DNA of 64,000 bases from Acidimicrobiaceae bacterium (GTDB lineage Bacteria; Actinomycetota; Acidimicrobiia; Acidimicrobiales; Poriferisodalaceae). The notes under the pieces were generated by a model that made no database searches, was not told the origin of the DNA, and saw only the letters and a program-made list of their open reading frames with translations. The position numbers and the translations under genes were made by a program. Positions 1 to 64,000 of the stretch are shown here, piece by piece; within the stretch, counting starts at the first letter, position 1, and the number at the start of each line of letters is the position of its first letter. The stretch lies in the NCBI GenBank assembly GCA_905182565.1, contig CAJJCB010000020.1, forward strand, positions 1 through 64,000, in the 5' to 3' direction.

Positions 1-190
1 GATGCTTCGTATAGGGAACCGCAAGCTCACTTAAACTGACAACCTCGCTACCCTCCCTGGCTAGTCCTAAGAGCGATTTCCCCAAAGCAAACTTGTAACT
101 CGCCACGTTTCGACCAAGCAAGATGATCGATCGCCAATTGTCTCGATCAGATCCAGGTCCATCTATGTAGGTACCCGCTATGTCCGACAC
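1..190 (-). CDS. 5'-end fragment of an unidentified protein (possibly HNH-endonuclease-like), cut by the window edge
   Basis: An open frame runs from a GTG at 188-190 to the window edge with no stop (63 codons). A purine-rich GAGAAG lies 8 bases upstream of the GTG as a ribosome binding site. The peptide begins MSDIAGTYIDGPG and contains the stretch GRNVASYKFALGKSLLGLA, which resembles the N-terminal part of some proteins annotated as HNH endonucleases; that likeness is from memory and is tentative, because any catalytic part would lie outside the window. The amphipathic, protein-like composition and the good start make a real gene more likely than a chance frame. It is followed downstream in the map by two tRNA genes on the same strand. 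Confidence 0.6.
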   Translation of the reverse strand, partial: MSDIAGTYIDGPGSDRDNWRSIILLGRNVASYKFALGKSLLGLAREGSEVVSLSELAVPYTKH

Positions 191-290
191 ACCTTTATCT
201 TCTCATAAAGTTAAGCCATCAAGGCCCATCTGGTACCTCTGGTTTCAAACGAACCAGAGCCTCGAATCTGATCTTGTGTGATTTAGAGTG

Positions 291-364
291 TGGGCGATAC
301 AGGAATTGAACCTGTGACCTCTTGCGTGTCATGCAAGCGCGCTAACCAACTGCGCCAATCGCCC
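291..364 (-). tRNA. tRNA-Val (GAC)
   Basis: Read on the minus strand, the 5' acceptor strand GGGCGAT pairs with the 3' strand ATCGCCC and is followed by an A discriminator. The anticodon stem CTTGC/GCAAG encloses the seven-base loop ATGACAC, giving anticodon GAC (valine). The T arm carries the usual GGTTCAATTCC. The 3' CCA is not encoded. It lies 51 bases from tRNA-Cys on the same strand. Confidence 0.95.
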
Positions 365-415
365 AATATGTCGTAACGTATCATGCTTGAAGCCAAGCAC
401 AACATTTTTCGTCAG

Positions 416-486
416 AGGCGGGGACCGGATTTGAACCGGCGTTCACGGCTTTGCAGGCCGCTGCCTAACCACTCGACCACCCCGCC
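416..486 (-). tRNA. tRNA-Cys (GCA)
   Basis: The minus-strand acceptor GGCGGGG pairs with CCCCGCC and the discriminator is T, the identity base expected for cysteine tRNA. The anticodon loop CTGCAAA gives GCA; the T arm contains GGTTCAAATCC. CCA is not encoded. It may be co-transcribed with tRNA-Val, which lies downstream on the same strand. Confidence 0.95.
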
Positions 487-609
487 GAAGCAATAACTGA
501 TCGTAGCGAACAATCAGGTCTAAACCGCAGTTATCTAAACTCGCATTTGACGTTTACTAAAAAGACACCGAAGCTAGCTGAAGCATAGCGAGACCACAAC
601 GGAGAAATA

Positions 610-1302
610 ATGTCCGAAGAGCCACTTCCTTCTAGCCCACTAGAGCAATTACGCACCATGGCCGCAGTCGAAGCGATGATGACAGACGACCTTCGACATA
701 TCGAGGTCTACACAATGGATGGACTCTTGAGTTTGTTTTGGCATGGACCTTCGACAGCTACAGACGTCGTTTTGTGCTGCGGAGGGGCAATGGGCGGAGT
801 CTTAGGGCCGGCTGACGCTCTCTATCATGACCTTGGTGTTTTGCTAAGTAAACAAAATATTGGACTCATACGCGTTGGGTACCGCCAACCAAACGAAACC
901 GACAGCTGCGTTCATGACCTTCTAGCCGCCGCTGATCTAGCTACACGAAGCGGAGCCCAACGCTTTATAACAATGGGCCACTCATTTGGCGGAGCCCCAG
1001 CCATGCAAAGCGCTGCGGTATTAGCAGAGCACTGCGCCGGGTTAATCACTCTCGCAACTCAATCGGCTGGCTGTGAACCTGCAGAAGATTTAGCAACCAA
1101 AATTCCAGTACTGATGTTTCACGGAACAAACGACACAATCCTGCCTATCGCTGCCAGCGAAATGGTTCAAATGATCCTCGGAGGTGGCGAACTGGTGCGA
1201 CTACCCGACGTTGGCCACCTTCTAGCCGAAGCCGGCGAACAACTACGCGAACATTTACGCGAATGGATTCCAAACCAGTTCGCAACTCACACAAAACAAT
1301 GA
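610..1302 (+). CDS. Alpha/beta-hydrolase (dienelactone-hydrolase-like)
   Basis: A 230-residue soluble alpha/beta-hydrolase without a signal peptide. The nucleophile elbow GHSFGG places the catalytic serine at residue 125, with Asp175 (HGTND) and His203 (DVGHLL) completing a triad in the usual order and spacing. The start ATG has GGAG six bases upstream. The stop overlaps the ATG of the next gene in an ATGA arrangement, so the two are probably translated together with a phosphotransferase. The substrate cannot be read from the sequence; an ester or lactone hydrolase acting on a small organic acid or acyl compound is the reasonable guess. Confidence 0.85.
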   Translation: MSEEPLPSSPLEQLRTMAAVEAMMTDDLRHIEVYTMDGLLSLFWHGPSTATDVVLCCGGAMGGVLGPADALYHDLGVLLSKQNIGLIRVGYRQPNETDSCVHDLLAAADLATRSGAQRFITMGHSFGGAPAMQSAAVLAEHCAGLITLATQSAGCEPAEDLATKIPVLMFHGTNDTILPIAASEMVQMILGGGELVRLPDVGHLLAEAGEQLREHLREWIPNQFATHTKQ

Positions 1303-2390
1303 ACATTCCACTCCCTCTGGAACCCATTAACTTAACGCCCGAGACATTAACTTTCTTTGTCCAAGATGGCGGTTTTGCTCAAGGTAACGAAACAGCTGAA
1401 GTTGCGAACCTAAGCATCGAACCGTTAGCCCCCGGAACAGCTTTTCTTGGTTCGTTAGCTCGATTAGATATCACTTGGACTGATCGTAACTGCAGCCTAC
1501 CGACCCGCCTAGTAGCTAAAACGCCCACAACAGACCCAGGAGGGTTATCAGTCGGCAAAATGTTAAACGTGTGGGAACGCGAAGCAATGTTCTATGCACG
1601 ACTCGCTCATCAGATAGCCACTCCAGTTCCTGCTTGTCGAGCTAATTTTGTTGATGGTAATCAAGCTTTACTCATCCTCGATGACCTTTCGCCGTCAGCT
1701 CCAGGTGACCAAGTCACTGGAGCTACGCTTGACCAAGCTCGCTCCGCCGTAATCGCCTTAGCTCAGCTGCATGCACCTTTTTGGGGCAAAACGCGAACCC
1801 CGGACCTTATGTGGGTCCCAGGTATTGATAACCACCAAACAGCGTTTGGGTTACAATCAGCTATTTCTGAGTCGCTTCCACGCTTTCTTAAACGATTCGG
1901 CGATGGGCTTCCTTCAAAAGGCATTGAGTGGCTCCAAAAGTTTGTGCCATTGCTCGGGTCTTGGCGAGATGACGTCGTTAGTAAGCCTTTGACTATCGCC
2001 CACGCAGATTACCGAGTTGAGAACATGCTGTTCGCCGCAGATAACGCCGTTTCAGTTATAGATTGGCAGACGGCCATGTACACCGGAGGGCCGACTGATC
2101 TATCGTTTTTTATTGCGACTAACCTTGAAGTTCAGCTACGCCGCGACTACGAAAACGAACTCATCCAACTTTATGTCGAGACCCTAAACCAGGCAGGCAT
2201 CCCCGAAGCTGCTTTCGCTGAAATCAAAAAAGACTACGAGCACGCCCATCTCTGGTGGATGAGCATGCTCGCCAACAATTTGTCTTCTATAGAAACACCC
2301 GATGCGAGAAGCACAGCACTTTTTGATGCAATACTCACTCGCCTCTACTCTGCAGCGATTGAATCAGAATGTGGACGTTTCGTGCTTTAA
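1299..2390 (+). CDS. Phosphotransferase of the aminoglycoside/choline-kinase fold
   Basis: A 363-residue protein kinase-like small-molecule phosphotransferase. The catalytic loop HADYRVEN (His235, Asp237, Asn242) and the metal-binding DWQ (Asp255) are intact. The length and the HADYRxEN type fit the ecdysteroid-kinase-like or acyl-CoA-dehydrogenase-associated phosphotransferases common in actinobacteria rather than true antibiotic-resistance enzymes. An in-frame ATG exists 36 bases upstream at 1263, but the start at 1299 was chosen because its ATGA overlaps the stop of the hydrolase gene, the typical coupling arrangement. It ends 9 bases before the convergent dehydrogenase gene. The substrate is unknown. 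Confidence 0.8.
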   Translation: MNIPLPLEPINLTPETLTFFVQDGGFAQGNETAEVANLSIEPLAPGTAFLGSLARLDITWTDRNCSLPTRLVAKTPTTDPGGLSVGKMLNVWEREAMFYARLAHQIATPVPACRANFVDGNQALLILDDLSPSAPGDQVTGATLDQARSAVIALAQLHAPFWGKTRTPDLMWVPGIDNHQTAFGLQSAISESLPRFLKRFGDGLPSKGIEWLQKFVPLLGSWRDDVVSKPLTIAHADYRVENMLFAADNAVSVIDWQTAMYTGGPTDLSFFIATNLEVQLRRDYENELIQLYVETLNQAGIPEAAFAEIKKDYEHAHLWWMSMLANNLSSIETPDARSTALFDAILTRLYSAAIESECGRFVL

Positions 2391-2399
2391 CGCAGGCCG

Positions 2400-3359
2400 T
2401 TATTTCGTGGCTTCGCGTCGACCAAAGTTTTTGAAAGTATCACCGATCGATGTTGTCACAGAAGCGAGTTTGCCAGTTCCTTCGAGAAGGCGAGGCGCCT
2501 TGTCTTGCAGATCTGCAACTTCCCAGCGGCCATCTGTTGCAATAATTTTATCGTCGTCCAATGACCAACCGCCGTAGAGGCCCACTTCGTTGCCGCCGAC
2601 GTGGAACACGCCACCGGTAAATGGGCAACCTTCAGTTGATAGGTAAGCAACCAGAGGACTTATGTTCGCGGGGTCATAAAGATCAAATTTTGACGGGTCG
2701 TCAGGGGCTTTAACCACATCTTCGAGGCCTGGTGTCTGAAGAGTTAGCCGAGTTCGAGCTATTGGAGCTAAACAATTTACTCTTACTCCGTAACGACGTA
2801 GCTCTCCAGCAGCGACAAGAGTCATCGAAGCGATCCCAGCTTTGGCACCTGAGTAGTTGAATTGCCCCAGATTGCCAAGCATCGCACCCGACGCAGTATT
2901 GACAATCGCAGCATCCACTTCACGGCCAGCTTTAGCTTGTTCACGCCAATACGCAGCAGCCCATCGGGTAGGACAGAAGTGCCCTTTCATATGAACATCG
3001 ATTACTGCATCCCACTCGCCTTCAGTCATGTTCACCACAACTCGGTCACGCAGAATTCCGGCGTTATTGACGAGAACGTGAAGATCCCCGAAAGCTTCAA
3101 CCGCAGCATTAATCATCCGCTGCGAGCCTTCCCAGTCAGTAACTGAATCGTTGTTCGACACGGCTTCGCCGCCCATGTCCCTGATATCTTGAGCAGTTTC
3201 TTCAGCTGGACCGGCATCGGCGCCGGTTCCATCGATACTTCCACCTAAATCGTTGACTACTAGTTTGGCTCCTTCAGATGCCAACAGCAAAGCGTGTTCA
3301 CGACCAATGCCTCTGCCTGCTCCTGTTACTAGTACTACGCGTCCGTCCAGTGCGCCCAT
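2400..3359 (-). CDS. Short-chain dehydrogenase, (3R)-hydroxyacyl-CoA dehydrogenase / 17beta-HSD4 N-domain type
   Basis: A 319-residue SDR. The cofactor motif TGAGRGIG lies at residues 12-19, NNAG near 98-101, and the catalytic Ser157, Tyr169 and Lys173 are present. The NDLGG segment after the second beta strand and the long C-terminal tail are typical of the dehydrogenase domain of peroxisomal multifunctional enzyme type 2, which oxidises 3-hydroxyacyl-CoA esters with NAD+. The gene therefore probably serves beta-oxidation of branched, steroid or fatty acyl-CoA. It stands alone between a convergent phosphotransferase and a desaturase transcribed in the same direction 78 bases upstream. Confidence 0.85.
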   Translation of the reverse strand: MGALDGRVVLVTGAGRGIGREHALLLASEGAKLVVNDLGGSIDGTGADAGPAEETAQDIRDMGGEAVSNNDSVTDWEGSQRMINAAVEAFGDLHVLVNNAGILRDRVVVNMTEGEWDAVIDVHMKGHFCPTRWAAAYWREQAKAGREVDAAIVNTASGAMLGNLGQFNYSGAKAGIASMTLVAAGELRRYGVRVNCLAPIARTRLTLQTPGLEDVVKAPDDPSKFDLYDPANISPLVAYLSTEGCPFTGGVFHVGGNEVGLYGGWSLDDDKIIATDGRWEVADLQDKAPRLLEGTGKLASVTTSIGDTFKNFGRREATK

Positions 3360-3437
3360 TAGTTTTCTCCTGTGCTAGCTACTCGGTCAAGATTGACACA
3401 TGATATTTGCTTGCTCAACGTAGAACAGCAATTTTGG

Positions 3438-4340
3438 TTAATTTGTCCAACGAGATGATTTAGATCCCAACCAGAGCCTCGCTGGGACTGGGTGCAAATC
3501 GTAGGCTAATCCAAGTTTTTTTAGGGTACGAATAACCAAGTGAGTGAAGTCCAACTGTCGACGCCGGAAACCATGGCGCGATGTTCCTGGGAAACTATGG
3601 TGGTTGTTGTGCCAACCTTCCCCGAGAGCTAACAGTCCTATAACCCAATTGTTGCGGCTGTCATCTGTTGTTTGGTGCTCACGAGTGCCCCATTTGTGGC
3701 AGACGGAATTAACGGCGAATGTGACATGCCAGAGAAATACGGTGTTAATAACAAATGCCCAGATCACTAGTTGTGGCCCGTTTGTGCCGGTCCAGCTAAA
3801 AGCTCTACCAACAAATATCCCGCCTAAGAATAATCCAAATGCCGTGGCAAGAATCGGCACCCACTGAAATTTGTCAAGCCATCTAAGTTCTGGGAATTTA
3901 GCCAAATCCTGAACCTCGTCAAGGTGGCACGGATCGGCTGACTCTCTCGTTAGCCAACCATAGTGAGCGACTTTGAAACCTTCAACTTTCGGGGAATGCA
4001 GATCGCCTTCTTCGTCGGAAGTATGGTGATGTTTCCTGTGGTGGGCCACCCACCAAAGAGGTCCGCCTTGCGCTGCGCTAGTACCTAACCAGGCACCAAT
4101 GAATTGAACGGTCCTGCCAGTTTTGAAAGCGTGATGGCTAAATTTGCGGTGATAGAAGCCCGTAATTCCAACGCCTCGCAACAAGTACACAACTACCGAT
4201 ACAGCTATTGCGAACCAACTAAAACCTACGACGAAAACGAAAAGACAAGCTAGGTGAAGTGCGACAAACGGGAGCGAGAATTTAAGGAAACGACCTATTG
4301 TCTGCTTGTCTGAAGAGTCGACCTGAACTGTCTCTGACAT
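3438..4340 (-). CDS. Membrane fatty-acid (acyl-CoA delta-9 type) desaturase
   Basis: A 300-residue integral membrane di-iron desaturase. The three histidine boxes are visible: HRKFSHH (residues 64-70), HHRKHHH (100-106) and GWHNNHH (around 242-247). Hydrophobic pairs lie at about 22-55 and 160-212. The box pattern is that of stearoyl-CoA-type delta-9 desaturases, which use O2 and an external electron donor to introduce a cis double bond and adjust membrane fluidity. The start ATG is preceded by AAGGAG. The first box has HH where many relatives have HR. No reductase or ferredoxin gene is adjacent. Confidence 0.9.
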   Translation of the reverse strand: MSETVQVDSSDKQTIGRFLKFSLPFVALHLACLFVFVVGFSWFAIAVSVVVYLLRGVGITGFYHRKFSHHAFKTGRTVQFIGAWLGTSAAQGGPLWWVAHHRKHHHTSDEEGDLHSPKVEGFKVAHYGWLTRESADPCHLDEVQDLAKFPELRWLDKFQWVPILATAFGLFLGGIFVGRAFSWTGTNGPQLVIWAFVINTVFLWHVTFAVNSVCHKWGTREHQTTDDSRNNWVIGLLALGEGWHNNHHSFPGTSRHGFRRRQLDFTHLVIRTLKKLGLAYDLHPVPARLWLGSKSSRWTN

Positions 4341-4477
4341 GGGTCTCCTTAAGGGTTCTGTTACGAACAGCTTTCCGTTCTGACCCTACAGGCATTATCA
4401 GAAATTTCTTAGTGACTTTGTCAAGTTAATCAGTCGAAAATTTTATTACATAACCGTTATTCGGTCGTGGCTTGTGA

Positions 4478-4554
4478 TGGAGCGGATGACCGGATTCGAA
4501 CCGGCGACCTCAACCTTGGCAAGGTTGCGCTCTAGCCAACTGAGCTACATCCGC
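4478..4554 (-). tRNA. tRNA-Gly (GCC)
   Basis: The minus-strand acceptor GCGGATG pairs with CATCCGC; the anticodon stem CAACC/GGTTG encloses TTGCCAA, giving anticodon GCC (glycine). The T arm contains GGTTCGAATCC. The discriminator is T and, unlike the two tRNAs at the start of the window, a CCA follows it directly in the DNA (4478-4480). Confidence 0.95.
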
Positions 4555-4628
4555 GGAGGGTTGTTACTGTACCAACTTAGGGTGCTTACACAACGCCATT
4601 TCTATTCGTCTCGTCTGTTTCTCGTTTC

Positions 4629-4853
4629 CTATTCTTCTGCTGGACGCAAGTCGATTGTCAAAGTCAAGACCCCATTATCCAATGTTGGCAAAGCATCTGC
4701 TATCAGCCCGTAATCTAGAAAGTCCAATTCCGCTTGCCGAATAAAATGTTTACGCTCTTCACCGCCTATAGCGGGGAGGTTTCGTTTCCGAACTGCATCT
4801 GCGCGCTCTTTGAAACGGTCAATAAGATCCTGCGGTTCAAACACATCTGACAT
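4629..4853 (-). CDS. Small protein of unknown function (74 aa)
   Basis: A 74-residue acidic, soluble protein, mostly helical by composition, with a charged N-terminal half (around residues 12-40: FKERADAVRKRN and EERKHF) and a C-terminal strand-like end (LTLTIDLRPAEE). I do not recognise the family. The start ATG has AAGGAG about 12 bases upstream, overlapping the stop of the 79-residue gene before it. The amino-acid composition is typical of a real cytosolic protein rather than a chance frame. It is the last gene of an apparent run Fpg/Nei glycosylase, 79-aa membrane protein, 74-aa protein, and is followed by tRNA-Gly. Confidence 0.7.
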   Translation of the reverse strand: MSDVFEPQDLIDRFKERADAVRKRNLPAIGGEERKHFIRQAELDFLDYGLIADALPTLDNGVLTLTIDLRPAEE

Positions 4854-4862
4854 AATTTGTGG

Positions 4863-5102
4863 CTACTCCTTAACGAAAGTGGAGATATTATTAGAGCCTT
4901 CCTCGGATGGAACTAACACGCCTAGATATTTTTGTTTCGCTGGCGGAATCGTACGGCGCCATTTCCACACAAACCCGAAGCCGCTAGAAACTGCGCATAT
5001 TCCTAAAGCTAAAACAAGCAACCACCATTTAAGAGCGCCTTGATTAGCCGCATTCTGAGTTTCCTCAGCGACTAGGGCAAGAGATTGAATGATTGGTCGC
5101 AC
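4863..5102 (-). CDS. Small single-pass membrane protein of unknown function (79 aa)
   Basis: Starts at a GTG 24 bases after the stop of the glycosylase gene and ends 9 bases before the next small gene. One clear hydrophobic segment (about residues 26-46, WWLLVLALGICAVSSGFGF) is followed at once by basic KWRR, which predicts an outside N-terminus and cytoplasmic C-terminus. There is no recognisable domain or signal-peptidase site, and no known family comes to mind. It could be a membrane anchor or a minor subunit, but nothing in the sequence ties it to DNA repair apart from position. Confidence 0.6.
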   Translation of the reverse strand: MRPIIQSLALVAEETQNAANQGALKWWLLVLALGICAVSSGFGFVWKWRRTIPPAKQKYLGVLVPSEEGSNNISTFVKE

Positions 5103-5126
5103 ATCACAAAGATTACCGCCTGATTA

Positions 5127-5906
5127 TCACACCTGGTGCGCGGGACACCACCAGGTCGTCCTTCCACCAACATTTTCGCAAAGTAGAGGACTTTTTTCAA
5201 TTGGGCAGACCCCATTTTTTTGTCTATTTTTTTGCAGGTCACCCAAATGTGAGCCACCTCGCTCTTCTAAGTTTTTGATCGTGTTTCTGATTACTTTCGC
5301 TAACCCTTCAACTTGTTTCTTCGACAATAATGAGGCTTCTTTCTTCGGAGATATTCCCGACCTCCACAAAACCTCATCACACAGCAGATTCCCTATCCCC
5401 GCAATTTTTGTTTGATTAAGCAGTTGGCTCTTTATGGTTGCTCTGGAGCTACTCAGTGCCCTGATCAGATGAGCCGACTTAATTGTGTAAGCATCTGGTC
5501 CCAATTTTTTTTCGTTCGGATTGAGTTCGACGTTACCGAAACGGCGAGGGTCACTGACCCCAAGCACCAACCCGTTAGCGAAATACAAAACAAATCTTTC
5601 ATATTTCGTGTCCAACAAATTAGTTGTATACAGCAAAGCTTCAATCGCAGGTACACCATTCACCACTAGCCGCCCAGTCATACCGAAGCGGATACCTAAG
5701 GTTGATGTATCAAAATCCAGCAAGAGAAGCTTCCCATGCCGTCGAACTTGTTGAACCTCTTTGTGAACAATTTCATCTTTAAGATATTTTTCCGTACCTT
5801 CTCCACGCAAGTAATTACCATCCACGATCTCTACGCCTGTGACTTTCTGGCCTGAGGCGCGTTCTGCCATTTTCTTGTAAATCTCAACTTCTATAGCCTC
5901 AGGCAC
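5127..5906 (-). CDS. Fpg/Nei-family DNA glycosylase
   Basis: A 259-residue formamidopyrimidine-DNA glycosylase/endonuclease VIII relative, acting in base-excision repair of oxidised bases. Visible features are the N-terminal Pro2-Glu3 (nucleophile and general acid after Met removal), the hairpin lysine Lys59 (RRHGK), the helix-two-turn-helix around 160-185 (GIGNLLCDEVLWRSGI) and the C-terminal GGRTTWWC hairpin with its DNA-binding Arg249. The zinc finger is unusual: the candidate ligands are Cys234, Cys243, Cys254 and His257, not the standard CxxC plus CxxC. The start is GTG at 5904-5906. It is divergent from the aldo/keto reductase with only 36 bases between. Confidence 0.88.
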   Translation of the reverse strand: MPEAIEVEIYKKMAERASGQKVTGVEIVDGNYLRGEGTEKYLKDEIVHKEVQQVRRHGKLLLLDFDTSTLGIRFGMTGRLVVNGVPAIEALLYTTNLLDTKYERFVLYFANGLVLGVSDPRRFGNVELNPNEKKLGPDAYTIKSAHLIRALSSSRATIKSQLLNQTKIAGIGNLLCDEVLWRSGISPKKEASLLSKKQVEGLAKVIRNTIKNLEERGGSHLGDLQKNRQKNGVCPIEKSPLLCENVGGRTTWWCPAHQV

Positions 5907-5942
5907 ATCATGAAACTACCTCACAGCTCTAGTATTCATTAA

Positions 5943-6896
5943 GTGAAGCAACGAAGCATTGGCGCATTAGAAGTATCGATAGTCGGTTTAGGGTGCAACA
6001 ACTTCGGGGGTCGAGTTGACAAAGATGGAGTTTCGTCCCTGTTCACTGCTTGTCTTGACAATGGCATCAACTTTTTTGATACTGCCGATGTTTATGGCAA
6101 TGGGGCCTCAGAAGAACTCCTGGGAGACGCCGTTAGAGCTAATCGCGATGAAGTTTTTATAGCCACAAAGTTTGGTCTTCGTGGCATGGACCCTGGAGTC
6201 ACGGGTGGAAGTACTGAATGGATTCGCTCTGCAGTCGATCTTAGTTTGCGTCGGCTAGGAACAGACTGGATTGATTTGTATCAAATCCATACCCCCGACA
6301 GTGCTGTTCATGAGAGTGAAACCCTTGGGGCCTTAAATGATCTTGTTGTAGCTGGAAAAATACGTGAAATAGGATGCTCAAACTATGATGCCGAGCTCCT
6401 TGATAATTCTTTAGATATTTCCGAGAGGGAATCATTTGCTGCATACAGCACTATTCAAAATAGGTACTCGTTACTTCATCGAGAGCCAGAATCAGAAGTT
6501 TTAGAGGTTTGTGGAGACCGAAAAGTTGGCTTTCTTCCTTACTTTCCTCTCGAATCTGGTTTATTGACGGGCAAAGTTGGCGAGTCTGGACCCCTTCCTG
6601 GAACCCGGCTGGCTGAATGGCCGGCAGACCGATTAGATCTTTTTTTATCTGATTCTAAAATCGCCACTGTTAAACGGCTTGAAAATTGGGTCAATCTTAG
6701 AGGTCGGACCCTGCTGGAACTAGCTTTTTCGTGGCTTCTGATGAACCCATCAGTGCCAAGCGTTATCGCAGGAGCGACCAGCGTTGAACAGCTTTTATCT
6801 AATGCTCGAGCCGCTGATTGGGTTCTCTCCGACATCGAGATGGCTGAAGTGAACGATATTTTGACAGACGTACCTTCTCGCCGATCAGGTGAGTGA
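5943..6896 (+). CDS. Aldo/keto reductase
   Basis: A 317-residue NADP(H)-dependent aldo/keto reductase of the YajO/Gfo-like general class. The catalytic tetrad is present: Asp46 and Tyr51 (FFDTADVYG), Lys76 (IATKFG) and His116 (YQIHTPD). The C-terminal part keeps the cofactor-binding pattern VPSVIAGATS. Cytosolic, no signal peptide. The start is GTG with no obvious Shine-Dalgarno, so the message may be leaderless from the very short divergent promoter region. Its 3' end overlaps the end of the convergent metX by 12 bases. The physiological carbonyl substrate is unknown. Confidence 0.88.
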   Translation: MKQRSIGALEVSIVGLGCNNFGGRVDKDGVSSLFTACLDNGINFFDTADVYGNGASEELLGDAVRANRDEVFIATKFGLRGMDPGVTGGSTEWIRSAVDLSLRRLGTDWIDLYQIHTPDSAVHESETLGALNDLVVAGKIREIGCSNYDAELLDNSLDISERESFAAYSTIQNRYSLLHREPESEVLEVCGDRKVGFLPYFPLESGLLTGKVGESGPLPGTRLAEWPADRLDLFLSDSKIATVKRLENWVNLRGRTLLELAFSWLLMNPSVPSVIAGATSVEQLLSNARAADWVLSDIEMAEVNDILTDVPSRRSGE

Positions 6897-8078
6897 GTCT
6901 TTTTCTACCCTGTTTATGAATTCTTTCATCGGCTCGCCGGTCTGTTCTGGCTCTGTGAGGAACCCATCGTGGCCATTGTCACTGTCAATATCTACATGTT
7001 CAACATGCACTTGGTCTTTCAAAGCGTCGACTATGCGCATCTGCTGATGTCTTGGGTATAGGAAATCTGTTCTAACACTCATTATGAGCGCAGGTGCTTG
7101 AATTCTCGTGAGGGCTTTCTCAACGCCACCTCTCCCTCTGCCAACATCATGTAGATCCATCATCTTATTAAGCAGCAGGTATGTATTCGCGTCGAATCTC
7201 CACGGCATTTTTAATGCTTGATAGTCAAGATAGCTTTCGATATCAAATCGGTGATCTAAGCGAAATGGCTCTAAGGATTCGTTGCTGAAACGGTCAAAAC
7301 GACGATTAAACTCCTCATCGCTTCGGTAATGAATGAACGCTATTCGGCGAGCGTTCGCTAGGCCAGCTGTAGGGCCTTCTCCAGGCTCAGAGTCATAGTA
7401 CTGTCCGAGTTGCCATCCGGGGTCATCTGTTATCGCGTGTCGACCCGCTGAACTCCAGGCTATTTGTTGCGCTGATGCAGCGGCTGTTGAAGCTATGACA
7501 ACCAGGGAACGGACTGCTGAAGGGAAGCTAGTTGTCCATTCCAACGCTTGCATTCCACCCATCGATCCGCCTACCACGCTGAGCCATTTCGAAATTCCTA
7601 GGCTTAAGCCAAGCGCCCGCTGGGAACGAACGACGTCGCGTACAGTTAGCGTCGGGAAATCAATGCCATATCGTTTTCCTGATACGGGATCGGTAGAAGA
7701 TGGTCCTGAACTGCCTTGACAGCCGCCGAGCACATTTGCGCAAACAATAAAGTGCCTATCGGTATCTAATGGTTTTCCAGGTCCAATGAAATCATTCCAC
7801 CATCCAGGAGTTGGTTGGCCTGGACCTTCTGTGCCATAAGCGTGAGCATCTCCGGTGAGAGCGTGACATAACAAGATAGCGTTCGATGCTGTGGCATCTA
7901 AGGTGCCCCAAGTTTCATAAGCCACCAAGGGTTGATGGACAACGCCACCGCCTTCGAAAATGTATGGCCTGTCTGGTGAGAGCTCAAAAAAATTTCTGTC
8001 GCCTGCAGGGAGTCCTGTATGCCACGCGCCGGACGCGGGGGGAAGCTGTTTAGCTTTATCCTCGTTCGTCGATGCCAT
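6885..8078 (-). CDS. metX: Homoserine O-acetyltransferase family protein
   Basis: A 397-residue alpha/beta-hydrolase-fold acyltransferase that transfers an acyl group from acyl-CoA to homoserine in methionine synthesis. The family signatures are clear: the NVLGGCQGSSGP segment, the nucleophile elbow GGSMGG with Ser172, the Asp in RTDFLYP (about 335) and the His in DNGHDGF (about 374). Length is normal for bacterial MetX. Whether it uses acetyl- or succinyl-CoA cannot be decided by eye. No metY/metZ lies adjacent; the gene follows the DNA methylase on the same strand after 70 bases, with GGAG-type purines before the ATG. Confidence 0.92.
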   Translation of the reverse strand: MASTNEDKAKQLPPASGAWHTGLPAGDRNFFELSPDRPYIFEGGGVVHQPLVAYETWGTLDATASNAILLCHALTGDAHAYGTEGPGQPTPGWWNDFIGPGKPLDTDRHFIVCANVLGGCQGSSGPSSTDPVSGKRYGIDFPTLTVRDVVRSQRALGLSLGISKWLSVVGGSMGGMQALEWTTSFPSAVRSLVVIASTAAASAQQIAWSSAGRHAITDDPGWQLGQYYDSEPGEGPTAGLANARRIAFIHYRSDEEFNRRFDRFSNESLEPFRLDHRFDIESYLDYQALKMPWRFDANTYLLLNKMMDLHDVGRGRGGVEKALTRIQAPALIMSVRTDFLYPRHQQMRIVDALKDQVHVEHVDIDSDNGHDGFLTEPEQTGEPMKEFINRVEKDSLT

Positions 8079-8148
8079 CTTCAGTACCTATTCTCCTGCT
8101 CTTTTTAAAAGGCTACAAGAGGAACAGTAGTCAAGGCCAAGCCAATTT

Positions 8149-9795
8149 CTAAGGAAGTCTATTTATCCACCATTGGAGAAGACCATCATCTTCGATTCCA
8201 TAGGCACGATTGATAACCAGTCCGAAGTCTCTGAAGGTCTTTTCTGACCCTCCATCGATCTGAATCGAGTGCGCTAGATCAGCTGCTGTGTCCCATTCTG
8301 AACCGATTTCAGGAAGCGGAAACAAGTTCAACTGGCTCGCTCTCAAGCGCACAGTATTAGCTCCGAGGCCAGTACCTGCTGCCTCGCTCGCAGCCCAAGC
8401 GGCGCCTATAGGCGAACTCAGTGCTGCTGCTAAGTGCCAAACCTTATTAGGATCCGTTGGTTCAATAATTATCAGCGGAGTCGACGGTATGAGATCGCCA
8501 ATTTCATCTACGACGCACTCAATTACCTTAGTTTGTGTTGCTACTAGAATTTTTGGGACTCGCCGTCGTTTCAACCATCCAGAGAAATTATTTGGCGGAT
8601 TGTTTTCTATGACTACGACCGGCTCTAAATATTTTTTTTTGGCAAATCGAACTTCTTTTTTTCCGTGGTTGAAAGTCAACGGATCTACCAGTCCGACAGT
8701 CGCGAGTTTTCCTATTTTTTTTCTATCTGTTTGGAACCCGTCCTCTTCAACTCTTTCGCTTAACCAATAGTAGGCATCTCGAAAATCTGCAGTAACAGTA
8801 GCTTCGCTTTGTAACTCTTTGTCAATAACTGCATCTATTGACGGAACGCCTAATGCGTTCGCCAAGATTGCTCCCCACGACCCATTATTGCCTCGTTTTA
8901 CTTCAGTCGGAGACATCTCTGGTTTTTGGAAGTAGATGTGCACTGACGTCTTTCGCTGCGAAGAGAGAATCGGCGCTAGCACGTCAACTTTCGCCTCAGT
9001 AAATACGTTGCGACCGCCAACCCATAGGCCACTCATAGGCATTACTTCATCAATGTGTTCTCTAATAGGTCGAGCTGAGGCAGCACCGAAAATTGAAGTC
9101 GGAACAATTAAACATACAGTTCCTTTTTGCGTCACTAAATTGAGAGAAGCAAGCAGAAACAGGGCGCTTTCATCTACATACTGTGTGGCTAGTTTTCCAT
9201 ATATTTGTTTTAACTGTTCTGCCCGATTCTTGTGGCGAGTCGTACGCGACTTCAACTGTCCCAAAAATGGTGGGTTCCCGATGATAACGTCGAAACTTTC
9301 AACCCAGTCAGTAGGGGGATTGATGAGCGGGTCCGCACATACGAGACCATCGAAACTAACTACGGTAGTTCCTCTCAGCCACGACCAAAGCTGCATAGAC
9401 AACTTTGCTACCTCTACGCTCACCGCATCGATATCTGCACCTGCAGTTTGTTTTGCTATCGATTCAATACTTTGCCCTAAATGAAATCTTTTTTCTGCTG
9501 CCGCTATAAGGAAGACCCCTGCTCCCATCGCTGGATCACACACAGATTGACCCGCCTGTAGATCAATATGATTCACTAGTTGTTCGGCTACCGGATAAGG
9601 AGTATAAACCGCTCCGTCGGCTACCGGATCTGCTAACTCTTTTTCTCGGCTACGACCCAAGCTCAGTATTGACTCCAGAATCAGTTCAGATTCTTGAGTT
9701 TTGTTTAAAAGGTCGGTAACAATTTTTTCTGCTTCCACCCGAACACTATTGGGCAGAGCAGGCCAGTTAACTTTCAGTTTTGGTTTTGTGCCCAT
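8149..9795 (-). CDS. N6-adenine DNA methyltransferase, solitary
   Basis: A 548-residue class I SAM-dependent adenine methylase. In order it shows YTPYPVAEQL (motif X, about 64-73), DPAMGAGVF (motif I, 87-95, SAM binding) and NPPF (motif IV catalytic, 174-177), followed by a long C-terminal part that would hold target recognition. This is the gamma-type order X-I-IV-TRD of Eco57I/TaqI-like enzymes. No nuclease motif is visible, the protein is far shorter than type IIG fusions, and no restriction or specificity subunit lies nearby, so it looks like an orphan methylase. Its start overlaps the 3' end of the DEAD-box helicase gene by 22 bases, which suggests co-transcription. Confidence 0.87.
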   Translation of the reverse strand: MGTKPKLKVNWPALPNSVRVEAEKIVTDLLNKTQESELILESILSLGRSREKELADPVADGAVYTPYPVAEQLVNHIDLQAGQSVCDPAMGAGVFLIAAAEKRFHLGQSIESIAKQTAGADIDAVSVEVAKLSMQLWSWLRGTTVVSFDGLVCADPLINPPTDWVESFDVIIGNPPFLGQLKSRTTRHKNRAEQLKQIYGKLATQYVDESALFLLASLNLVTQKGTVCLIVPTSIFGAASARPIREHIDEVMPMSGLWVGGRNVFTEAKVDVLAPILSSQRKTSVHIYFQKPEMSPTEVKRGNNGSWGAILANALGVPSIDAVIDKELQSEATVTADFRDAYYWLSERVEEDGFQTDRKKIGKLATVGLVDPLTFNHGKKEVRFAKKKYLEPVVVIENNPPNNFSGWLKRRRVPKILVATQTKVIECVVDEIGDLIPSTPLIIIEPTDPNKVWHLAAALSSPIGAAWAASEAAGTGLGANTVRLRASQLNLFPLPEIGSEWDTAADLAHSIQIDGGSEKTFRDFGLVINRAYGIEDDGLLQWWINRLP

Positions 9796-10934
9796 GAAGC
9801 AAGCTCGTCAAGACGGTCATCGTTTGAGAAGACGTCGTGAAACGGAAGTTTTATACCTAGCCGACGCTGAAGCTGTCTTACCTGGAGTTCTTCATCCCAC
9901 AAAAACATTGTGACTGCAGTTCCAGAATTTCCAGCTCGAGCTGTCCGCCCTGACCGGTGTAGATAAGTTTTATGGTCTTCAGGTGGATTGTAATGAATTA
10001 CTACATCGACATTATCTACATGAATACCGCGTGCAGCTACATCAGTAGCAACAAGTGCTTTCAATTTCCCGGATGTGAAATCTTTCAGTGCTTTCTCTCG
10101 CTGATTCTGTCTAAGGTCCCCATGAATAGCGGCCACGTCTACGCCCTCTTCACGTAGCTCCTTTTCGAGCTGGTCAGCACCTCTTTTAGTTCGAGTGAAA
10201 AGCAACGTTTTTGTTGAATTACCAACGATGCGCGCTGCTACCTGCACTCGATTCATTTTATGCACGGTCATAAACAAGTGACCCATCTCATTTACTGTCA
10301 CTTCCTGCTCATCGACAGCATGAAATACAGGGTCTGTGAGATGTCGTTTTACTACCGTGTCAACTGCTCCGTCAAGAGTCGCTGAGAAGAGCATTGTTTG
10401 ATGATCTACTTTTATATGGCGGAGAATCCATTCAACTTGAGGCAGAAAACCCATGTCCGCCATTCGATCTGCTTCATCGACAACCACTCTTTTGATACTT
10501 GAAACATCAATGGCTTTGCGGTCTATTAAATCGATTAACCGTCCTGGCGTTGCAATGATGATGTCTATTCCGGCCGCAATTGTTTCTATCTGCTTGTCGA
10601 TATTTGTTCCGCCGTATACAGCTATCGGCCGAAGTTTTTGTGAGATAGCTAATGGCTCCACGACCCCAGTTATCTGATTCGCTAATTCGCGAGTTGGGGT
10701 TAGCATCAATGTACTTGGTTTTCCGTCAGCGCTACGTTCGGTGTGCGCAACGCTCGGCAGACTGAACGCCAAAGTTTTTCCCGAACCTGTTTTTGCTTTG
10801 CCGCAAACATCTCTGCCCGCCATAGCATCAGCAATCGCTAATTCTTGAATTGCAAACGGTGCCTCGATTCCCTGTTTAGCAAGGGTTTGACAAAGGTCGT
10901 GTGGGACGCCTAAATCGGCGAAAGTAATAGTCAA
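9774..10934 (-). CDS. DEAD-box RNA helicase
   Basis: A 386-residue ATP-dependent RNA helicase core. The Q motif (Phe5 and Gln30), AKTGSGKT (47-54), PTREL (80-84), the DEAD box (153-156), SAT (184-186) and HRSGRTARAG in the second RecA domain are all intact. There is no long basic C-terminal extension, so it is a minimal helicase of the RhlE/SrmB kind, probably helping ribosome assembly or mRNA turnover. The start is TTG with a GGAAGAG-like site upstream. It overlaps the DNA methylase gene downstream, an unusual pairing. Confidence 0.92.
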   Translation of the reverse strand: MTITFADLGVPHDLCQTLAKQGIEAPFAIQELAIADAMAGRDVCGKAKTGSGKTLAFSLPSVAHTERSADGKPSTLMLTPTRELANQITGVVEPLAISQKLRPIAVYGGTNIDKQIETIAAGIDIIIATPGRLIDLIDRKAIDVSSIKRVVVDEADRMADMGFLPQVEWILRHIKVDHQTMLFSATLDGAVDTVVKRHLTDPVFHAVDEQEVTVNEMGHLFMTVHKMNRVQVAARIVGNSTKTLLFTRTKRGADQLEKELREEGVDVAAIHGDLRQNQREKALKDFTSGKLKALVATDVAARGIHVDNVDVVIHYNPPEDHKTYLHRSGRTARAGNSGTAVTMFLWDEELQVRQLQRRLGIKLPFHDVFSNDDRLDELASWAQNQN

Positions 10935-11084
10935 GGGGGTCTCTTCCAGCTGCTTGGCTTAGGGAAACTAAACCAAATGTGGCCACCTACGGGCAGCCGG
11001 TCTACGCTTCGCTAGCCGGAGTAAGGGGCATAGGCGGAGCTTTGTATTGCTCACCCTACCGCAGAGGCACCTAATGAACCGTAT

Positions 11085-12545
11085 TTAGGCGACGTTGTAA
11101 CGAAGAACTCGACCTCCACCAACTCCTGTGTGGCGACCATTTTCGTAAACTGAGCGTCCATTTACCCATACTCTCTGTACCCCAACTGCTTCTTGCTGAG
11201 GCTCCTCATAGGTCGCCATATCAACTATCTGATTTGGGTTGAAGAGCACAAGATCGGCCCACCCTCCGACCACTACACGGCCGCGTTCTTTTAGACCATG
11301 CACATCGCACGACAGTGAGGTCATTCTCCTGACCGCTTCCTCTAAGTGAACAATTTTTTGTTCTCGTACGTATTTTCCAAGAACGCGCGGAAAAGTTCCA
11401 TAGAGACGCGGGTGAGGCCTACCTTCGAGGTCTGGGAGACCATCTGATCCAATCATCACCAAAGAATGCTCAAGGTTTGTAATGACATCTGCTTCATCCA
11501 TCACATGCTGAATGCATATCGTCTTGGAGCCTTCTGGTGCAGTCAAAATATGCACTACCGCATCTGCTGGAGATATTCCTAACTCATCAGCTATATCAAC
11601 CAGCATCCTGCCTTCGTACTCTCGAAAAGCTGGACATGACGCTAGCTGTATTGCTTCTGCTAACTCTTTATCAGGATTCGCAAGATTGAAGTACTGGATC
11701 ATGGGCCCGCTGCCAGCCGTGTAGGGATATACATCCAAGGTAACTCTCATACCAGCGGCAACTGCTGCATCAATTTTGCTAAGAGAAGCACCGACTTTTC
11801 CCCAATTAGCTTTACCGGCAGCTTTATGGTGACTAATTTGAACCGCTACCTGTGCCTCTTTGCCAATAAGTAGGGCTTCGTCGACTGCATCCAATAGGTG
11901 ATCATTTTCGTTACGCATATGTGTCGCATAGATACCCTCAAAAGGGTTAACTACTTTAGCCAGTTCAATTATTTCTTCAGTCTGAGACCAGCGCCCCGGC
12001 TTATACACAAGCCCCGTAGACAAACCGCATGCCCCTTGTTCCATGCCTTTTTTTACATGTTGACGCATACTCTCGAGTTGCTTATCGGTGGGCTGATCAC
12101 GTAAATCTTTCATTTCCAGCGAACGAATTGTGTTATGGCCCATCAGCATCATTGAATTAATCGCCACGTTGCCAGCTTCTACGACTCGTCGATAACCCTC
12201 AAGGTCTTGCCACTGCGACTCAATATTGGAGAGGTCAAGCGTTTTTTCACCGTTAACCGCAGGAACCGCAGAAAAGCCACAATTGCCAACTACTACGCTT
12301 GTACAACCCTGGGAAACTTTAAAAGCCATTCCTGGATGTTGGATTAAAGCCCCATCATCATGGGTGTGGACATCTACGAAACCAGGAGCTAATACAAGCC
12401 CAGAACCATCAACTTCCTCATTACATTTCGAAGTGGCGGAACCTACTTCAACAATCCGTCCCTCGTCGACCACCACGTCCCCACCAAACATTTTGGATCC
12501 AGTGCCATCCACAATAGAAACGTTTCGAATCACAGTATCTGCCAT
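11085..12545 (-). CDS. D-aminoacylase / N-acyl-D-amino-acid deacylase family amidohydrolase
   Basis: A 486-residue metal-dependent amidohydrolase. The N-terminal beta strand motif VDVHTHDD binds metal, and VVVGNCGFS a few residues on is the segment typical of D-aminoacylases; further ligands are visible in ATHMRNE and ISHHKA, and GSDGLP supplies the catalytic Asp. The family hydrolyses N-acyl-D-amino acids and related amides, and also includes dihydroorotase-like scavenging enzymes, so the exact substrate is open. The ATG at 12543-12545 is preferred over a TTG six bases upstream. It is divergent from the GMC oxidoreductase with 59 bases between. Confidence 0.87.
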   Translation of the reverse strand: MADTVIRNVSIVDGTGSKMFGGDVVVDEGRIVEVGSATSKCNEEVDGSGLVLAPGFVDVHTHDDGALIQHPGMAFKVSQGCTSVVVGNCGFSAVPAVNGEKTLDLSNIESQWQDLEGYRRVVEAGNVAINSMMLMGHNTIRSLEMKDLRDQPTDKQLESMRQHVKKGMEQGACGLSTGLVYKPGRWSQTEEIIELAKVVNPFEGIYATHMRNENDHLLDAVDEALLIGKEAQVAVQISHHKAAGKANWGKVGASLSKIDAAVAAGMRVTLDVYPYTAGSGPMIQYFNLANPDKELAEAIQLASCPAFREYEGRMLVDIADELGISPADAVVHILTAPEGSKTICIQHVMDEADVITNLEHSLVMIGSDGLPDLEGRPHPRLYGTFPRVLGKYVREQKIVHLEEAVRRMTSLSCDVHGLKERGRVVVGGWADLVLFNPNQIVDMATYEEPQQEAVGVQRVWVNGRSVYENGRHTGVGGGRVLRYNVA

Positions 12546-12604
12546 CCCCAAATAGTAGAGGCTCCTAACGTTTCATTCTTGATTGCGCGACTACCGTTGC
12601 AACC

Positions 12605-14149
12605 GTGAGCGATGGTGAGCAATACGATGTCATTGTGGTCGGTGCAGGAGCTTCCGGCGCCCCACTAGCTTCGCGTGCGTCCGAGAACCCAAACCTACGA
12701 GTGCTGCTGCTAGAAGCCGGGCCTGACTATTCCTCTATCGAAACAACTCCAGATGACCTTCGAAACGGCCATCACAACAGTGAACATAACCACGATTGGG
12801 GGTTAGCCTATTCCCCAACCCAATCAAGACCTGGACAGCCGCTTCCGCGTGGGAAAGTTACCGGTGGTTCTAGCGCTGTGAACACTTGCATATTCCTAAG
12901 AGGTATTCCTGAGGACTATGACCATTGGGCTGAGTTAGGGAACTCGGAGTGGGCTTGGAAAGACGTCCTTCCAACCTTTCGCCGTCTCGAACGCGACCTC
13001 GACTACGGAGATCAAGATCACCATGGTGATGCTGGACCGATGACAGTCCGGAGATATCCTCACAATGAGCTGACCGACTTACACCAAGCTTTTTTGTCTA
13101 CTGCCGAAGAGCTAAACTACCCCTTCGCTCCTGACCAAAATGATCCTGATGCTTGGGGTGCAGGTCCTCAGCCCATGAACAAATTAGGACAATTACGAGT
13201 TTCTACGGCTTCTGCCTATCTGGCTCCTATCCGATTGCGGCAGAACTTTGACATCATTTCCGAAGCATCAACTAGTCGAATTATTCTCAAGGGCAAAACA
13301 GCGACAGGAGTTGAAATAATCCAATCTGATGGAAGTACTAAAATTATTCGAGGACGACTCATCGTGCTTTGCGCTGGGGCGATTCACACTCCCGGGATAC
13401 TTTTACGTTCAGGTATCGGTCCGATTGCTGATTTACATCGAATCAAAGTAGATCCAGTAGCCGACGTGCAAGGCGTCGGTAATCACCTAGCCGATCATCC
13501 TGCTTTGTTCGTGATGTGCCAGCCAAGCCACAACGAACTCGTACACCGGAATCAGCCAATAATCCAAACTATTCTTCGCTACACAAGTACAGAAAATATT
13601 TCGCGCCTTGATATGCAAATTGAGCAGCTAACTTACGTGGGTCGCGATGAAGATCCCTATTTTGGTATTGCTGCAGTCCTAGAACAAGTAGATGGTCGCG
13701 GTAAGCTTATATATCCTTCAGCTGAGCCATTTGCGGTTCCAGAGATACACAATTATTTTTGTGAAAATACACGAGACGCAAACCGACTGGCTGATGGGTT
13801 ACTCGAAGCAGTCCGGTTCGCTTCTAACGGTCCGCTAAGTGACTTAGTGCAAAAAATCGTATTCCCAGATTTGTCTCGTATTTCTGATCGGGATGACCTT
13901 CTCTCATTCATTCGCCGTTTTGCTTCCTCTGGATACCATCCATGCGGAACAGCACATATGGGTCCCGAGAGCGATTCGGGTGCCGTTGTCGATCAGTACG
14001 GTCGCTGCTTTGCTATTGACAGCCTCGCTATCGCCGACGCTTCGATCATGCCTACTGTTCCAAGAGCTAACACCAATCCAACTTCCATTATGATCGGTGA
14101 AAAAATCGGAGAATGGATCCGAACAGAACCAAGTCGATACGGATTATGA
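12605..14149 (+). CDS. GMC-family flavin oxidoreductase (choline-dehydrogenase-like)
   Basis: A 514-residue FAD enzyme of the glucose-methanol-choline family. The Rossmann motif GAGASG is at 13-18, GMC signature 1 is around LPRGKVTGGSSAVN, signature 2 is around AGAIHTPGILLRSGIGP, and the C-terminal HPCGTAHMG carries the conserved catalytic histidine. It oxidises an alcohol to an aldehyde or ketone; choline, long-chain or secondary alcohols are possible. No signal peptide. The start is GTG. Its stop overlaps the ATG of the following phosphatase gene (ATGA), so the two are likely coupled. Confidence 0.9.
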   Translation: MSDGEQYDVIVVGAGASGAPLASRASENPNLRVLLLEAGPDYSSIETTPDDLRNGHHNSEHNHDWGLAYSPTQSRPGQPLPRGKVTGGSSAVNTCIFLRGIPEDYDHWAELGNSEWAWKDVLPTFRRLERDLDYGDQDHHGDAGPMTVRRYPHNELTDLHQAFLSTAEELNYPFAPDQNDPDAWGAGPQPMNKLGQLRVSTASAYLAPIRLRQNFDIISEASTSRIILKGKTATGVEIIQSDGSTKIIRGRLIVLCAGAIHTPGILLRSGIGPIADLHRIKVDPVADVQGVGNHLADHPALFVMCQPSHNELVHRNQPIIQTILRYTSTENISRLDMQIEQLTYVGRDEDPYFGIAAVLEQVDGRGKLIYPSAEPFAVPEIHNYFCENTRDANRLADGLLEAVRFASNGPLSDLVQKIVFPDLSRISDRDDLLSFIRRFASSGYHPCGTAHMGPESDSGAVVDQYGRCFAIDSLAIADASIMPTVPRANTNPTSIMIGEKIGEWIRTEPSRYGL

Positions 14150-14952
14150 ATCGTCTACCCAATATCGAAGATATCCGTCTAATCGCAACAGATTTTGATG
14201 GGACCTTAGCCAACTCAAATGGCAAGGTTTCAGAGCGCACGCGCTCAGCTCTCGCAGCTTTGAAAGAAACCAATATCGAATTTGTAGTGATTACTGGCCG
14301 ACCACCCAGGTACTGCAATTCCATCGCCGAAGAAACTCAAATCCCGACCAGTCTAATCTGCGCAAATGGGGCCCTCTCCTACGACCCTCGTTTGGGCACA
14401 ATCGAACAATTTGCAACCATCGATTTATTAGTTGCTGTTGATTTAATAAAGGAAACTCGACGACACAGTCCAAATGCTGCTTTTAGCGCAGAGATGGGCA
14501 CCGAGTTCGTGGCAGAAGGTAAATGGCTGGAGCTAGCCGGAAGGCCTCTTGAGGAGAACATTAGCGATATAATTCCTTATTTAAATCAGCACATTCACAA
14601 GCTTCTCGTGAATATCCCTGATCAGTCTCCGGATTCAACTATTAGTTCGTTGTCCAAAATTTGGGGATCAAGAATCAACCCCACGCACGCTGGGCTTCCC
14701 TTCGTTGAGCTAATGCCGCCCGGAATTGATAAGGCTTTTGGACTGCAGCGTTTATGCAACGAAAAGGGAATTTCATCATCATCCGTTATCGCTTTTGGCG
14801 ATATGCCTAATGATAACGCGATGCTCTCATGGGCTGGTTGGGGAATCGCTATGGCTAATGCTCACGCCGAAACACGACTAATAGCCAACGAAATAACAAA
14901 GTCCAATATTGATAATGGCGTTGCTGTTATCTTAGAAAAACTTTTTTCCTAA
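14146..14952 (+). CDS. HAD-superfamily (Cof-type, IIB) phosphatase
   Basis: A 268-residue HAD hydrolase of the Cof/IIB subfamily, which dephosphorylates small phosphorylated metabolites such as sugar phosphates, FMN or PLP. Motif I is DFDGTL with nucleophile Asp16 and acid Asp18, motif II is VITGRPP, and motif III with the Mg ligands is GDMPNDNAM near the C-terminus; the alpha/beta cap lies between II and III. An in-frame ATG occurs 33 bases upstream at 14113, but the start overlapping the GMC stop in ATGA fits the coding style of this genome and places motif I at the usual distance. Confidence 0.87.
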   Translation: MNRLPNIEDIRLIATDFDGTLANSNGKVSERTRSALAALKETNIEFVVITGRPPRYCNSIAEETQIPTSLICANGALSYDPRLGTIEQFATIDLLVAVDLIKETRRHSPNAAFSAEMGTEFVAEGKWLELAGRPLEENISDIIPYLNQHIHKLLVNIPDQSPDSTISSLSKIWGSRINPTHAGLPFVELMPPGIDKAFGLQRLCNEKGISSSSVIAFGDMPNDNAMLSWAGWGIAMANAHAETRLIANEITKSNIDNGVAVILEKLFS

Positions 14953-15028
14953 GGTGTAGAGCTCTTTCAACGATGTGTAGCGTGAAGCCAGGGTGTTCGC
15001 TCCCTAACGTTCGTTTCGTCGTCCAAAC

Positions 15029-16102
15029 TTAAGTTTCCGATGTAAGAAGATTTTGCAGCGCGTTGTAAACCTGTTCAATTTCTTGGCGCTCCACGAATTC
15101 ATCTTTGGTGTGAGCAATCGAAGCGTCACCAGGACCAAAGTTCGATGCAGGAATCCCATGCTCAGCGAAACGCGCAACGTCTGTCCACCCTAGTTTTGCT
15201 TTCACCATAAGTTCATTATCATTAATTAAAGTATTGATAATTGGGTGTTTCAAATCCGGAGCTGCAGCTACCGAATGATCGGTAATCACAACTTCGTCAT
15301 AATCTCCAACTTGTTCCAACAGATATTTTTCCGCTTCGTCGGGTGACCTGTCTGGAGCGTAACGCAAGTTAACGGTCAGAAGAGCTCTATCAGGCACCAC
15401 GTTTCCCGCTACCCCACCTTCCACAAAAACTGATTGAATAGCTTCTCTATATTCACAGCCATCGATGACCGGACGACGCCCTTCGAAACGATCTAAACGA
15501 CTCAGTACATGCCCAAGCCTATGTATCGCATTGATACCTTTCCAAGGACGAGCGGTGTGTGCACGCTTGCCGTGGTAAGTAAACCGGGCTCTTAAAGTTC
15601 CTTGACATCCTGCTTCAATTTGGGCCGAGGTGGGCTCACCAAGTAATGCCGTATCGCCTTCTAAGAGATCTGGTCTCATCACATACAATTGGTTGAGTCC
15701 GTTGTACTCAGCAGCTACTTCTTCTCCAGCATAAAATACATAAGTAACATCAATCTTCGGCTTTTCGATGCTCAACGCAGAAGCTAATTGAGCAGCTAAA
15801 CCACCTTTCATGTCACAAGCGCCCAACCCATATAGGCGGTCACCTTCGATACGGGCTCCTTGGTTCCCATTTGCAGGAACAGTGTCTAGATGACCAGCGA
15901 TTATAAGTCTGTGCTTACATCCAAGCTGAGTTCGAGCTACCAAGTTGTCGCCGATGCGCTCAGTATCTAAGTAGGAGGCGGCCCTTAAACGCTTTTCGAA
16001 ATAGTCAGCCAGTGCGGTTTCATCATGGCTTTCTGATGGAATATCGACTAGCTCAGCTGCTAAATCAAATAGATCAATCACGACCTTGAGTCTAGAGACC
16101 AC
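15029..16102 (-). CDS. dapE: Succinyl-diaminopimelate desuccinylase
   Basis: A 357-residue M20 metallopeptidase-fold amidohydrolase that removes succinate from N-succinyl-LL-diaminopimelate in lysine and peptidoglycan precursor synthesis. The metal ligands are visible: His71 (AGHLDTVP), Asp97 (GACDMKGG) and Glu127-Glu128 (YAGEEVA). The sequence ELVDIPS near the N-terminus is typical of actinobacterial DapE. The GTG at 16100-16102 was kept, but a second GTG at 16079-16081 would give the more common family N-terminus. It follows dapC after 15 bases, and dapF lies close by, which supports the pathway assignment. Confidence 0.93.
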   Translation of the reverse strand: MVSRLKVVIDLFDLAAELVDIPSESHDETALADYFEKRLRAASYLDTERIGDNLVARTQLGCKHRLIIAGHLDTVPANGNQGARIEGDRLYGLGACDMKGGLAAQLASALSIEKPKIDVTYVFYAGEEVAAEYNGLNQLYVMRPDLLEGDTALLGEPTSAQIEAGCQGTLRARFTYHGKRAHTARPWKGINAIHRLGHVLSRLDRFEGRRPVIDGCEYREAIQSVFVEGGVAGNVVPDRALLTVNLRYAPDRSPDEAEKYLLEQVGDYDEVVITDHSVAAAPDLKHPIINTLINDNELMVKAKLGWTDVARFAEHGIPASNFGPGDASIAHTKDEFVERQEIEQVYNALQNLLTSET

Positions 16103-16117
16103 ACGTGTCGGTCAACA

Positions 16118-17239
16118 TCAAAGACCTAATCGGTGTTCAATTACATCGATCTGCGAATCTGGCTGAACCATAGCCAACCTGATATGACCCTTGCCCTGGT
16201 CTCCATAGAATTCCCCAGGCGAGACTAGAACACCGGCTTCTCTGGCTAATCGTCGAGTGAAACTCCAAGCATCACCGCCAGGAGCAGCTACCCAAAGATA
16301 AAATCCGCCACGAGGCATTTGAACCTCTACGCCAAAGGATTCTAAAACCTGAGCCATCCGTTGAAGGCGAGAGTAATAGCGCTCGCGTTGCTCCTCAACA
16401 TGGACCTGGTCACCAAGTGCTGCTACTGCTGCGGCCTGAGCCGGACCCGGCACCATAAACCCTGCATGCTTACGAACTTCTCTCAAGTAATGCACTATCT
16501 CAGCATCACCCGCATAGAAACCCACTCTCAGACCAGCAAGGTTTGATCTCTTCGAAAGTGAATGCACAGCGACCACTCCCTGAGTCCCATTAGTTAAAAT
16601 AGTGCGAGGATCGCCATCCCAAGTAAATTCGATATAGCACTCATCGCTGAACACAGGAACGCCATTGGACCGTCCCCACTCTGCGATTGCCGGCAAATCA
16701 TCAAGACCACCAGCAGGATTACCAGGAGTGTTCACCCATAAAAGCAACGCTCGATCTGCGTCTTCTTTAGATATCGCGTCGAGTCTTATCGACCAGTTTT
16801 CATCAACGGGAACAGGAACTGCTCGACATCCTGCAAATATTGCTCCCATGTCATAGCTCGGATAACTCACTGCCGGATAGAGGACAGTGTCTTTGTCAGG
16901 CCTACGAAGCCGCATCCAATGAGGCAGCCCAGCAACAAATTCCTTCGTACCAATCGCTGCCGCAACTTCGGTTTCTGGGTTGACTTCAGCTCCCGTGCGC
17001 TCAGCCAGCCAAGATGCAAAGGCAAACCGAAGTTCAGGACGTCCAATAGAAGGAGGATAACCTTTTTCTGATCCTGAATCAGCCAACGCTTGGACAACTG
17101 CAGGCGGGGTCGGGTCCATTGGCGTACCAATAGAAAAATCTATAAGACCACCTTCATGATGCTGACCTAAAGGCTTCAATTCATTAAGGCGATCATACGG
17201 ATAAGGAGGTGGAACAAACCCATCAGGCTTATCTGGCAT
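16118..17239 (-). CDS. dapC: Succinyldiaminopimelate transaminase
   Basis: A 373-residue class I/II PLP aminotransferase. The Schiff-base lysine is Lys230 in SLSKRSNLAG, with the NTPGNPAGG and SDECY motifs upstream and the phosphate-binding Arg after the lysine. The N-terminal PPPYPYDRL and FSIGTPMDPTP segments are characteristic of the actinobacterial DapC group. It converts N-succinyl-2-amino-6-ketopimelate to N-succinyl-LL-DAP with glutamate as amino donor. It is transcribed with dapE directly downstream, so the succinylase branch of lysine synthesis is used here. Confidence 0.92.
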   Translation of the reverse strand: MPDKPDGFVPPPYPYDRLNELKPLGQHHEGGLIDFSIGTPMDPTPPAVVQALADSGSEKGYPPSIGRPELRFAFASWLAERTGAEVNPETEVAAAIGTKEFVAGLPHWMRLRRPDKDTVLYPAVSYPSYDMGAIFAGCRAVPVPVDENWSIRLDAISKEDADRALLLWVNTPGNPAGGLDDLPAIAEWGRSNGVPVFSDECYIEFTWDGDPRTILTNGTQGVVAVHSLSKRSNLAGLRVGFYAGDAEIVHYLREVRKHAGFMVPGPAQAAAVAALGDQVHVEEQRERYYSRLQRMAQVLESFGVEVQMPRGGFYLWVAAPGGDAWSFTRRLAREAGVLVSPGEFYGDQGKGHIRLAMVQPDSQIDVIEHRLGL

Positions 17240-17317
17240 CAGCGTCTTTTCCCTTCGTCACTATCTCACTATTACTCTGCATCCTATTTTCAAAATGCAA
17301 ACTTCTAAAACCCAAAA

Positions 17318-18679
17318 TCAAACCTGCGTATCCAGCGATATAAATTCTTTGAGGAGATTCGTAGCAACTTCGTCTAGGCGTGCTCTTACCTTTGTTCCTG
17401 TGTCCTCATGAACTTCTATTAGCACTTCGCCTTCTCTGTGAACAGTCGCCAGAATGTCTCCACGAGAATACGGAATATTCAACTCGACAATCTTAGTTAA
17501 CCGGCGAAGCCGCCCTGCCATAACTTCCAACAATTCGTTAACGCCTTCTCCGGTATGAGCCGAAGCAGCAACTGCATTCTCATAACGCCTCAGAAGAGGA
17601 CCTAAATCTCCGTCTTCTATTTGATCTATTTTATTGAAGACAATCAGCTCAGGTACGTCTCCAGCGCCTATTTCAGCTAACACACTGCGAACAGCGCTCA
17701 TATGCATTTCAGGATCATGACTAGATGCGTCCACAACATGCACCAATAAGTCAGCTTCTTTTACTTCTTCTAAAGTTGATTTAAAGGCTTCCACTAGACC
17801 TGTCGGAAGCTTTTGAATAAAGCCAACTGTATCGCTCAAAAGAACCGTCTCTCCGCCAGGAAGATAAAGCCGCCGGGTCGTTGCATCAAGAGTTGCGAAC
17901 AATCGATTTTCAACTAATACATTTGCTCCCGTTAATCGATTCAACAGAGTGGATTTTCCAGCATTGGTATAACCCACTATCGCAGCAGTGTGGAAGCGAG
18001 AGCGACGACGCGACTTTCTTTGATTGCTTCGCGTTTGACGCAAATTTGCCAAATCTTTTTCGAGTTTTGTTAGTCGCCTCTGTATCCGCCGCCGATCTAC
18101 TTCAAGCTGAGTTTCTCCAGGGCCACGAGTTCCTATTCCTCCAGCTTGCTGGCTCATGTCATCTCCCCGTCCCCTCAGACGAGGCAACAGATAGCGAAGC
18201 TGAGCTAATTCAACTTGAGCTTTTCCCTCTAAGGTCGTCGCGTTCTGAGCAAAAATATCCAAAATAACTGCTGTCCTATCCAAAGCAGTTCGTTTAAATA
18301 TTTTTTCAAGGTTGAACTGCTGAGCAGGACTCAATTCATCATCAAAAACGACCGTATCGACATCATGTTCAACCGAATGATCATGAATCTCTTCCGCCTT
18401 TCCCTTACCTATGAAAGTAGCGGGGTCAGGACTGATACGTTTCTGGACAACTCTTAGGACTGGGTCCGCTCCCGCAGTGTCAACTAGCTGGGCTAGTTCA
18501 TCAAGATTCTGATCAACCTCTTCACTTGAGCTTCCTGGAAACTGAACACCAACGAGCACGATTTGTTCGCGAAATGCACGATCAATAAGTCCACTAGCTT
18601 CACCACCGAACTCGCCAAAAGCCCCTCTATGAGTTTCTTGGGTTGCCTTTATTACCTTGCCATTCTTATCATCGCCCAT
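17318..18679 (-). CDS. hflX: GTPase HflX
   Basis: A 453-residue ribosome-associated GTPase. The N-terminal HflX domain includes FIGKGKAEE (89-97) and DDELSPAQQFNLE, a basic coiled linker follows at about 195-230, and the G domain begins with GYTNAGKS (236-243), with DTVGF and NKID further on. HflX splits stalled 70S ribosomes under stress. Its ATG overlaps the stop of dapF by one base (TAATG). The order miaB-miaA-dapF-hflX is the classic actinobacterial arrangement. No lexA gene follows, which is where some actinobacteria carry it. Confidence 0.96.
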   Translation of the reverse strand: MGDDKNGKVIKATQETHRGAFGEFGGEASGLIDRAFREQIVLVGVQFPGSSSEEVDQNLDELAQLVDTAGADPVLRVVQKRISPDPATFIGKGKAEEIHDHSVEHDVDTVVFDDELSPAQQFNLEKIFKRTALDRTAVILDIFAQNATTLEGKAQVELAQLRYLLPRLRGRGDDMSQQAGGIGTRGPGETQLEVDRRRIQRRLTKLEKDLANLRQTRSNQRKSRRRSRFHTAAIVGYTNAGKSTLLNRLTGANVLVENRLFATLDATTRRLYLPGGETVLLSDTVGFIQKLPTGLVEAFKSTLEEVKEADLLVHVVDASSHDPEMHMSAVRSVLAEIGAGDVPELIVFNKIDQIEDGDLGPLLRRYENAVAASAHTGEGVNELLEVMAGRLRRLTKIVELNIPYSRGDILATVHREGEVLIEVHEDTGTKVRARLDEVATNLLKEFISLDTQV

Positions 18680-19464
18680 TAACGCACTTCGATTGTCGCA
18701 ACGAAAATTGATGGGCCGATGAGTAAAGCTCTGTCACCAACGTGAACCTCAACTTCGCCTCCAGGCATGCGTACCCTAACCTGTTTATCAACAAGACCCC
18801 AGTCATAAGCGCGAGTAGCAGCAGCCACAGCACCTGTGCCACACGCCTGCGTTACTCCGACACCGCGCTCCCAAACAAGAAGATCAATAACATCCACACT
18901 TTTTTGCGCCTTGCAGATGAACTCAACGTTCATTCCCTCAGAGTAATGAGATTCATAAGCAGCCCCCACCGCTGCAACATCAACGCTCGAAAGATCAGAT
19001 ACACAAACGACGAGATGAGGGTTACCTACATCCGCAGTCGCAGCTAACAACCCAGAAAGTGAATCATCCAAAGCTTGAGCTATACCAGGTCCATCACCGA
19101 CGGTCCCCATATCGACTGATGCTGTAACCGCATCACCATCGTCATCTACTTCTACTTCGCGTAAACCCCCATCAGTTTCGATTTGAATTTTACCTCCGCC
19201 GAGAAGAAGCCTCCTTGAATGAGCGTGAGCTAAGCAACGAATGCCGTTTCCACTCATTTCAGGTCTCGATCCATCAGAATTGAAAAGAACCATCTTTAAG
19301 TCGTTGCCGCCAGATCCAGGTAACCCAAACAGCAACCCATCAGCTCCTACTCCAGTTCGTCGATCGCATAGCTGTCGGGCGAGAGGCCCAGGGCTATCTG
19401 GTAAATCGTCGACAAACGTCACTAAGAAATCGTTTCCTAGCCCATGGTGTTTATATAGACGCAT
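18679..19464 (-). CDS. dapF: Diaminopimelate epimerase
   Basis: A 261-residue cofactor-free epimerase that converts LL- to meso-diaminopimelate for lysine and the cell wall. Both catalytic cysteines are in place: Cys77 in GNGIRC and Cys208 in QACGTGA, matching the two mirror-related domains. The ATG at 19462-19464 is preferred because GGAGG lies five bases upstream; a TTG one codon earlier is in frame. The start lies inside the 3' end of miaA (14-base overlap) and the stop overlaps the hflX start, so miaB, miaA, dapF and hflX form one continuous translation run. Confidence 0.96.
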   Translation of the reverse strand: MRLYKHHGLGNDFLVTFVDDLPDSPGPLARQLCDRRTGVGADGLLFGLPGSGGNDLKMVLFNSDGSRPEMSGNGIRCLAHAHSRRLLLGGGKIQIETDGGLREVEVDDDGDAVTASVDMGTVGDGPGIAQALDDSLSGLLAATADVGNPHLVVCVSDLSSVDVAAVGAAYESHYSEGMNVEFICKAQKSVDVIDLLVWERGVGVTQACGTGAVAAATRAYDWGLVDKQVRVRMPGGEVEVHVGDRALLIGPSIFVATIEVR

Positions 19465-20413
19465 CAAAACCTCCGGACTCTATTCTCTCAGAACTCAGGT
19501 CATTACCCCGATTACGATGCTGATCTAAAAAAGAACCAACGTCTGAAAAATCAATCCACTGGATACGCGGATCGCGACGAAACCATCTTTGCTGACGCCT
19601 AGCGAAACGCTTTGTTCGCTGGATAGCTATAGCTAGCGCTTCTTCTAAAGATGTTTCTTTGCGAAGGTAAGCTAAAAGTTCTTTATACCCCAACGCCTGC
19701 CTTGCGGTTACAGACATTTCACCCTCAGATAACCGTTGGACTTCATTAAGAAAACCCATATCCATTTGCATCTCGTATCGCTCAACAATGCGCAAGTCCA
19801 GAAGACTTCGATCGATTTCTATTCCGATCAACTCGTACGAAGCTTCTTTATATTTATCAAGACCCGGGCCGAAGGAAGAGAAAGGTTTACCAGAACCAAG
19901 TGTAACTTCAAGGGCTCTTGCTATTCGCCGACGATTTTTTGAATCCATTTTTGCGGCTGCTACTGGGTCTAACTCAACTAGCCGGCGATGAAGCAACTCA
20001 GTATCAATCTCAGTTTCTAACTGGGCCATAACTTCTGGAAACTGCGGCGGCGGAGTTAACCCGTCTATTGCCGCTCTGAGATACAAACCAGTACCACCGA
20101 CTAACAATGGTTTTGCTTGTCGAGATTTAAGTTCTATTAGTAATTTTTTGTATTCCTTCTGGTATTCCACGAAGGTGAACGAATCCCCGGGCTGCACCAT
20201 GTCAATTAAATGGTGCCTAACCTCCTGCTGCTCTGAAATCGTTGGTTTTGCAGTTCCTATATCCATCCCTCGGTACACCTGCATCGAATCCACTGACAGC
20301 AACTCGATCGAATGGTCTATGCGTGCCAGCTCCATAGCAAGCGCAGATTTACCCGAAGCAGTCGGGCCCACTATTGCTATCGGCCTCTCTATAGAGAGAT
20401 TGTGAACAGTCAG
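19451..20413 (-). CDS. miaA: tRNA dimethylallyltransferase, apparent CTG start
   Basis: Transfers a dimethylallyl group to A37 of tRNAs reading UNN codons; MiaB then methylthiolates the product, and miaB lies directly upstream. The P-loop is GPTASGKS, followed by [16 protein letters not shown]. The first conventional start (GTG, 20369-20371) would begin at the P-loop itself and lose the preceding beta strand. In frame upstream, RPIAIV supplies that strand, and no ATG, GTG or TTG occurs before a stop. A CTG at 20411-20413 overlaps the miaB stop as CTGA, the same geometry as the ATGA overlaps elsewhere here, and is chosen as the start (320 codons). With the GTG the protein would have 306. Confidence 0.93.
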
Positions 20414-21858
20414 GATGACACCACCGGAATCCGGGTTCGATGTTTCGAAATAGCTGTTACTTCGATGAGTTCACCCTGCAGGCTGAATGTCTTCGCTGAA
20501 ATAATTCTTGCTAAGGCATAAGAACCTTGACGGATCGGACTCGGTGAAGGAAAATGCACTAGACGATTATGGCGGGTTCTCCCAGTCAAAACATTGGGAT
20601 CTTTCTTCGATGGGCCTTCGACCACAACCTCCTCGACCTGTCCAACTCTACTTTCGTTGCCCAGACGACTGCTTCGCTCGATAACAGCTCGTAGGCGCTG
20701 CATTCTTTCTGCTGAAACAGAAGACGGCACGAATCGGTCACCGAACTCTGCAGCTTCTGTCCCGGGCCGTGGCGAATAAACGTAGGTAAACGCATAGTCA
20801 AATCCCACTTCGGCAGCGACTTCCAAAGTCGCTTCAAAATCACCTTCTGTTTCCCCCGGAAAACCAATGATGATGTCAGTACTAACTGCGAGTTCGGGGA
20901 TAGCTAACCTAGCAGCCTCTACTTTTTCTAAGTAACGACTAGCGGTATACCCACGATGCATCGAAGAAAGAATTCGGTCACTACCAGACTGAAGGGGAAG
21001 ATGTAAATGCTCGCATATCTCGTCTACGTCTGCCATCGCCCTAATAGTTTCAGGTCGAAGATCCTTAGGGTGAGGACTGGTATAGCGAACTCTTCGTATC
21101 CCTTCCACCGCGCTCACAGCGCGAAGAAGGTCCGTGAACAACGGGCGCGCCGTCTGTTTACTATTGATCCATTTTTCTCCAACTAATAGGGAGGCTTCGC
21201 CCGGTAAGTCTTTCTGTGCTCGCAGTGCTCGTGTTAGATCCCTGCCATAACTGTTGACGTTTTGGCCTAACAATGTAATTTCACTTAAACCGTCTTTTGC
21301 TAAGGACTCCACTTCCTTTACAAGCTCACCGAACGGACGAGATATCTCTCGGCCACGAACTGCCGGCACTATACAAAATGCGCAGCTGTTGTCGCATCCA
21401 ATCTGAATGGTTACCCAGGCACAGTGTTTTGCGTCGCGTTTGACTGGCAGAGCCGATGGAAATGCCTCTGACTCTTCAAGTATTTCTGTTATCGGGCCCT
21501 TCGTTTTAGCTTCCTGCAAAAGCTCTGAAGTTCTACTGACGTTGTGAGTTCCTAACACAACGTCTACATGAGGTGCTCTTTCGCGAATCAAGTCACGATC
21601 TTTTTGAGCCAAACACCCGGCAACGGCGATTTGCAAGTCAGGCCGCTCCTCTTTAAGACGCTTAAGATTACCGAGTTGCCCATACAGCTTATTGTCTGCG
21701 TTCTCACGGATACAGCAGGTATTGAGAACTATGACATCAGCTTCTTCCATGGAATCGGTCTCTTGCATTCCGTCGGTCTCTAATAGACCAGAAATGCGTT
21801 CAGAGTCATGGACGTTCATTTGGCACCCATAGGTGCGCACCAGATATTTGCCGGTCAC
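20410..21858 (-). CDS. miaB: tRNA-2-methylthio-N6-dimethylallyladenosine synthase
   Basis: A 482-residue radical-SAM methylthiotransferase. Cys12, Cys48 and Cys82 of the N-terminal domain bind the auxiliary 4Fe-4S cluster; Cys155, Cys159 and Cys162 (CDNSCAFC) bind the radical-SAM cluster; a TRAM domain for tRNA binding ends the protein. It adds a methylthio group to i6A37, the product of MiaA, whose gene follows with a four-base overlap. The first residues [15 protein letters not shown] match the family start. It is divergent from the thioesterase gene with about 50 bases between the two starts. Confidence 0.96.
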
Positions 21859-21909
21859 AACTCATATAGTATTGCGCCAGACCGCTTGTTATGGACTTGT
21901 TTACCTAAC

Positions 21910-22356
21910 ATGACAGATGTGATAGAAAATTTCGAAGAATGGTCACTTAACGTGCCCCAAGGAAAGCTCGCAACTCCTGGCCTTCCGCCGTTCGATCTCC
22001 TCGAGGTTGAAAGATGGAATATCCTTCGAGATGATGAGGGAGAATTAGACGTAGAGTGCTACTTACCGCCCTCTGCACTAAACCCTCTCGGGCAACTTTT
22101 TGGAGGCTTCACCGCTGCATATGTAGATATTATTTCTCTCTATACAGCGAAAAGAGACTGCGGCGACCGACTGGGTTTCCAATCCACTATTAACATGAGA
22201 ATCGACTATTTCGAGCCAATTCTCGACAAATCATTCATCGCAGAAGGCAGAATAGTGAATCGTCGTGGCGATAACCGGCTTATTTCTACCCGCCTGCTTC
22301 AAGATGGCAACAGTTGTGCCTTTGCTCTAACAACGATGCGACATATGCGCACCTAA
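21910..22356 (+). CDS. Hotdog-fold thioesterase (PaaI-like)
   Basis: A 148-residue hotdog-fold protein of the acyl-CoA thioesterase type. The central PLGQLFGGFTAAYVDII segment is the hallmark helix with its preceding loop (usual form N-x-x-G-x-x-HGG; here the HGG histidine is replaced in LFGG), and TINMRIDYFEPI is the strand that follows. It would hydrolyse small acyl- or aromatic-acyl-CoA esters. A longer frame begins at 21808 but would overlap miaB antisense; the ATG at 21910 gives the normal family length. It ends 6 bases before the convergent thiolase gene. Confidence 0.78.
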   Translation: MTDVIENFEEWSLNVPQGKLATPGLPPFDLLEVERWNILRDDEGELDVECYLPPSALNPLGQLFGGFTAAYVDIISLYTAKRDCGDRLGFQSTINMRIDYFEPILDKSFIAEGRIVNRRGDNRLISTRLLQDGNSCAFALTTMRHMRT

Positions 22357-22362
22357 ACCTTA

Positions 22363-23646
22363 TTAGTCGCCACGTTCGAGCAGCACAACCGAACAGGCAG
22401 CTTCTTCAAGTCCTATGACTCCGCCGCCATTTTCCTGTAAGGCAACTCGAGCATTTTCTACCTGTCGCTGCCCAGCCTCACCCCGCAATTGCGTTGTCAG
22501 TTCATAGATCATCGAAAGGCCAGTAGCTCCGACTGGGTGGCCTTTACTTACCAACCCACCTGATGTGTTGATCGGCACTACCCCACCAGGACCTGTTGCG
22601 CCACTTGCAACAAACGCCCCACCTTCGCCCTCGGGACATAACCGCATCATTTCAGCCTGGTAGATCTCACAAAAACTAGTTGCATCATGAACTTCAGCGA
22701 CGTCCACATCCTCTGGTTGCATCCCGGAAGCTTTGTAGGCTTTATCTACAGCGATTCGGGAAAGTCCGGGCTCGTTCACTGAACGATATTTTCCGCCACT
22801 CATAGAATTTGCTGCAATTCTTACTGATCGCGCTCGCACACTCTCTGGAAGGCCAGCAAAAACATCTCCAGAAACAACTAATGCCGATGCCGCTCCGTCG
22901 CCAATTGGTGCACACATAGAACGAGTCAGAGGATAAGAAATTTCTCGATCCTCCATCACAGCGTCTATCGAAGTTTCAAAACGGTACTGAGCGAGCGGAT
23001 TAAGTGCTCCGTAGTTATGATTTTTAGCTGCCCCAGCCGCTATCTGACGTTGGGTCGTCCCGTACCGTTGCATATGCACGGCTGCTTGCATTGCATAGGT
23101 GTCCATGAACAAAGTTCTTCCTGGTCCGGTCTCAAAAGGCACTCCGGAACTTTCGCTTACCTGACGATAATGTTCTTCTAATCTAGGAAGGTCCTCTTGG
23201 TCTACGGCTCGAGCGAATAGGTCAAACATGCGCGCTTTAATTTCCGGGTCCTGATCAGCACCCGGAAGATACGTTTTTTCAACGCCGACTGCAAGAACGA
23301 TGTCAGACTCGCCTGACTTGATATCTTTGAAGGCCGAATGCAATGCCATCGAAGCCGTTGCGCAGGCACCTTCAACGTTCATCACCGGCACTCGTTCGGG
23401 GAAATACCCTTCATCGACTAACTCAATCATCCAAGCTTGCCCGCGTATCATATCTTGTCCAAAACCCGCACCTGCGAGACAATTACCGACGTAAGCGAAG
23501 TCAACGTCGGCTAAATCAACCAATCCATCCGCAGCAACCCCAAGAACTGTTTCGCGAGTCAGATCTTTGAAAGTCTTGTCAGGGTATTTTCCGAAAGCAG
23601 TCGAATGACTACCGACTATCCACACATCTCCGCCAGGAATTCCCAT
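22363..23646 (-). CDS. Thiolase, SCP-x / lipid-transfer type
   Basis: A 427-residue thiolase-superfamily protein of the sterol-carrier-protein-x group. The nucleophile Cys95 lies in VEGACATAS, and the C-terminal histidine motif is SKGHPVGATG; EVHDATSF is a further family marker. Such proteins cleave 3-ketoacyl-CoAs of branched or sterol side chains, or lack full activity and partner with a small DUF35 protein. No DUF35 gene is adjacent. It follows the Baeyer-Villiger monooxygenase gene on the same strand after 63 bases, which suggests a shared role in degrading ketones or sterol-like compounds. Confidence 0.87.
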   Translation of the reverse strand: MGIPGGDVWIVGSHSTAFGKYPDKTFKDLTRETVLGVAADGLVDLADVDFAYVGNCLAGAGFGQDMIRGQAWMIELVDEGYFPERVPVMNVEGACATASMALHSAFKDIKSGESDIVLAVGVEKTYLPGADQDPEIKARMFDLFARAVDQEDLPRLEEHYRQVSESSGVPFETGPGRTLFMDTYAMQAAVHMQRYGTTQRQIAAGAAKNHNYGALNPLAQYRFETSIDAVMEDREISYPLTRSMCAPIGDGAASALVVSGDVFAGLPESVRARSVRIAANSMSGGKYRSVNEPGLSRIAVDKAYKASGMQPEDVDVAEVHDATSFCEIYQAEMMRLCPEGEGGAFVASGATGPGGVVPINTSGGLVSKGHPVGATGLSMIYELTTQLRGEAGQRQVENARVALQENGGGVIGLEEAACSVVLLERGD

Positions 23647-23709
23647 AAGTAAATCAGCTCCGCCAATAGTTATTTTTTATCTGCTCATCTGAGTGAAGCT
23701 ACAGTCTGC

Positions 23710-25482
23710 TCAACGGCTAGTGAAAATAAAATTATCTGCCATATTGCTCCGAATATCGGACATATGGTCAAGATACTCCTTCATAGTGCCGTTGTAATTG
23801 CCATCTTGTCGCCTGTTATCGGCTCCCTCGAAATTGTAATAACCCGGAGTGCAATCTTTGTTCCGGCTTGTTGTACCTCGATGCTCAATAACTTGCTGAA
23901 CCCACCATTCCTCTGCTGTTTCGTTGCAGTCAAGACTGTGAATCTCCGCTTTTCGGACGAAGTCAATGCATTCAGCTATATGTTCGCCCTGGCTGTTTAA
24001 AACATCAGTCAAGTTGAACGCAAAAAAAGCCTGATAGCCACCCATGATAAATAGGTTTGGATAACCCTGCGAATGAATTCCTAAAAGAGTTCTAATTCCA
24101 TTGGAGTACTTATCATTCAAATCTAAATCGTTATCGCCTTTAATTTCGTTATAGATACCCGTTTTTTGCACTTCAAAACCCGTGGCATAGATAAGCACAT
24201 CAACCTCATATTGAGTTCCCTCAAATATTGGCCCCTTCTCATTAATCTCAGTGATACCTTCACCATGGGTATCTACTAAATGCACTGATGGCAGATTAAA
24301 GGTCGGCAAGTAATCGTTATGAAAACATGGACGTTTACACATCAGCATGTACCAAGGCTTTAGCGATTCAGCAGTTGCGGAGTCTTCAACTACCTCGTCA
24401 ATACGGTTGTGAATCCTCATCATCGCATCAATGTTCGCATTTTCTTGTCGCCGCACTTTCTCTTCTTGCGGCATTGCAGCTCGACGAGCTTTCACGGCAT
24501 CACTGACTTGCGGTCCTTCAATCGCTCGTCGACGACGATCTCCCTGCCAACCAGGTTCAAGAGTCGAAGCCCACTCAGGATCTGTTTCCCAGTCGTCACG
24601 AACATCGATTGATGACGGTGTTCGCTGAAAAACGAAAAGTTCTTTTGCTGCTGCTCCAAGATTTGGAATTGCTTGCACCGCAGTAGCACCAGTACCAATA
24701 ATGCCCACTCGTTTGTCTTTAAGGTGCTCAAGTTCCGCACCTGTGAACTCATAATCCCATCGTGATGTGTGAAAAGAGTGCCCTTCGAATTTTTCTAGCC
24801 CCTGAATCCGGGCAAGCTTCGGCTTAGATAAAGTTCCGTTTGCGCATACAACGAAACGGGCTTTCATCAGATCTCCTTGATCTGTTCCTACATGCCACAT
24901 TTCTTCGGTTTCGTCCCAGACTGTCGAAGTAACAGTCGTTCCGAACACCGCTAGGTCATACAAATCAAAACGTTCGGCAATAGATTTACAATAATTGAAA
25001 ATTTCATTACCGCCGGCATAATGACGACTAGGTACATACCCAGTCTCATCTAGAAGGGGCAAATAGTCATAGGCAACGACATCACATGCCACTCCCGGGT
25101 AACGATTCCAGTACCAAGTACCTCCAACATCGGCGCCTCGTTCAACAATACGTATGCTCTCTACGCCTTTTTCGCGAAGTCGTGCTGATGTCAAAAGAGC
25201 AGAGAAACCTCCACCGATAAACAACACTTCAACAACATCGTTGAGCTTGTCACGTGGCTCAACGTCGTTCGAATATGGGTCGACTGCGTATTTCGCCAAG
25301 TCACCAGTCAAGTCAGACGTGTAATAGTCTTCCCCAGGCGGCCTATAGCCCAGACGCAAATCTCGCTCTTCCGAAAATTTGTCCTTAATACCCTCGTAAT
25401 ACTCCTGTGGGGGACGCTCTCCGCTTTCACTGCTGTAGTCAAAATTAAAGACGTTTTGTGGCTTAGCTTGCTTGTCACCCAT
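23710..25482 (-). CDS. Baeyer-Villiger-type flavin monooxygenase with N-terminal extension
   Basis: A 590-residue class B flavoprotein monooxygenase that inserts oxygen next to a carbonyl using FAD, NADPH and O2. The FAD motif GGGFSA lies near residue 89, followed by GGTWYWNRYPG; the family fingerprint appears as FEGHSFHTSRWDY (the usual P replaced by D), and the NADPH motif is GTGATA. About 80 residues precede the FAD fold, an extension seen in the cyclododecanone/steroid monooxygenase branch. The ATG at 25480-25482 is preferred to one nine codons upstream because AGAGG lies nine bases before it. It is apparently transcribed with the SCP-x thiolase. Confidence 0.9.
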   Translation of the reverse strand: MGDKQAKPQNVFNFDYSSESGERPPQEYYEGIKDKFSEERDLRLGYRPPGEDYYTSDLTGDLAKYAVDPYSNDVEPRDKLNDVVEVLFIGGGFSALLTSARLREKGVESIRIVERGADVGGTWYWNRYPGVACDVVAYDYLPLLDETGYVPSRHYAGGNEIFNYCKSIAERFDLYDLAVFGTTVTSTVWDETEEMWHVGTDQGDLMKARFVVCANGTLSKPKLARIQGLEKFEGHSFHTSRWDYEFTGAELEHLKDKRVGIIGTGATAVQAIPNLGAAAKELFVFQRTPSSIDVRDDWETDPEWASTLEPGWQGDRRRRAIEGPQVSDAVKARRAAMPQEEKVRRQENANIDAMMRIHNRIDEVVEDSATAESLKPWYMLMCKRPCFHNDYLPTFNLPSVHLVDTHGEGITEINEKGPIFEGTQYEVDVLIYATGFEVQKTGIYNEIKGDNDLDLNDKYSNGIRTLLGIHSQGYPNLFIMGGYQAFFAFNLTDVLNSQGEHIAECIDFVRKAEIHSLDCNETAEEWWVQQVIEHRGTTSRNKDCTPGYYNFEGADNRRQDGNYNGTMKEYLDHMSDIRSNMADNFIFTSR

Positions 25483-25669
25483 AGAAGCTGACCTCTTTCC
25501 GTAACACAATTTTCTTAATTAACGAGCAGTCAAAGACTAGGTCAGGTTTTGCACAAATGCCGTTAAATTCGCGATTCGTGTTAACGTTTTTAGGCCACCA
25601 AGCAGAATTTATCACCCCTAGCCTGGCGCTAATTTTAGAACTGTCCCAAAAGTAGCCCGAAGAAAATTC

Positions 25670-25696
25670 TTAGAGCTCAATGGGAACGAGCTCTAA
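25670..25696 (-). terminator. Candidate intrinsic terminator after the PaiB-like gene
   Basis: A perfect 9-base inverted repeat, TTAGAGCTC and GAGCTCTAA, with a 9-base loop, lies 29 bases past the stop of the PaiB-like gene. On the minus strand the stem is followed by GAATTTTCTTC, a moderately T-rich tail. It sits before the monooxygenase gene, so it would separate the two transcription units. An operator is the alternative reading. Confidence 0.5.
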
Positions 25697-25724
25697 AAGG
25701 GGCAGCTACACCTTCAATTTGAGA

Positions 25725-26354
25725 CTATTGACGAAAATTGTTTATTTGAGTTATTAATGGCTGGCGGTCAACATCTTGCCCCAAACCTTCAATAGTTCCT
25801 TGAACATCAGATGCAGATCTATTTTGACTGAGTTTTGCTTTTGCTTCGATGCGTTCAATCAGAACCTCAACCCCAACGATTCCCTTTAGCTGCTTCTCAA
25901 TAAACTCTCTTGGCGCATCGCTTACTTGCCATGGAGCCTTCTGATCAGATTCATTTGAAATCGTGAGTTCAGTGACTAGGTCCTCTACCCATTCCGAATT
26001 GTCGATTAGAGCTACTCTCCCGTGAACATGGACTGTCAAGTAGTTCCAAGTCGGGACTACCTTTTGGTCAATTTGTTTCGATGGGTACCAACTTGGGCTG
26101 ATATACCCGTCCACAAGATCAAAAATGACGATGCCTGGCACATTATCTTTGACTAGCTCCACTAATGGATTTGCCTTCGATACGTGGCCACGTAATGACG
26201 CCGTGCCCATGGCGCCTCTCAACAATTTCCATGGGAGAAAGCTCGCCTCAAAACACGATCCAGATGCAACTACAATATTGCCCACTTGGCGCTGTTCAAT
26301 AAATTCGAATGCTGCAGAAACTTTCTCTACATCGAAGTGCTTGGGAAGATACAT
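25725..26354 (-). CDS. FMN-binding PaiB-family protein
   Basis: A 209-residue flavin-reductase-like split-barrel protein of the PaiB family. The markers are YISPSWYPSK, VPTWNYLTVHVHGR and, near the C-terminus, GVEVLIERIEAKAKLSQN, all typical of this family, whose Bacillus member was described as a negative regulator of sporulation and protease genes and which binds FMN. There is no helix-turn-helix, so a direct DNA-binding role is uncertain; a redox or FMN-dependent enzyme is equally possible. It stands alone between recA and the monooxygenase, where recX would often be found. Confidence 0.85.
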   Translation of the reverse strand: MYLPKHFDVEKVSAAFEFIEQRQVGNIVVASGSCFEASFLPWKLLRGAMGTASLRGHVSKANPLVELVKDNVPGIVIFDLVDGYISPSWYPSKQIDQKVVPTWNYLTVHVHGRVALIDNSEWVEDLVTELTISNESDQKAPWQVSDAPREFIEKQLKGIVGVEVLIERIEAKAKLSQNRSASDVQGTIEGLGQDVDRQPLITQINNFRQ

Positions 26355-26535
26355 AGTGGTTATCTTTTTAGCACTTCAACTTCGAACGTTACCAAACAAA
26401 CAATAATTATACCGTTGAGCACAATTCTCTGGACGAGCTTATTAAGCCGAACTGGATGCACGTCGGACCGTAGGTAGGACCTAATACTAAATGTTGGAAA
26501 TACCAACCGGAAAGCTACATTAGCGCCGACTAGTT

Positions 26536-27582
26536 TTAACTCTCAACAGCCGCAGCATTGTCAACAGCTTCATCTTCAACGACTTCTTCATCAGCGACAT
26601 CAGATGCTACGAGCTGCGAACGGATACGCCCATCAATTTCAACCATCATTTCTGGGTGCTCCATCAAGAACGTCTTAGCGTTCTCACGACCTTGCCCTAG
26701 CTGTTCACCCTCATAGGTGTACCAAGCACCTGATTTTTTGACAATGCCTTCTTCTACACCGACATCAAGAATAGAGCCTTCACGACTGATGCCCTTCCCA
26801 TACATAATGTCAAATTCTGCTTGTCGGAAGGGTGGCGCAACTTTATTCTTAACAACCTTTACTCTGGTTCTACTGCCAGTAATTTCACCGTCAGATTTAA
26901 TTGCTTCTATCCGACGAATATCAATTCGGACTGAGGAATAAAATTTTAGAGCGCGACCACCAGGAGTTGTCTCCGGGCTTCCGAACATAACCCCAATTTT
27001 TTCGCGCAACTGATTGATAAAGATGCAAATAGTATTGGTCTTGTTTAGGTTTGCTGTGATTTTTCGAAGTGCCTGAGACATCAAACGTGCTTGAAGACCA
27101 ACGTGTGATTGCCCCATTTCTCCTTCAATCTCAGCGCGAGGAGTCAGGGCAGCTACGGAGTCAATGACCACGACATCAATCGCTCCTGATCGAATGAGCA
27201 TGTCCGTGATCTCTAATGCTTGCTCACCTGTATCCGGTTGCGAAATAAGCAATTCATCAACGTCAACACCAATGTTTCTTGCGTATTCAGGGTCCATGGC
27301 ATGTTCCGCATCGATATAGGCACAGGTTCCACCTATTCGCTGTGCTTCAGCCACAACGTGCATAGCTAATGTAGATTTACCTGAGGCTTCGGGCCCAAAA
27401 ATTTCGCAGACTCGCCCTTTAGGTAAGCCTCCGATACCTAGCGCTATGTCGATAGCAAGACTGCCAGTGGAAACCGCCTCGATTTTCATTTGTCCACGAT
27501 CACCCATCTTCATAACTGATCCTGCACCAAACTGTCGTTCGATTTGAGATAGTGCCATGTCTAGAGCTTTTTCTCGTTCCAC
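26536..27582 (-). CDS. recA: Recombinase RecA
   Basis: A 348-residue RecA with the Walker A GPEASGKS (63-70), the catalytic and L1/L2 DNA-binding regions, and an acidic C-terminal tail ([11 protein letters not shown]). It forms filaments on single-stranded DNA, promotes strand exchange, and activates LexA self-cleavage. The GTG start at 27580-27582 has AGGAGG seven bases upstream. Two LexA-type boxes lie about 120-160 bases upstream, so damage induction is expected. No recX follows, unlike many actinobacteria. Confidence 0.98.
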
Positions 27583-27703
27583 GATATGTCCTCCTAGGAC
27601 TTGCCCTAAGGCTTTGTGTTGCCGGGCGTTAGCCCAATGTCGTTGGTGGAATCGTAAGACACGGGTGGGACACCCTTACCATGCGACAACTTAATCGTAC
27701 CTA

Positions 27704-27717
27704 CGAACACCTGTTCG
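27704..27717. promoter_or_regulatory. SOS (LexA) box 1, perfect actinobacterial match
   Basis: CGAACACCTGTTCG has the form CGAAC-N4-GTTCG, the known SOS box of Gram-positive and actinobacterial LexA. It lies in the region between the divergent recA and enoyl-CoA hydratase genes, upstream of recA. Confidence 0.85.
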
Positions 27718-27726
27718 GTCAAGCAC

Positions 27727-27740
27727 CGAACAGGTGTTTG
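27727..27740. promoter_or_regulatory. SOS (LexA) box 2, one mismatch, forming a long palindrome with box 1
   Basis: CGAACAGGTGTTTG matches CGAAC-N4-GTTCG with one change and starts 23 bases after box 1, so both face the same side of the helix to within about a fifth of a turn. Together the boxes form an inverted repeat: AACACCTGTTCGGT (27706-27719), a 5-base loop, then ACCGAACAGGTGTT (27725-27738). The site could bind two LexA dimers or extrude as a cruciform. Confidence 0.7.
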
Positions 27741-27770
27741 TTTGGAGATTTGACGACATCTGCTAGAAAG

Positions 27771-28640
27771 ATGCGCGATGCTCTGATTATGAGCCCTAGC
27801 GATGAAGACAACACTTACCATCTTTTGCACATCACACGCGAACGCGGAGTGGCGTTCGCCACCATAGATGCGCCGCCCGTAAACGTCATGACCCCAAGCT
27901 TGTTCAAGGAACTAGCTAAATTTGGCACGAGCGTGGCAGATGATGCTTCAGTTCGCGCAGTCGTGTTACGCAGTGCGGATCCAGACTTCTTTATTGCGCA
28001 CTTCGATGTTTCAGCAATTCTCCAATTTCCAGTCGAAGGAGAAGCAGTACGGCCAACAGAAATTGCTGGCTTTCACGCCATGTGCGAAACGTACAGATTG
28101 ATGCCTAAGCCAACGATTGTCGAACTGGCTGGAAGGGTAGGAGGCGGTGGCAGCGAACTAGCTATGTCGTGCGACATGCGCTTTGGAGCAATAGGCAAGA
28201 CAACCATTAACCAAATGGAAGTGCCTTTGGGGATCTTGCCGGGCGGCACCGGAACGCAGCGACTTCCCCGTCTAGTAGGAAGAAATCGCGCTATGGAGAT
28301 CATCCTCGGAGGCGTCGACATCGACTCGCAAACCGCTGAATCTTGGGGATATTTAAATAGAGCGATCGCTCCGGAGGACCTAAGCCAATTCGTAAGCGAC
28401 TTCGCCTACCGAATCGCAAGTTTTCCTCCAACTGCGGTTGCCCTCGCCAAAGAGTCAGTTAACAATGCTGACACGCTACCGCTGCGCGAAGGGATGCTGG
28501 AAGAGCAGTACCTCTTCCAGCAGCTTCTGAGAACTGAAGAAGCAAAACCGAGTATGGAAAGGTTTTTAGAACTCGGTGGGCAAACCCGCTCCGGAGAAAA
28601 AAGAATGGGCGATCTCGCAACTGAAATCTCTGGTACTTAA
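27771..28640 (+). CDS. Enoyl-CoA hydratase/isomerase family protein
   Basis: A crotonase-fold protein of about 289 residues. The oxyanion-hole segments are visible as the FFIAHFDVS region and ELAGRVGGGGSELAMSCD; the helix NQMEVPLGILPGGTGTQRL carries the position of the catalytic glutamates, with Glu in NQMEVPLG. It probably hydrates or isomerises enoyl-CoA in beta-oxidation. A longer frame starts at 27681 but would run through both SOS boxes, so the ATG at 27771 was chosen; an ATG at 27789 is also possible. The gene diverges from recA and may share its regulatory region. Confidence 0.85.
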   Translation: MRDALIMSPSDEDNTYHLLHITRERGVAFATIDAPPVNVMTPSLFKELAKFGTSVADDASVRAVVLRSADPDFFIAHFDVSAILQFPVEGEAVRPTEIAGFHAMCETYRLMPKPTIVELAGRVGGGGSELAMSCDMRFGAIGKTTINQMEVPLGILPGGTGTQRLPRLVGRNRAMEIILGGVDIDSQTAESWGYLNRAIAPEDLSQFVSDFAYRIASFPPTAVALAKESVNNADTLPLREGMLEEQYLFQQLLRTEEAKPSMERFLELGGQTRSGEKRMGDLATEISGT

Positions 28641-28670
28641 GGCAACGAGTTAGTCAAAAATAGGATTGCT

Positions 28671-29573
28671 CTAGCGAAAAGACGGTGCCACTTTTTCGAT
28701 AAACAAGTCCATCGAATGTTTTTTCTTAGACATTTCGCCGAACGTAAAATCTGGAACTATTAATTCGTTCACGCCATAGGACTCATACTCCGCAACCACT
28801 TCAATAACTTCTGATGGCGTTCCTACGATGGTCGCTCTTCCAAAATCGCGATCGCGCAGCTTAGCTAGAGACTTTTCGTCTTCTGAAATAAACATCAAAG
28901 CCACCGCAGACCGACTGATTTCTTTTGGGTCACGCCCAAGGTCAACGCAATGAGCATCTAGAACCCCACAGAGTTCTCGAATATCCTGGGGCATTCCCCA
29001 ATAATTCCATTCATCTGCAAATCGAGCTGTGGTTTTTAACGTCCTCTTGCGACCGCCACCGCCTATCAACAGGGGCACTTTTTTTTGAATTGGCTTAGGG
29101 TCGAGCGGCGCATCAATAATTTGATAATGCTCTCCCTCAAAATTAGTACGGTGCTCAGCCAGCAAAGAAGTAATAATTTCTACCGACTCATCCAACATGT
29201 CCAAACGGCCTTTTAACGTAGAAAAATCGAAGTTATATTTTTCATGCTCATTCTCCTGCCAGCCAGCACCGATCCCCAAAACCACTCGACCGCCAGAAAT
29301 ATGGTCAATCGTCGTAGCTATTTTTGCGGTCAACGCCGGGTTTCTGTAGGTATTTCCTGCGACCAATGGCCCAATCCGCACACGCGGAACCAACGCTGCT
29401 ACAGCAGCAAGGACCGACCAAGCTTCGTGGATTGGTTCGTCAACATTATCGGCGTTCGGCATGAAATGATCTGCGTACCAGATTCCATCCCATCCAGTCG
29501 CTTCAGCGTGCAAGCAACCCTCAATCGTGTCATCCCAAGATTGCCCATTACCAGTCCAGAAACTAAATCTCAT
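28671..29573 (-). CDS. Luciferase-like monooxygenase family oxidoreductase, probably F420-dependent
   Basis: A 300-residue TIM-barrel protein of the bacterial luciferase-like (LLM) class. The N-terminal GWDGIWYADHF, the GRVVLGIGAGWQENEH segment and PLLIGGGGRKRTLK are typical of the actinobacterial F420-dependent branch, related to N5,N10-methylene-tetrahydromethanopterin reductase. The cofactor assignment is inferred from these signatures; an FMN-using member is the alternative. The substrate is unknown. It converges with the enoyl-CoA hydratase, with 30 bases between the stops. Confidence 0.83.
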   Translation of the reverse strand: MRFSFWTGNGQSWDDTIEGCLHAEATGWDGIWYADHFMPNADNVDEPIHEAWSVLAAVAALVPRVRIGPLVAGNTYRNPALTAKIATTIDHISGGRVVLGIGAGWQENEHEKYNFDFSTLKGRLDMLDESVEIITSLLAEHRTNFEGEHYQIIDAPLDPKPIQKKVPLLIGGGGRKRTLKTTARFADEWNYWGMPQDIRELCGVLDAHCVDLGRDPKEISRSAVALMFISEDEKSLAKLRDRDFGRATIVGTPSEVIEVVAEYESYGVNELIVPDFTFGEMSKKKHSMDLFIEKVAPSFR

Positions 29574-29838
29574 AAAGAGGAGCCTGCCAGAAAGAAATCA
29601 AGCTTGCTCATTTAATGAACTCGAAGCAAGTAATTTGCGCGTGTCGAATCTGCACAAAAATCCTTTGGTAACGTGCGAATTACCAACATAAATTTCTTCC
29701 TTGGAGCGCTCTCCTATCGCAACCTTGAGAGCCAAATTCAAATTCTTGTATTGTTAAACGACCAGAAAAATATTCTTCCTGGGGCGTTTTGTACCCATGA
29801 TTCTGGAGCCAGCGACGCCTCCAGATCAGCTCCCGAAA

Positions 29839-31095
29839 CTAGGAATGCTCTAGTAAATAACGGCGGAGCAGGTTGAGCATCGATATACAACTATTCTGGC
29901 GGATTCGTTCGATATCTCCAGGCAAGCGCACCTCTTCAACATGTTCGAATCCTTCTTTCGATATCGCCAACCATGCAGTTCCAAACGGAAACATTTGACT
30001 CGAAGTATTCGGATCTTCCACACCTGTCACAGCAATACCAACATCAGCAACCAACACATCTCGAGCTTTTTTGGCAAGTTGCAGAGCTTTTTGAGGACCC
30101 GGATAACTGTCGGGCTCACCCTGGACCAGATAAGAAAGAATGCCAGGACCGAGTGCTACCACGCCGCCAACGAAAGCATGGCTAGACACCGCCGCCGCAG
30201 ATAAACGGTTTGCAATATATCCGCCAGTAATTGTTTCCACAATGCCAAGAGTTAAGCCTGAAGCTTCAAGCAAATCCAACACTGTTGACTCCATGGTGGA
30301 TTCATCTACGGCGAACACAAGCTCTCCCAAAATTTTTCTGAGTTGAAGCTCTTCTTCATCCAGCATCGCCTCAACTAACTCTCTATCACTCGCTTTTGCG
30401 GTAACTCGAACTTTTATTCCTTCGACTCCACTCGCCAAGAAAGCTAATGTAGGGTTTCCAACATCATCGAGCTCTTCCATTCGGGGAGCCAACATTTCAG
30501 CTAAGCCAGATTCGCTCTGCCCCCAGGTGCGCAGCACCCTGCTGTCGATAACAGCTGTTTCACCTGATCTTTGCTGTAAATCGGGGATGATTGTCCCAAG
30601 AAACATCTCTTTCATCTCGTAGGGAACTCCTGGCACCGCATATAGCACTTTCTCTGTTTCGCCTTCCCGAGTGAATGGCACAACTAATCCAGGTGCAGTA
30701 CCTGGTTGCTGAGATATAGCTGTAGCTCCAGCAGGGACCATCGCTTGGCGAAGATTGTTCGCTGGCATTTCTCTGCCGCGCGTTCTGAACATCTCTTCTA
30801 TCCGAGCAGCGATTACCTCATCGAGAACCAGCTCGGCGCCCATGACTTTGGCGATAACTTCGCGTGTAATGTCATCTTGCGTTGGGCCAAGCCCTCCACA
30901 CATTATGACCGCATCGCTGCGATCAAGAGCAAGATTCACTGCGTCTTCTATCCGATCCCAATTGTCACCAACTTTTGTTTGGTAGTGACTGTCGATTCCG
31001 GCTAAGGCCAAATGTTCACCCATCCAAGATGAATTGGTGTCAACTATCTGACCTAAAAGCAACTCTGTTCCAACTGCAATGATTTCACACTTCAT
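29839..31095 (-). CDS. cinA: CinA-like protein with degenerate C-terminal amidase domain
   Basis: A 418-residue two-domain protein. The N-terminal molybdopterin-binding-like (COG1058 pyrophosphatase) domain is well kept, with GTELLLGQIVDTN (9-21) and CGGLGPTQDD (66-75). The C-terminal domain should be an NMN deamidase of the PncC type, but the usual ESCTGG is ETITGG (287-292), the YSNEAK segment with its lysine is replaced by LGPGIL (315-320), and the usual TGIAGP reads TGVEDP. Deamidase activity is therefore probably lost. It lies 73 bases downstream of pgsA, the normal actinobacterial neighbour. Confidence 0.93.
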   Translation of the reverse strand: MKCEIIAVGTELLLGQIVDTNSSWMGEHLALAGIDSHYQTKVGDNWDRIEDAVNLALDRSDAVIMCGGLGPTQDDITREVIAKVMGAELVLDEVIAARIEEMFRTRGREMPANNLRQAMVPAGATAISQQPGTAPGLVVPFTREGETEKVLYAVPGVPYEMKEMFLGTIIPDLQQRSGETAVIDSRVLRTWGQSESGLAEMLAPRMEELDDVGNPTLAFLASGVEGIKVRVTAKASDRELVEAMLDEEELQLRKILGELVFAVDESTMESTVLDLLEASGLTLGIVETITGGYIANRLSAAAVSSHAFVGGVVALGPGILSYLVQGEPDSYPGPQKALQLAKKARDVLVADVGIAVTGVEDPNTSSQMFPFGTAWLAISKEGFEHVEEVRLPGDIERIRQNSCISMLNLLRRYLLEHS

Positions 31096-31168
31096 AACAA
31101 GACTTTAATACGGCAAGTTGTAACGTTGTGGACTATTGCTATGGCGAGAAGTGTTCAAGCTAACAACA

Positions 31169-31759
31169 TTAAGGCGAGGTAGCTGGCCCCAATTGCTCAA
31201 CAGCTAACTTCCGGGCGCTAACCCAATACCCGATACCTGTTTGCAAAGTTAGCAATGTTGCTAGCCACAAAAGACCAGTTGCGACCCAATGCGCCGAGGA
31301 CACAATCGGAGGTATTACCGCAAACCCAATGGCCCACAGCTGAACGAAAGTTTTCCACTTGGCAAGACGAGTTGCCGGCACAGTTATACCTTTTCGTCCC
31401 GCTTCCGATCGGTATAGGCTCACTAATAATTCACGCAACATAATAATACTCACCGGCAGCCAGTGAAACTGGTCGATGCTCACTAGCGCACACATTCCGC
31501 CTAAGACCAGAACTTTGTCAGCCAGTGGGTCAAGAAAAGCTCCTGATCTCGTTTCCCCGTGCTTTCGCGCCAGCCATCCATCTAAATAGTCTGTTATTCC
31601 TATAGCGAAACCAACAAGGAAAGTGAGCCACATCGGTTCTTTCGTGATAACTAGCAACACAAAAATTGGTGTCGCCAGAATCCGCGCAACGGTAACAAAA
31701 TTTGCAGGAGTAGCCAATGCCGTAGGCCCATAGGTTCGATTATTTTCGAGCCATTTCAT
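31169..31759 (-). CDS. pgsA: CDP-diacylglycerol--glycerol-3-phosphate 3-phosphatidyltransferase
   Basis: A 196-residue membrane enzyme that makes phosphatidylglycerophosphate, the precursor of phosphatidylglycerol and cardiolipin. The full CDP-alcohol phosphotransferase motif is present: Asp57, Asp60-Gly61, Ala64-Arg65, Gly73, Asp77 and Asp81, in the spacing D-x2-DG-x2-AR-x8-G-x3-D-x3-D. About six hydrophobic helices are visible. The start overlaps the rimO stop by four bases. In actinobacteria paralogues make phosphatidylinositol phosphate, but the position between rimO and cinA supports pgsA. Confidence 0.93.
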   Translation of the reverse strand: MKWLENNRTYGPTALATPANFVTVARILATPIFVLLVITKEPMWLTFLVGFAIGITDYLDGWLARKHGETRSGAFLDPLADKVLVLGGMCALVSIDQFHWLPVSIIMLRELLVSLYRSEAGRKGITVPATRLAKWKTFVQLWAIGFAVIPPIVSSAHWVATGLLWLATLLTLQTGIGYWVSARKLAVEQLGPATSP

Positions 31760-33054
31760 TTTGACTGGGCTTGTCCACTCAAAGACTCAACAGTTGCACC
31801 CAAATCAGGACCATCAGACCAAGTTAATTTGACCTCGTGGAACTCTCCAACGGCTAAGTCCTCCGAAACGTGTATTACGCCGTCAATTTCCGGCGCCTCA
31901 CGATGGCTTCTACCGATACCCGGCGCATCAACTAGAATGCGCACTGTAGTGCCAACCATTTCATCATTATGCGCTGCGGTTATACCATCCTGAATTTCGC
32001 TTAACTCTGCGTGCCGTTCCAACATCAAGTTACGAGGCACTTCATTGTCTAAGTCAGCGGCGTAGGTTCCTTCTTCCTTAGAGTAGGTAAAAAAACCACA
32101 CCAATCGAGTTGCGCATCCTCAAGCCATTGGACTAGCTGAGCCTGATCATCTTCAGTTTCTCCAGGATATCCAACTATGAAGTTAGACCGGAAAGCAGCA
32201 TCTGGAGCTAGTTCACGTATTCGAGATATTCGTTCTAGAAAACGATCTCCGTCTCCCCAACGGCGCATACGCCTCAGGTGAGGCTTAGCCACATGCTGCA
32301 ACGACAAATCAAAATACGGCACACCGGTCGCTAAAATAGCTTCAATCAGATTCTCTGTCAGATCAGATGGGTACAGGTACAACAACCGCACGCGATCCAC
32401 GACAGCAGCAACTTTGTCAACTAACGAAACAATGGAACCGCGTTCACCACGATCCTTGCCATAGCTCGCCAGGTCTTGAGCTACTAAAACAACTTCCCGT
32501 ACGTCTAATTCCTCAACTTCTCGCAAGATTGAATCAGCTTCGCGACTGTTCTGAGGGCCTCTAAAAGAAGGAATAGCGCAAAAACCACAATTCCGGTCAC
32601 AGCCTTCAGCAATTTTCACGTAAGCCCACGGAAGAGCCGATGGAGGCCGTCGAAGGTTTAATAAATCTAGTTTTGGTAATGGCGGTGCTGACTCAACTTG
32701 AAGACCTATTGGTTTCAAAGTCAAGTTAACTGGCACACCAAAACCTGCTACTTGGTCTACCTCCGGGAGCGCATCAGCCAATTCATCGCCATAACGCTCA
32801 GCCATACAACCGGTCACTACAAGTCGAGCATCAGGAGAACGTTCATCTTCTATTGCCAAAATAGTATTTATAGATTCTTCTCGCGCTTCCTCAATAAAGG
32901 CACACGTGTTGACCACGATGAGGTCAGCAGCATCAGCGCTGCTGACAGGCTCCATCCCGTCATCAAGAAGTGTCCCAACAATCTTGTCAGAATCAACCTG
33001 GTTTTTAGGACAACCCAAAGTGTGAATGAAAAAGCGTTTCGCCGGTTCGGCCAT
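31756..33054 (-). CDS. rimO: Ribosomal protein S12 methylthiotransferase
   Basis: A 432-residue radical-SAM methylthiotransferase that modifies an aspartate of ribosomal protein S12. Auxiliary-cluster cysteines are Cys15, Cys51 and Cys83; radical-SAM cysteines are Cys152, Cys156 and Cys159 (CDRNCGFC); a TRAM domain ends the protein. HTLGCPKNQVDSD at the N-terminus marks RimO rather than MiaB. It is coupled to pgsA and cinA downstream, as in many actinobacteria. It is divergent from the copper ATPase with 76 bases between. Confidence 0.95.
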   Translation of the reverse strand: MAEPAKRFFIHTLGCPKNQVDSDKIVGTLLDDGMEPVSSADAADLIVVNTCAFIEEAREESINTILAIEDERSPDARLVVTGCMAERYGDELADALPEVDQVAGFGVPVNLTLKPIGLQVESAPPLPKLDLLNLRRPPSALPWAYVKIAEGCDRNCGFCAIPSFRGPQNSREADSILREVEELDVREVVLVAQDLASYGKDRGERGSIVSLVDKVAAVVDRVRLLYLYPSDLTENLIEAILATGVPYFDLSLQHVAKPHLRRMRRWGDGDRFLERISRIRELAPDAAFRSNFIVGYPGETEDDQAQLVQWLEDAQLDWCGFFTYSKEEGTYAADLDNEVPRNLMLERHAELSEIQDGITAAHNDEMVGTTVRILVDAPGIGRSHREAPEIDGVIHVSEDLAVGEFHEVKLTWSDGPDLGATVESLSGQAQSK

Positions 33055-33130
33055 GAAAAAACAAGGTTACGCCTCCCAGAGCACAAGTTGGCAACATCCG
33101 AATGAATCCATGTTCGATTAGCCTAAAGGT

Positions 33131-35257
33131 GTGCCAATAAACCAGTCTTCGACTAATAAGAAAACAGAAATTTTGGTAGAAGGCATGAGCTGCAGCGCCT
33201 GCGCAGCGCGAATCGAAAACGCTCTCAAAGAAATTTCAGGAGTTTTTGAAGCTCACGTCAATTTCGCAACCACTAAATCAACTATCAGTCATGGTCCTGA
33301 GACCACAAGAGATTTACTAATTAAAACAATTTCTGACTTGGGCTACACAACACCGGAACACATCGACGGAACCGAAATTCATTCCCGCCAAGAAAAGTTT
33401 TTGAAGATTCGGCTAATACCCGCGATTTCGGCAGCCGTTATCTCAATGATTTTGACCATGACTATTTCATCCGAACTAGGCGACATAGCAACAGCGACTC
33501 TTGCAACTATTTCTGTGTTCTGGTGCGGGTCAAAGTTTCATCGAGCCGCTCGCGTTCAACTACTTCAAGCATCATTAGGCATGGACTTTTTGGTTTCTTT
33601 GGGCACTCTTGCCTCATGGCTCTGGTCATCTATAGCGCTACTGACAGGCAGCGAAAACCATCTGTATTTCGATGCTGCTTCGGTTATCACAGCATTCGTT
33701 CTCCTAGGTAAATGGTGGGAGGCTAGAGCAACTCTGCATTCAGCAGCTGCTCTTCATAACTTAGCTACTTCTCGTAGCCAAATGATTCGACTTATCGATG
33801 GTTCAGATATCACTCTTGATTCTTTACAAATCGGAGCAGAATTTATCGTGCGACCGGGTGAGACGGTTGCGACCGACGGAATAGTCGTAACCGGTATTTC
33901 TGATGTAGATACAGCAATGCTTACCGGGGAGTCACAACCGCGCTCCATAGCTGCAGGTGATCCCATTTTAGGTGGGTCGATAAACGGAGATGGAACACTA
34001 ACTGTTAGAGCTACAGCGATTGGAGCAGACACAGCAGCCGCAAAAATTGTCCGATTGGTTGAAGAGGCCCAAGGAAGCAAAGCTCCAGTTCAAAAAATGG
34101 CCGACCGAATAGCTCAATTTTTTATTCCATGCATCATAATATTAGCCATCGGGACCCTGATAGTTCGCCTTCTGATTGGCGACCAATCAGAAGAAGCCTT
34201 CACTGCAGCGGTAGCAATATTAATCGTCTCCTGCCCTTGTGCCCTCGGCTTAGCAACTCCGTTAGCCGTTTTAGTCGGCACTGGCAAAGCTGCGCAGCTC
34301 GGCATAATCATTCGAAGTGCGGCCGTATTAGAAGATACCCGCCGTATCAATCACGTCGTTCTGGACAAAACAGGAACGATTACTAACGGTGAGCTTTACG
34401 TCGCAGAAATTATCGCTCCGAATGATAACAAAGAGCTACTGATGGGTTTAGCAGCAGCCCTCGAATCTCGATCTGAACACCCCATCGCACGAGCAATAAG
34501 CAGTTCTGCATCTAACGCCCTAGAGATTAAGAACTTTAAAAATTTTCCAGGCCTTGGCATCGAAGGAGAAGTCGCAGGGGTTTACACAAGAGTAGGTAAG
34601 GCAAATTTCTTTGACGATATGTTGCCAGAACTTCGGGCCGAAGTTGAACATAATGCTTCTACCCATGTTCTGGTCGGTCGTGGCCAAACAGCCGAAGCCT
34701 TAATTCTGTTAAGCGACGAGGTTCGAGTAACAGCGAAAATAGCTATAACAAAACTAAAAGAAATGGGAATAAAGGTAACTCTTCTGTCTGGTGACAATAA
34801 GAATTCTTGTGACCGAGTTGCTAAAGAAACCAATATTTCTAGAGTAATTTCTGAGGTGCTGCCAGACGCTAAACAAACTGAAATTTCTCGACTTCAAGCA
34901 ACAGGCGACAGAGTCGCTATGGTCGGCGACGGCATAAATGATGCCCCAGCCTTAGCTAAAGCAGACCTCGGGATAGTGATGGGTTCTGGGTCAGATTTAG
35001 CACAAAAATCTGCTTCTCTCATTGTTGTAAATAATGACTTACTGAGCGTCGTGGATGGAATCGCACTTTCGCGTCAAACTATGAAAACCATTAGGGTCAA
35101 TCTTTTTTGGGCATTTCTCTACAATGTTTTGGCAATTCCTTTAGCAATGTCAGGAGTGCTCCACCCGATGCACGCATCAGCCGCAATGGCTCTCTCTTCA
35201 ATTTTCGTAGTGAGTAACAGCCTGAGGCTCCGACGGTATGTAGCCTCAACTTCTTAG
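33131..35257 (+). CDS. copA: Cu(+)-exporting P-type ATPase (class IB-1)
   Basis: A 708-residue heavy-metal P-type ATPase with eight predicted membrane helices. One N-terminal metal-binding domain carries GMSCSAC (Cys21, Cys24). The membrane CPC is at 368-370, the phosphorylated DKTGT aspartate is residue 412, HP is in SEHPIARA, and GDGINDAPAL closes the hinge. YN in the seventh helix and MxxSS in the eighth (MALSS) are the class IB-1 signature for monovalent copper, perhaps silver. The start is GTG with AAAGG upstream. No csoR or copZ gene is adjacent, so any copper control acts from elsewhere. Confidence 0.95.
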   Translation: MPINQSSTNKKTEILVEGMSCSACAARIENALKEISGVFEAHVNFATTKSTISHGPETTRDLLIKTISDLGYTTPEHIDGTEIHSRQEKFLKIRLIPAISAAVISMILTMTISSELGDIATATLATISVFWCGSKFHRAARVQLLQASLGMDFLVSLGTLASWLWSSIALLTGSENHLYFDAASVITAFVLLGKWWEARATLHSAAALHNLATSRSQMIRLIDGSDITLDSLQIGAEFIVRPGETVATDGIVVTGISDVDTAMLTGESQPRSIAAGDPILGGSINGDGTLTVRATAIGADTAAAKIVRLVEEAQGSKAPVQKMADRIAQFFIPCIIILAIGTLIVRLLIGDQSEEAFTAAVAILIVSCPCALGLATPLAVLVGTGKAAQLGIIIRSAAVLEDTRRINHVVLDKTGTITNGELYVAEIIAPNDNKELLMGLAAALESRSEHPIARAISSSASNALEIKNFKNFPGLGIEGEVAGVYTRVGKANFFDDMLPELRAEVEHNASTHVLVGRGQTAEALILLSDEVRVTAKIAITKLKEMGIKVTLLSGDNKNSCDRVAKETNISRVISEVLPDAKQTEISRLQATGDRVAMVGDGINDAPALAKADLGIVMGSGSDLAQKSASLIVVNNDLLSVVDGIALSRQTMKTIRVNLFWAFLYNVLAIPLAMSGVLHPMHASAAMALSSIFVVSNSLRLRRYVASTS

Positions 35258-35399
35258 AATCTTAACGTGCAAGCGAACAAGTCGAATTGATTTCAAGTGC
35301 AGTGGCTTACTACTAGCTCTCGACAACGTTAGAAGTTAAACAAGACGAAATACCCAGTCAATACCCATAGGGCTACTTCTGAGTCGTAACCTCATTTGT

Positions 35400-36416
35400 G
35401 TGAACCGCATCACTCAGCAGATTCTCAGCGAAAGCGAAGTTCTTGAGAAACTTCGTTCCAAACGAACCGAGCTTGGTTATAGGGCCATGTTCAGTTCATA
35501 CCTCGGCGGCGTCGTCACTGACCCAGCCTTAATGCAAATACCTATCGACGATCATTTAGTGCACCGTGGTCATGGCGTTTTCGACACTTGCACACTGGGA
35601 AATGGCTACCTATACCGACTAAGCATTCACTTGGATCGGCTTTTGCAAAGCGCAGAACTCGCACGGATAGACCACCCTTGGTCCAAAAATGAACTAGCCG
35701 AAATCATTACTGAAACAGCCTCTATTTCTGGCGTACAGAATGGTTCAGTGCGGTATTGGTTAAGCGTCGGACCAGGTGGATTCTCACCTAGTCCCGAAGA
35801 GTGTAAAGAGGCCTGCTTCTACTGTATTGTTTTCGACCCCGTTTCTCTAAGTGGGGCCTCTGATTCAAAGCTTAAAGGAATTCCAGAAGCGACAGTTCGA
35901 GGAGTTCCAATGAAGCCGCCTCTGCTCGCCAAAATTAAATCCAATAACTATTTACTCAATGTGCTCACCCATATGGAAGCAGTCGACCTCGGAGGGACCT
36001 TCGGAATTTTAGTAGATGATGGCGGTTACGTTGCAGAATCTTGTGTTCTCAACACGGCCTTTGTAGATAAACGTGGGGTACTACGAACGCCGCCTTTTGA
36101 AGGCATTCTAACTGGTACAACTATTCAGCGTTGTATGGACTTAGCGCAAAAACAATTAATACCTGAAGGTCTCCTCACAGGTTTAGAACAAGCCCCGGTA
36201 AAAGCTTCTGACGTGACCGGAGATCAAATTTCAGAAATGTTTGTGTGCGGGGGAGATACCCATATCTACCCAGTTACGTCATGGGATGGAATTCAAGTTG
36301 GGCAAGGAAAAGTTGGATCGGTGGCACAGCGCCTAATCGAACTGGTTGAAGGAGAAGCTGACGGGTCTATTCAGGGTGACCCTGATGATTACACCAAAGT
36401 CTATTACAAAGCTTAA
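35400..36416 (+). CDS. Class IV aminotransferase
   Basis: A 338-residue fold-type IV PLP enzyme, the class that holds branched-chain aminotransferases, D-amino-acid aminotransferases and aminodeoxychorismate lyases. The region HRGHGVFDT is typical of the class, the Schiff-base lysine is most likely Lys180 (KIKSNNYLLN), and the phosphate-anchoring Glu213 is in VAESCVLN. The substrate cannot be told by eye; the weak match to the ilvE pattern makes a D-amino-acid or specialised transaminase more likely. The start is GTG. It precedes the DNA polymerase gene after 141 bases that hold nothing recognisable. Confidence 0.87.
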   Translation: MNRITQQILSESEVLEKLRSKRTELGYRAMFSSYLGGVVTDPALMQIPIDDHLVHRGHGVFDTCTLGNGYLYRLSIHLDRLLQSAELARIDHPWSKNELAEIITETASISGVQNGSVRYWLSVGPGGFSPSPEECKEACFYCIVFDPVSLSGASDSKLKGIPEATVRGVPMKPPLLAKIKSNNYLLNVLTHMEAVDLGGTFGILVDDGGYVAESCVLNTAFVDKRGVLRTPPFEGILTGTTIQRCMDLAQKQLIPEGLLTGLEQAPVKASDVTGDQISEMFVCGGDTHIYPVTSWDGIQVGQGKVGSVAQRLIELVEGEADGSIQGDPDDYTKVYYKA

Positions 36417-36557
36417 TATGCGTAATTTGTGGCTAAGAACAACTTCAGCCCACAACGTCTCACTCGACATGCTCACGCATCCACTCCTCAAGATCTCAGC
36501 TGTTTCGGGTATCACCGAGCACATGGCAGTGACTTACCATCGATCTAAGATCAATAC

Positions 36558-38975
36558 GTGACAGTTATCAGCGACCCTCGACCTCAGCCTAAAAAATTTC
36601 CAGCTGATATTCCGATTGTTCGCGTGCGTCAAGAAGAGCTACAAGATTTCACGAACGCTCTTCGGAATTCAACGGCTCGAGCTATCGACACAGAGACGGT
36701 CTATCACCCTGATGCTTTCACTGAAGGCCCTGGGCAGCTCCGAGTGATATCTGCTGCAACAAAATTTGCTGATGGGACTGAAACCGCATGGGTAATTGAC
36801 GCAAACGAAATTTCAGTTGAAAGTCTAGCTACCGCTCTCTCCGGCATAACAGCAGATGCATGGAATGCAAATTTTGATTCGCATGTAATAGACCGAGACG
36901 TTTTTGCGCCAGCTAAACAATTAGGGCTTAGCGTCGAGCCCTTGCGTTGGTGGGATGCACAACTAGCAGACGCGTTGCTTTATCAGGGCCTAAGTGGCTT
37001 TAACTTCTACCATGGTCTTGCTTGGGCATCAGAATCGTACTTAGGGATTCACGCAGAAGGTAAAGGCACCACACAACTTTCTTACACCGCTGATTCAGCT
37101 CTGACAGAGCAACAAGTCATCTATGCTGCATCTGATGCTATTCAAACTATGTGGGTCGCTGAAAAGATCAGGGGCAGGATCAGCCATTCATCGCTAGATA
37201 CTATTTGCGAGCTAGAGCAACGGGCTAGACCCTTCCTTAATCAAATGGAACGAGCGGGGTTACCTTTCAACTGGGAAACTTGGCAAGAAGAGCTAACCGC
37301 AATGGAGCTGGATCGAAAGAGAGTAGTCACCCAGCTCGCCCAGATGAGTGGAGGTGGCCAAGCCTCACTATTTTCGGAATCGCTTGAACCTTCTTGGAAT
37401 CCTTCTAGCGAAGCGCAGACAAAAGAAGCGCTTAACGTTTGGTCGACGCACTATGTACGGCAGTGGGCTAACAAGCACATCGGCGAAGATCGTACTCTTC
37501 TCCCCAGCGATTCTCTCAATGCCTCAACTCTTGAACAAATTGGTGGTGAAATGTGCGAACTTCTACTCAGACATCGTGAGCTAAGCAAAATTTTGTCGAC
37601 TTATGGCGACAATATTCAAACCCATCTCAGATCAGATGGACGTCTTCATCCTGAATATTTACAGGTAGTAGGAACCAACACAGGTCGATTAGCAAGCAGA
37701 AACCCGAACGCTCAAAACTTGTCGCCCAAAATGAAGAGACATATCCGACCCAAAGAACATGACCGCGTTTTCATACATGCTGACCTCTCGCAAGCGGAAC
37801 TAAGGTTCGTAACCCAAGTAGCTTCAGATACTAATATGCGAGCAGCCTTTCAAAAAGGCGTCGATATTCATGAAGCTACCGCTGAGCGAATGTTTCAAGT
37901 TGATATGGCCGAGTTGGCCAATACTGATTCTCTAGCTCATGCTGAATTTCGAAACAAAGCTAAGAAAATCAACTTTGGAATCGTTTACGGACAACGCGGA
38001 GCCGGGCTAGCTCGAAGCCTTACCCAATCAGGCGTATCCACCTCCACGGAAGAAGGCACAAAACTGTTAGATGCCTACTTAGCTGCATATCCAGATATAG
38101 CGAGCTGGCTGAAGGTTCGTGACCAATTCATCGAACAGCTAGCTTCTTCAACAATTGAAATAGATTGGGAATTGACCTTCAAACTCCATTCTATGTTTGG
38201 TCCGATTCGGGCCGCACGAAGACAATTCCGAGATAGCTACCGGCGTTGGCCTTCCGCCGAAGAGCTACAAATCGAACTCAGAAATCAGTGGGAGCTGGAT
38301 GAAGTAGCTTGGACCCTTTCATTCCATGCTCCGGTTGTCTTAAACCTGAAGGCAGAGCCATATCGATTTTCTTCCCATACTCTCGCCGGTCGCCGCCAAC
38401 AATTCACTCTCCACACCGAAGGAGTGATAGAAAGATCAGCAACCCGGCTTATGCAATCTGACAAGAGTGGTCCGAAACAAGTAAAAGACAAAGTCTTATC
38501 TCAGTACCAAATGTCAAATGCCTCTGCAGGCTCTGAGCATTCCGAGATAGAAACAAAGAGACTCTTAGAAAATCGTGCTTTGAGACGTTCGCTTGTCGAA
38601 GAAGTTCGTGAGTCAATGGGCGCCGATGCATGGACACTCCTCCTCAACCAGGCATTCAGAGAAGGCATCCGACGATTAGCCAATGCCTACAGAAACGCTC
38701 CCATACAAGGCGGCGTAGCAGACATAATGCTTGATGCTTACGGGCAACTTTATGAGAAGCTACAAATATTCGATAGAGCGGTCGGCGTGCAAACGGTACA
38801 TGACAGCGTAGTAATCGAATGTTCTCGGTCTGAGTCTGTTCAGATTGGACAACTCGTCAAATCAACTCTCGAAAAATCTATGGCTCGATGGTGTCCCGAT
38901 GTCACTCCATTAGCCGACACTGATATACGCGTCAGTCTTTCTGAGAAAGACATTATCTCTGAGATTGTCTCTTAG
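36558..38975 (+). CDS. Family A DNA polymerase with 3'-5' exonuclease, two insertions and altered motif C
   Basis: An 805-residue Pol I-like enzyme without a 5' nuclease domain. The exonuclease keeps Asp44-Thr-Glu46, Asp107 and Tyr189/Asp193. The polymerase has motif A with Asp409 (HADLSQAELR), motif B Arg465, Lys469, Phe473 and Tyr477 (KINFGIVYG), TLAGRR at 608-613, and NAPIQGGVAD near 713-722. Motif C is VHDS (His748, Asp749, Ser750) where the family has VHDE. Compared with E. coli Pol I there are about 80 extra residues between motif B and TLxGRR and about 70 between TLxGRR and the NxPIQG motif. The start is GTG without a clear ribosome binding site. The role is unknown: an accessory repair polymerase or a gene of phage origin. 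Confidence 0.9.
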   Translation: MTVISDPRPQPKKFPADIPIVRVRQEELQDFTNALRNSTARAIDTETVYHPDAFTEGPGQLRVISAATKFADGTETAWVIDANEISVESLATALSGITADAWNANFDSHVIDRDVFAPAKQLGLSVEPLRWWDAQLADALLYQGLSGFNFYHGLAWASESYLGIHAEGKGTTQLSYTADSALTEQQVIYAASDAIQTMWVAEKIRGRISHSSLDTICELEQRARPFLNQMERAGLPFNWETWQEELTAMELDRKRVVTQLAQMSGGGQASLFSESLEPSWNPSSEAQTKEALNVWSTHYVRQWANKHIGEDRTLLPSDSLNASTLEQIGGEMCELLLRHRELSKILSTYGDNIQTHLRSDGRLHPEYLQVVGTNTGRLASRNPNAQNLSPKMKRHIRPKEHDRVFIHADLSQAELRFVTQVASDTNMRAAFQKGVDIHEATAERMFQVDMAELANTDSLAHAEFRNKAKKINFGIVYGQRGAGLARSLTQSGVSTSTEEGTKLLDAYLAAYPDIASWLKVRDQFIEQLASSTIEIDWELTFKLHSMFGPIRAARRQFRDSYRRWPSAEELQIELRNQWELDEVAWTLSFHAPVVLNLKAEPYRFSSHTLAGRRQQFTLHTEGVIERSATRLMQSDKSGPKQVKDKVLSQYQMSNASAGSEHSEIETKRLLENRALRRSLVEEVRESMGADAWTLLLNQAFREGIRRLANAYRNAPIQGGVADIMLDAYGQLYEKLQIFDRAVGVQTVHDSVVIECSRSESVQIGQLVKSTLEKSMARWCPDVTPLADTDIRVSLSEKDIISEIVS

Positions 38976-39042
38976 TTTTTGGTTACTTTCTCTATTAACA
39001 AAATTTCAGACAAACTCATTCAAACCGGCCTATTCTCTCAGC

Positions 39043-39459
39043 ATGACAATAGAAACTCATGATCGTCTTGAACTACACGAACTGCCCGGCCGGTATGGCG
39101 ATGCCATCGATGACCGCAACTGGGATTCACTGAGAAACATATTCACTGAGGACGCTGTCTTTGACCTCACCGACCTTGGAGCTCCTCGGCTAGAAGGAAT
39201 CGATCAAATCGTCAAATTCATGGATGAAGAAGCAGCTCATCCCAAGACACACATGATGACAAACATTTATGTAGATGAGAGAGGCGAGCAGATGCACATG
39301 TTCTTCAGGATCGTGGCTCTCCTCGGCAAAGGCTTTGTCGGTACCGCTTCTTATTACGATGAAGTCGTAAAGACACCATCCGGTTGGCGAGTCAAAAATC
39401 GAATTGTCACTATCAAACGTCGAGATAAACGCGCAGCAAAAGTTGATCTAACCTCTTAG
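39043..39459 (+). CDS. SnoaL/NTF2-like protein
   Basis: A 138-residue alpha+beta-barrel protein of the SnoaL-like or scytalone-dehydratase-like NTF2 superfamily. The pattern is visible in the N-terminal helix segment YGDAIDDRNWDSLRNIFTED followed by AVFDL, and in the closing strands around GTASYYDEVVKTPSGWRVKN and IVTIKRRD. Members are isomerases, dehydratases or small hydroxylase partners; none of the catalytic residues can be fixed here. The ATG at 39043 is chosen because an upstream frame to 38965 would run through the polymerase stop and encodes low-quality sequence. Confidence 0.8.
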   Translation: MTIETHDRLELHELPGRYGDAIDDRNWDSLRNIFTEDAVFDLTDLGAPRLEGIDQIVKFMDEEAAHPKTHMMTNIYVDERGEQMHMFFRIVALLGKGFVGTASYYDEVVKTPSGWRVKNRIVTIKRRDKRAAKVDLTS

Positions 39460-39474
39460 CGGTACTACCAAATT

Positions 39475-39494
39475 AAACTCAGAAATTTGAGTTT
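39475..39494 (+). terminator. Weak candidate terminator hairpin
   Basis: AAACTCA and TGAGTTT form a perfect 7-base stem with a 6-base loop, 15 bases after the stop of the SnoaL-like gene and in the space before the convergent TauD-type gene. There is no U-tract after it on the plus strand, so termination by this element alone is doubtful. Confidence 0.3.
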
Positions 39495-39557
39495 GGCGCA
39501 CCAATTTCATCTCTGAGATACACAAAATAGCTACAGATCAATTAATAGGTAAAGGCT

Positions 39558-40403
39558 TTACTGGGGTTTCACCCCGGCCAAGGTAACTCTTTCCATTCGT
39601 CGATGGTGGCCACCATGGTCAGGCACAGCATAGTGCTGGGTTATTCGGTTATCCCACTGGGCAACACTTCCTGGAGCCCAACGGAACCGGCACTGGAACT
39701 CAGGGACGTTTACTTGTTCATACAGTTGGTGACGCAACGGCCTACTCTCCGCAGCTGTCATACCGTCAATCGTTAGAGTAAAAACTCTGTTGATAAAAAT
39801 ACCCTTTGCCCGTGTCACTGGGTGAGTTCGCACAACCGGATGTTTTTGATCCGGATACTTTTCATAGGCTTCATCTTTTTTGTCATCTGGAATCTTCGAA
39901 CCGAATGCCTTCATATAGGAATGGATCGCAAACTGCCCCTCAATTTCACTTTTTATTTTATCTGAGAGCCGCTCGTACGCCATTTCCATATTTGCCCAAC
40001 AGGTGTCTCCACCCCAAGGGGGCAATTCTCTGCCAGCAAGGATGGAACCAGTCGGAGGGCACTCGCGAAAAGTAACATCACTATGCCATTGCTCAGCTGC
40101 TTCGAATTTTTCTGGTGTTGACTGCAGAACTAAGATTTCTGGATAATCCGAGTCTTGATCACTAAACGGATGAACTTCCAATTGCCCAAAAGCTTTTCCG
40201 TAATTTACATGCTGTGCCTTCGTTAATTCTTGCTCCCTAAAAAACAGAACTTTGTGAGCCATCCATGCATCATGTACTTCAGCAATGACCTCATCATCAA
40301 AGTCACGTAAATCGATACCTAAAACCTCAGCGCCAATAGAGCCCGTCACCGGCAGCACTTTGATCCGGTTGTAATCATTAACCGCAGCCGCTTGAACTCG
40401 CAT
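39558..40403 (-). CDS. TauD/TfdA-family Fe(II)/2-oxoglutarate dioxygenase
   Basis: A 281-residue non-haem iron oxygenase of the taurine dioxygenase family. The metal ligands are His107 and Asp109 (EQWHSDV) and the distal His257 (RITQHYA); the 2-oxoglutarate-binding Arg follows in HHRRMERVT. GGDTCWANM and the WDNRITQHYA block are typical of the group, which oxidises taurine, alkyl sulfates, sulfonates or aryloxyalkanoates. The third of three consecutive ATGs is preferred because AGAGG lies six bases before it. A palindrome lies about 40 bases upstream and may be its operator. No sulfonate ABC transporter is adjacent. Confidence 0.9.
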   Translation of the reverse strand: MRVQAAAVNDYNRIKVLPVTGSIGAEVLGIDLRDFDDEVIAEVHDAWMAHKVLFFREQELTKAQHVNYGKAFGQLEVHPFSDQDSDYPEILVLQSTPEKFEAAEQWHSDVTFRECPPTGSILAGRELPPWGGDTCWANMEMAYERLSDKIKSEIEGQFAIHSYMKAFGSKIPDDKKDEAYEKYPDQKHPVVRTHPVTRAKGIFINRVFTLTIDGMTAAESRPLRHQLYEQVNVPEFQCRFRWAPGSVAQWDNRITQHYAVPDHGGHHRRMERVTLAGVKPQ

Positions 40404-40441
40404 CATCATCCTCTTTAGTTTGAGTTCACCACTCGCATCAG

Positions 40442-40459
40442 TGATTTAATCTTAAATCA
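40442..40459. promoter_or_regulatory. 18-base palindrome, candidate operator of the TauD-type gene
   Basis: TGATTTAATCTTAAATCA consists of two perfect 8-base arms, TGATTTAA and TTAAATCA, around a 2-base centre. It lies about 40 bases before the start of the TauD-type dioxygenase gene, where a promoter should be, and the short centre fits a dimeric helix-turn-helix regulator. No regulator gene is adjacent. It could instead be a chance AT-rich palindrome. Confidence 0.4.
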
Positions 40460-40507
40460 GCATAATCCTTGAACCAAAACATTACCTAGCGCAGGCTAGT
40501 TAGGGCC

Positions 40508-41773
40508 TCAGGACGAAGTGTGATTAGAGCCCGTCATCTCTTCTCGAGAAGTAAACCAATAAGTCATCACAGCTAAAAGAGTGACTATTCCCATGAGCAC
40601 GATTGTGACACGCAATCCGACAACCTCCGCTAAGGCTCCCAACGGAGCCGCCGCAATTCCGAATCCTGCCCAAGAAAGCTGCATCATAGACTGGACACGC
40701 CCTTGGTGAACAGAATCTGTTTCTGACATGGAGATACTGCTGCTAAGCGTTTGGAAGCCTGTGGTGCAAGCGCCAAGTACCGCAACGACAATGAGCGCAA
40801 CCCAGTAAGACGGACTCAAACCAAAAATTATGACTCCGATGCCGAATCCAATTCCACAAATTACCATGATCTGGCGAGCAACTAAACCCTCCGCTCGAGA
40901 CGCCACTATCGCTGAAATAGCAACCGCTCCGATAGCCGAAGCAGTACTCATAAAGCCCACTTCACTATCACCAAGACCAAATATCCCTTCGACTAACGCT
41001 GGCATGAAGGCTGTGTAGTTAAAACCAAACATGATCGAGATAACGCTCGTCAGTACTAAACGTTTCAGGTGAGGCCGTTCCCTAACGTATCTAACGCCAT
41101 CAATAATTTCTCTTATCGGATTCCGTTTCTCTTTAGATATCGGTGGCGATGATGGCAGCCGCAACGCCAGGACCACGCTTCCCAACGAAAACAAAGCGGC
41201 AATAATATACGCTCCACCAATACCAAACAGTGCTACCCCAGCAAGAACACCAGCCAACGAAGGGGCAAAAATTCGAGTTGTGCTCATGGAAAGCGATGTG
41301 AGACTGATTGCGTTTCCGAGCTGTTCTCGACCCACAAGTTCAGCAGCAAACGAAATTCGAGCTGGACCAAATAATCCGAACATTGCTCCTTGCACTGCGC
41401 CTGAAACTAGCAGCATCCAAAATTTACCATTACCAGAAATAACTGCTATTCCCATGAACAAAGCGCTCAAAGCTATAAATGCCTGAGCACCTGCTATCAA
41501 ACTTTTTTTGTTAAATCGGTCTGCGGCAACTCCCCCAAGGGGCGTGAATACCAAAAGACCAAGACCAAACATTAAATAAACCGCACCCAAAGCTCCTTCA
41601 CGTTCAGTTAAGTCCCAAGCAAGCAAGCCCCGCAGCAAAAATTGCATTTGGATGCCCATGAACGAGAAAACTCCGCTCCACCACAACATCCGAAAAGCCG
41701 GCACTCTTAGAGACGCAAACGTATCTCTATTCGCATCAGATCTAGATCTGGATTTTCGCATTAGATACGTCAC
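40508..41773 (-). CDS. MFS transporter (EntS-like exporter type)
   Basis: A membrane transporter of about 421 residues with some twelve hydrophobic helices in two halves. The first cytoplasmic loop PLGGVAADRFNKK matches the major facilitator A-like motif GxxADRxxRR, and the overall type (FRMLWWSGVFSF near the start) is that of the MFS_3/enterobactin-exporter-like group. It probably exports a small molecule. The exact start is uncertain: a TTG at 41785, the GTG at 41773 with GGAAGG four bases before it, or an ATG at 41761. It diverges from the thiolase gene. Confidence 0.85.
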   Translation of the reverse strand: MTYLMRKSRSRSDANRDTFASLRVPAFRMLWWSGVFSFMGIQMQFLLRGLLAWDLTEREGALGAVYLMFGLGLLVFTPLGGVAADRFNKKSLIAGAQAFIALSALFMGIAVISGNGKFWMLLVSGAVQGAMFGLFGPARISFAAELVGREQLGNAISLTSLSMSTTRIFAPSLAGVLAGVALFGIGGAYIIAALFSLGSVVLALRLPSSPPISKEKRNPIREIIDGVRYVRERPHLKRLVLTSVISIMFGFNYTAFMPALVEGIFGLGDSEVGFMSTASAIGAVAISAIVASRAEGLVARQIMVICGIGFGIGVIIFGLSPSYWVALIVVAVLGACTTGFQTLSSSISMSETDSVHQGRVQSMMQLSWAGFGIAAAPLGALAEVVGLRVTIVLMGIVTLLAVMTYWFTSREEMTGSNHTSS

Positions 41774-41880
41774 AATACCTTCCAACTAGACCAACCGTGG
41801 CAGATCGGCCTACGATCTAGTAGCTACACGCCTCTAGGATGTGTAGAAAATAGAACTGGCCAAAAAAGAGGAGTAAACCT

Positions 41881-43050
41881 ATGAGAGAAGCTGTCATCGT
41901 AGACGCCGTCCGTACACCTGGAGGCAAACGAAACGGCAAGTTACAAGATTGGCATGCAGTCGATCTTGCCGCACATGTACTTAAAGCCATAGAAGAACGA
42001 AACGGGCTTAACCCCGAACTTGTCGATGACGTGATTATGGGTTGTGTAATGCAGGTAGGTGAACAATCCCTTAACATTGGACGAAATGCAGTCCTAGCGG
42101 CCGGATGGCCAGAGTCAGTTCCAGCCACTACTGTCGATCGTCAATGCGGATCAAGTCAACAGGCTTTGCATTTCGCTGCCCAAGGCGTTATCGCCGGAGC
42201 TTACGACATAGTTATCGCAGCAGGCGTTGAAGTGATGACTCGGACCCCAATGGGAGCAAGCGTTGTTAAGGGCATGGGGTTTCCCTTCAGCGACACTATG
42301 CAAGAGCGTTACGAAGAGACCGGGCTTCCACCTCAAGGAATAGGCGCGGAAATGATCGCCGATGAGTACGGATTAACTCGGGCAGACTTGGATGCTTTTG
42401 GCGCTGAAAGCCAACGTCGAGCAGCTGTTGCCACTTCCGAAGGGCGTTTTGAAAACGAAATCATTCCTGTGCCTGTCGTAGTTGATGGGGAAACAATCAT
42501 GATGGACAGAGATGAGGGAATCCGTGATGGCACAACACCCACGACTCTTGGTGCTCTAAAACCTGCATTTAAAGAAGACGGGAAAGTAACTGCCGGAAAC
42601 TCCTCGCAAATAAGCGATGGTGCCTCTGCCGTTTTAGTTATGAGCGCAGAAAAAGCTGCAGAGCTTGGGCTAAAACCACGAGCTCGGTTCCACAGCTTCG
42701 CAGTAGCAGGAGCAGATCCAGTAACCATGCTTAAAGGTCCTATCCCAGCAACTGAAAAAATTCTTGAACGTTCGGGCCTCTCAATCGAAGACATAGACCT
42801 TTTCGAAGTTAATGAAGCTTTCGCGTCGGTAGTCCTTGCTTGGCAAAAAGAGCATGACACCGATCTCTCCAAAACTAACGTAAACGGCGGAGCAATCGCT
42901 CTTGGTCACCCACTCGGCTCTTCTGGAACCAAGCTTATGGCCACGCTTCTTAACGAGCTAGAACGAACCGGCGGTCGTTACGGATTGCAAACAATGTGCG
43001 AAGGCGGCGGAATGGCGAACGCAACAATTATCGAAAGGATCGAGTCCTAA
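41881..43050 (+). CDS. Acetyl-CoA acetyltransferase / 3-ketoacyl-CoA thiolase
   Basis: A 389-residue degradative-type thiolase. The nucleophile Cys89 lies in DRQCGSS, the histidine of GHPLGSSG and the second cysteine in CEGGGMA are near the C-terminus, and REAVIVDAVRTPGG is the family start. It cleaves 3-ketoacyl-CoA with CoA, the last step of beta-oxidation or of isoleucine breakdown. GAGGAG lies seven bases before the ATG. Its stop overlaps the start of a type-II 3-hydroxyacyl-CoA dehydrogenase (TAATG), the enzyme for the preceding step. Confidence 0.93.
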   Translation: MREAVIVDAVRTPGGKRNGKLQDWHAVDLAAHVLKAIEERNGLNPELVDDVIMGCVMQVGEQSLNIGRNAVLAAGWPESVPATTVDRQCGSSQQALHFAAQGVIAGAYDIVIAAGVEVMTRTPMGASVVKGMGFPFSDTMQERYEETGLPPQGIGAEMIADEYGLTRADLDAFGAESQRRAAVATSEGRFENEIIPVPVVVDGETIMMDRDEGIRDGTTPTTLGALKPAFKEDGKVTAGNSSQISDGASAVLVMSAEKAAELGLKPRARFHSFAVAGADPVTMLKGPIPATEKILERSGLSIEDIDLFEVNEAFASVVLAWQKEHDTDLSKTNVNGGAIALGHPLGSSGTKLMATLLNELERTGGRYGLQTMCEGGGMANATIIERIES

Positions 43051-43829
43051 TGCCTCGCATGAACCTAGAAGGAAGCTCTTCAATAGTAACTGGCGGAGCA
43101 TCGGGAATCGGAGAAGCTGCGGCTCGCCAACTAGCTGCCGCAGGCTCGAGAGTAGTTATCGCCGATTTACAAGAAGAGAAAGGACAACAAGTTGCATCAG
43201 AGCTTGGTGGCCTTTTCGTTAAATGCGATGTTTCCAACCCCGAAGATGCTATTTCTTCAGTCGCAGCTGCTGCAGAAATGGGTCCTCTTAGAGCACTAGT
43301 AAACTCAGCTGGTCTTGGTCGAGCATCAAGAACAATCGACCGAAACAACGTGCCTCACGATCTCGCCCAATTCGAATTTGTCATTAAAATAAATTTGATT
43401 GGATCGTTCAACATGCTTAGTCAAGCAGCAGCAGTGATGGCACAAACCGAGCCCCTCGATGCAGATGGAAGTCGCGGCGCCATAGTCAATATGGCTTCTG
43501 CAGCAGCATTCGATGGCCAAATAGGTCAAGCCGCTTACTCCGCGTCAAAGGGTGGCGTGGTCGGCATGACGTTACCTGTGGCTCGTGACTTGGCAGCAAC
43601 CGGGATTCGTGTCAACACCATCGCTCCTGGTTTAATAGATACTCCCATTTATGGAGAAGGTGAACAAAGCGACCAGTTCAAAGCTCATCTAGGGCAAAGC
43701 GTTCTATTTCCGAAGCGACTCGGTTACGGCGAAGAGTTGGCTTTCATGGTGATGGAGTGTCTAACTAATCCATACATGAATGGTGAAACCATTCGTTGTG
43801 ATGGTGGAATAAGGATGCCTCCGCGCTAA
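43050..43829 (+). CDS. SDR 3-hydroxyacyl-CoA dehydrogenase type 2 (HSD17B10-like)
   Basis: A 259-residue short-chain dehydrogenase. The cofactor motif TGGASGIG follows the N-terminal strand, NSAG occupies the NNAG position, and the catalytic Tyr and Lys are in YSASKGG. The long loop with RTIDRN and HDLAQFEFVIKINLIG is the mark of the HSD17B10/3-hydroxyacyl-CoA dehydrogenase type II group, which oxidises 2-methyl-3-hydroxybutyryl-CoA and other short hydroxyacyl-CoAs. The start at 43050 overlaps the thiolase stop; a frame reaching back to 42996 is ignored for that reason. With the thiolase it can carry out two consecutive beta-oxidation steps. Confidence 0.9.
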   Translation: MPRMNLEGSSSIVTGGASGIGEAAARQLAAAGSRVVIADLQEEKGQQVASELGGLFVKCDVSNPEDAISSVAAAAEMGPLRALVNSAGLGRASRTIDRNNVPHDLAQFEFVIKINLIGSFNMLSQAAAVMAQTEPLDADGSRGAIVNMASAAAFDGQIGQAAYSASKGGVVGMTLPVARDLAATGIRVNTIAPGLIDTPIYGEGEQSDQFKAHLGQSVLFPKRLGYGEELAFMVMECLTNPYMNGETIRCDGGIRMPPR

Positions 43830-43857
43830 TAGCTAGTGCTTTGAGCTCAACATATGG

Positions 43858-44649
43858 TCAAAGCGAATTCAAAAACGATATGACACTTTCATTAAATGCC
43901 GCAGGTTGTTCCTGGTTCGCTAGGTGGCCTGCGGCATTTATCTCTTTTAATACTGATCTACGTATTCCATTCGCCAAGGTTCTCGATGCTTCAGGTGGAG
44001 TGACTACGTCTTGAGCGCCATAGACCACAAGAGTCGGAGCCTCCACGTTCTTTAACACATCACTATGGTCAGTATCTGCCATGGAGTCGCAAGCCCAGGC
44101 ATAACCTGGCATCCGAATCGAATCAGCAAATAACTGTTCAACCTGCTTCAAGACATCATTAGCCGTTCCTGGAGCAACCAATAAGTGAGAGCGCTCTTGT
44201 GCGAATACCGTTGCGCCCTTCTCCTCTAGAACTGAGGCCCTCCCTCGCATCAACTTTGCCTGAGAACTCGTAGTTCCTGACCCAACGCTTGAATCTGCCA
44301 GTATCAAGCCAGAAACCAGTTCCGGATGTCGCATCGCTAGACGAGTAGCGGTCACACCGCCCCATGAGACTCCAAGGACAACAGCTTTTGAGTAACCAAG
44401 CTCCTGTATTAATTCTGCGGCTGAGTCTGCCCAACCTGACAAACCAGGCGCCTCTAGCGGATCTGGAGAATACCGATACCCCGGCGCATCCCACGCAACC
44501 AAGCGATATCCGGCTTCGTCGGCTAATGTTCGCTGGTTAAGAAACGCATCAGCACAAGACCCGATGCCATGTAGGCATAAAAGCAGAGGCTGATTTTCTG
44601 AACCGTGAGACCAATAAAAAAGTTTTTTAGCAGGAAGACCCACTGTCAC
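43858..44649 (-). CDS. Alpha/beta-hydrolase
   Basis: A 263-residue alpha/beta-hydrolase with a complete triad: the nucleophile elbow GVSWGG (Ser about 95), Asp in YGAQDVVTPP and His in INAAGHLANQE. The oxyanion region HGIG is near residue 27. It belongs to the epoxide-hydrolase/esterase/3-oxoadipate-enol-lactonase type. It overlaps the lactonase gene upstream by four bases and, with the Baeyer-Villiger monooxygenase further upstream, could hydrolyse the ester or lactone that enzyme makes. The natural substrate is not known. Confidence 0.87.
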   Translation of the reverse strand: MTVGLPAKKLFYWSHGSENQPLLLCLHGIGSCADAFLNQRTLADEAGYRLVAWDAPGYRYSPDPLEAPGLSGWADSAAELIQELGYSKAVVLGVSWGGVTATRLAMRHPELVSGLILADSSVGSGTTSSQAKLMRGRASVLEEKGATVFAQERSHLLVAPGTANDVLKQVEQLFADSIRMPGYAWACDSMADTDHSDVLKNVEAPTLVVYGAQDVVTPPEASRTLANGIRRSVLKEINAAGHLANQEQPAAFNESVISFLNSL

Positions 44650-45500
44650 ACTTTCGCCTTAGGAGTTGACAATCCAGCAATTTCAGAACGTGTTTTGTAG
44701 ATACAACCACCTAGGTCTGTGGCTCCCCCTGTGACGACATACAAGTCGCGCATATCAGACCCGCCAAAACATAAGCTTGTTACCATGGGGTCCGGAATAC
44801 TAATAGAAATATCAGGGGTGCCATCAGGAAGATACCGTTGGACTCTTCCACCTTCCGCCAACGCCACCCAAACGCCACCCTGAATATCAATTGCTAAACC
44901 GTCTGGAACGGCGCCATGCTCTTCAACAAAAGATCGTTTATTCACCACTGAATCCCCTTCAACGTCTGACATCCAGACCCGTCCAGGGATACTGTCTGAG
45001 TGATAGAGAGTCATTCCATCTGGAGAAAAACCGATACCGTTCGTAAGTTGAACTCCGTCATAAATTTGCGTGGCGTCTCCATTTAATTCGAGTCTCCAAA
45101 GCTCACCTGCCTGCCGTTCTTTCGCGTTGCTGAAAGGATCAGAACGCAACGAGCCAACATAGATACGCCCTGCAGCATCAGTATGGAGGTCATTGAACCC
45201 AGGAAACCCTGGATCAAATAGTATTCGCGTATCTCCATCTTTAACTATTTGAATGTTTCGCCCACCAACGACAAGGCCTCCATTCTCATGAAATACCATT
45301 CCACCGACTCCGCGCCGTTTAGGAATGACCACCTCAATTTCACCTGAGGGCTTCCTCAGCCGGACTCCCCCATTTGGAACGTCCGAGAAATACAAATTAT
45401 CATTTTCATCTACACGTGGGCCTTCTATCAAACCCCAACCAGATGAGAGTAACTCTAGATCTGTACTCAACGTTGCCCCTTTTCTATATCTCGACTGCAT
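44646..45500 (-). CDS. SMP-30/gluconolactonase-like protein
   Basis: A 284-residue six-bladed beta-propeller lactonase. The family markers are the metal glutamate in IEGPRVDENDNLYFSDV, TNGIGFSPDGMTLYHSDS, and the C-terminal SLCFGGSDMRDLYVVT repeat. Calcium-dependent members open sugar or other lactones. The start lies 87 bases after the monooxygenase stop, and the gene is coupled by four bases to an alpha/beta-hydrolase, which suggests that a lactone product is opened. No signal peptide is visible. Confidence 0.89.
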   Translation of the reverse strand: MQSRYRKGATLSTDLELLSSGWGLIEGPRVDENDNLYFSDVPNGGVRLRKPSGEIEVVIPKRRGVGGMVFHENGGLVVGGRNIQIVKDGDTRILFDPGFPGFNDLHTDAAGRIYVGSLRSDPFSNAKERQAGELWRLELNGDATQIYDGVQLTNGIGFSPDGMTLYHSDSIPGRVWMSDVEGDSVVNKRSFVEEHGAVPDGLAIDIQGGVWVALAEGGRVQRYLPDGTPDISISIPDPMVTSLCFGGSDMRDLYVVTGGATDLGGCIYKTRSEIAGLSTPKAKV

Positions 45501-45587
45501 TCATATTAATGATCTAAAAAAATCTAGCTAACTCACGAGTAGCGTCTATTTCTTCTTCGAAGACGAACCACTTTTAGCGTTGTTCTC

Positions 45588-47210
45588 TCATCTATTTGCC
45601 ACCAACGTAAAACCATCATAATTTTCGCTCGCTACCTTGTCGCAACGTCTCACGTAACCTGGAAAACCAAGTAATGGCATAAACACGCGCGTTTTCCCAG
45701 GAACATTCGCCCCCAGGTACCAGGAATTACACGATGGGAAAAGCGTTTTGTGAGCTATCGCATTGACATGCTCCACCCAATCAGTTTCTGCCGATACAGT
45801 CGCTTCAATTGTCTTATGAGCTGTTTCGTCCATCCAGGCGATGCAGTCGCTGATCCATTCAACATGTTGCTGGATCGACACAATCATATTCGTTAGAACT
45901 GATGGACTTCCTGGGCCCGAAACCATGAACATATTTGGGAAACCGGGCACGCTAAGGCCAAGATAAGTTCTCGGGCCGGCAGACCACTTATCTCGTATGG
46001 ATAAGTTTGAGCGGCCTCGAATATCAACTTTTAAGATCGACCCAGTCATCGCATCGAAACCAGTAGCAAAAATCAAGACATCAACTTCATAAGCATTGTC
46101 AGCTGTTTTTAAACCTTCGCTGGTCACCCGTTCAATATTGTCTTCCGAAACGTCAACCAAATGAACATTGGGCCGGTTGAAGGTCTCGTAGTAACCGCTA
46201 TCGATAACGAGCCTCTTGCAGCCAATGATATGTTCTGGGCTAAGTTTTCTGGCCATCTCAGGATCGGTTACGATATCTTCAATTTTACTTCGGACGAACT
46301 CAGCTGCGTAAACATTGGCACTTTCATCAAGTATCAAGTCTGCGTACGATCTCATAAAAGAAGTCCCACCGCTTTCCCACCAGCTCTCAAAGCTGGTTGC
46401 ACGGTCTTCCGCTGATGCTTCATGAACTGACTCTTTGCTTTGCGGTAAATTTGCACCCAATGCTGCAGGCATAGCAAAATTTTCGTCTCTAAATTCCTTG
46501 TACCTGTCCTTAGTCTCCCGCACCCTCACCGGATCCAGTTTTTCATTTCGCGCTGGCACCGTGTACTGGGCTGTTCGTTGAAAAACAGTTAGCTCAGCGC
46601 ATTCTCGAGCGATAACTGGTATCGCTTGCACAGCAGATGAGCCAGTTCCAATGATTCCGACGCGTTTTCCAGCTAAATCAACGCCTTCTTTCGGCCATTG
46701 CCCTGTATGCACAACTTCACCACGGAAATCTTCTATGCCATCCATGTCTGGCGTGTTCGTAGAGGAAAGGCAGCCCGTAGCCATAACAAAGAATCTGGCA
46801 GTTACTGACTCACCGCTGTCACTTTCAACCACCCACTTGTCTGTTGTCTCATTAAACACAGCAGATAACACGCGAGTGTTAAAGGAAATATCTTTTCTTA
46901 AGTCAAATCTATCAGCCACATGGTTTGCATATTTAAGAATTTCTGGTTGCCCTGAATACCGTTCTGTCCATTCCCATTCTTGTTGTAACGCTTCGTCAAA
47001 ACTGTAACTGTATTCAAGACTTTCTACGTCGCAACGGGCACCCGGATAGCGGTTCCAATACCAGGTACCACCGACTCCTGAACCAGCCTCAATTACGCGC
47101 ACCTCGTACCCCATCTTACGAAGACGGTGAAGCATGTACATTCCAGCAAACCCCGCGCCAACAACGACAACATCTTTTTCTTGCTCGTCTTGTAAAACTT
47201 TTTGGGCCAT
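45588..47210 (-). CDS. Baeyer-Villiger-type flavin monooxygenase (second copy)
   Basis: A 540-residue class B flavin monooxygenase of the cyclohexanone-monooxygenase group. The FAD motif GAGFAG (17-22), GGTWYWNRYPG (48-58), the canonical fingerprint FRGEVVHTGQWP and the NADPH motif GTGSSA are all intact. Unlike the copy at 23.7 kb it has no N-terminal extension, so the two probably act on different ketones. It likely forms an ester or lactone from a ketone with NADPH and O2. The two genes downstream on the same strand are a lactonase-like protein and a hydrolase. Confidence 0.92.
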   Translation of the reverse strand: MAQKVLQDEQEKDVVVVGAGFAGMYMLHRLRKMGYEVRVIEAGSGVGGTWYWNRYPGARCDVESLEYSYSFDEALQQEWEWTERYSGQPEILKYANHVADRFDLRKDISFNTRVLSAVFNETTDKWVVESDSGESVTARFFVMATGCLSSTNTPDMDGIEDFRGEVVHTGQWPKEGVDLAGKRVGIIGTGSSAVQAIPVIARECAELTVFQRTAQYTVPARNEKLDPVRVRETKDRYKEFRDENFAMPAALGANLPQSKESVHEASAEDRATSFESWWESGGTSFMRSYADLILDESANVYAAEFVRSKIEDIVTDPEMARKLSPEHIIGCKRLVIDSGYYETFNRPNVHLVDVSEDNIERVTSEGLKTADNAYEVDVLIFATGFDAMTGSILKVDIRGRSNLSIRDKWSAGPRTYLGLSVPGFPNMFMVSGPGSPSVLTNMIVSIQQHVEWISDCIAWMDETAHKTIEATVSAETDWVEHVNAIAHKTLFPSCNSWYLGANVPGKTRVFMPLLGFPGYVRRCDKVASENYDGFTLVANR

Positions 47211-47251
47211 GTTGATAAACCATAACCACCGATTCGCTCTTCAGTTCGTTT

Positions 47252-47845
47252 TTATCGAAGTTTCAAGGGAAAGCCAGCCCGTTCAAACAAGTCCTCAATC
47301 ATCCGTAAAGTAAGGCCCCAAACGACTCTTTCAGAATCAATTTGAATACCGGGCCACAACTGATTACCCAACAGCGGGTACGCATATTGAATATGTCGAG
47401 ATGGATCAAATAAATTTTCTACCGGAACCCACACGATGGCAGCTACTTCATGATTCAAGCTTGTAGTGAAATCTTGTTGGTCGTACCAGTACAGATACGG
47501 AGTCACTAATAATTTTTGAGAGCTACCTTTTGGGCCGCCTTCTTGGTCACTTAAACAACCTAAAGTCATTGTTTGATTTAAATCGAATCCTATTTCCTCC
47601 AATGTTTCTCGTCGTGCCGTATCTAATGAGTTTTTATCTTTTAATTCGGTTCTCCCACCAGGGAAGGCCATTTGACCTGACCATGGATCTCCTTCCTTAA
47701 CGGCTCTCTCAATGAACAATACCTCGGGTCCCTTTTCACCTAAACGCAAAACAGCTGCTACCGCCGCAGTCGGTCCCAAATAGTTGTCTTCGCGTCGTTC
47801 ATCGAGAAAAGTTTTCAACATTGAGGGATTGAAGACGCTTTGCAC
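47252..47845 (-). CDS. Nudix hydrolase, CoA pyrophosphatase type
   Basis: A 197-residue Nudix protein. SGQMAFPGGR followed by the Nudix box ending RETLEEIG (E residues bind Mg) shows the NudL/CoA-diphosphatase pattern, in which the usual first glutamate is an aspartate region as here. It would cleave CoA or acyl-CoA into phosphopantetheine and 3',5'-ADP, regulating CoA pools. Its start nearly abuts that of the divergent acyl-CoA dehydrogenase (37 bases between starts), which fits a link to acyl-CoA metabolism. Confidence 0.87.
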   Translation of the reverse strand: MQSVFNPSMLKTFLDERREDNYLGPTAAVAAVLRLGEKGPEVLFIERAVKEGDPWSGQMAFPGGRTELKDKNSLDTARRETLEEIGFDLNQTMTLGCLSDQEGGPKGSSQKLLVTPYLYWYDQQDFTTSLNHEVAAIVWVPVENLFDPSRHIQYAYPLLGNQLWPGIQIDSERVVWGLTLRMIEDLFERAGFPLKLR

Positions 47846-47881
47846 AAGTATTTAGGGTACGTGGGCATCTATGGTCAAGAT

Positions 47882-49039
47882 ATGTCTGGTTTAGAAAAAA
47901 ACGAATTTGATTTATTTCTCACAAAAGTCATTCACTTTCGGGATGAGGCAATTACGCCTCGCGTTCTCGAATGGGAAAACAACAGAGTATTCCCCAGATC
48001 AGTTCTCACACAAGCAGCAACTGAACTCGGACTTCTTGGAATGGAGATAGAAACAAGCTCTGGTGGGCTTGGGCTCACATTCGAACAAAAATTATGTGTG
48101 CTTGACAAGATCTCAGAAACCTCTATGCCCTTCGCTTTCAGCCTGGTCAATACCCACAACGTGGCTGCGCGAATAGCCCGCCAAGGTTCAGACAAGCACA
48201 GAGAATTATTTCTCGATGACCTAATTACAGGTGCTCGATTTGGTTCGACTGCTCTCACAGAACCATCTGCGGGAAGCGATTTTGGTGCGATAAAGACGTT
48301 AGCTACGCGCACTAAGGATGGCTGGCTTCTAAGTGGCGAGAAAGCTTGGATCACAAATGCAGCTGCATCAGATGTGATAATCATTTATGCCCAAACCGAA
48401 AAAGATGCTGGTGCCCGAGGAATAGCATCATTTTTGATTGATGGAACTCAGCAGGGCTTTAGCCGAACTGAGCCTTTCTCTTTGATCGGTGGCCATGCAA
48501 TCGGAACTGGGGGATTTCGTTTAGATAACTATTTCTGTCCAGATGAGGATGTTTTAGCTCCGGCGGGAGAAGGATTTCTGGCAGCACTGTCGAGTATCAA
48601 CGAAGCTCGAACCTACGTCGCCTCGATGTGCTGCTCAATGGTTAGCTTCGCGTTGCGGAAAGCGGTCATATATGCTTCCACACGCAAAACTTTCGGACAC
48701 ACTCTGCTCGAGCACCAAGGTGTCGCTTGGTCTCTCGCTAATGTAGCTAACCAACTCGAGGCTGCATTGTTGCTCACGGAGAAAGCCGTTTCCACAATTT
48801 CTAGTGGTAAGTCTAAGGAAGCTATACTTGCCGCTTCACATGCCAAGAAGTTCACATCCGAGATGATCGAGCCCGCCCTCATAGCTTGCATCCAATCGAT
48901 GGGAGCAGAGGGACTGCGAGAGGAGCATCTGCTAGGCCACCATATGTCAGCCGCCCGGATAGCAAATTATGTGGATGGTTCAACTGAAATACAAACTGAA
49001 CGAATCTCCAAATCTCTTCTCCAAACCTACGGAACTTAG
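47882..49039 (+). CDS. Acyl-CoA dehydrogenase
   Basis: A 385-residue flavoprotein that introduces the 2,3 double bond of acyl-CoA in beta-oxidation. TALTEPSAGSDFGAIKT and WITNAAASDVII are the FAD and substrate segments, GHTLLEHQGVAWSLA and the Gly-rich QSMGAEGLREEHL lie in the C-terminal helical domain. The position of the usual catalytic glutamate (EGT in YEGTxEIQ) is Asp in VDGSTEIQ, a substitution seen in some branches. The ATG at 47882 gives the normal length; a start at 47840 would overlap the divergent Nudix gene. No electron-transfer flavoprotein gene is adjacent. Confidence 0.9.
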   Translation: MSGLEKNEFDLFLTKVIHFRDEAITPRVLEWENNRVFPRSVLTQAATELGLLGMEIETSSGGLGLTFEQKLCVLDKISETSMPFAFSLVNTHNVAARIARQGSDKHRELFLDDLITGARFGSTALTEPSAGSDFGAIKTLATRTKDGWLLSGEKAWITNAAASDVIIIYAQTEKDAGARGIASFLIDGTQQGFSRTEPFSLIGGHAIGTGGFRLDNYFCPDEDVLAPAGEGFLAALSSINEARTYVASMCCSMVSFALRKAVIYASTRKTFGHTLLEHQGVAWSLANVANQLEAALLLTEKAVSTISSGKSKEAILAASHAKKFTSEMIEPALIACIQSMGAEGLREEHLLGHHMSAARIANYVDGSTEIQTERISKSLLQTYGT

Positions 49040-49254
49040 ATTTCAACGGAGCTAAGCAACAAAACGCAAACTATTCAAGAAGATGCGAAGCTTGCAAAAG
49101 AATCGCTAAATCATAGATTTCGTAACCAGAGGGCGCCCTAATTCATTTCGAAAATAATGCGACTCAGACCGAGCTTCGATAATAATATGATTAGGCGCAT
49201 CTGCCTTGTTTCCAAATAGTGCCCATAAGTCCAACTTTCTGCGAGGATGCACGA

Positions 49255-51144
49255 ATGAGCGACCCCAAGCCGGCGACGGAACAATCAGCTTATTTAAACC
49301 AATTAGCTCGGGACAAGCTTTCTTTCGATGACACAGCGGACTTCGCTAGAGCTCATCAAGGGTTTATTACTTCGATATCTGATGGACGGATCGAATCAGA
49401 TGATCGAGTTATTTGGGACACGTCAGCTTACGACTTCCTTAATGAAGACACCCACATTCCAAACTCAGTACATCCAGGTTTATGGAGACAAGCGCAACTC
49501 AACACAATTCATGGTCTTTTTGAAGTCTGCGAAGGCGTCTGGCAAGTTCGAGGCTACGACATTTCAAACTTGACGCTGATAGCAGGTAAAACTGGATGGA
49601 TTCTAGTCGATGTGCTCACTACAGCAGCTACTGCTTCAGCTTGCCTGGCGCTCGCCAATCAAACCCTCGGAGAACGACCAGTTGTCGCTGTTATATACAC
49701 GCACTCTCACGCAGACCACTTTGGAGGGATCAAAGGCGTCACAACTGCTGAAGAAGTAGCGGCTGGAAAAGTAAGGATTATTGCCCCAGAAGGCTTCCTT
49801 ACCGAAGTCGTTAACGAAAACGTGATAGCCGGCCCTGCGATGACGCGCAGAGCGCTCTATCAATTCGGGCTATTCTTACCTCCTGGTGAACGCGGACACA
49901 TCGACAATGGTCTCGGTAAGGCAATACCTTTTTCTCCTTCGGGCCTAATAGCACCAACCGAAACGATCGATTCAACCGGCACTGAGCTAACCGTCGATGG
50001 AGTTCGAATAGTTTTTCAAAACACTCCTGATGCCGAAGCCCCAGCCGAAATGAATTTTTGGTTTCCCGATATGCGGCTCTTATGCATGGCCGAAAACTGC
50101 ACCCATAACATGCACAACCTCTACCCCATTAGAGGAGCACAGACCCGAGATGCCCTAGCTTGGTCGAAATACATTGATGAGGCACTCCACCTCTGGGGTG
50201 ATAGCAGCGACATTTTGTTTGCTACACATCATTGGCCAAGATTCGGCAACCAAGACGTAAAAGAATTCCTTGTTTTGCAACGCGATCTATACCGTTGGAT
50301 CCATGACCAGACAATGCGGCTAGCTAACCTTGGCTCTACTCCAACCGAAATAGCAGAGCAACTGAGCCTTCCTAGTTGTTTCTCTACCGAGTCTCATGTG
50401 CAAGGCTACTACGGCACTCTGTCTCACAACGCTAAATCTGTGTACAACAAATACCTCGGATGGTACGACGGCAACCCAGCAAATTTAAATCCTCATCCTC
50501 CAGAAGAAAGCGGTAGCCGATACGTAGAGTTCATGGGAGGTCCCAAAAAGTTACTGGAACAAGCCCAATCATCGTTTGCATCGGGTGACTATCGCTGGGT
50601 AGCTCAAGTAGTCAATCACTTGGTTTTTGCAGACCCAAATAATAGCGAAGCTCGAAGTCTTCAGGCGGATGCTCTTGAACAGCTGGGTTATCAATCAGAA
50701 TCAGGGACATGGAGAAACGCATACCTATATGGTGCTCAGGAGCTAAGAAATGGTTCTCTGAAAAGCGGAAGTGCCGCAGGCCGTCAGCTAGCGCATGCGA
50801 TGACCGCTGAACAATTATTCGACAGCCTGGGCGTTCGCATCGATGGAGAACACTTAGATGGCCTAGATGAACGGATTAACTGGTACTTCACGGACCTGGA
50901 TGAGAGTCATGTCCTCGGGCTCAAGAATTGCACAATTAATCATTCTTCACACACAACGGAGATTGAGGCAAGCGCGTCAATCAACATTAGTCGCGAGGTA
51001 TTTGCCAACATTTTAGGAGGCATGACATCATTCGAGTCTGAAAGTTCTAGCGGAAATATAACAACCACTGGAAAAATTGAGGTCCTTCAACAACTATTCG
51101 ACTCACTCACAACATTCGAACTTTTTGCAGTTATCGAGCCTTAA
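49255..51144 (+). CDS. Alkyl sulfatase of the SdsA1/BDS1 type
   Basis: A 629-residue metallo-beta-lactamase-fold alkyl sulfatase. THSHADH gives the di-zinc ligands His150, His152, Asp154 and His155; MAENCTHNMHNL and the later TFxTHHWP-like ATHHWPRFG are family markers. A dimerisation segment follows, and a C-terminal SCP2-like domain (about 510-629) would bind the alkyl chain. It releases sulfate from primary alkyl sulfates such as SDS. No signal peptide is visible, unlike the secreted Pseudomonas enzyme, so it may act in the cytosol. The ATG at 49255 has GAGG upstream; a GTG at 49219 is in frame. The stop overlaps the convergent EamA gene by 14 bases. Confidence 0.92.
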   Translation: MSDPKPATEQSAYLNQLARDKLSFDDTADFARAHQGFITSISDGRIESDDRVIWDTSAYDFLNEDTHIPNSVHPGLWRQAQLNTIHGLFEVCEGVWQVRGYDISNLTLIAGKTGWILVDVLTTAATASACLALANQTLGERPVVAVIYTHSHADHFGGIKGVTTAEEVAAGKVRIIAPEGFLTEVVNENVIAGPAMTRRALYQFGLFLPPGERGHIDNGLGKAIPFSPSGLIAPTETIDSTGTELTVDGVRIVFQNTPDAEAPAEMNFWFPDMRLLCMAENCTHNMHNLYPIRGAQTRDALAWSKYIDEALHLWGDSSDILFATHHWPRFGNQDVKEFLVLQRDLYRWIHDQTMRLANLGSTPTEIAEQLSLPSCFSTESHVQGYYGTLSHNAKSVYNKYLGWYDGNPANLNPHPPEESGSRYVEFMGGPKKLLEQAQSSFASGDYRWVAQVVNHLVFADPNNSEARSLQADALEQLGYQSESGTWRNAYLYGAQELRNGSLKSGSAAGRQLAHAMTAEQLFDSLGVRIDGEHLDGLDERINWYFTDLDESHVLGLKNCTINHSSHTTEIEASASINISREVFANILGGMTSFESESSSGNITTTGKIEVLQQLFDSLTTFELFAVIEP

Positions 51145-52105
51145 CTCCACCTGATGCAGGCGTTGCTATAACTGTAGCGACCGCTCCGAGCACTACTAGG
51201 CCTCCAATTCCTTGGGTAATAGTCATAGCTTCATCGTGGATGGGCCAGGCTAAACCGATGGCTACAAGGTGCATAGTTAGCAGATACAAAGAAGATCGCG
51301 CAACCTCCATATGTCCATGCACCCATGTCATCAGGACGTGACCAAAGACGCCAGTTATGAAGGCGACGATTGCCATCCATAGCCAATCGTTTCCACCGAA
51401 CTCAGCCCAATCTTTCCTACCAGCTAACAAAATAACTGGGGGAACTGTCGCCAGAAAAGCCCAAATATTGATTCCTGCCATCCACTCAATCGGGTCAATA
51501 TCAGAGGTGGAGTCCGATCTCGCTTTTCGTGTGAGCACAAAATAGGCGCTGAAGGTGACTAGCGAAAGAGAGCTAAAGATAACTCCCAGCCAAGAACTCC
51601 TGAGTTCGGAACCAGCTCCCAAAATTACTACTACCGAACCAGCGACACCAACCAAAGTAAAGATCAATTGACGTAGCGAAGCACGCTCCCCTAATAGAGG
51701 CACTGAAATCATTAGCAAAAGTGCCGGATTCATTGCGCCTATAACAGCTAGTACCGAAACCGTGGCCTCTTGCAACGTCGCCACTACGAAGATGAGATTA
51801 ATCCCGAAACATATTCCTGGTAACGCCGTCTTTTTGATAACTAAAAGCCTCAGCGAAGACCCTCTTAGCCACAACAAAACTAATAGGAACGGAGCGGACA
51901 GCCCAAACCGAATGCACGTAACAACCAACGGCGGTGCAGTAATTAGTTTGGTAGTCGGTGGACCGACTCCCCATACGATCACTACTACACCAATAGCTAT
52001 AATTGGAAGCCATCGAAAGTTTCGCTCAGGACGCGTTTGAGGGGGGTCTGCGGCTTTAACTTCGAAAACAGAGGGCCTAGAAAAATCTTCGTGGGTTAAG
52101 ACCAC
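51131..52105 (-). CDS. EamA/DMT-family transporter
   Basis: A 324-residue membrane protein with ten hydrophobic helices in two EamA repeats of five (about 33-160 and 180-320). Such drug/metabolite transporters export amino acids or other metabolites; the substrate cannot be told here. The start is GTG with GGAG four bases upstream, inside the 3' end of the second nitroreductase gene (10-base overlap), so it is the last gene of a three-gene run with two nitroreductases. Confidence 0.88.
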   Translation of the reverse strand: MVLTHEDFSRPSVFEVKAADPPQTRPERNFRWLPIIAIGVVVIVWGVGPPTTKLITAPPLVVTCIRFGLSAPFLLVLLWLRGSSLRLLVIKKTALPGICFGINLIFVVATLQEATVSVLAVIGAMNPALLLMISVPLLGERASLRQLIFTLVGVAGSVVVILGAGSELRSSWLGVIFSSLSLVTFSAYFVLTRKARSDSTSDIDPIEWMAGINIWAFLATVPPVILLAGRKDWAEFGGNDWLWMAIVAFITGVFGHVLMTWVHGHMEVARSSLYLLTMHLVAIGLAWPIHDEAMTITQGIGGLVVLGAVATVIATPASGGVKAR

Positions 52106-52749
52106 TCAGCTCCGAACGCATCATCAAACGCCAAGACTTCAGGCGACTGTCGAGTAATAGACCCATGGCCAGATCCAACTGGATAGCCAAGTGGCACAAG
52201 CGCCAGGGTTGCCCAATCATTTGGGATATCTAATGCTTTTTTTACCTTGTCTTCTTCAAGGCAATGCAAGGTAGTCAGCGTGCAACCGAGACCTTCTGTT
52301 CTCGCAGCAAGCATCGCGTTCTGCACAGCTGTATATACAGACCCTCCTCCGACCATGCTTATCCGATCCAATTTCGCGTCCGTGATGGCCATCTGCTTCG
52401 GGTCAGCAACAAACATCAGAATTGCAGGTGCTTCGTGCAAGTGATCAGCTAGATAGTCTCCTGCGCTTCGCGCACGTTGACCCTTTTCACGTTCCGCTGT
52501 CGGAAGCGCATCAAGACGCGCATCATAGCCCTTCGCATACTTGTACCAAGCCGGACGATATATGTCTGCCAGAGCCTGTTTACGATCCGGGGATGACACT
52601 ACGATAACCCGCCATGGCTGCATGTTTCCGCCTGTGGGAGCCCAACAAGCTGCTTGAAGAACTGTTTCCAGCACATCACGCGGAATTGGATCTGCTTTGA
52701 GCCGTCTCACCGCTCTCAAAGTGCTCATCATCTCATAGATATCGTTCAT
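52096..52749 (-). CDS. Nitroreductase family protein (copy A)
   Basis: A 217-residue FMN-dependent nitroreductase-fold protein. RAVRRLKADPI at the start, APTGGNMQPWRVIVV (FMN-binding), AVQNAMLAARTEGLGCTLTTLH and ALVPLGYPVG are the family blocks. It reduces nitro compounds, quinones or similar acceptors with NAD(P)H. The first residues overlap the last codons of the copy-B gene by four bases. The two share the same architecture but differ in detail (for example APTGGN against APSGGN), so they arose from an old duplication. Confidence 0.88.
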   Translation of the reverse strand: MNDIYEMMSTLRAVRRLKADPIPRDVLETVLQAACWAPTGGNMQPWRVIVVSSPDRKQALADIYRPAWYKYAKGYDARLDALPTAEREKGQRARSAGDYLADHLHEAPAILMFVADPKQMAITDAKLDRISMVGGGSVYTAVQNAMLAARTEGLGCTLTTLHCLEEDKVKKALDIPNDWATLALVPLGYPVGSGHGSITRQSPEVLAFDDAFGAEWS

Positions 52750-53396
52750 ACAAATTTCCCCCAGTCGCTGAATGGCATTCTTTCGCTTCTTAGCGTGTTA
52801 ACTTTTTTCGTTTCATCTCGTTTACCGATCGCCATGCCACAAAACAACATTTCGTTGTCAGGAGCTTGCACAAAGTTTTGCACTGCTTTCCAATGATTTG
52901 CCCATGCCTCTTGAGGACATGTATCTAAACCAGCTTCTACGGCAAGCAACATAAACGTTTGCAGAAACATTCCTAGGTCCGACCATTGGGCAGACCCCAT
53001 TTTTCGATCAACGAAACAAAAGAACGCTGCGGGCGCATCAAAGAAATCAAAATTTCTCGCTAGATGGGCGTACCTCGCTGCCTTGTCTTCTCTTCCGACA
53101 CCCATTTTTTCGTACATTGCTTCGCCTAAGGCATACCGATTGGTCCGATATGGCTCATGAAGTCCCTCTGGGTAGACCGGGTACTCCGACTCGCTAGCTT
53201 TTTGGTCTTCCATGAAAGTTCGGAAACGCTCCATCGACTGGCCATTAATTACGTAGATTCTCCAAGGCTGCACGTTTCCGCCTGATGGAGCTCGCGCCGA
53301 AACTTCAAGCAGCTGTTGAATCTCTTCATCACTGACTGGGTCTTGCAAAAAACCTCTTATAGTAGCTCGATGCTGAACTGCTTCACTGACTTTCAC
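52746..53396 (-). CDS. Nitroreductase family protein (copy B)
   Basis: A 216-residue FMN-dependent nitroreductase. RATIRGFLQDPVSDEE, ARAPSGGNVQPWRIYVI and the helix LGMFLQTFMLLAVEAGLDTCPQEAW are the typical FMN and dimer blocks. It is the first gene of the run copy B, copy A, EamA transporter, with a possible control element (an inverted repeat) 41 bases upstream. A pair of different nitroreductases can form a heterodimer or act on successive substrates, but nothing here proves that. Confidence 0.88.
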   Translation of the reverse strand: MKVSEAVQHRATIRGFLQDPVSDEEIQQLLEVSARAPSGGNVQPWRIYVINGQSMERFRTFMEDQKASESEYPVYPEGLHEPYRTNRYALGEAMYEKMGVGREDKAARYAHLARNFDFFDAPAAFFCFVDRKMGSAQWSDLGMFLQTFMLLAVEAGLDTCPQEAWANHWKAVQNFVQAPDNEMLFCGMAIGKRDETKKVNTLRSERMPFSDWGKFV

Positions 53397-53436
53397 GATT
53401 ACCTCTCAAAATCTTGTTCAAACCTTGATTGTGCCG

Positions 53437-53474
53437 GACTTTCACACCAGATGTCTTCTAAACCGGTGAAAGTC
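53437..53474. repeat. Inverted repeat upstream of the nitroreductase run
   Basis: GACTTTCAC (53437-53445) and GTGAAAGTC (53466-53474) are perfect 9-base inverse copies with 20 bases between them, 41 bases upstream of the copy-B nitroreductase start and within the divergent region that also serves the SDR gene at 53.7 kb. It may be a regulator site or an RNA hairpin. The rest of this 279-base gap is AT-rich and shows nothing else I recognise. Confidence 0.45.
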
Positions 53475-53675
53475 TCTAATGTTTAGAAACTTCTTCCTCA
53501 CGAAGAAACCCATTTAACGCCACAGAGACAGTACTTATCTCAATTTTGCGCATTTCGGACAAATTTTCTTCTGTAGATTACGAGCGTAGATTTAGTAACT
53601 GATTCTTCAATAGCTTTCACCATCTAAGTTTTCGTCGCTTTAAACCACTAAAAACTGACCCACATTGGAGTGCGA

Positions 53676-54443
53676 ATGTCTGTTACCCCGAATTTCTCTA
53701 TTGATTTATCCGGCCAAGTGGCATTAGTAACTGGCACTACTTCAGGGTTAGGGAAAAGATTTGCAACAGTATTAGCAGCTTGCGGAGCCAAAGTAGCTAT
53801 CGCTGGCAGAAGAGCAGAACGGCTCGAAGAACTCGCTGCGGAGCTACGCCTAACGGGTGCTGAAGTCATGACCGTGCCGCTAGACGTCACCGACACCGAT
53901 GCTCTTTTTGCCGCTGTTGCAGCGGTAGAAGAAGAACTCGGAACTATCCAAATTCTGGTCAACAATGCTGGGAAGCCAGACGCAAAATTAGCGTTGAAGA
54001 TGGACCCAGCGTTTGTAGACGAGATGGTAGCAACAAACCTAACTTCGCTTTTCCACCTTGCAACCGAAGTTACGCGCCGGCTCATTGCAGCTGAACTTCC
54101 CGGAAGAATAGTTAACATAGCTTCGATGGCTGCGTTCAACGCTGGCATCGGGAGTTCTTGGTATGCCATAACTAAAAGTGCTGTCACGCGCATGACTGAA
54201 ATGTTGGCTCTTGAATTCGCCCGAAATGATATCAACGTGAACTGCATAGCTCCGGGCGCTTTCGAGAGCGAAATGATGGATGGAATGCTGAGCCGCATGG
54301 GAGACATCACCAAGGGCTTTCCGCGTCATCGACTTGGGACTCCCTCTCAACTCGACAGTACTCTTCTATTCCTCGTCTCTCCTTCTTCAGATTTCGTAAC
54401 CGGCACGACAATCAAAGTCCACGATGCTCAAGGCGCTGGTTAA
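53676..54443 (+). CDS. Short-chain dehydrogenase/reductase
   Basis: A 255-residue classical SDR. TGTTSGLG is the cofactor motif, NNAG follows, and the catalytic Tyr and Lys lie in WYAITKSAV. Its oxidised or reduced substrate is unknown; fatty, cyclic or sugar alcohols are all possible. The ATG at 53676 is preferred to a GTG two codons before it because GGAG lies five bases upstream. The PhyH-type gene follows after 33 bases, so the two are probably co-transcribed. Confidence 0.87.
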   Translation: MSVTPNFSIDLSGQVALVTGTTSGLGKRFATVLAACGAKVAIAGRRAERLEELAAELRLTGAEVMTVPLDVTDTDALFAAVAAVEEELGTIQILVNNAGKPDAKLALKMDPAFVDEMVATNLTSLFHLATEVTRRLIAAELPGRIVNIASMAAFNAGIGSSWYAITKSAVTRMTEMLALEFARNDINVNCIAPGAFESEMMDGMLSRMGDITKGFPRHRLGTPSQLDSTLLFLVSPSSDFVTGTTIKVHDAQGAG

Positions 54444-54476
54444 GAATGAGCACTTCGATCGGTAGATTATAGAGAC

Positions 54477-55397
54477 ATGGCGGATATTCAGGCAGCAGCC
54501 GAACAATGGCAAACTCAAGGTTGGGTTTTGGTCCACGATCTGGTCCCAGTTGATGATATTGACTTGGCTGTGAACGAACTGTGGGAGCTTTTCCCTACCC
54601 CAGATGAATACCACTCAGGTAGTTCCGCAGCCAGAACACGCTTTGAGACTCAGAGCACCGATGACCGTTATAAACCAACTGATAATCGGGCAGCTTTCGA
54701 AGAAGCACCGTTAGGCGAACTTAGTTTTCGCGCTCGTCAATTTTTAGGGCTAGTAATGTTTCCATACTCCTCGATGCTCCTTAACCGACTTCACATTCAC
54801 CCCAACGTAGTTAGCTTCGCTCAGCTTGCGATGGAAGAAACAGATCTCCGGCTCTACCAGGCAAGAACATGGGGGAAATATACTGGCGTGACTGATTACG
54901 ATCAACCGTTTCACCAAGATCGAAATCACAATATTGTTCCTGACCGACTAGAAAAAGGTTGGTGGAACATGGAAGGGTTTCTCTACCTAAGCGATGTCGA
55001 GGACGGCGTCGGAGCAACTGAAATTTTAGGCAATGGGGTAACTTTGCCTGAAGGAAAACCTATTTCAGCTTCTGGAAGGCGGGGCTCTTTTTTGGCCTAT
55101 CGGCCTGACATCTGGCATCGCGGAGTCAACCTAACCAAACCAGGTGGGGCTCGATTCATCATGAGTACTTCCTTTAGAAACGCCGGACACGACTGGATCG
55201 GATTTGATAGCTTCCAACAACACTCGAACCGAGGGCCTTGGTCTAAATTTGCTGCGAGCTGCTCACCAGAGGAGCTCGCCTTGTTCGGCGCACCGCTTCC
55301 AGGTCATCCTTATTGGACCCCGGAACTTGTTGATGCTTTTGAAGAGCGCTACAAGGGCATCGATGCATCGCCTTGGCGAAATAGCCTCCCCCTATGA
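54477..55397 (+). CDS. Phytanoyl-CoA dioxygenase (PhyH) family protein
   Basis: A 306-residue Fe(II)/2-oxoglutarate oxygenase. His146 and Asp148 (PFHQDRN) and His214 (DIWHRGV) form the metal triad, and Arg226 after it binds 2-oxoglutarate. The family hydroxylates phytanoyl-CoA and many other small molecules, including natural products. It follows an SDR gene and precedes an MFS exporter gene after 34 bases, all on the plus strand. Together these look like a small oxidation and export unit. Substrate unknown. Confidence 0.87.
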   Translation: MADIQAAAEQWQTQGWVLVHDLVPVDDIDLAVNELWELFPTPDEYHSGSSAARTRFETQSTDDRYKPTDNRAAFEEAPLGELSFRARQFLGLVMFPYSSMLLNRLHIHPNVVSFAQLAMEETDLRLYQARTWGKYTGVTDYDQPFHQDRNHNIVPDRLEKGWWNMEGFLYLSDVEDGVGATEILGNGVTLPEGKPISASGRRGSFLAYRPDIWHRGVNLTKPGGARFIMSTSFRNAGHDWIGFDSFQQHSNRGPWSKFAASCSPEELALFGAPLPGHPYWTPELVDAFEERYKGIDASPWRNSLPL

Positions 55398-55431
55398 GCC
55401 GTTTTGCGCTCGCCGCAGAAAAGCCTAATTC

Positions 55432-56649
55432 GTGAAGGCTGCAGAAGAAGGCAACCGCTATAAAGAGTTCATAGCGTTCACGGCGCTTCTTACAAGCGCC
55501 GTCGCTTTATCAATCGATATGCTCTTGCCAGCTTTTTCAGACTTACGTCTGGATTTTTCTTTAGCGGAAGACTCGAACCTGCCGGCGTTAACCATCACTT
55601 GCTTGTTCATAGGTATGGCAATCGGCACTCCGATCTACGGACCGCTTGCCGACACTTTTGGTCGGATACGCATACTACAAATAGGAATTTTTCTTTTCGC
55701 CATCGGGGCAATCGGTTCAACATTTGCTCCAAATTTTAGTTTTTTGCTTATTTCGCGAGTGATCTGGGGATTCGGCTGCGCTGCTCCTAGAAGTCTTGCT
55801 CAAGCCATGGTTCGTGATCGGTTCGAAGGTGATGAGATGGCGCGAGTCATGGGCATCATCCAAACCGTGTTCTTTGCCGGACCTGTGCTCGCTCCGTTAA
55901 TCGGCCATCTACTTCTCCAAATTGGCTCTTGGCGCCTCACAATGGCATTTGGCCTCGCTACAGCTATAGCCATGTGGTTATGGTCATTTCGTATTCCGGA
56001 ATCTCTAACCGAAAACAAAAAAAGAGCCCTGACTTTCGAGAGTATAAGAACGGGAGTTAAGGCAGTTTGTCGTAACCGAACCACGGTTGGCTACAGCTTG
56101 ACCCTAATGTTTGCCGCTGGAGCGTTCTACAGTTTCCTCAGCAGCTCAGAACTGATCGTGACTCAGGTTCTCGCCCGACCTGGCTGGTTTGTTCCTTATT
56201 TCAGCGTGACTATGGTGGTGATGGCTATTGTCGCTCTGCTGGGGAGTAAGTTAGTAGGACGAATAGGTGCTCGCTCCATGGCTCGACGGGCACTTATTGC
56301 TCAGTTTGTTTTCAGCTCAATTTCTCTGATAGTTGCCTTATCGACTTCAGGAGTACCGCCTGCAATTCTGTGGATGTTCTTAACTTCAGCACAGATTGCT
56401 TCAATGGTTCTCATGATGCCCACCATGACCACCTTGAGCCTCGAGCCGATGGGTAACCTTGCAGGCACTGCTACTTCCATTATCGGTTTCGTGTCTCTTG
56501 CCGGTGGAGCGTTACTAGGAGCTAGTATCGACCGTCAGATCACAAGCACCGTAACTCCTTTAAGCGCTGGGTATTTCCTCTTTACTAGCATCGGACTTCT
56601 CGTCTTAGCGTTCGTGGTCCCAAAGGCTCCAAAGAAACTTCGTACTTAA
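55432..56649 (+). CDS. MFS transporter, Bcr/CflA-like drug exporter type
   Basis: A 405-residue transporter with about twelve membrane helices. SIDMLLPAF in the first helix, GMAIGTPIYGPLADTFGR (the A motif) and the RVIWGFGCAAPRSLAQAMVRD motif C region are those of the DHA1 drug:H+ antiporters such as Bcr/CflA. It probably exports drugs or a metabolite, in exchange for protons. The start is GTG. Its stop overlaps that of the convergent P450 gene by four bases. Confidence 0.9.
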   Translation: MKAAEEGNRYKEFIAFTALLTSAVALSIDMLLPAFSDLRLDFSLAEDSNLPALTITCLFIGMAIGTPIYGPLADTFGRIRILQIGIFLFAIGAIGSTFAPNFSFLLISRVIWGFGCAAPRSLAQAMVRDRFEGDEMARVMGIIQTVFFAGPVLAPLIGHLLLQIGSWRLTMAFGLATAIAMWLWSFRIPESLTENKKRALTFESIRTGVKAVCRNRTTVGYSLTLMFAAGAFYSFLSSSELIVTQVLARPGWFVPYFSVTMVVMAIVALLGSKLVGRIGARSMARRALIAQFVFSSISLIVALSTSGVPPAILWMFLTSAQIASMVLMMPTMTTLSLEPMGNLAGTATSIIGFVSLAGGALLGASIDRQITSTVTPLSAGYFLFTSIGLLVLAFVVPKAPKKLRT

Positions 56650-57827
56650 TGAATTACAGTTGGAACAAAACGTGGGCCTCTAATTTGCGTGCCGCCCCAT
56701 AAGACTTCTTTATTCTCCGCGACACTAAAGTTTGGAAATCTCTCTAACCATTCTTCGATTGCTACCACAAGCTCCATACGGGCCAAGTTGGAGCCCAGAC
56801 AACGGTGGATACCAATCCCAAAAGCAAAATGGCGATTTTCCTGACGGTCAATCACAACGTTGTCAGGATCATCAAACATTTCAGGATCGCGATTGCTAGC
56901 ACCGAAGGGCAAAAAAACTTTATCTCCAGCTTCCACGGGGTGCCCGCCAATCTCGGTGTCTTCAGTGACAACACGCGCCATGGTCACCGGCGCGTAAGCG
57001 CGAAGAAACTCCTCAGTTGCAGTCGGTATCAACGAAGAGTCTGCAAGCAGGCGCTCACGATCATCGGAATATTTAGCTAGATGCAGCAAACTGGAACTGA
57101 TAGAGCTCCATGTTGTATCCATCCCGGCTAATAGAAGTAGAAAACATGTTCCAATCACATGCTTGTCGGTCAAAAAATCACCATTTGGCAAGACCTCTGC
57201 ATGAAGTTTGCTAATGAGATCCTCTTGTGGCTCCAAGCGCCTTGCTCGAGATAGGTCAGCAAAATAATCGAGAATGTTCTTAGTAGCTCGATTCCTACGA
57301 TCCCACTCATCCGGATGCGATTGCAGGATATCAACCGCCCATTCGGTGAACATCTGCGAATCTTCTTTCGGTAAACCCAACATTGACCCGATAACGCGCA
57401 CAGGAATATGTCGCGCATATTCTTCCGCAACGTCCACAACTGAGGTTGGGTCTATCTGATCAAGTAATTCTCTGGCGATCTCACGAGTTCCATCGGCCAT
57501 CTCGGCGACAGCTTTAGGGCTGAAAAAAGGTAAAAGCATACGTCTGACATCAGCATGGAACGGGGGGTCCGAGGTAATTGGAGGTGCTACTAGTAGTGAC
57601 GTTCCTTCTGGAGTCGAAGCAACTCCAACATCTCTCGAGGAAAAACTTTTGGTGTCATAAGCAACAGCTGCTATATCTTCATATCTAGTTGGAAGCCACC
57701 CACCGCCATCGGACACCGATCGAGCTACTGGGCACTCTTGTCGGAGTTCTTTCCATATTTCTGGGGCACCCTGAACATAGGCCTGACCGAATAGATCTAA
57801 ATCTTCAAGATTGATATTCCCAGTCAT
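56646..57827 (-). CDS. Cytochrome P450
   Basis: A 393-residue soluble bacterial P450. The haem ligand is Cys343 in FGIGIHRCLG, the I-helix oxygen-activating segment is LLAGMDTTWSS, and the K-helix ExxR is EEFLRA. The length and the sequence PITSDPPFHADVRRML near the N-terminus fit the CYP107/CYP1xx group of actinobacterial hydroxylases of fatty acids, terpenes or sterols. The ATG at 57825-57827 is chosen because AAGGA lies eight bases upstream; a start at 57893 is possible. No ferredoxin gene is adjacent. It diverges from a metallo-hydrolase gene, with 49 bases between starts. Confidence 0.93.
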   Translation of the reverse strand: MTGNINLEDLDLFGQAYVQGAPEIWKELRQECPVARSVSDGGGWLPTRYEDIAAVAYDTKSFSSRDVGVASTPEGTSLLVAPPITSDPPFHADVRRMLLPFFSPKAVAEMADGTREIARELLDQIDPTSVVDVAEEYARHIPVRVIGSMLGLPKEDSQMFTEWAVDILQSHPDEWDRRNRATKNILDYFADLSRARRLEPQEDLISKLHAEVLPNGDFLTDKHVIGTCFLLLLAGMDTTWSSISSSLLHLAKYSDDRERLLADSSLIPTATEEFLRAYAPVTMARVVTEDTEIGGHPVEAGDKVFLPFGASNRDPEMFDDPDNVVIDRQENRHFAFGIGIHRCLGSNLARMELVVAIEEWLERFPNFSVAENKEVLWGGTQIRGPRFVPTVIH

Positions 57828-57876
57828 ATAAACGTCCTTTGTCTCACTGAACTTGTCCGTCGCGTATGCTTCGCCT

Positions 57877-58821
57877 ATGCCATCAGCCCACAACGTATCA
57901 GAAACTCACCAAGGCAGACTAAGAGAGATAGCTCAAAACGTGTTCAGCTATGTTCAACCAGATGGAACATGGTTCATTAACAACATGGGTCTGATAGTCG
58001 GAGAAACTGAAGCTATTAGCATCGATACGACATCGACAGAACGCCGCAACCGCAGCTATATCGATGCCATTGAAGCCCTTACTTCCAACCCAGTTAAGCT
58101 GGTCGTGAATACTCACCATCATGCTGACCACACACACGGGAACTTCATGTTTCCGGATGCGACTATTGTCGCTCATTCTGAATGTCGCAGAGTTATGGTC
58201 GAAACTGGAATCCCAAATTATCGATCAGCTTTCCCCGACGTAGAGTGGGGCGAGCTTAAGTTCAGAGCTCCTGATATCACTATCTCCGGTCTCACTACTC
58301 TACATCTCGACGATTTAGCGATAGAGCTAGCCGGCCTCGGTTATGTGGCTCACACTGAAGGAGATCTACTAGTATGGATTCCTAGCAGGCGGGTACTCTT
58401 CACTGGGGATCTAATCTTTAACGGAGGTACTCCGTTTGCACTCTTTGGTTCAATCGAAGGAACCTTAAGGGCGTTGGACGTAATCGAAAATTATGAAGCT
58501 GAGGTCATCGTTCCGGGCCACGGACCTGCGTTTAAGAAACAACAAACTAGTGAAGTTCTCAATAGCCAACGAGACTACCTTCGATTTGTTCAAGCGACTG
58601 CGCTGCTAGGAGTGCGTAAGAACCGAAGCCCGCTTGAACAAGCAATGGCTACTGATCTAGGAATTTTCAGTTCGCTAACTGATTCAGAACGATTAGCTGG
58701 CAATCTTCATGTGGCTTACCGAGAGATTTCCGCTTCAGGTTACATCTGGCAAGGAACTGCGCAGGCCATTAAAGACATGATCGTTTACAACAAAGGGCAA
58801 CTACCTCACTGCGTTGCTTAA
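57877..58821 (+). CDS. MBL-fold metallo-hydrolase
   Basis: A 314-residue metallo-beta-lactamase-superfamily hydrolase. NTHHHADHTHGN gives the first zinc ligands, SRRVLFTGDLIFNGG supplies the bridging Asp, and VPGHGPAF the last His. The general form is that of quinoprotein-relay SoxH-like or lactonase-like enzymes, and no closer assignment is safe. A TTG start at 57853 is in frame; the ATG at 57877 was chosen. It diverges from the P450 gene and ends 15 bases before the convergent ftsK. Confidence 0.85.
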   Translation: MPSAHNVSETHQGRLREIAQNVFSYVQPDGTWFINNMGLIVGETEAISIDTTSTERRNRSYIDAIEALTSNPVKLVVNTHHHADHTHGNFMFPDATIVAHSECRRVMVETGIPNYRSAFPDVEWGELKFRAPDITISGLTTLHLDDLAIELAGLGYVAHTEGDLLVWIPSRRVLFTGDLIFNGGTPFALFGSIEGTLRALDVIENYEAEVIVPGHGPAFKKQQTSEVLNSQRDYLRFVQATALLGVRKNRSPLEQAMATDLGIFSSLTDSERLAGNLHVAYREISASGYIWQGTAQAIKDMIVYNKGQLPHCVA

Positions 58822-58836
58822 AAGACTTTTTTCCGA

Positions 58837-61257
58837 CTACTCATCGCTTGAATTGAGTTCTTCAAGCTCTTCTTTAGTCATGAGCACATCCCTAGCCCTG
58901 GAACCTATTGAAGGACCAACTACACCACGCTGTTCCAGCAAGTCCATTAAGCGACCGGCGCGCGCAAACCCTACTTTTAATTTTCGCTGAAGCATCGAAG
59001 TTGACCCAAGCTGATTCTCGACAACGATTGCCATCGCTTTCACCATGAGCTCGTCATCACTATCATCGCCAGAAGTTCCTCCCGGAATCATTTTCTTTTT
59101 TTCTTCTGAACCCTCAACTCCTTCGACATATGAGGTCCCACGAGATTGCCTACGCCAATGCGCGACTAACTGGTGAACTTCAGGTTCGCTAACCCAACAG
59201 CCCTGTATCCGCTGAGCTACTCCACTGCTAGCACCAACGAGAAGCATGTCGCCTTTACCAATTAAGCGCTCGGCACCTGCTTGGTCTAGGATCACGCGAC
59301 TATCCGCAAGACTTGAAACAGCGAAAGCCATTCGACTAGGAATATTAGCTTTGATTACCCCGGTAATCACGTTTACTGATGGTCGTTGAGTGGCTATAAC
59401 TAGGTGGATTCCCACCGCTCTAGCCATTTGGGCTAACCGAGTAATCGAGTCTTCTACATCTCTAGCAGCAACCATCATGAGGTCGTTGAGCTCATCTACG
59501 ACAACGACGATGAATGGCATTCGTTCGAACTCGCGCTCTTCATTTAGATCCGATGCAAGGCGCCCTTGGTCATAAGCATCGTTATAGCCGGTAATATCTC
59601 TGAACCCAATTTCTGAGAGCACGTCATATCGACGTTCCATCTCTTTAACGGCCCACGATAGAGCATTGGCAGCTTTCTTAGGGCTAGTCACTACTTGGGT
59701 CAGTAAATGAGGAAGCCTGTCATACTGTCCTAGTTCCACTCTCTTCGGGTCAATGAGAATCATCTTGACCTCATCAGGAGTGGACCTAACTAGCAATGAA
59801 CTAATAATCGAATTGATACAAGAAGATTTTCCGGCTCCCGTAGCGCCAGCAATTAGAACATGCGGCATCTCGGCAAGGTTTGCCATCACAGCATTTCCGG
59901 AAATGTCTTGACCCAAAGCAACGTGAAGCGGATGTTTAACTTCAGCAGCTCTTCGACTTAGAAGTATGTCACCTAAAGCCACGAGTTGGCGCTCGGAATT
60001 CGGCACCTCAATGCCGATTGCTGATCGCCCTGGAATAGGAGCGAGAATTCGCACATCTGCTGAAGCCATCGCGTATGCAATGTCCTTGTGAAGACTAGTC
60101 ACTCTTGAAACTTTGACGCCTTTGCCCAATGACAGTTCGTACCTAGTAACCGTCGGACCTACTTCCATCCCTGTCACACGCGTTTCGACACCATGGCTTG
60201 CTAGAGCAGCCTCAAGATTTCGCGCTCCAGATTGCAATAATCGCTCATCTACTTCATGGTGGCTACTTTTCTCCAACAAACTGAGACTTGGGAGCTGCCA
60301 CGTCTCACCATCATTGGCAGCTAAGTCGATTGTCATTTGCTCGGGAATTACTTCTACCTCTTCATCAGCAACTTGCTCAACATTAGCTTCAACAGATTCT
60401 CGTAAACCGGGTTCGCCGCTGGCTATGTCTTCTGAATCCCAATCTGACTGTTCATCTCGTTCAGGTAGCGAAACTGGTATTTCAATTTCTGGTTCCCGAA
60501 ATGAATCTAAAGTTTTTTCGCTACTACCAGCACCGCTGTCGTTGCTACCGGTTCTCGCCTGCGTGACGACTTCTCCGTCAGACCCTAAGCGCTGCAGATT
60601 GACAGCAACTCTTCGAACGCTTCGAGATAGATACTTAAGTCCGGTGCCAATCCACGAAAATACCTGGCGCACTCTGATGTCGGCGATAACAAGCAATCCA
60701 AAGGCAGTAGCGAAAAGTAGAAGAGACCAAGCCCCAGCATCATCAATCAGGCCCCGTATTGGTTCTGCAGCGAGCGCACCAACTACTCCGCCACTTGCGC
60801 GTAAGTCATCAAGATTTGAACCCCAACCAGATGCATCACCGGCTAAGTGGACTAACCCCGATATTGACAAACTCGATAGCAGCGCCCCAAACCCTATTCG
60901 CCATGTCCTTTCTGCCTCTCTGTCTCTAAATATCTCATAGGCACACCAGAGAAGGGCTGCAGGCACCACAAATCGGAACACACCTACGAGAACGCTCATT
61001 GCGTCTTCTAACAGCCGGCCTACAAAACCGGCTCTATCTCCGAATAACGCCAGGACGCATATGACGGTTAACGCCACCAGGCCCAATCCGGCTACATCGC
61101 TGCTTCTATCTTTGAGCCCAGCCCGCGCTACAGCCTTGAAGCTAAACCCCACACGACTTTTTTTGTTCTCTTCGGCTGGAGCTTGAGATGTTTTACCAGT
61201 CGATATAGCAGATTTAGTCGAAGTCTTTTTCGTACGAGAAGAGCGAGAACGAGCCAC
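58837..61257 (-). CDS. ftsK: DNA translocase FtsK/SpoIIIE
   Basis: An 806-residue septum-located translocase that pumps the chromosome termini and activates dimer resolution. Four membrane helices lie in the first 200 residues, an acidic linker follows (about 220-320), and the motor has the Walker A GATGAGKS near residue 470 and Walker B VVVVDEL. The C-terminal winged-helix gamma domain (about 740-806) would read KOPS-like polar sequences. It is short-linked compared with E. coli FtsK but normal for actinobacteria. It follows rnj after 91 bases. Confidence 0.96.
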   Translation of the reverse strand: MARSRSSRTKKTSTKSAISTGKTSQAPAEENKKSRVGFSFKAVARAGLKDRSSDVAGLGLVALTVICVLALFGDRAGFVGRLLEDAMSVLVGVFRFVVPAALLWCAYEIFRDREAERTWRIGFGALLSSLSISGLVHLAGDASGWGSNLDDLRASGGVVGALAAEPIRGLIDDAGAWSLLLFATAFGLLVIADIRVRQVFSWIGTGLKYLSRSVRRVAVNLQRLGSDGEVVTQARTGSNDSGAGSSEKTLDSFREPEIEIPVSLPERDEQSDWDSEDIASGEPGLRESVEANVEQVADEEVEVIPEQMTIDLAANDGETWQLPSLSLLEKSSHHEVDERLLQSGARNLEAALASHGVETRVTGMEVGPTVTRYELSLGKGVKVSRVTSLHKDIAYAMASADVRILAPIPGRSAIGIEVPNSERQLVALGDILLSRRAAEVKHPLHVALGQDISGNAVMANLAEMPHVLIAGATGAGKSSCINSIISSLLVRSTPDEVKMILIDPKRVELGQYDRLPHLLTQVVTSPKKAANALSWAVKEMERRYDVLSEIGFRDITGYNDAYDQGRLASDLNEEREFERMPFIVVVVDELNDLMMVAARDVEDSITRLAQMARAVGIHLVIATQRPSVNVITGVIKANIPSRMAFAVSSLADSRVILDQAGAERLIGKGDMLLVGASSGVAQRIQGCWVSEPEVHQLVAHWRRQSRGTSYVEGVEGSEEKKKMIPGGTSGDDSDDELMVKAMAIVVENQLGSTSMLQRKLKVGFARAGRLMDLLEQRGVVGPSIGSRARDVLMTKEELEELNSSDE

Positions 61258-61348
61258 ATCTTCGAGAGTACCGAACTCTGCGTTACATAACGTTCAGGCG
61301 AGGGGTGTATCTTCTTAGAATCAAGTTGCCGAAAACCTCTTGTTCCTC

Positions 61349-63007
61349 TCAGTCAATGATGAAAACAGTTGAGAGTATCGGAGGGCGTCGTCGAGTGTGA
61401 TCGCCAACAAACCGACCAGTAGTTCTTCGTAGCAGCCGTTCCAAATCTTTTAAGGCTACGCCACTATCAAGGGCTCGTTCTAGCGCCTTAGTCACCTCGA
61501 CTTCTAAAGAAGCAAGAATGTCGACACTTTTAGTTTGATCGATCCACCCTTTAGTTGCAATCTCCGGTCGACTCACCAAAGTTCTTTTTTCTGAGACAAC
61601 GACAGAAACGTGGACAAAACCACTTTGAGACAAGCTACGCCGCTGTTCTAATACATCATAACTAACATCATCTAGCAGTCCATCGATGAATCTATATGGC
61701 GCAGGAATACCACCGGTAACTGAAACTCCCGCTTCATCAATTGTTAGCTCAGCACCATCTGTCACTACTATGACTCGATTCTCCGACATCCCAGCCTCAA
61801 TAGCTAAATCTGCATGTCGTTGAAGCATCCTAAATTCGCCTTCAATTGGGACAAACCATTCAGGTTTAACTATGGACTGCAAAACACTCAATTCTTCGCG
61901 TTTAGCGTGCCCCGATGTATGCACAAGCTCATGACCATCATGAACAACCTCACAACCCATTCGCGTTAGTCGGTCGATTATTCGATAAACCGCACGCTCG
62001 TTACCTGGTATTGGATGGGAAGACAATATCACAACGTCTTCGCTAGTCACTCTTAAATCTCTATGGTTATTGCTCGCCAAGAGCGATAACGCAGCGTTTG
62101 GCTCACCTTGCGACCCTGTGCATACAATACAGATTTCACCAGGCTCGAATTGGTCAATATCTTCGATCGAATACACGTCTTTGCTAGATAAATTCAAAAT
62201 TCCTAGTTGCTGAGCTATCCGCACGTTGTTCACCATCGAGCGACCTAACGGGAAAATTTTTCGCCCTTCGCTAATGGCCACATCCACAATTTGTTGAACC
62301 CGGTGCAAATGACTTGCAAAACAGCCAATTATCATCCGTTTGCCGCTATAGGTAGGGAAAATTCTTTCAAATGTGCGCCCGATTGATGATTCTGATTCGC
62401 TGTGGCCGGGACTATCCGCATTCGTTGAATCAGCCATAAGGAGACGCACCCCTGGCCCACTTGCTAACTCTCTTAATCGATCTGTGTTTGTTAGACGATT
62501 ATCAACCGGTGTCTCATCTAGCTTGAAGTCTCCTGTGTGAACTATTACTCCCTGAGATGTATGCAGCAACACACAAAAGCTTTGAGGTACAGAATGAGTG
62601 ATCGGGATCACTTCTATATCGAATGGACCAATTTTTAATCGTTGATTATCAGCCAACACATGCAGAGATGTTCGATGCGATAATCGGTCCCACTCTATTT
62701 TGCTATTGGCAATCGCCATAGCCAAACTTGAGCCATATATGGGTGCCTCGAACTCACGCAAAAAGTAAGCGACCCCGCCGACATGGTCTTCATGAGCATG
62801 AGTGATCACAAGACCTAAGACATCATCCGCCCGCGATTTCAGCCAACTAGTGTCGGGCAGTATTACGTCAACTCCAGGCATAGTCGCGTCAGGAAACATC
62901 AAACCAAAATCGATAAGCAGTAACTTTCCATCCACCTCTACACAGGTGCAGTTTCTCCCGACCTCACCTAGACCACCCAAAAAACGTATAACTACAGGTG
63001 CCGTCAT
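61349..63007 (-). CDS. rnj: Ribonuclease J
   Basis: A 552-residue metallo-beta-lactamase/beta-CASP ribonuclease with 5'-3' exo- and endonuclease activity in mRNA decay and rRNA processing. The zinc motif THAHEDHVGG is at 69-78, GDFK and MADSTNA follow, and the C-terminal domain begins around 450. The neighbourhood dapA-rnj-ftsK is the conserved actinobacterial arrangement, which supports the assignment. The start is 2 bases after the dapA stop. Confidence 0.96.
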   Translation of the reverse strand: MTAPVVIRFLGGLGEVGRNCTCVEVDGKLLLIDFGLMFPDATMPGVDVILPDTSWLKSRADDVLGLVITHAHEDHVGGVAYFLREFEAPIYGSSLAMAIANSKIEWDRLSHRTSLHVLADNQRLKIGPFDIEVIPITHSVPQSFCVLLHTSQGVIVHTGDFKLDETPVDNRLTNTDRLRELASGPGVRLLMADSTNADSPGHSESESSIGRTFERIFPTYSGKRMIIGCFASHLHRVQQIVDVAISEGRKIFPLGRSMVNNVRIAQQLGILNLSSKDVYSIEDIDQFEPGEICIVCTGSQGEPNAALSLLASNNHRDLRVTSEDVVILSSHPIPGNERAVYRIIDRLTRMGCEVVHDGHELVHTSGHAKREELSVLQSIVKPEWFVPIEGEFRMLQRHADLAIEAGMSENRVIVVTDGAELTIDEAGVSVTGGIPAPYRFIDGLLDDVSYDVLEQRRSLSQSGFVHVSVVVSEKRTLVSRPEIATKGWIDQTKSVDILASLEVEVTKALERALDSGVALKDLERLLRRTTGRFVGDHTRRRPPILSTVFIID

Positions 63008-63009
63008 AT

Positions 63010-63894
63010 CTATTTTTTGAGACGTGCGTATACTTCGCGTGCTCGATCTTCGAGCCCTTCAGGAGTTGGACCCATCGGCAGCCTTGGTTCACCCACTCGA
63101 AGCCCAATTGTCCTTAACATTGCTTTTGTCGGAACCGGGTTAGGAGCATCATCGCCAGACTCAAAGTCAAAACTTTCTAGCAACTTTGCATTTATTTTTC
63201 GGGCTAGCGCAGCGTCGCCTGCTTCCCAAGCATCAAACATTGCAACATGTTCACTGGCGCACCAATGAGCTGCGACACTAATCACTCCAACAGCACCCAC
63301 TGCCAACAACGGGAGAGTTAGACCGTCGTCACCGCTATAAACTTCAAAACCAGCTGGCGCATCACGTATTATTTTGGCTGTTTCGGCTGGATTCCCAGCT
63401 GCGTCTTTAACCGCAACAATGTTTGTCATTTCGGTTGCCAGACGCAAAAGCACCTCTGAATCAATTTTGCGGCCTGAGCGAACAGGAATATCGTACAGAA
63501 CAACTGGCAGGCTAGTGTTTTCGGCAATTGCTCGGAAGTGCTCAAAAAGCCCTGCCTGAGATGGTCGATTGTAATACGGCGTCACAGCCAAGATCCCATC
63601 ACAGCCCATCTCTTCTGCTTTTATAGTTTGCTCAATGGAATGCGCTGTGTCGTTAGTCGTGGTTCCTGCTATTACCGGCACAGTGACTGCTTCTGAGACG
63701 GCTCTCCAGAGTTCCCAGTCTTCATTATCAGTAATCGTGGGGCCTTCACCAGTGGTGCCGGTTAGGACTAAACCTTCACTCCCTTGGGCTATTAACCATT
63801 TAGCTAGTTCCACTGATGCATCTATATCAAGGGAGCCATCTTCTCCGAATGGTGTCACCATTGCTGGGATTACCCTGCCAAATCTTGCGCTCAT
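63010..63894 (-). CDS. dapA: 4-hydroxy-tetrahydrodipicolinate synthase
   Basis: A 294-residue class I aldolase-fold enzyme that condenses pyruvate with aspartate semialdehyde in the first committed step of diaminopimelate and lysine synthesis. The Schiff-base lysine is Lys163 (VAVKDAAGN), Tyr134 (YDIPVRSG) and the TTGE loop (47-50) complete the site. The ATG at 63892-63894 was preferred to a TTG seven codons upstream because it overlaps the stop of the upstream gene in ATGA. It lies directly before rnj. The window also holds dapC, dapE and dapF but not dapB or dapD. Confidence 0.95.
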   Translation of the reverse strand: MSARFGRVIPAMVTPFGEDGSLDIDASVELAKWLIAQGSEGLVLTGTTGEGPTITDNEDWELWRAVSEAVTVPVIAGTTTNDTAHSIEQTIKAEEMGCDGILAVTPYYNRPSQAGLFEHFRAIAENTSLPVVLYDIPVRSGRKIDSEVLLRLATEMTNIVAVKDAAGNPAETAKIIRDAPAGFEVYSGDDGLTLPLLAVGAVGVISVAAHWCASEHVAMFDAWEAGDAALARKINAKLLESFDFESGDDAPNPVPTKAMLRTIGLRVGEPRLPMGPTPEGLEDRAREVYARLKK

Positions 63895-64000
63895 GTTGCT
63901 GAGGGTAGCTGCCAAGTGCTGCCCTCACTAGCGCGATTGATACCTAAGGTTGCTAAAAGGTCTTCGTGAAACTCGAACCAGAGAGTGCTGTAGCTGCCAA
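63891..64000 (-). CDS. 3'-end fragment of an unidentified gene, cut by the window edge
   Basis: An open frame enters at the window edge and ends at a TGA (63891-63893) that overlaps the dapA ATG as ATGA. The 35 readable residues include STLWFEFHEDLLATLGINRA, a protein-like amphipathic stretch. I do not recognise the family. In other actinobacteria thyX or dapB lies upstream of dapA, but the visible end does not match what I know of either. The overlap with dapA and the residue composition make a real gene likely. Confidence 0.6.
   Translation of the reverse strand, partial: GSYSTLWFEFHEDLLATLGINRASEGSTWQLPSAT

Follow-up and report, generated by a model that had tools for sequence, protein, structure and literature searches.

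A second family A DNA polymerase in Acidimicrobiales with two large inserts and a candidate clamp-binding loop in the thumb

The window, i.e. the whole 64,000-nucleotide stretch of an Acidimicrobiaceae genome that was analysed, contains a gene for a DNA polymerase whose domain content and motif spacing depart from those of DNA polymerase I. What kind of family A enzyme is encoded here, is it expected to be active, and what could its additional parts be for?

Motifs and conservation of the polymerase

The protein matches the Pfam families DNA_pol_A (PF00476, 181.5 bits) and DNA_pol_A_exo1 (41.3 bits), and its Pfam matches include no 5' nuclease domain. The exonuclease residues D44/E46, N103/D107 and Y189/D193 are present, and motifs A and B together with the catalytic aspartate of motif C place the protein in DNA polymerase family A. 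A structure model of the whole protein (pLDDT 84.1, pTM 0.80) matches family A polymerases, the best solved folds being those of the phage G20c, Aquifex and Bacillus enzymes. In E. coli Pol I the motif B lysine and GRR are separated by 60 residues, and GRR and NAPxQG by 27; here the distances are 142 and 102, which gives about 82 and about 75 extra residues before and after TLxGRR (Table 1). An earlier note on this DNA had described intact exonuclease residues and motifs A and B, VHDS instead of VHDE at motif C, about 80 and 70 extra residues around TLxGRR and the absence of a 5' nuclease domain, all of which is borne out by the Pfam matches and alignments.

Table 1 Features of the polymerase gene and its upstream neighbour, with coordinates in the window.
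Feature	Residues	Coordinates	Strand	Remarks
Class IV aminotransferase gene		35400..36416	+	Upstream, on this strand too; a near neighbour of the polymerase in 14/26 loci compared
Accessory family A DNA polymerase gene		36558..38975	+	GTG start, 805 aa, frame intact
DEDDy-type 3'-5' exonuclease domain	18-210	36609..37187	+	DTE44-46, N103..D107 and Y189..D193 intact
QASLF, candidate beta-clamp-binding motif	268-272	37359..37373	+	Short thumb insertion before WNPSS
Motif A, DLSQAELR	409-416	37782..37805	+	D409-R416 present (alignment)
Motif B / O helix, RNKAKKINFGIVY	465-477	37950..37988	+	R465/K469/F473/Y477 present (alignment)
Insert 1, sigma-70 region 3-like helical module	526-606	38133..38375	+	Pfam, fold search, profile-profile comparison
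TLAGRR	608-613	38379..38396	+	Alignment
Insert 2, helical	618-705	38409..38672	+	No relative found
NAPIQGG	713-719	38694..38714	+	Alignment
Motif C, HDS	H748-D749-S750	38799..38807	+	49/49 readable orthologue rows

Conservation was examined in an alignment whose 51 rows, no two of them identical, comprise P0001 and 50 fetched orthologues (42-92% identity); duplicates, the own copies of the window (L002-L004), the chimeric L047, L064 with its lost polymerase motifs, and fragments were left out. In this alignment 165 positions are conserved in at least 97% and the catalytic residues are kept across all rows, with motifs A, B and HD fixed in the full rows other than L064. Every row that extends to motif C has HDS. 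The HDS motif had been regarded as odd, and it does depart from VHDE, but it is less odd than it appeared, being fixed in the clade and also found in Microbacterium phage HerculesXL, which likewise has VHDS; Gordonia phage Agatha has VHDA at the aligned position. The residue that follows the catalytic aspartate of motif C matters less than the aspartate itself, so polymerase activity is expected from the sequence despite HDS. Against the orthologue L034 (92% identical) the gene has a dN/dS of 0.111; by part, the values are 0.123 for insert 1, 0.140 for insert 2 and 0.052, the lowest, for palm2.

Distribution, gene neighbourhood and the genome's own Pol I

The same genome encodes a full-length polA elsewhere (G000:C24:153459, an open frame of 916 aa), so the 805-aa protein is a second family A enzyme. 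The earlier note had proposed this check, and the frame on contig C24 rules out that the genome has no polA besides the present gene. The DTE and NxxxD exonuclease motifs are missing from the six acidimicrobial Pol I rows aligned, that of the own genome included, and this Pol I probably cannot proofread. Pol I exonucleases are frequently inactive in Actinobacteria, according to PMC12926913.

Long matches to the polymerase were found in 37 of the 39 genomes of the window's family (f1), the exceptions being G034 with none and G013 with a fragment only; five f1 genomes (G019, G021-G024) have a long match and no fetched locus. Among 298 genomes sampled from Acidimicrobiales, matches above the polA level occurred in only five of 61 families: f1 (10/11 genomes), f17 (4/6), f18 (6/11), f25 (1/1) and f41 (5/6, including one fragment, G212, and L064). 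A profile of the insert region matched 2/296 genomes sampled from the class and 1/396 sampled from the phylum, both thin samples, and the matches were the own genome and G078, also of the Acidimicrobiales. Relatives in GTDB contigs come mostly from Acidimicrobiales MAGs.

Synteny was compared in 26 loci. In f1 the gene order is constant: one flank carries genes identified by eye as cinA, pgsA and rimO, followed by a P-type ATPase, the class IV aminotransferase and the polymerase, sometimes with a class I aminotransferase between the last two, and outside f1 the neighbours vary. A partnership with the aminotransferase was rejected, since this neighbour is conserved only within the close family and is different outside it. 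A class III aminotransferase adjoins the polymerase in two f41 loci (L108, L109), which we take as coincidence. A SnoaL-like gene (38965-39459) overlaps the end of the polymerase frame, and its family is present in 10/26 loci. In one locus a stand-alone LigD primase-polymerase gene (L036:3625-4521) lies directly upstream of the polymerase on the same strand. A role in NHEJ was rejected, Ku being absent from six of the seven f1 genomes tested, own included. L047, from a MAG labelled Pleurocapsa, has its first 128 codons 98% identical to the acidimicrobial orthologue L053 and fused to a glycosyltransferase-like frame, and is probably a chimeric assembly.

A polymerase-core tree of 32 rows, 12 of them drawn from the 51 clade rows and L123 omitted, recovers the group as a clade of its own (100/99), separate both from actinobacterial APEX/PolA2 and its relatives (100/100) and from Pol I (91/84); the order of the deep branches, which are long, is not to be relied on. 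The view that the gene lies in ordinary chromosome beside an aminotransferase, and belongs to a lineage-specific accessory polymerase, agrees with the conserved synteny, the restriction to one order and the frequency within the family. The polymerase is best read as a vertically kept, chromosomal second family A enzyme of one Acidimicrobiales group.

The thumb loop and the two inserts

Residues 265-272 of the protein read GGGQASLF. The alignment places this loop immediately ahead of WNPSS, at the gap occupied in T7 gp5 by a long insertion that precedes FNPSS, the thioredoxin-binding domain. QxxLF is found in 50 of the 51 rows, with HGTLF in the remaining one, and is fixed in this sense across 42-92% identity. 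Fifty rows were reached at any position in 36 of 20,000 column permutations, for a motif that had been chosen after being seen. Neither E. coli Pol I nor any of the six aligned Pol I rows of Acidimicrobiales has the loop. Its flanks (GGG and EPxW) are equally conserved and it is modelled as a hairpin, so a structural role is possible. A scan of the DnaE-type and DinB-type proteins of the own genome for the lineage's clamp-motif consensus gave nothing usable. In PolA2/APEX (the latter name given by Czernecki et al. 2023, according to PMC12926913), QxxLF is a beta-clamp motif sited in the dead exonuclease domain, as reported in that paper, and the thumb QxxLF is therefore the same type of motif in another place. 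All five APEX-type rows that we aligned (L118-L122) have lost the exonuclease motifs, and four of them (L119-L122) carry Q[PS][SA]LF, L118 not having been recovered when the motif was scored. Four further APEX-like proteins (L124-L127; three from genomes of the same order and one from elsewhere in the phylum) fall under the NCBIfam cut-off and lack the APEX QxxLF. From its sequence and position we regard the thumb QxxLF, which the earlier note does not mention, as a candidate beta-clamp hook and a likely processivity element.

Insert 1 resembles region 3 of sigma-70 factors, a likeness that the earlier note had also not picked up. Folded alone, residues 518-722 gave a model with pLDDT 84.8, for which Foldseek found nothing in the PDB at E ≤ 0.001 (best E 0.2 or worse), many of the weak rows being sigma factors. 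In a second fold search 49 of the 50 matches listed were sigma factors, alone or as chains of RNA polymerase complexes, with the two labels RPSB and RPSD read as sigma factors; they lie on insert 1 with Z of 5.5-6.4, and Z below 8 can reflect chance or a common arrangement only. The odd one among the 50 was the helix-turn-helix of LexA.

The sequence test of this likeness came after the fold search. In an alignment of 28 insert-1 sequences (A3; 27 clade rows and L064), PF04539 (Sigma70_r3) matches 12 at a lax E, and the other Pfam families listed match one each. The best score, 25.5 bits (E 1.4e-5) for the orthologue fragment L014, lies just above the gathering cut-off of 25.3, and the window's own insert 1 has no Pfam match. 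Sigma factors make up 10 of the 17 NCBIfam families listed for insert 1. When ten genomes were searched in six frames for PF04539-type sequences, the polymerase gene was matched in G004, G005, G302 and G078 (E ≤ 0.1), none above the cut-off; the full gene of G004 reaches 24.3 bits. By hhalign, the 28-row alignment lands on region 3 of 14 sigma factors of the same genomes with an E of 0.0023, and the 51-row alignment less two partial rows gives 0.0011. Not one of 300 shuffles of the columns attained this score, and when eight other parts of the polymerase were compared in the same way E was 0.13 or worse. The hhalign probability of the match is 13-20%, and in a profile search of the PDB a repeat protein and a coiled-coil protein rank above sigma factors. 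On balance we think it somewhat more likely than not that insert 1 shares descent with sigma region 3. For insert 2, Foldseek found no relative at E ≤ 0.001, the listed fold-match rows covering insert 1 only. The earlier suggestion that the inserts could alter partner binding takes a concrete, still candidate form in insert 1.

Possible function and relation to known family A polymerases

Exact GAACN4GTTC boxes lie at the starts of the dnaE2-like and imu-like genes of this genome (named from domain and size), namely GAACATATGTTC and GAACATACGTTC at L134:4638 and L131:3833 on contig C20, and by their sequence and placement are likely the LexA sites of the lineage. In the 26 loci the 250 bp that precede the polymerase gene hold no exact box, and one-mismatch sites occur at three of them, about the chance expectation from the window's rate. 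An SOS translesion role was rejected for this lack of a box, which also points to constitutive, non-SOS working, though as weak evidence because the promoter may lie further upstream in an operon.

Our tentative preference, which we hold with somewhat less than even confidence, is that the enzyme fills gaps constitutively and with proofreading while tethered to the clamp, and that an additional module gives it a grip on DNA or on a partner. Sequence features, conservation and distribution are what the analysis shows, and every activity and interaction is inferred from them. The beta clamp would hold the enzyme by the QxxLF loop of the thumb, where T7 polymerase holds thioredoxin, and the sigma-region-3-like module between fingers and palm would grip duplex DNA or a protein partner. 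Gaps would be filled by the polymerase and proofread by its own exonuclease, to judge from the motifs present, and this would take place constitutively, outside the SOS mutasome. An extension of this scheme, in which the captured sigma region 3 docks the polymerase on RNA polymerase or on promoter-like duplex while the clamp holds the thumb, would connect it to the transcription and the replication machinery at once, amount to transcription-linked repair, and appears improbable.

The same enzyme could instead be pictured as an ordinary, untethered accessory gap-filler, its QxxLF hairpin having a structural role and its insert 1 being a helical bundle of a generic kind. The predicted hairpin with its invariant flanks speaks for this, as do the fold Z scores, which at this level may signal a common arrangement only; Pfam, the shuffle-controlled hhalign comparison and the fold search nevertheless converge on the same sigma region, and QxxLF is fixed over a wide range of identity. 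We consider this a serious possibility that falls short of being probable. Much less credible is that the exonuclease has become the main function while the polymerase site is relaxing. The HDS motif would fit such a change, and so would L064 (G236:C403), an open frame of 774 aa without motifs A, B and C, in which the exonuclease motifs, QGNLF and insert 1 are nonetheless kept (56% identity to L058 in the exonuclease and 39% in insert 1, the fingers being nearly deleted). L064 is known from one MAG with 6% contamination, however, and motifs A, B and HD are fixed in the remaining full rows, with palm2 under the strongest constraint by dN/dS. If L064 is real, the exonuclease, hook and insert would be useful without polymerisation.

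A domesticated phage polymerase of the PolA3 kind, which the earlier note had considered, is likewise unlikely. An exonuclease and polymerase without a 5' nuclease, a match to PHROG 17 and HDS in a phage enzyme are compatible with it, but neither viral contigs (searched by protein, alignment, C-terminal part and insert alignment) nor phage records (searched by insert) gave an insert-bearing relative, in pattern-based scans that detect mainly close relatives. The 40 phage records listed are at most 29.7% identical, and no record covers 80% of the query. The chromosomal synteny is conserved, and the four phage rows of the core tree do not enclose the clade. An ancient phage origin of the clade is possible.

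If the clamp-tethered reading is right, APEX is joined by a family A lineage that combines a clamp tether with live proofreading motifs, and a DNA polymerase carries a sigma-factor-like module. With the tether at the thioredoxin site of T7 polymerase, one position in the thumb would have served processivity on two occasions. This reading suggests how lineages whose Pol I lost proofreading could retain accurate gap filling, and points to a repair enzyme with unusual connections to its partners. No description of the group, of a DNA polymerase bearing a sigma-like insert or of this thumb clamp motif was found in titles and abstracts of open-licence PMC papers.

The present enzyme shares the polymerase fold with Pol I (PolA1), but lacks the N-terminal 5'-3' nuclease and has two inserts, HDS and the QxxLF loop. 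T7 gp5 also combines exonuclease and polymerase and has an insertion at the same thumb position, although there it is the thioredoxin-binding domain, and T7 gp5 reads VHDE at motif C and has fingers and palm that are not set apart by a large insert. The exonuclease/polymerases of PRK14975 have the same domain order and are the best NCBIfam match of the protein, at 210.8 bits to the equivalog NF011539, below its cut-off of 640. PolA2/APEX is, according to PMC12926913, also an actinobacterial accessory family A polymerase without a 5' nuclease and with a QxxLF, but its exonuclease is dead and holds the QxxLF, whereas here the exonuclease motifs are intact and QxxLF lies in the thumb. Membership in PolA2/APEX was rejected on the intact DTE, NxxxD and YxxxD, the thumb position of QxxLF and the tree; the present group adds the inserts and HDS and forms a separate clade. 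PolA3, as described in the same paper, has intact exonuclease motifs and no 5' nuclease as well, but is scattered, occurs in prophages and has close phage homologues, whereas the present group is chromosomal, confined to one order as sampled and without phage homologues found. Judged by its sequence, its location and the phage scans, the group differs in at least one defining trait from each of Pol I, APEX and PolA3.
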